From contig CAJGDR010000021.1 of the NCBI GenBank assembly GCA_904502205.1, positions 1-14,497 on the forward strand: a stretch of DNA of 14,497 nt. The letters are read 5' to 3'. The notes under the pieces are model-generated. The model was not told where the DNA came from and ran no database searches. It saw nothing but the letters and a program-made list of their open reading frames with translations. This document shows positions 1 through 14,497 of the stretch, piece by piece. Source of the stretch: an uncultured Bacilli bacterium (GTDB taxonomy: Bacteria > Bacillota_I > Bacilli_A > ML615J-28 > CAG-313). The translations under genes and the position numbers were made by a program. Every line of letters begins with the position of its first letter. Position 1 is the stretch's first letter.

Positions 1-827
1 ATCATTAGATCAAATAATTTTGATACTAATCCTCTTAAAGCATCGTAATTATAGAAATCAATTCCTTCGCTACCTAGAACACCAAGTTCTTCAACGATAA
101 CGACCATATCAAGAATAACTTCGATATCTGCTTGCCAATCTTCAGCAACTAAATTTGTAAGTTTTAAAATGTTTTTAAATTCTTCAAAGTTTAATTTGCC
201 TAATTGGAATTCTTTAGCTATATCAACGATTTCAACTACAACATCGATGAATAAATCACTACCAACAAGTTTCTTTAACATTGCTTCAATGATATCCATT
301 TTGTCAGAATCTTGAAGAATAGTAGCAATATCAAGATTAGCTAAATCTAATTCCATTGTTTGGAATAATTCATAAATGTCAACTAAGTTAACTAATTCAT
401 TTTCCCATGTAATTCCATCAGTAGAAATAATATGATCTTTTGGCCATTCACCAACAAATCCTTTAGTCATTTCTAAGTAAAGTGCAGCATTGATAACAAC
501 AGGCATTAACTTAGCGATAAAGTCAGTAGCACCAATGTTTGCAACTACATCTCTTAATACATCAGAATTTAATTTTAATGGATCAAAATTTTGAGTAATG
601 TCTCCAAGTTCTAATGCAATTCTAAGAGCATCTAAAATTAATGGTAAATCACGAGACCAATCAACCGTAGCTAGGCTATCTAATGTTTGACCAGATGGTT
701 CTAATAAATCTGATACCATTTTTAAGTTGCCAGCAAATTCTATTGCTGCGGGCATGATTTCATAGAATAATTTAAAGTCTTTTAGTATTTCAAAAATACG
801 ATCTTGTTTTACATCACTTAATGACCA
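1..827 (-). repeat. Protein-level Trp-helix repeats in the left-edge paralogue
   Basis: Trp-led helices occur at W354, W410, W494 and W584 of the left-edge protein (CCA at 825-827, 657-659, 405-407 and 135-137). Examples are WSRDLPLILDAL and WENELVNLVDIY. Steps are 56, 84 and 90 residues. They resemble the units of the neighbouring 907-residue protein, and the series probably continues beyond the edge. Confidence 0.5.
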
Positions 828-1886
828 GATGTCAATTGGAATTGCTTTATCTGGTGCATAAGCCTCAGGTAAGATATTCGCAATTTGAACTAATTTAATT
901 AATTCTTCACGAACATAAATTGTTTGAGTACTAGTTTCAATCTTTAGAAGATTATCAAATAGTGTTTCATCCAATGGTTTTCCTAAGAAGTATTCACTTG
1001 AACCAATAATTTCAGCAACAATACCTGAATCATATTCATCTGCAAATTCGAATACCCAATCAAGTAATTCATTATTGCCTTCAGCAACTTTGTCAGTTGT
1101 TTGTTGTCCGCCACCCATGATATCCATAACCATGTCGACAGTTTCTGGTTCAACTTCACTTACAATTGATAATAAGCCAGTGATAGGTACACAGATTAAT
1201 AAAACAGTTAAAGCACCTCTTAATAATCCAAGTCCAGCTGCCCAACCACGTCTTTTACCCTTACGAACTTTTTTAGGATTACGACTTAAAGTTACGACAA
1301 CTTCACCATCATAAATATCTGACTTAACTACAACTACACCTTCATCAAGACCAGTTTCACGTTTTGCTTCTCTTTCATTACGTTTGCGTCTTCTACTTCT
1401 AATTGTGCATAGACGAATGATAGAACCGATAATGAATGATAGTAAGCGAATTAGGATACACAATACGTACACAACGATTGTTCCAACCAATATCAATACG
1501 AATCTTAATACAAATTCTAAGACACTCATTACTAGTGAGTAAGTTTTAGTTCCTTCAACTAGTAGATTTTTAACATCTGGCACTAGTCCTCCGGCTACCT
1601 CAACTATTAATTCTCTTAACGATGTGAATGTTAATTTATCACTCAAATTTAAGATTCCCGATAGTAAATCGCTTAACATTGTAGTAGCAAATGCAGGTAA
1701 TTCAGCATCTAAAAGTAATGCAACATTACCTAATACGAGCCATACTAACCCTAGTAAGACTACGAAAACAATCATTAGTTTTAATTCCCTTTTAAAACCC
1801 GCAAGGAACCCAACTAATGTAGATAATGCTAATATCCCTAATGCAGCTAGTCCGAATATTAACATTATTGTGTTTACACTTGGCAT
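1..1886 (-). CDS. CvpA-like membrane protein with Trp-helix repeat ectodomain (3' end off window)
   Basis: An open frame starts at the ATG at 1886 and runs without a stop to the left edge (628 codons seen). The ATG follows an AAAGAGGTG ribosome binding site at a normal distance. Four hydrophobic segments are visible at about residues 7-30, 36-59, 117-157 (long, perhaps a hairpin) and 217-243. The first turn, GFLAGFKREL, resembles the G-x-x-x-G-[FR] turn of CvpA-type proteins. A strongly basic stretch (about 163-213) separates the third and fourth segments. By the positive-inside rule the tail after residue 243 is outside the cell. That tail carries Trp-led helices at W277, W354, W410, W494 and W584, the last three spaced 84-90 residues apart. 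It looks like a paralogue of the next gene. Function unknown. A CvpA superfamily link is inferred from N-terminal topology and motif only, and the full length is not visible. Confidence 0.85.
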   Translation of the reverse strand, partial: MPSVNTIMLIFGLAALGILALSTLVGFLAGFKRELKLMIVFVVLLGLVWLVLGNVALLLDAELPAFATTMLSDLLSGILNLSDKLTFTSLRELIVEVAGGLVPDVKNLLVEGTKTYSLVMSVLEFVLRFVLILVGTIVVYVLCILIRLLSFIIGSIIRLCTIRSRRRKRNEREAKRETGLDEGVVVVKSDIYDGEVVVTLSRNPKKVRKGKRRGWAAGLGLLRGALTVLLICVPITGLLSIVSEVEPETVDMVMDIMGGGQQTTDKVAEGNNELLDWVFEFADEYDSGIVAEIIGSSEYFLGKPLDETLFDNLLKIETSTQTIYVREELIKLVQIANILPEAYAPDKAIPIDIWSLSDVKQDRIFEILKDFKLFYEIMPAAIEFAGNLKMVSDLLEPSGQTLDSLATVDWSRDLPLILDALRIALELGDITQNFDPLKLNSDVLRDVVANIGATDFIAKLMPVVINAALYLEMTKGFVGEWPKDHIISTDGITWENELVNLVDIYELFQTMELDLANLDIATILQDSDKMDIIEAMLKKLVGSDLFIDVVVEIVDIAKEFQLGKLNFEEFKNILKLTNLVAEDWQADIEVILDMVVIVEELGVLGSEGIDFYNYDALRGLVSKLFDLM

Positions 1887-1921
1887 AAACGTACACCTCT
1901 TTCTTTAAGATTTACTCTCTT

Positions 1922-1950
1922 ATTTTACCAAAAAATCGATTTCTTGTAAA
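1922..1950 (-). promoter_or_regulatory. Sigma-A-type promoter of the left-edge CvpA-like gene
   Basis: On the minus strand there is a TTTACA -35 box (1945-1950), a 17-base spacer and a TAAAAT -10 box (1922-1927), each one mismatch from consensus. It lies about 35 bases upstream of the start codon at 1886 and gives a short leader carrying the ribosome binding site. So this gene has its own promoter although it follows its paralogue on the same strand. Confidence 0.65.
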
Positions 1951-2094
1951 GTGAAGTATTTAGTTTTCGTATTATTTTTTAAAATTTTAATTTTAAAAAG
2001 TAAAAACGTTTTCTTTATCACTTTTAATTGATATTTTAATTTTTAACGAAAATTTCCTATATTATTTCTAGACTATTTTATTTATATAATAAAC

Positions 2095-2134
2095 AAAAAA
2101 GAACTATATTTTAACAAAAATATAGTTCTTTTTT
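2095..2134 (-). terminator. Intrinsic terminator after the 907-residue CvpA-like gene
   Basis: This is a perfect inverted repeat: GAACTATATTTT (2101-2112) pairs with 2117-2128 around a four-base loop, extended by an A run (2095-2100) against a T run (2129-2134). It starts 26 bases after the stop codon at 2160. The flanking A and T runs would let it work in either direction, but only the minus-strand gene needs it. The stem is AT-rich, so strength is uncertain. Confidence 0.75.
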
Positions 2135-2159
2135 ATCCATAAATTAAGTAAAAATTTTA

Positions 2160-3926
2160 TTATTGTTGAAACACAATATCGCAAATTTCATTAGCAGCTT
2201 CGCTTGCTAAAGTACCTTTATTAGAGTGTGCAACTACCACTAATGCAGTAGTAAAATCACCACCAAATCCTGAATTAAATCCTTCAATTAATCTGTTCAA
2301 ATCATCAATTTCGTGTTTCCAATTTCTTTCATATAATTGATCATTAGTAAGCGGTTGACCACCATTAATATAATCTTTTAATGTGATTATATTACCATTA
2401 TAATCAAAAGAGATATTAGCGATTTTTTCGTTAATTGTACCTGCAATATCAAAGTATTTTTTTGCAATTTCTGATGTTTGTAATTGACTAACTACAGTAT
2501 CATTTTGAATCGATGCATTAATATTATAATCTCTAATAATAACTAATTCATTACTATAGTCATATCTTGACCAATCATCATTTTCAGCTTGAATACTATC
2601 TATGAAACCATTATTTTCTGGTGTTTTAAGTAGTCCATTTTCCGATAATATTTCAAGAATAATTTCGTTAAAGATATTATCATCAATAGTAACATCTCCA
2701 TCATTTCTAAGATCATTTCCAAAGATATATGACTGTTTCATTTGTTCTAAAACATTAGCCAAATTATATGTTTCATTTTTAATACTAAATCTATTAAAAT
2801 ATATGTTATTCAATTGTTTTATAATTTCTATTAATCTTGTTATTTCTTGGTCCCATTCATCTTTGTTTGAATCATAACCACCGCTTGAATTAATATCATA
2901 TATTTTGTCTAATACATTTATTTCTAAACTAGCTCCATATAAAGCATTATTAATCATCGGCATAAGACTATCTAATGAAACTATTTCTAATTGATTAATC
3001 TTTTTTAGTTTTTCTTGTAAGTCAACTAATTGTTTATTTGTCATTGATTCAAACTCAATGTTAATCAATGATTGCATATCATCATATAACTCAATTACTT
3101 TTAGAATCTGTTCTTGAGCCCATTCAGTATGAGCTTCTTCAGAAAGTTCGTATGCAATTAGTTTTTCACTTTTCCAATTATCAAGCCCCAATTGAGACAT
3201 TGTATTAGATATCATACCTATTAAACTATCTTTAATCAATTGAGATTTTGTAATCTTTTCAACGATATTTTTAGTTTGATCATAATTTTCTTCTTTCATG
3301 ATTAAACTAAACAAATCTGCCTCAGCAATATTTTGATAACCAGCATCTGAAATTAATTTAAATAAATCAACCATTATGCCCTTAATATTATTTATTTCAG
3401 TATCCCAATTTACATTATCATAATTTAATTTCAATCCAATTTGTTCAAGCGTAACATCTATATCAGTAAATTCAACAATTGCTTGAACAATATCAGCTTC
3501 ATTATTTTTAACTGTAGATAAATTAAATACATTTTTAATTAAACTATCAACTACATCATAATTATTTAGAATATTAAATTCACCATTTTCAGAAAACATG
3601 ATTTCATATAAATCATTAAGAATAAAGCCTATTGTTGAAAGATCTTTAGTTAAATCAAGTTTAGTTAAATCTAAAACATGTGCAAGATTTCCTAGTTCTT
3701 CACTATTAGATATAATTGATTCTTGAACTAGATCATTTAAATAAACTAATATTACATCTTTGAAAACACCTGAATTATTTAAAGAAGTTCCAATGTTTTT
3801 TAAAGCTAATGGGAGATTCGGATTTCCTAACATACTTTTTGGATTTTCTAAATCAATATTTACTGTATCAACAAACTCACATAAAGCTCTTAAAATATCT
3901 ACAATATTTTGTTTTTCAACAGACCA
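2160..3926 (-). repeat. Protein-level tandem repeats of about 90 residues, W-x-x-E helices
   Basis: About seven degenerate units in the tail of the 907-residue protein begin with a helix such as WDTEINNIKGIM, WDQEITRLIEII or WKHEIDDLNRLI. The Trp codons (CCA on the plus strand) fall at regular intervals; the first is at 3924-3926. Within units a second helix of the type L-x-D-S-L-x-x-x-I is often seen. The repeat is visible only in translation; the DNA copies have diverged. Confidence 0.6.
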
Positions 3927-4883
3927 ATCAGTTTCAATTAATTTATCGAAATCAATATTTTCCTCTGATGCTTCTAATCGAACAATTTCAATAATACTTG
4001 GAATTGTAACATTTAATAGTTCACTTTCTCTAAATCCAAGTAAGATTGTTTCACTATTTTCTAATATGTTATCAATTATCTTATTCTCATCATCAATATT
4101 ATTCCAAATAATCCCAACTAATAAACTATGATAATCAATTTCATTTTTTAAATTAATTGTTCCGTATGATGTTTTTATTTCAATTAGTTTTCCAGTAAAC
4201 TCAGATTGTAATTTAAATTCATCACCAAAAACTGTTTTTGCAATACTTAAAGCAAAGCCACTTGTTAATTCTTCAAATGAATCATTGTCGCTATTACTCA
4301 TTTCTTCTTTTTGATCAGCTTTATCAAAATCAATTTCTTTAACAACATGATTTGCCATTCCAAGAATACCAAAAACTGGTGCTGTCAAGAAGAACATTAA
4401 TATAACATAAGATGCAAAAGATACTCCTAATGCTATAAATCTAAATCCAATTGTTTTTCCTTTACCAATTGGAATAATAACTCTAAGTAGTAACTTTAAT
4501 AAAGGTTTAACTATAATTAAACCAACAATTAAAAGCAATAAATATGCAGGTAAACGCATAATACCAATTGATGCAGATGTTACAAGTTCTAGTGTTGCTG
4601 GTATTTGATCAGTGGTTACACTTAATTCTTCAACAAACATATCACTTAATAATTTAGATAAAGTCATTGGTGAATCATCACCCGTAATAAAAGATATATC
4701 AAAACCTGCTAATGTTTTTGCGATCATACCACAAAATGAAATAGCTAGAATTATCACTACAAAATTTGCAATTAAATTATTTAAAGATTTTTTAAAACCT
4801 CTTAAAAAACCTAATAGCAAGCTCAAAACAAAAGTAGCTATTAATACAATATTTACAATTATTGAAACTAAACTAAAGTCCAT
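2160..4883 (-). CDS. CvpA-like membrane protein with about 90-residue Trp-helix repeats
   Basis: The protein has 907 residues from the ATG at 4883. An in-frame GTG at 4892 lies inside the AGAGGTGA ribosome binding site, so it is not the start. Membrane segments are at about 5-27, 35-58, 110-137 and 147-175. The first turn GFLRGFKKSL matches the CvpA-type G-x-x-RG motif. Basic loops after helices 1 and 3 and acidic loops after 2 and 4 predict that the tail (176-907) is extracellular. The tail holds Trp-led amphipathic helices of the form W-x-x-E-[IL] at W320, W493, W588, W677, W771 and W855, plus a Trp-less copy at L411. The steps are 91, 82, 95, 89, 94 and 84 residues, so this is a degenerate tandem repeat. 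The upstream paralogue shares the architecture. CvpA proteins are usually about 160-180 residues, so most of this protein is something else. I do not recognise a function; adhesion, wall binding or envelope scaffolding are guesses. Confidence 0.88.
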   Translation of the reverse strand: MDFSLVSIIVNIVLIATFVLSLLLGFLRGFKKSLNNLIANFVVIILAISFCGMIAKTLAGFDISFITGDDSPMTLSKLLSDMFVEELSVTTDQIPATLELVTSASIGIMRLPAYLLLLIVGLIIVKPLLKLLLRVIIPIGKGKTIGFRFIALGVSFASYVILMFFLTAPVFGILGMANHVVKEIDFDKADQKEEMSNSDNDSFEELTSGFALSIAKTVFGDEFKLQSEFTGKLIEIKTSYGTINLKNEIDYHSLLVGIIWNNIDDENKIIDNILENSETILLGFRESELLNVTIPSIIEIVRLEASEENIDFDKLIETDWSVEKQNIVDILRALCEFVDTVNIDLENPKSMLGNPNLPLALKNIGTSLNNSGVFKDVILVYLNDLVQESIISNSEELGNLAHVLDLTKLDLTKDLSTIGFILNDLYEIMFSENGEFNILNNYDVVDSLIKNVFNLSTVKNNEADIVQAIVEFTDIDVTLEQIGLKLNYDNVNWDTEINNIKGIMVDLFKLISDAGYQNIAEADLFSLIMKEENYDQTKNIVEKITKSQLIKDSLIGMISNTMSQLGLDNWKSEKLIAYELSEEAHTEWAQEQILKVIELYDDMQSLINIEFESMTNKQLVDLQEKLKKINQLEIVSLDSLMPMINNALYGASLEINVLDKIYDINSSGGYDSNKDEWDQEITRLIEIIKQLNNIYFNRFSIKNETYNLANVLEQMKQSYIFGNDLRNDGDVTIDDNIFNEIILEILSENGLLKTPENNGFIDSIQAENDDWSRYDYSNELVIIRDYNINASIQNDTVVSQLQTSEIAKKYFDIAGTINEKIANISFDYNGNIITLKDYINGGQPLTNDQLYERNWKHEIDDLNRLIEGFNSGFGGDFTTALVVVAHSNKGTLASEAANEICDIVFQQ

Positions 4884-4889
4884 ATAATT

Positions 4890-4896
4890 CACCTCT
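4890..4896 (-). promoter_or_regulatory. Ribosome binding site that fixes the start of the 907-residue gene
   Basis: The minus strand reads AGAGGTG at 4896-4890, followed six bases later by the ATG at 4883. The alternative GTG start at 4892 is part of this Shine-Dalgarno sequence and has no site of its own, so the ATG is chosen. Confidence 0.7.
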
Positions 4897-4904
4897 TTTT
4901 TATT

Positions 4905-4933
4905 ATTATAACATATTAAAAAAAGAGTGTCTT
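4905..4933 (-). promoter_or_regulatory. Extended -10 promoter of the 907-residue gene
   Basis: In the 54-base gap after murA, the minus strand has TGTTATAAT: an exact TATAAT at 4905-4910 preceded by the TG of an extended -10. A weak -35 (AAGACA, 4928-4933) lies 17 bases upstream. No convincing terminator separates murA from this promoter, so read-through from murA is also possible. Confidence 0.55.
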
Positions 4934-4937
4934 ATTA

Positions 4938-6179
4938 TTAACTAATAAATTCAGTTATTTGAATTCCAATTTTTTTCAATTTAATTATTGGTTGTTCATA
5001 ACCCCGAAGTAATATTTTTGCGTTTTCAACAGTAGTTTCACCGCTTGCAATACTACCTGCTATAATTAATGAAAAAGCCATTCTTAAATCTTTTGCTCTT
5101 ACGTTTGATCCAATTAAAGAAGATTTATTTATAATTATTGAATTATTCATTTGTTGAATTTTTGCTTTCATTTTTCTCAACTCTTCAACGTGACTTATTC
5201 GATCTGGGTAAATATAATCTTTGACAATTGAACGTTTATTAGCACATAACAATACAGTTGATAATATCGGCTGTAAGTCAGTTGGAAAACTTGGATATTC
5301 ATTGATTTCAAGTTTAATACTCTTAATGTTACCACTTTTAACAATTATGGTTTCATCATGAATATTTACAATACAACCCAAATCCCTAATGACATTTATA
5401 ACACTTTCCATATATTTTATTGGACTATTTTTAATTATTAGATGACTATTAGGAATTGCTGATGCTAACAACATATAACTTCCAGTTTCAATTCTATCAG
5501 ATATAATTTTATAAGATGTTGAATATTTTAAATTACTTGTAAATATATATATTGATTTATTAGTATTTATAATAGTAACACCAATCTTTTTTAAAAACTT
5601 AATGGTTTCTAAAACTTCTGGTTCAACTGAAACATTAACAAGATTAATTGGATGATTAGAGTTAGTACAAGCAATAAGTGTATTAATAGTTGTTCCAACT
5701 GATTTTTTTGTAAAACATATTTTGTTTTTCGAATCTTTTTCTTTCTTTATATATAAAGTATCATTATATTCATCAATAACATATCCTAAATCTTCAAATG
5801 CTTTTATGTGCATATTAATTGGTCTATCACTAAAATTACATCCGCCTGGCAATCTGATCGAGCACACATTATATCTTGCAAGGCATGCTCCTATTAAATA
5901 ATATGATGCTCTAAATTTTGTAACATCAATTGATTCAATAATTGGATTAAAAGACTTAGCTTTAATAATTAGTTTATGTTTTTCTCTTTTTACATAAACA
6001 CCCATACTTTTTATGATGTCAATCATTAATAAAACATCAGTTATTAAAGGTATGTTTTTTAATATTATTTTCTTTTTAGTAATTAAACAAGCAGCAATAA
6101 TTGGTAGTGCTGTATTTTTACTTCCACTAATATTTACTACCCCAGATAGTTTCTCACACTTAGTAATTTTTAATCTCAT
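4938..6179 (-). CDS. murA: UDP-N-acetylglucosamine 1-carboxyvinyltransferase
   Basis: MurA transfers the enolpyruvyl group of phosphoenolpyruvate to UDP-GlcNAc, the first committed step of peptidoglycan synthesis, in the cytoplasm. The 413 residues are close to the usual length (about 420). Key residues align by eye with E. coli MurA: K21-N22 in GSKNTALPI, catalytic Cys114 in RLPGGCNFSDRP (E. coli Cys115), R119, the YPSFPTDLQ loop with D301 (E. coli D305), R366 in DLRMAF, and R392 in LLRGYE (E. coli R397). DRIETGSYM (about 228-236) is also typical. The ATG at 6179 follows AAGGAG (6186-6191) at six bases. Several normally invariant positions differ (GAKN to GSKN, LRAS to LRMA), so it is a divergent but apparently complete enzyme. 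The Cys at 114 predicts fosfomycin sensitivity. An EPSP-synthase-fold relative with another substrate is unlikely given the intact Cys loop. Confidence 0.92.
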   Translation of the reverse strand: MRLKITKCEKLSGVVNISGSKNTALPIIAACLITKKKIILKNIPLITDVLLMIDIIKSMGVYVKREKHKLIIKAKSFNPIIESIDVTKFRASYYLIGACLARYNVCSIRLPGGCNFSDRPINMHIKAFEDLGYVIDEYNDTLYIKKEKDSKNKICFTKKSVGTTINTLIACTNSNHPINLVNVSVEPEVLETIKFLKKIGVTIINTNKSIYIFTSNLKYSTSYKIISDRIETGSYMLLASAIPNSHLIIKNSPIKYMESVINVIRDLGCIVNIHDETIIVKSGNIKSIKLEINEYPSFPTDLQPILSTVLLCANKRSIVKDYIYPDRISHVEELRKMKAKIQQMNNSIIINKSSLIGSNVRAKDLRMAFSLIIAGSIASGETTVENAKILLRGYEQPIIKLKKIGIQITEFIS

Positions 6180-6206
6180 GAAAGACTCCTTTTAATTTGA
6201 TATATC

Positions 6207-6235
6207 ATTATATTGCATTTTTTTGTTTTTTATGC
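6207..6235 (-). promoter_or_regulatory. Probable murA promoter
   Basis: The minus strand has an exact TATAAT at 6207-6212, 27 bases upstream of the murA start. The -35 position at 17-base spacing (6230-6235, GCATAA) is poor. The -10 abuts the -35 of the divergent promoter, so the two promoters overlap almost entirely. Confidence 0.45.
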
Positions 6236-6241
6236 TATGAT
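6213..6241 (+). promoter_or_regulatory. Promoter of the aspartase-like gene (extended -10)
   Basis: TTGCAT (6213-6218), a 17-base spacer and TATGAT (6236-6241) are present, with a TG one base before the -10 box making an extended -10. The predicted transcript starts about 25 bases before the GTG start codon. It occupies the same DNA as the opposing murA promoter, so polymerases should interfere. Confidence 0.6.
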
Positions 6242-6260
6242 ATTGTTGTATTCTTGAAAG

Positions 6261-6268
6261 AAGGTGAT
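6261..6268 (+). promoter_or_regulatory. Ribosome binding site that fixes the GTG start of the aspartase-like gene
   Basis: AAGGTGAT sits seven bases (from the AAGG core) before the GTG at 6272. The frame is open further upstream to an ATG at 6197, but that ATG lies upstream of the promoter -10, and the extra residues do not resemble the family. Confidence 0.65.
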
Positions 6269-6271
6269 AAT

Positions 6272-7402
6272 GTGCGATACAGAATCGAACATGATGCTTT
6301 AGGAGATAAACAAATTTCGGCTGAAGCATACTATGGAATACACACACTTCGTGGTAAAGAAAACTTCGAATTAACAAAACGTGGTCTTAATAGACAAATG
6401 ATAAAAGCCCTTGCTACTATCAAAAAATCCGCAGCACGCGCAAATGCAGATTTAGATTTATTACCTGAAGAATATGCTAAAGTTATTGGATTAAGTAGTG
6501 ATGAAATTTTAAATGGTCGTTTACACGGTCAATTCATTACTGATTTTATTCAGGGCGATAGTGGTTCAAGTATGAATATGAATGCAAATGAAGTTATCGC
6601 AAATCGTGCAAACGAAATGCTTGGTAGTAAAAAAGGATTATATGATCAAATTGATCCAATCAAACATGTCAATTTAGGCCAATCAGCATATGACGTCATT
6701 CCAACTGCAGGGAAGATTGCTTTAACTAGACAAACAAAAAAACTAATCGTTGAAATTAAGAAACTTGTAAATACTTTTACTGCTAAATCAAATCTATGTA
6801 AAAATGATTTAATTCAAAATGAAACATTAAGACAAACTTTTGATGCTTTTAGTTTAGTTTTAAATCGTGATATGAAGAGAATGGATTCAGCACTTGAAAG
6901 TCTTCTTGATTTGAATGTTGGTGTAAGTTTAGTTGGTGATCATTCTAAGTTCATTAAAAAGTTAGTTGCTTATATTTCTAAATTTACTGGTGAACCTTTT
7001 AGACCAGCTAAGAATTATATTGATTCTACAATCAACCTAGATTGTTTTTTACAATTAAGTTCTGCTCTTAAAACACTTGCTGTTGACTTATTAAAAATTT
7101 CTAACGATTTAAGATTTATTGGTGGTAACAATTATGGAGATATTAGTCTTCCACTTGTGCAAGAACTAATTACTAAAAAATCTGAAGTTGTAAATTCTAC
7201 TATTTTAGAAGCAGTTAACCAAGTATGTTTTTATGCTATCGGTTTAGATGCAACTATCACACATGCTATCGAACTTACTCAACTTGAAACAAACGAAAAT
7301 TTACCTATTATATTATATAGCTTATTTGAATCAATTAATACACTTCGTCGTGTAATTAGAACTTTTAGAGAAAAAGCTATTGAAGATATTATTATTAAAT
7401 AA
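6272..7402 (+). CDS. Aspartase/fumarase-superfamily protein lacking catalytic residues (probable pseudoenzyme)
   Basis: The 376 residues start at the GTG at 6272. The N-terminus (RYRIEHDALGDKQI, AEAYYGIHTLR) and GSSMNMNANEV (about 98-108) match aspartate ammonia-lyase closely, as does EAVNQVCFYAIG (about 313-324). The active-site parts are gone. The signature GSSIMPAKVNP of E. coli AspA is replaced, in a gap-free alignment, by LITKKSEVVNS (299-309), losing the catalytic Ser and the Lys. CQSTND is GQSAYD (136-141). The GRTQLQDAVP segment is deleted (DLIQNETLRQTF, about 180-191). The C-terminal domain, roughly 75-80 residues, is absent (E. coli AspA has 478 residues). The frame is intact with its own promoter, ribosome binding site and terminator, so a maintained non-enzymatic role is more likely than recent decay. 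Fold assignment is firm; the loss of activity is inferred by eye alignment. Not adenylosuccinate lyase by its N-terminus. Confidence 0.85.
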   Translation: MRYRIEHDALGDKQISAEAYYGIHTLRGKENFELTKRGLNRQMIKALATIKKSAARANADLDLLPEEYAKVIGLSSDEILNGRLHGQFITDFIQGDSGSSMNMNANEVIANRANEMLGSKKGLYDQIDPIKHVNLGQSAYDVIPTAGKIALTRQTKKLIVEIKKLVNTFTAKSNLCKNDLIQNETLRQTFDAFSLVLNRDMKRMDSALESLLDLNVGVSLVGDHSKFIKKLVAYISKFTGEPFRPAKNYIDSTINLDCFLQLSSALKTLAVDLLKISNDLRFIGGNNYGDISLPLVQELITKKSEVVNSTILEAVNQVCFYAIGLDATITHAIELTQLETNENLPIILYSLFESINTLRRVIRTFREKAIEDIIIK

Positions 7403-7405
7403 AAT

Positions 7406-7436
7406 AAAACCGTTCATTAATAAAATGAACGGTTTT
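7406..7436. terminator. Bidirectional intrinsic terminator between convergent genes
   Basis: AAAACCGTTCATT (7406-7418) pairs perfectly with 7424-7436 around a five-base loop, with T runs following on both strands. It begins just past the aspartase-like stop codon and ends six bases before the ATPase stop at 7442, so it serves both genes. Confidence 0.85.
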
Positions 7437-7441
7437 TTATT

Positions 7442-10057
7442 TTACTTCTTATTTGTTAATTTTACTATTAACTTACCAAGTTCAACAAAAACAATTGTTG
7501 AAGCAGCAAGACCTAAACAAATCATTAAATATTTAGGTTCTAATGCTACTAGTTGGAAAACATTAGCAACTGGTGTAATATAACATACTAATAATTGAAC
7601 AGCCATTAATGCAACAAACGATATTATTAACCATTTGTTATTAAATAATTTTCTATTTAAAATTGATTTATTAGACTTCATATTGAAAGCATGGAATAAT
7701 TGTGAAGAAGCTAAAGTCATAAATGCCATAGTGTGACCTAAGTCTGAATTTGGATTTGCAAAATGTCCAATAGCATAAGCCGCAAATGTTAATAAACCAA
7801 TCATAACACCTTCAAGGAAAATTACAATACCAATTTTATGAGCAAAGAATCCTTCAGTTTTTGGTCTTGGTGATTCATTCATTACTTCATCATCAGTCGC
7901 TTCACAACCAAGTGCAAATGATGGGAATGTATCAGTAACTAAGTTTACCATTAATAAATGAATTGGTAAAAGTGGATCACCAAAATCAATTCCAATAAAT
8001 AATGCTGAAATAAGTGATGCTAAGAAAATTGCTAAAACTTCACCAATATTACTTGATAATAAATACATAACAACTTTCTTAATGTTTGCATAAATTCCGC
8101 GCCCTTGTTTGATTGCTTCAACAATAGTTCCGAAGTTATCATCAACTAACACTAAATCAGCTGCTTCTTTAGCAACATCAGTTCCTGTAATACCCATAGC
8201 ACAACCAATATCTGCTTTTTTTAAAGCAGGTGAATCATTTACACCATCACCAGTCATTGAAACAATATGACCTTTCTTTTGCCATGTTTCAACAATTCTT
8301 ACTTTATCCTCAGGTGCTACACGAGCATAAACAGAATACTTTTCAATATTATCAAACAATTCTTCATCAGTCATCTTTTGTAATTCACTAGATGCAATAG
8401 CCAAATCACCATCTCTTAAAATTCCAAGTTGTTTAGCAATTGCTTCTGCCGTTTTTACATGGTCACCAGTAATCATAATTGTTCTAATGCCTGCTTTAGA
8501 TGCTAATCTAATTGACTCTTTTACTTCCGGTCTTGCTGGGTCAATCATTCCGACAAGTCCAACAAACGTTAAATCATTTTCAATATTTTCTGATGTAAGT
8601 TCTGGAAGTGTATCAAAAATTCGATAACCAATACCTAATACTCTTAAAGCATCGCTGGCCATTTCTTCATTCGCAAGTAATGCTCTTTTTTCATCAGGTT
8701 TATATGATGACTTTTCAAGAATAATATCTGGAGCACCTTTTGTGATTGATAAGAATTTACCATTATATTTATAGATTACTGACATCATCTTACGATCAGA
8801 ATCAAATGGTAAATCAGCAAAACGATCATTAATATTTATCATTTTATTTTTAACATATTTTTGACAAGCAACAACTAAAGCAATTTCAGTAGGGTCACCA
8901 ATTTCTTTTAACTCACCATCAACTACTTCACTTTTAGCATCACTACATAAACTAAAATATTCAATCATTGCTTGTTCTTTATCATTTAATTTATCTTCAA
9001 TATTTTTCAAATTATTATTATGATAATACTTAACAACTGTCATTTTATTTTGTGTTAATGTTCCAGTTTTATCACTACAAATAATTGATGCACATCCTAA
9101 AGTTTCAACTGCAGGAAGTTTCTTAACGATAGCTTGTCTTTTGGCCATCTTGTCAACGCCGATTGCAAGTACAACTGTAACAACAGTAGCTAAACCTTCT
9201 GGAATCGCAGCAACTGTTAATGCAATTGCTGTCATGAAAGCACTAGTAATACCTTCTTTTGTAATTGACTTTAATGCAAATAGTTCCATTGCAAATACAA
9301 TAACACAAACAAAAATACAAATAATACCAATTGTTTTACCAATTTGATCAAGTTTATGTTGAAGTGGTGTTTGAGTGTTTTCTTCATTCATTAACATTCC
9401 AGCAATTTTACCAATTTCTGTATTCATACCAGTACCTGTAACAACTGCTTTTGCTCTACCATATGTAACATAAGTTGATGAGAATAAACAATTAGTCATA
9501 TCTCCAATTGCAACATCTTCTTTATCAATATGTTGATTGTTTTTATTTACTGGAACTGATTCTCCAGTTAAAGCTGATTCATCAACAACTAAATTTGCAG
9601 ACTCAATAATCATCGCATCAGCAGGAACAAAGTCACCTGCTTCTACTAATAAAATATCACCAGGTACAATTTCACTAGAATTAATTTTAATACTTACTCC
9701 ATCTCGAATTACTTTAGCATTTGGTGTACTTAATTTCTTCAATGCTTCTAGTGATTTTTCAGCTTTACTTTCTTGTGCAACACCTAAGATTGCATTTATT
9801 AAAACAACGATTAAAATAATTAAACTTTCGATCCATTCTTCATGGTCAGCTATTACTGAAACAACAGCTGCAATTAATAAAATAATAACCATAAAGTCTT
9901 TAAACTCTGACAAGAATTTAATAATTAATGGTGTTTTCTTTTTTTCTTGTAAAGCATTAGGTCCAAACTGTGAAGTCTTTTCTTCAACTTGTGTTTTAGT
10001 TAAACCTTCTGTTTCATTTGTTTGTAATTCTTTAATTACTTCTTGATAACTTTTCAT
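7442..10057 (-). CDS. P2A-type cation-transporting ATPase (Ca2+/Mn2+ exporter)
   Basis: The pump couples ATP hydrolysis to export of a divalent cation across the cytoplasmic membrane. The 871 residues begin at the ATG at 10057, seven bases after AAGGAG. They show an N-terminal cation-ATPase domain, TGES of the actuator domain (164-167), the phosphorylated Asp329 in DKTGTLTQNK, KGAP in the nucleotide domain, and TGDGVND with D604 and D608. The ion-site residues of SERCA-type pumps are present: E287 in PEGL (M4), N670 and E673 in SSNIGEV (M5), and N705, T708 and D709 in NLVTD (M6). The M8 glutamate of SERCA site I seems absent (AFNMKSNKS), as in single-site PMR1-like pumps that also carry Mn2+. 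The leader is a yybP-ykoY Mn2+ riboswitch, so Mn2+ export is the best guess, with Ca2+ as the alternative. The gene converges on the aspartase-like gene. Confidence 0.93.
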   Translation of the reverse strand: MKSYQEVIKELQTNETEGLTKTQVEEKTSQFGPNALQEKKKTPLIIKFLSEFKDFMVIILLIAAVVSVIADHEEWIESLIILIVVLINAILGVAQESKAEKSLEALKKLSTPNAKVIRDGVSIKINSSEIVPGDILLVEAGDFVPADAMIIESANLVVDESALTGESVPVNKNNQHIDKEDVAIGDMTNCLFSSTYVTYGRAKAVVTGTGMNTEIGKIAGMLMNEENTQTPLQHKLDQIGKTIGIICIFVCVIVFAMELFALKSITKEGITSAFMTAIALTVAAIPEGLATVVTVVLAIGVDKMAKRQAIVKKLPAVETLGCASIICSDKTGTLTQNKMTVVKYYHNNNLKNIEDKLNDKEQAMIEYFSLCSDAKSEVVDGELKEIGDPTEIALVVACQKYVKNKMININDRFADLPFDSDRKMMSVIYKYNGKFLSITKGAPDIILEKSSYKPDEKRALLANEEMASDALRVLGIGYRIFDTLPELTSENIENDLTFVGLVGMIDPARPEVKESIRLASKAGIRTIMITGDHVKTAEAIAKQLGILRDGDLAIASSELQKMTDEELFDNIEKYSVYARVAPEDKVRIVETWQKKGHIVSMTGDGVNDSPALKKADIGCAMGITGTDVAKEAADLVLVDDNFGTIVEAIKQGRGIYANIKKVVMYLLSSNIGEVLAIFLASLISALFIGIDFGDPLLPIHLLMVNLVTDTFPSFALGCEATDDEVMNESPRPKTEGFFAHKIGIVIFLEGVMIGLLTFAAYAIGHFANPNSDLGHTMAFMTLASSQLFHAFNMKSNKSILNRKLFNNKWLIISFVALMAVQLLVCYITPVANVFQLVALEPKYLMICLGLAASTIVFVELGKLIVKLTNKK

Positions 10058-10064
10058 TTCTCTT

Positions 10065-10070
10065 CTCCTT
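10065..10070 (-). promoter_or_regulatory. Ribosome binding site that fixes the ATPase start
   Basis: The minus strand reads AAGGAG seven bases before the ATG at 10057. The frame stays open upstream to an ATG at 10171, but that stretch is the riboswitch and terminator, so the longer start is rejected. Confidence 0.8.
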
Positions 10071-10085
10071 TTTTCGACATAAGAA

Positions 10086-10121
10086 AAGACCCTTACTCTT
10101 AGTATTAAGAATAAAGGTCTT
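10086..10121 (-). terminator. Riboswitch expression platform: intrinsic terminator before the ATPase
   Basis: On the minus strand AAGACCTTTATTCTTA (10121-10106) can pair over all 16 positions (two G-U) with 10101-10086 around a four-base loop, followed by TTCTTAT. The 5' arm contains the GACCTT that closes helix P1 of the upstream aptamer, so terminator and folded aptamer are mutually exclusive. This predicts read-through when ligand is bound. Confidence 0.85.
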
Positions 10122-10230
10122 ACGCTCTCAGTCATACTGATAGTTGCATCCGGTATATTTCTCTTAACCATATACGTGATGACGAATGCAACAATAATAG
10201 AAAATCTATTATCGGTTACTCTCCTTATAG
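10114..10230 (-). ncRNA. yybP-ykoY (Mn2+-sensing) riboswitch aptamer
   Basis: Reading the minus strand, the leader contains the conserved elements of this class in order: AAGGAGAGTAACC (5' P1 strand and loop L1), CGTCATCACG (loop L3 side), then ACTGAGAGCGTAAGACCTT (3' side closing P1). A hairpin between them (TTGCAT with ATGCAA) completes the arm. The class is known to sense Mn2+ and often precedes P-type ATPases and other Mn2+ exporters, as with the yoaB pump of Lactococcus lactis. Here it lies between a strong promoter and the ATPase, with the terminator overlapping P1. Class assignment rests on motif order recognised by eye. Confidence 0.88.
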
Positions 10231-10248
10231 GATCTTTTTTGTAAATAG

Positions 10249-10277
10249 ATTATATCTAATTTTATTTGAATTGTCAA
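10249..10277 (-). promoter_or_regulatory. Consensus promoter driving the riboswitch and ATPase
   Basis: On the minus strand TTGACA (10272-10277) is followed by a 17-base spacer and TATAAT (10249-10254). Both boxes match consensus exactly, which is rare. It starts 13 bases after the mscL stop codon. Such a strong promoter fits a gene gated after initiation by a terminating riboswitch. Confidence 0.85.
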
Positions 10278-10289
10278 GACTTTTTTAAA

Positions 10290-10931
10290 TTATTGAGCTT
10301 GTTTTTGAGCTTCTAATAATTGTTTGATTTCTAGTAATACACTTAATTCAGTAATTACTGGTTCTTTTGGAGCTTTTGCTGCTTCAGCTTCTGCTAATGC
10401 TTTTGCTTCAAGTTCTGCAACATATGCTCTTTCTTTTTTATTTAATTTTTTGTTTCTTGCTTTTTTCCATTCAATGCGAGCATTTAAATTATTAGCTTGT
10501 TTTTTAGCATCATTTAATCTGTTAATAAATTTAACAATAACAAATAATACAAAAGCGATAATTAAGAAATTGATGATAGCATTGATAAATGCTCCCCAGT
10601 CAATATAAATAGATTGAGTTAAATCAACAATCATTTTACCTGTTGCATTACCAGCTTCGTCTAATTCGGCAACTTCTACTTTTTGTAAATATGTATAAAT
10701 TTCTGATAATGAATTTTTACCTAAAAGTCTTGCTAAAAACCAGTTAATAATTGGTTTTAAAATATTGTTTGAAAGTCCGTTAACAATTGCTGTGAAAGCA
10801 CCACCAACAATAACCCCAACAGACATATCAACAATATTACCACGCATAATAAATTTTTTAAATTCTTGCATAAATCCTACTTTGTTCTTTTTCTTTTCAG
10901 CTTTTAAAGCTTTTCTTTCTTCTCTTGTCAT
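10290..10931 (-). CDS. mscL: Large-conductance mechanosensitive channel with extended charged linker
   Basis: MscL is a homopentameric inner-membrane channel that opens at high membrane tension and releases solutes on hypo-osmotic shock. The core is clear: FKKFIMRGNIVDMSVGVIVG enters helix TM1 (about 32-63), and TM2 is at about 112-138 (WGAFINAIINFLIIAF). The C-terminal bundle motif SVLLEIKQLLE is at about 197-207. The protein is 213 residues against about 130-150 usually. The excess is a charged N-terminal stretch of about 20 residues, a longer external loop (64-110), and a Lys/Ala/Glu-rich segment (about 140-195) between TM2 and the bundle, likely a long helix. The ATG at 10931 follows GAGGAAGG at eight bases. 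No promoter of its own is evident, so it is probably expressed with glyA upstream. Confidence 0.93.
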   Translation of the reverse strand: MTREERKALKAEKKKNKVGFMQEFKKFIMRGNIVDMSVGVIVGGAFTAIVNGLSNNILKPIINWFLARLLGKNSLSEIYTYLQKVEVAELDEAGNATGKMIVDLTQSIYIDWGAFINAIINFLIIAFVLFVIVKFINRLNDAKKQANNLNARIEWKKARNKKLNKKERAYVAELEAKALAEAEAAKAPKEPVITELSVLLEIKQLLEAQKQAQ

Positions 10932-10946
10932 GCTTCATACCTTCCT

Positions 10947-11024
10947 CTATTTTTTACTTTGTTCTTGAACGAGTGTACTTACTAATACAAAAATAAAATA
11001 TAATCCTAATACTATTATTAACAT
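10947..11024 (-). CDS. Possible 25-residue single-helix membrane peptide
   Basis: Between glyA and mscL an ATG at 11024 opens 25 codons: a hydrophobic stretch of about 17 residues (MLIIVLGLYFIFVLVSTL) followed by the polar tail VQEQSKK. Its TAG (10947-10949) overlaps the mscL ribosome binding site, the spacing expected of a coupled gene, and it fills nearly the whole intergenic gap. Against it: no clear Shine-Dalgarno precedes the ATG and any AT-rich gap yields hydrophobic codons. Function unknown. Confidence 0.35.
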   Translation of the reverse strand: MLIIVLGLYFIFVLVSTLVQEQSKK

Positions 11025-11030
11025 ACTTTA

Positions 11031-12281
11031 TTAAAATGTTGTTTTAAATTTTTTACTAAGTTTAATAACTCGTTCTTTTACTTCTTGAACTTTAGCATCG
11101 CCTGTTACAGTTAATCCTAAATGAATAAGTTCAGCAATTTGTTCAATTTCTTTTTCTTTCATACCTCTTGTAGTAATAGCTGGCGTACCTATTCTTATAC
11201 CACTTGCGTATGCAGGTTTTTCTGTATCACCTGGAATTGTGTTTTTATTACATGTAATATTTACTCTATGTAACAGATTTTCTGCTTGTTTACCTGTAAT
11301 ACCTAAAGATGTTTTAACATCTACAAGTAACATGTGATTGTCTGTTCCACCAGTAATTACTTTGTAACCATATTTTTGTAAGTGTTCTGCAAGAAGTTTT
11401 GCATTTAGTAGAACTTGATATTGATACTGTTTAAATGAATCATCAAGTGCTTCTTTAAAGCAAACAGCTTTTCCGGCAATAACATGCATTAAAGGTCCAC
11501 CTTGAATACCAGGGAATACAGTTTGATTAATTCTTTTAATAATTTGTTCATTATTAGTTAAGATTACTCCACCCCTTGGACCTCTTAATGTTTTATGAGT
11601 AGTTGTTGTAACAATGTCTGCATAATCAACTGGATTTTGATGATACCCAGCAGCAACGATTCCTGCGATGTGGGCCATGTCAACCATTAATAATGCATTA
11701 TTTTCTTTTGCAATTCTTGCAAATTCTTGGAAATCAATTTTTCTTGGATATGCTGATGCACCAGCAACAATTAATTTAGGTTGTTCTCTTTTAACAATTT
11801 CTTCAATTTTTTGATAATCTAAAAATCCTGTTTCAGGATCGACTTCATAAGAAATAAAATTATAATCTTGTCCTGAAAAACTTAAACTATGTCCATGTGT
11901 TAAATGACCACCGTCATTTAGATTCATTCCAAGTACTTTATCACCTGGTTTTAAAACAGCTCGATAAGCTCCCATATTAGCTTGTGAACCAGAATGTGGT
12001 TGAACGTTAGCATATTTAGCACCAAAAAGTTTACATACTCTTTCGATTGCTAGATTCTCAACAACATCAACATTTTCACAGCCACCATAATATCTTTTAC
12101 TTGGATATCCTTCTGCATATTTGTTAGTTAAACATGAACCAACAACACCTAAAACATTTTCTGAAACATAGTTTTCAGAAGCAATTAATTCTAAACCTTC
12201 TCTTTGTCTTTTTTGTTCATCGACAAGCGCTTGATAAATTTCATTATCGATTTTCTTTAACTTTTTTTCGTAGTTTGGCAT
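11031..12281 (-). CDS. glyA: Serine hydroxymethyltransferase
   Basis: GlyA is a cytoplasmic PLP enzyme that interconverts serine and glycine while loading one-carbon units onto tetrahydrofolate. The 416 residues match the family length (E. coli 417). Motifs visible: [12 protein letters not shown] (about 33-44), [14 protein letters not shown] (54-67), QPHSGSQAN (94-102), [12 protein letters not shown] (201-212), and [14 protein letters not shown] (225-238) with PLP-binding Lys230. The ATG at 12281 is preceded by GGGAGG at a rather long 11 bases. The start lies inside the upstream 65-residue gene (38-base overlap), indicating an operon with it. No independent promoter is apparent. Confidence 0.97.
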
Positions 12282-12441
12282 ATATTAAAAAACCTCCCGC
12301 AAATATAATTATAAATATATATCCTGTAATAAATAATATGTTGTCAATGTTTACATTATCTTTAAAAATAATTGTTAATACATACAAACTAAGCCAACCA
12401 AGAAATCCAAGAATCATCATTATATAAGCAATTATTTTCAT
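12244..12441 (-). CDS. Small two-helix membrane protein of unknown function
   Basis: This is a 65-residue protein with two predicted membrane helices (about 3-27 and 36-56) and a basic C-terminus ([10 protein letters not shown]), so the tail is probably cytoplasmic. I do not recognise a family. The start at 12441 is preferred over the ATG at 12447. It is seven bases from AGGAG (12449-12453), whereas 12447 is only one base away. It also forms an ATGA overlap with the stop of the upstream HAAS protein gene, a classic sign of translational coupling. Its 3' end overlaps glyA by 38 bases in another frame. Tight coupling to the HAAS protein suggests a shared complex, but this is inference. Confidence 0.72.
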
Positions 12442-14279
12442 TCCCATGCTCCTAATTGTACTCCTTCATTAACATTAAATATAGCTGATGGAGTAATATT
12501 TAATCTTTCAATTTTTTGTTCATATTTAGAATACAATACTAAATCTTCACTAATTTCTTTACTATTATCAAGAACTATATCTCCTTTTGGATCAAGAACA
12601 ATCATGTCTTTTCCAAAAACAAAATAAAGAAGTGATTTTGAATTGTTTGATTGATAATCTAAATAATCTGTTTTAATATATTTTAAAGTTGTTTCAGATG
12701 CTTGTGTTTTTAATATTAGGGATTCACCCATATATTCATGAATATCACAATATCTTCCATATGCTTCTACATCAAAATTACCATTAATATAACTTAACAT
12801 AACTGTTCCAGTTGTTTGAATCTTACCATTCATTGTTAAATAGTAGCCAGTAAATGTTCCAGAATTCATTCCAACATTTAATTGTTTTGTAGTTGATTCA
12901 TAAAGTGTAACAGATGTTTGATATAATGATTTAATATTTATATTACTACTTGAATGTACTTGTTTTAAATCTAAAGTACAACTTTGTGTTTCAATTATTG
13001 TTTCTACATTTTCCATCTTATTAATAAATACATCACCACTAGAACTTGTTAGAGATAATTTATTTAAAACAGTATTATTAATATTTACTTTTGCAGCTCC
13101 ATTAATATATTTTAAATCATTACATTTGTTGTTTTCTAATAAAACTGACCCAGCTCTTGATTCAATACTTGCGTTATTAAAACTACAATTAGTAATATTA
13201 ATACCACCTTTTTGAATTAACAAATTAAGATCATTGAAAACTGATTCATAAATAATAACATTACCAGAATTTGCAGTTAATGTTAAATCATTTAAAACTA
13301 CATTATCAAATTGAATAATACCACTTTTATTTAAACAAGTTATCGATAATTGTTCAGGTATTGTAATTTCAATATAAGGAACAGGTTCTGAAAATAAACC
13401 GAACATATCAAATTCTTTCAATGTATCTGTTGTAAACTTTAATGTCTTATCGATTTGTTGAATTTTGTTTGTTCTTTCAAATTCACTTGAAACTTTAATT
13501 GATAAATTTGTTCCTTTACTAAATAAGATGTTGGCAGAATCTACATCAAGTAATATTTTGTTGATATCTTTATAAGTAGATAAATCTATTTCTTGAACTA
13601 CTTCTTCTGATTTAACATTCGCAAACGAACGATAAAAATATGTTTTAGTGCAATATCCTATGATCAAAAATACAAATAATATTAATGCTGAAACAGATAA
13701 AACTTTACCAAGAAGTTTTGGTTTTTTTATAAATTTATCAATATAATCCATAATAGAATTATCTAAGAATTTTGGATTTTTATCAAATGGCACTAATACA
13801 TTTTCTAACAACATATTAAATATCATATGAAATAAATCTAATAAAAATATATAAACTAATAACAAGACTAAAATATAAGAAAGAACTAATATTGTATTAA
13901 TTACAATTTCTAATATGCCTTTTAATCTAAACACTAAACTACTAACTCTAATTATACTACCAAAAGTAAACCACGTAAGAACAATAGTTGAACTTACTAA
14001 AAGCAAAATTATAAATGTAGATACAATTGCTTTAAAATTAGCTTTTTGTTTGGATTGCTTTTTCCTTTTTTCCAAATAATCGATCCCTTCACTTGAATAC
14101 AATCCTTCAGCAATCGATTGAGGACTTGGAAGACTTGCAACTATTTTTTCTTCAGATTCTCCAAAATCTATTAAATTGTTTATCTTCTCACGGTAAATAA
14201 TTAATGTTGATTCCCGTTTAGATTTAGGAAGAAATTTCAGTTCTTCTTCTAACTCAATTAAATATTCTATTACGTTCAT
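12438..14279 (-). CDS. HAAS-domain membrane protein with DUF4097-like beta-solenoid
   Basis: This 613-residue protein begins with a HAAS (DUF1700-type) helical domain: YLIELEEELKFLPKSKRES at 6-24, then ESEEKIVASLPSPQSIAEGL (41-60). Membrane segments follow at about 82-110, 119-156 (long, perhaps two helices) and 189-212. From about 225 the chain is beta-rich and probably extracellular. Between about 311 and 501 it shows tandem 19-residue turns, many with an S-G step, as in DUF4097-like adhesin solenoids. HAAS proteins are often encoded next to PadR regulators and affect envelope stress responses. No PadR gene is in this window. The ATG at 14279 follows GAGGT at eight bases. It leads a cluster with the 65-residue protein and glyA. 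The exact role is unknown. Confidence 0.82.
   Translation of the reverse strand: MNVIEYLIELEEELKFLPKSKRESTLIIYREKINNLIDFGESEEKIVASLPSPQSIAEGLYSSEGIDYLEKRKKQSKQKANFKAIVSTFIILLLVSSTIVLTWFTFGSIIRVSSLVFRLKGILEIVINTILVLSYILVLLLVYIFLLDLFHMIFNMLLENVLVPFDKNPKFLDNSIMDYIDKFIKKPKLLGKVLSVSALILFVFLIIGYCTKTYFYRSFANVKSEEVVQEIDLSTYKDINKILLDVDSANILFSKGTNLSIKVSSEFERTNKIQQIDKTLKFTTDTLKEFDMFGLFSEPVPYIEITIPEQLSITCLNKSGIIQFDNVVLNDLTLTANSGNVIIYESVFNDLNLLIQKGGINITNCSFNNASIESRAGSVLLENNKCNDLKYINGAAKVNINNTVLNKLSLTSSSGDVFINKMENVETIIETQSCTLDLKQVHSSSNINIKSLYQTSVTLYESTTKQLNVGMNSGTFTGYYLTMNGKIQTTGTVMLSYINGNFDVEAYGRYCDIHEYMGESLILKTQASETTLKYIKTDYLDYQSNNSKSLLYFVFGKDMIVLDPKGDIVLDNSKEISEDLVLYSKYEQKIERLNITPSAIFNVNEGVQLGAWE
12777..13286 (-). 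repeat. Tandem 19-residue beta-solenoid turns in the HAAS protein
   Basis: Six consecutive units of exactly 19 residues run from 332 to 445, for example LTLTANSGNVIIYESVFND, LNLLIQKGGINITNCSFNN and LSLTSSSGDVFINKMENVE. Units of 20, 19 and 17 residues follow to about 501. Alternating hydrophobic residues, an S-G turn and Asn-rich corners fit one coil of a beta-helix per repeat. The repeats are visible in the protein only. Confidence 0.65.
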
Positions 14280-14299
14280 AGTTTAGTACCTCAATGATT

Positions 14300-14328
14300 A
14301 TTATAACACTTTAAACTATTTTTGTAAA
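14300..14328 (-). promoter_or_regulatory. Promoter of the HAAS-protein/glyA cluster
   Basis: On the minus strand TTTACA (14323-14328), a 17-base spacer and an exact TATAAT (14300-14305) precede the start codon at 14279. It lies just beyond the tRNA terminator, so the cluster is transcribed separately from the tRNAs. It is the only clear promoter found before mscL. Confidence 0.75.
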
Positions 14329-14337
14329 ATTAAGCAT

Positions 14338-14365
14338 AAAAAAAACTCAACACAACGTTTGAGTT
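14338..14365 (-). terminator. Intrinsic terminator of the tRNA operon
   Basis: On the minus strand AACTCAA (14365-14359) pairs with TTGAGTT (14350-14344), with possible extra A-U and C-G pairs across a bulge, and the stem runs into eight T residues. It begins nine bases after the CCA end of tRNA-Gln. Confidence 0.8.
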
Positions 14366-14374
14366 AATTACAAA

Positions 14375-14449
14375 TGGTAGGCCATACTTGATTCGAACAA
14401 GTGAGTGACGGAGTCAAAGTCCGTTGCCTTACCGCTTGGCTAATGGCCT
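14375..14449 (-). tRNA. tRNA-Gln (anticodon TTG)
   Basis: This is a complete 75-base cloverleaf with encoded CCA. The acceptor arm AGGCCAT pairs with ATGGCCT, the D stem GCC with GGC around AAGCGGTAA, and the anticodon stem ACGGA with TCCGT. The anticodon loop is CTTTGAC, giving anticodon TTG. A five-base variable loop and the T stem ACTTG with CAAGT around TTCGAAT follow. TTG reads glutamine codons CAA and CAG. Confidence 0.96.
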
Positions 14450-14461
14450 ATAAAATAAAAA

Positions 14462-14497
14462 TGGTGGAGGGGGACGGATTCGAACCATCGAACTCGG
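14462..14497 (-). tRNA. 3' part of a probable tRNA-Tyr (5' part off window)
   Basis: The minus strand gives a T stem GATGG with CCGTC around TTCGAAT, then acceptor strand CCCCTCC, discriminator A and CCA. CCGAGTTC before the T arm looks like the end of a long class II variable arm. That, the inferred GGAGGGG acceptor and the position before tRNA-Gln fit tRNA-Tyr. The anticodon lies outside the window, so tRNA-Ser or tRNA-Leu is not excluded. Confidence 0.75.

Follow-up and report, generated by a model that had tools for sequence, protein, structure and literature searches.

The window is a stretch of 14,497 nucleotides from an uncultured bacterium of the class Bacilli_A (order ML615J-28 in GTDB), and near its middle lies a gene for an aspartase-like protein that lacks its catalytic residues (Table 1). 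The gene order runs from two large proteins with membrane-like starts through murA, the pseudo-aspartase, mscL and glyA to a toastrack protein. The same order is found in genomes G004 and G016, except for a P-type ATPase gene that is exclusive to the window, which is therefore placed near these two. The two large proteins, encoded in tandem beside murA on the reverse strand (3-1886 and 2160-4892), had no Pfam match at E values up to 0.01. The first runs past the window edge, and the family was seen in 11 of 34 loci. The toastrack protein (12438-14279, reverse strand) combines HAAS and DUF4097 domains and is possibly a membrane-signalling gene.

Table 1. Coordinates of the pseudo-aspartase gene, its former active-site blocks, its order-specific residues and its nearest signals and neighbour.
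Feature	Position	Strand	Remarks
murA, divergent neighbour	4938..6179	-	common, not obligatory context
Pseudo-aspartase gene	6272..7402	+	376 aa, GTG start, TAA stop; Lyase_1 130.4 bits
R41-Q42, order-specific near-invariant	6392..6397	+	R41 in 258/258 family rows
N81-F88 (NGRLHGQF), with order-specific N81, R83 and G86	6512..6535	+	family versus outgroup residue counts
Former Thr101 block GSSMNMNANEV	6563..6595	+	residues 98-108; Ser99 is the Thr101 equivalent
N114, order-specific near-invariant	6611..6613	+	253/258
Former STND motif, now SAYD	6683..6694	+	residues 138-141; alignment to AspB
K156-K164, with order-specific K156, K163 and K164	6737..6763	+	on helix 139-175
GRTHLQ loop deletion (Thr187/His188 of AspB)	6794..6830 (approximate)	+	exact place of the gap depends on the alignment
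Former catalytic Ser loop GSSIMPGKVNP, now LITKKSEVVNS	7166..7198	+	residues 299-309
Two-way intrinsic terminator, between the pseudo-aspartase gene and the convergent ATPase gene	7406..7436	.	single stem, read on both strands

The reading frame is open from GTG at 6272 to TAA at 7402, an uninterrupted run of 376 codons, in agreement with the original prediction, which was made from the sequence and described a gene with no frameshifts. The program-made list of open reading frames had placed the start at TTG 6197; the start adopted here matches the MRYRIE start used by most relatives. Of the expression signals predicted for the gene, the ribosome-binding site (AAGGTGA) is visible by eye, and the terminator was found by a search that returned two hits against a mean of 0.3 in shuffled sequences. 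The predicted promoter was not confirmed: five promoter-like sites were found between 6100 and 7500, where 8.4 are expected, with none upstream of the gene, and its description as regulated was not borne out.

A Pfam profile search placed the protein in the Lyase_1 superfamily (PF00206, 130.4 bits against a gathering score of 27), and its predicted fold is the helical bundle of that superfamily. The closest solved structures are aspartases, among them AspB (PDB 1j3u), which was used for the alignment. Two NCBIfam aspartase models match nearly the entire protein, both under the cut-off (351.8 against 510 bits and 313.6 against 681.2 bits), and the curated fumC cut-off is not reached either (242.1 against 664.75 bits). 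The C-terminal fumarase-type domain PF10415, which is present in the listed full-length relatives, had no match in the window protein at E values up to 1.

Residues were mapped by aligning the window protein with AspB and 56 relatives. According to passages of PMC11744663, the catalytic Ser318 of AspB sits in the Ser loop, and the pocket for the α-carboxylate is made from Thr187, Met321, Lys324 and Asn326, with His188 and Asn142 also taking part. The N-terminal half of the window protein is near-canonical when compared with solved aspartases, and the aspartase blocks AEAYYGIHTLR, GSSMNMNANEV and AVNQVCF that had been pointed out in it are all there. The active site is not: the Asn142 position is occupied by Tyr, the loop with Thr187 and His188 is deleted, and the Ser loop is replaced without gaps, leaving Ile at the position of Ser318 and Val at that of Lys324. 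In the structural model, block 301-310, over the former Ser loop, is the least confident part (mean pLDDT 62). The protein ends where the C-terminal domain would start.

All the losses that had been described, from STND to SAYD, of the Thr-His loop, of the Ser loop and of the C-terminal domain, are thus seen against AspB and the 56 relatives, and since the alignment with aspartases shows them, the original observation was right, the promoter excepted. Compared with AspB and AspA (PDB 1j3u, 3r6v and 1jsw), the window protein lacks the catalytic Ser loop, the TND residues, the Thr-His loop and the C-terminal domain, and it scores below the curated aspartase cut-offs. It also differs from chymotrypsin-treated AspB (PDB 3r6y), which is a laboratory cut of the enzyme, whereas the shorter chain of the window protein is specified by its gene and lacks the active-site loops too. 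The protein is an enzyme homologue without catalytic residues, and the short form very probably has no aspartase activity.

The window protein is one of many of its kind. Among the matches listed, 20 relatives (P0003-P0022, 376-389 aa) with 81-90% identity have the same losses wherever the alignment was inspected, which was outside its middle, and the six of them that are in the residue table have the same losses at every block. Other short relatives, at 53-61% identity, appeared in the protein search alongside full-length proteins with the C-terminal domain. Among 43 genomes of the order, a set that does not include the window's own, 38 have an aspartase match, which is a single one in 37 of them; the two matches in G036 are fragments on two contigs. 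The other five genomes show no copy, which means either that the gene can be lost or that these assemblies are incomplete.

The 38 carriers fall into several states: 12 have all eight tested catalytic residues, eight have full-length but changed forms, 15 have short forms that are complete (363-378 aa), and three have only fragments. The changed full-length forms are graded: five (G005, G006, G007, G019 and G037) differ in one tested residue each and may well be active, and neither Lys324 nor Asn326 remains in the other three (G004, G008 and G038). The rule for an intact form covers eight residues and lets Thr101 and Ser319 vary, and G010 and G023, which have Ala at position 319, are for that reason possibly impaired too. 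Many full-length members of the family are changed at the Asn142 position; in one group, 32 of 77 still have Asn there. P0090, with STSD in place of STND, represents 492 contigs.

Most of the remaining Lyase_1 genes listed for the order have about 430-480 aa, are not reported by the aspartase query and are presumably PurB. One genome without an aspartase match (G034) has an additional Lyase_1 frame of 304 aa. A class-wide search of 395 genomes, 72 of them with a match, revealed no frame outside the order that is shorter than 400 aa and covers the full query, partial matches such as G074 and G326 being left aside. At one locus outside the order (L152, G067), an aspartase-like gene is split across two frames.

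Selection was assessed through dN/dS among orthologues, a check that had been proposed with the original prediction. It was computed by the Nei-Gojobori method with our own script on pairs of relatives that are cousins of the window gene, outside its own clade. The family keeps the changed or short gene under purifying selection, with dN/dS of 0.04-0.12 in three changed pairs: the short-form pairs G029/G028 (0.124) and G032/G033 (0.049, with dS about 2), and the changed full-length pair G008/G038 (0.039). Four intact pairs gave 0.014-0.077 and the mixed pair G019/G017 gave 0.118, while synonymous sites were saturated in three additional short pairs. By region, domain 1 has the lowest non-synonymous change in all five changed pairs examined; two of three intact pairs are roughly even, and the third, G014/G013, is also lowest in domain 1. 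Three findings support the original claim that the window gene is an intact gene for a pseudoenzyme: the fold predicted for the protein, its missing catalytic residues, and the purifying selection seen in its relatives.

Within the family, 58 positions count as near-invariant, with the same residue in 50 or 51 of 51 proteins. At 19 of them, less than half of the 66 far outgroup aspartases have that residue, and ten of the 19 are also uncommon in the near outgroup (0-5 of 16 proteins): R41, Q42, N81, R83, G86, N114, K156, K163, K164 and E241. These ten residues and their cut-offs were chosen after inspection of the data. They were then counted in additional database proteins, whose membership of the order was inferred from similarity; one of 208 new proteins was excluded for short coverage, as was one row from the 258-row family set. 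Eight of the ten are present in 62 of 62 additional short forms, N114 in 58 and E241 in 56, although this set was gathered by similarity searches with the window protein and L010 and includes near-copies. The nine catalytic positions are kept in only 4-33 of the same 62, the counts at the Thr-His position coming from a fast alignment with gaps. Seven of the 62 have five or more of the nine catalytic residues; some of these are 397-399 aa long and may represent contig ends or recent breaks.

Each of the ten is also found in at least 76 of 77 additional full-length proteins with six to eight catalytic residues, whereas Q42 occurs in only 44 of 68 that have all nine. Among 81 outgroup rows, 79 carry zero to three of the ten and two carry seven. 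A stricter test (present in 98% of the 258 family rows and in less than 30% far outside) is passed by 11 residues, six of them Lys or Arg (p 0.001 in a binomial test, and p 0.014 in a Fisher test with the other 44 invariants as reference). However, T90, E161 and R359, which are among the 11, also occur widely in near relatives from outside the order, and a net charge of 2 stands against 1.5 in near relatives, likewise near zero, and -12 in far relatives. Since the ten residues are kept in intact and short members, they point to a shared non-catalytic constraint, and because that constraint is common to both, the second function is probably older than the loss of catalysis. The order-specific residues may also be structural or merely inherited.

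The neighbourhood of the gene is shared between states. murA and other neighbours flank intact as well as short forms, and Haloplasma (L009) has an intact aspartase with murA and malic enzyme nearby. In this order of small-genome bacteria, the only copy of aspartase, an enzyme that releases ammonia, is converted in place, recurrently and order-wide. On a tree of 57 rows from which the active-site columns were removed, the short state needs four changes, three of them forced by well-supported branches. A single truncation followed by descent, with all 28 short rows as one group, was rejected (AU p 0.0008), while a grouping of the 13 short rows on the side of the window protein, with P0053 excluded, was not (AU p 0.246). 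Together these results support at least two independent truncations; three or four are only suggested. In the separate short lineages it is the same loop that is gone, and their chains stop no more than a few residues from a common helix end, a short additional tail being present in some. Forms that range from intact to stripped coexist in one order.

Two other metabolic enzymes were tried as explanations and rejected. A malic-enzyme-like gene, named from its sequence rather than by a profile search, lies directly upstream of the aspartase homologue in seven of 34 loci (L001, L009, L010, L122, L128, L130 and L136), with an overlap or a gap within about 25 bases. As an obligate partner it fails: 11 of 43 genomes had no match to it, and all 11 have an aspartase homologue. 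In G005, G007 and G035, a relative of this gene is found beside a class I fumarase. Class I fumarase itself occurs in 21 of 43 genomes; some genomes of each active-site state have it and others lack it.

The best surviving alternative is that the protein is a new enzyme or a ligand sensor that uses the old pocket. It gains from the LITKKSE loop, which is near-constant in the window's own clade, and from the Asn326 position, which is still Asn in 33 of the 62 additional short forms. However, much of the replacement loop is deleted in several other short lineages, and the former pocket positions have no common replacement. Most of the known carboxylate contacts are lost in short forms, with changes that differ by lineage, which weakens the original suggestion of a ligand sensor and makes this reading unlikely.

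It was also suggested that the protein partners a true lyase; it could do so as a regulatory subunit in mixed tetramers with an active aspartase of the same cell. Such an aspartase would be expected as a second match, and none was found in the 15 genomes with complete short forms or in the eight with changed full-length forms, a set in which the window's own genome is not covered, although elsewhere in the class the same query does detect second copies, at 30-35% identity. A mixed tetramer is thus very unlikely.

A third suggestion was a regulator linked to murA, and the protein might on this reading regulate or assist MurA and cell-wall synthesis. Of 34 loci, 22 have murA within the stretch retrieved, the gene is kept in all 24 genomes with a murA match (1e-50 or better), and the five genomes without the gene have no such match. 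Nevertheless, in 14 of 38 carriers no murA match reaches that level, and each of these has only zero to three Mur-ligase-domain hits, none better than about 7e-14. In seven of 15 assessable short-form loci, the window included (L131 is cut by the end of its contig), neither of the two closest genes seen upstream was murA. Since murA also adjoins intact aspartase genes, its adjacency is not tied to the pseudoenzyme, and a role in wall synthesis is about as improbable as the mixed tetramer.

All 12 intact aspartases sit in murA-bearing genomes, a correlation uncorrected for relatedness. Of the 14 murA-less carriers, 12 have complete sequences, made up of eight short forms, four changed full-length forms and no intact ones; in two of these four (G007 and G037), a single tested residue differs. 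Across the order, the 19 of 43 genomes without a murA match at 1e-50 have zero to three Mur-ligase-domain hits each, none better than about 1e-15, and the other 24 have three to nine, the best at 1e-32 or better. The order apparently contains both walled and wall-less members.

That the gene is on its way out and too young for stops would agree with its absence from five of 43 genomes, but purifying selection in relatives, several deep short lineages with open frames and the retained order-specific residues largely refute this for the family and leave it hardly any likelihood.

The favoured reading, held with some reserve, is that the gene encodes a pseudoenzyme which selection maintains and which arose in place from the only aspartase of its lineage. 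A gene that is whole and under selection despite the loss of active site and tail suggests a second, non-enzymatic job. In the order's ancestor, the aspartase would already have served as a binding scaffold as well, with domain 1 and portions of the long helices bearing this role. After its activity was no longer needed, the protein would have dropped the active-site loops and the C-terminal domain but retained the binding surface. An inherited non-catalytic function in the short form is, on balance, probable. The basic excess among the order-specific invariants hints weakly at an acidic or nucleic-acid partner, which is doubtful. A fuller version can be put forward only tentatively: a partly basic ancestral surface, probably binding an acidic protein or nucleic acid, may have outlived catalysis, several lineages independently losing the active site and the C-terminal domain and keeping the same reduced core as a new bacterial scaffold family. 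The top Foldseek match in the pdb_via library is PDB 9a75, titled an integrative model of EFTS-ASPA; this title does no more than hint at protein partners for aspartases.

Many pseudoenzymes come from gene duplication and have an active counterpart at their side. By analogy, the nearest precedent for the window protein is delta-1-crystallin, which, as far as the relevant passages of PMC2779060 go, belongs to the same superfamily and keeps the fold, activity residing only in its sister delta-2. Delta-1-crystallin came from a gene duplication beside an active copy, whereas no second copy was seen in the order genomes searched. A literature search of open-licence papers found no report of a bacterial pseudo-aspartase.

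Several database entries of 365-376 aa that are named aspartate ammonia-lyase are short forms of the pseudo-aspartase kind and probably not enzymes, which puts metabolic reconstructions that use such names at risk. The family is a striking case of repeated in-place conversion under selection. With a sole gene converted in place at least twice, and the stages from intact to stripped still extant, it represents a natural experiment on whether a hidden second function precedes the loss of catalysis, with candidate residues for that function already named.
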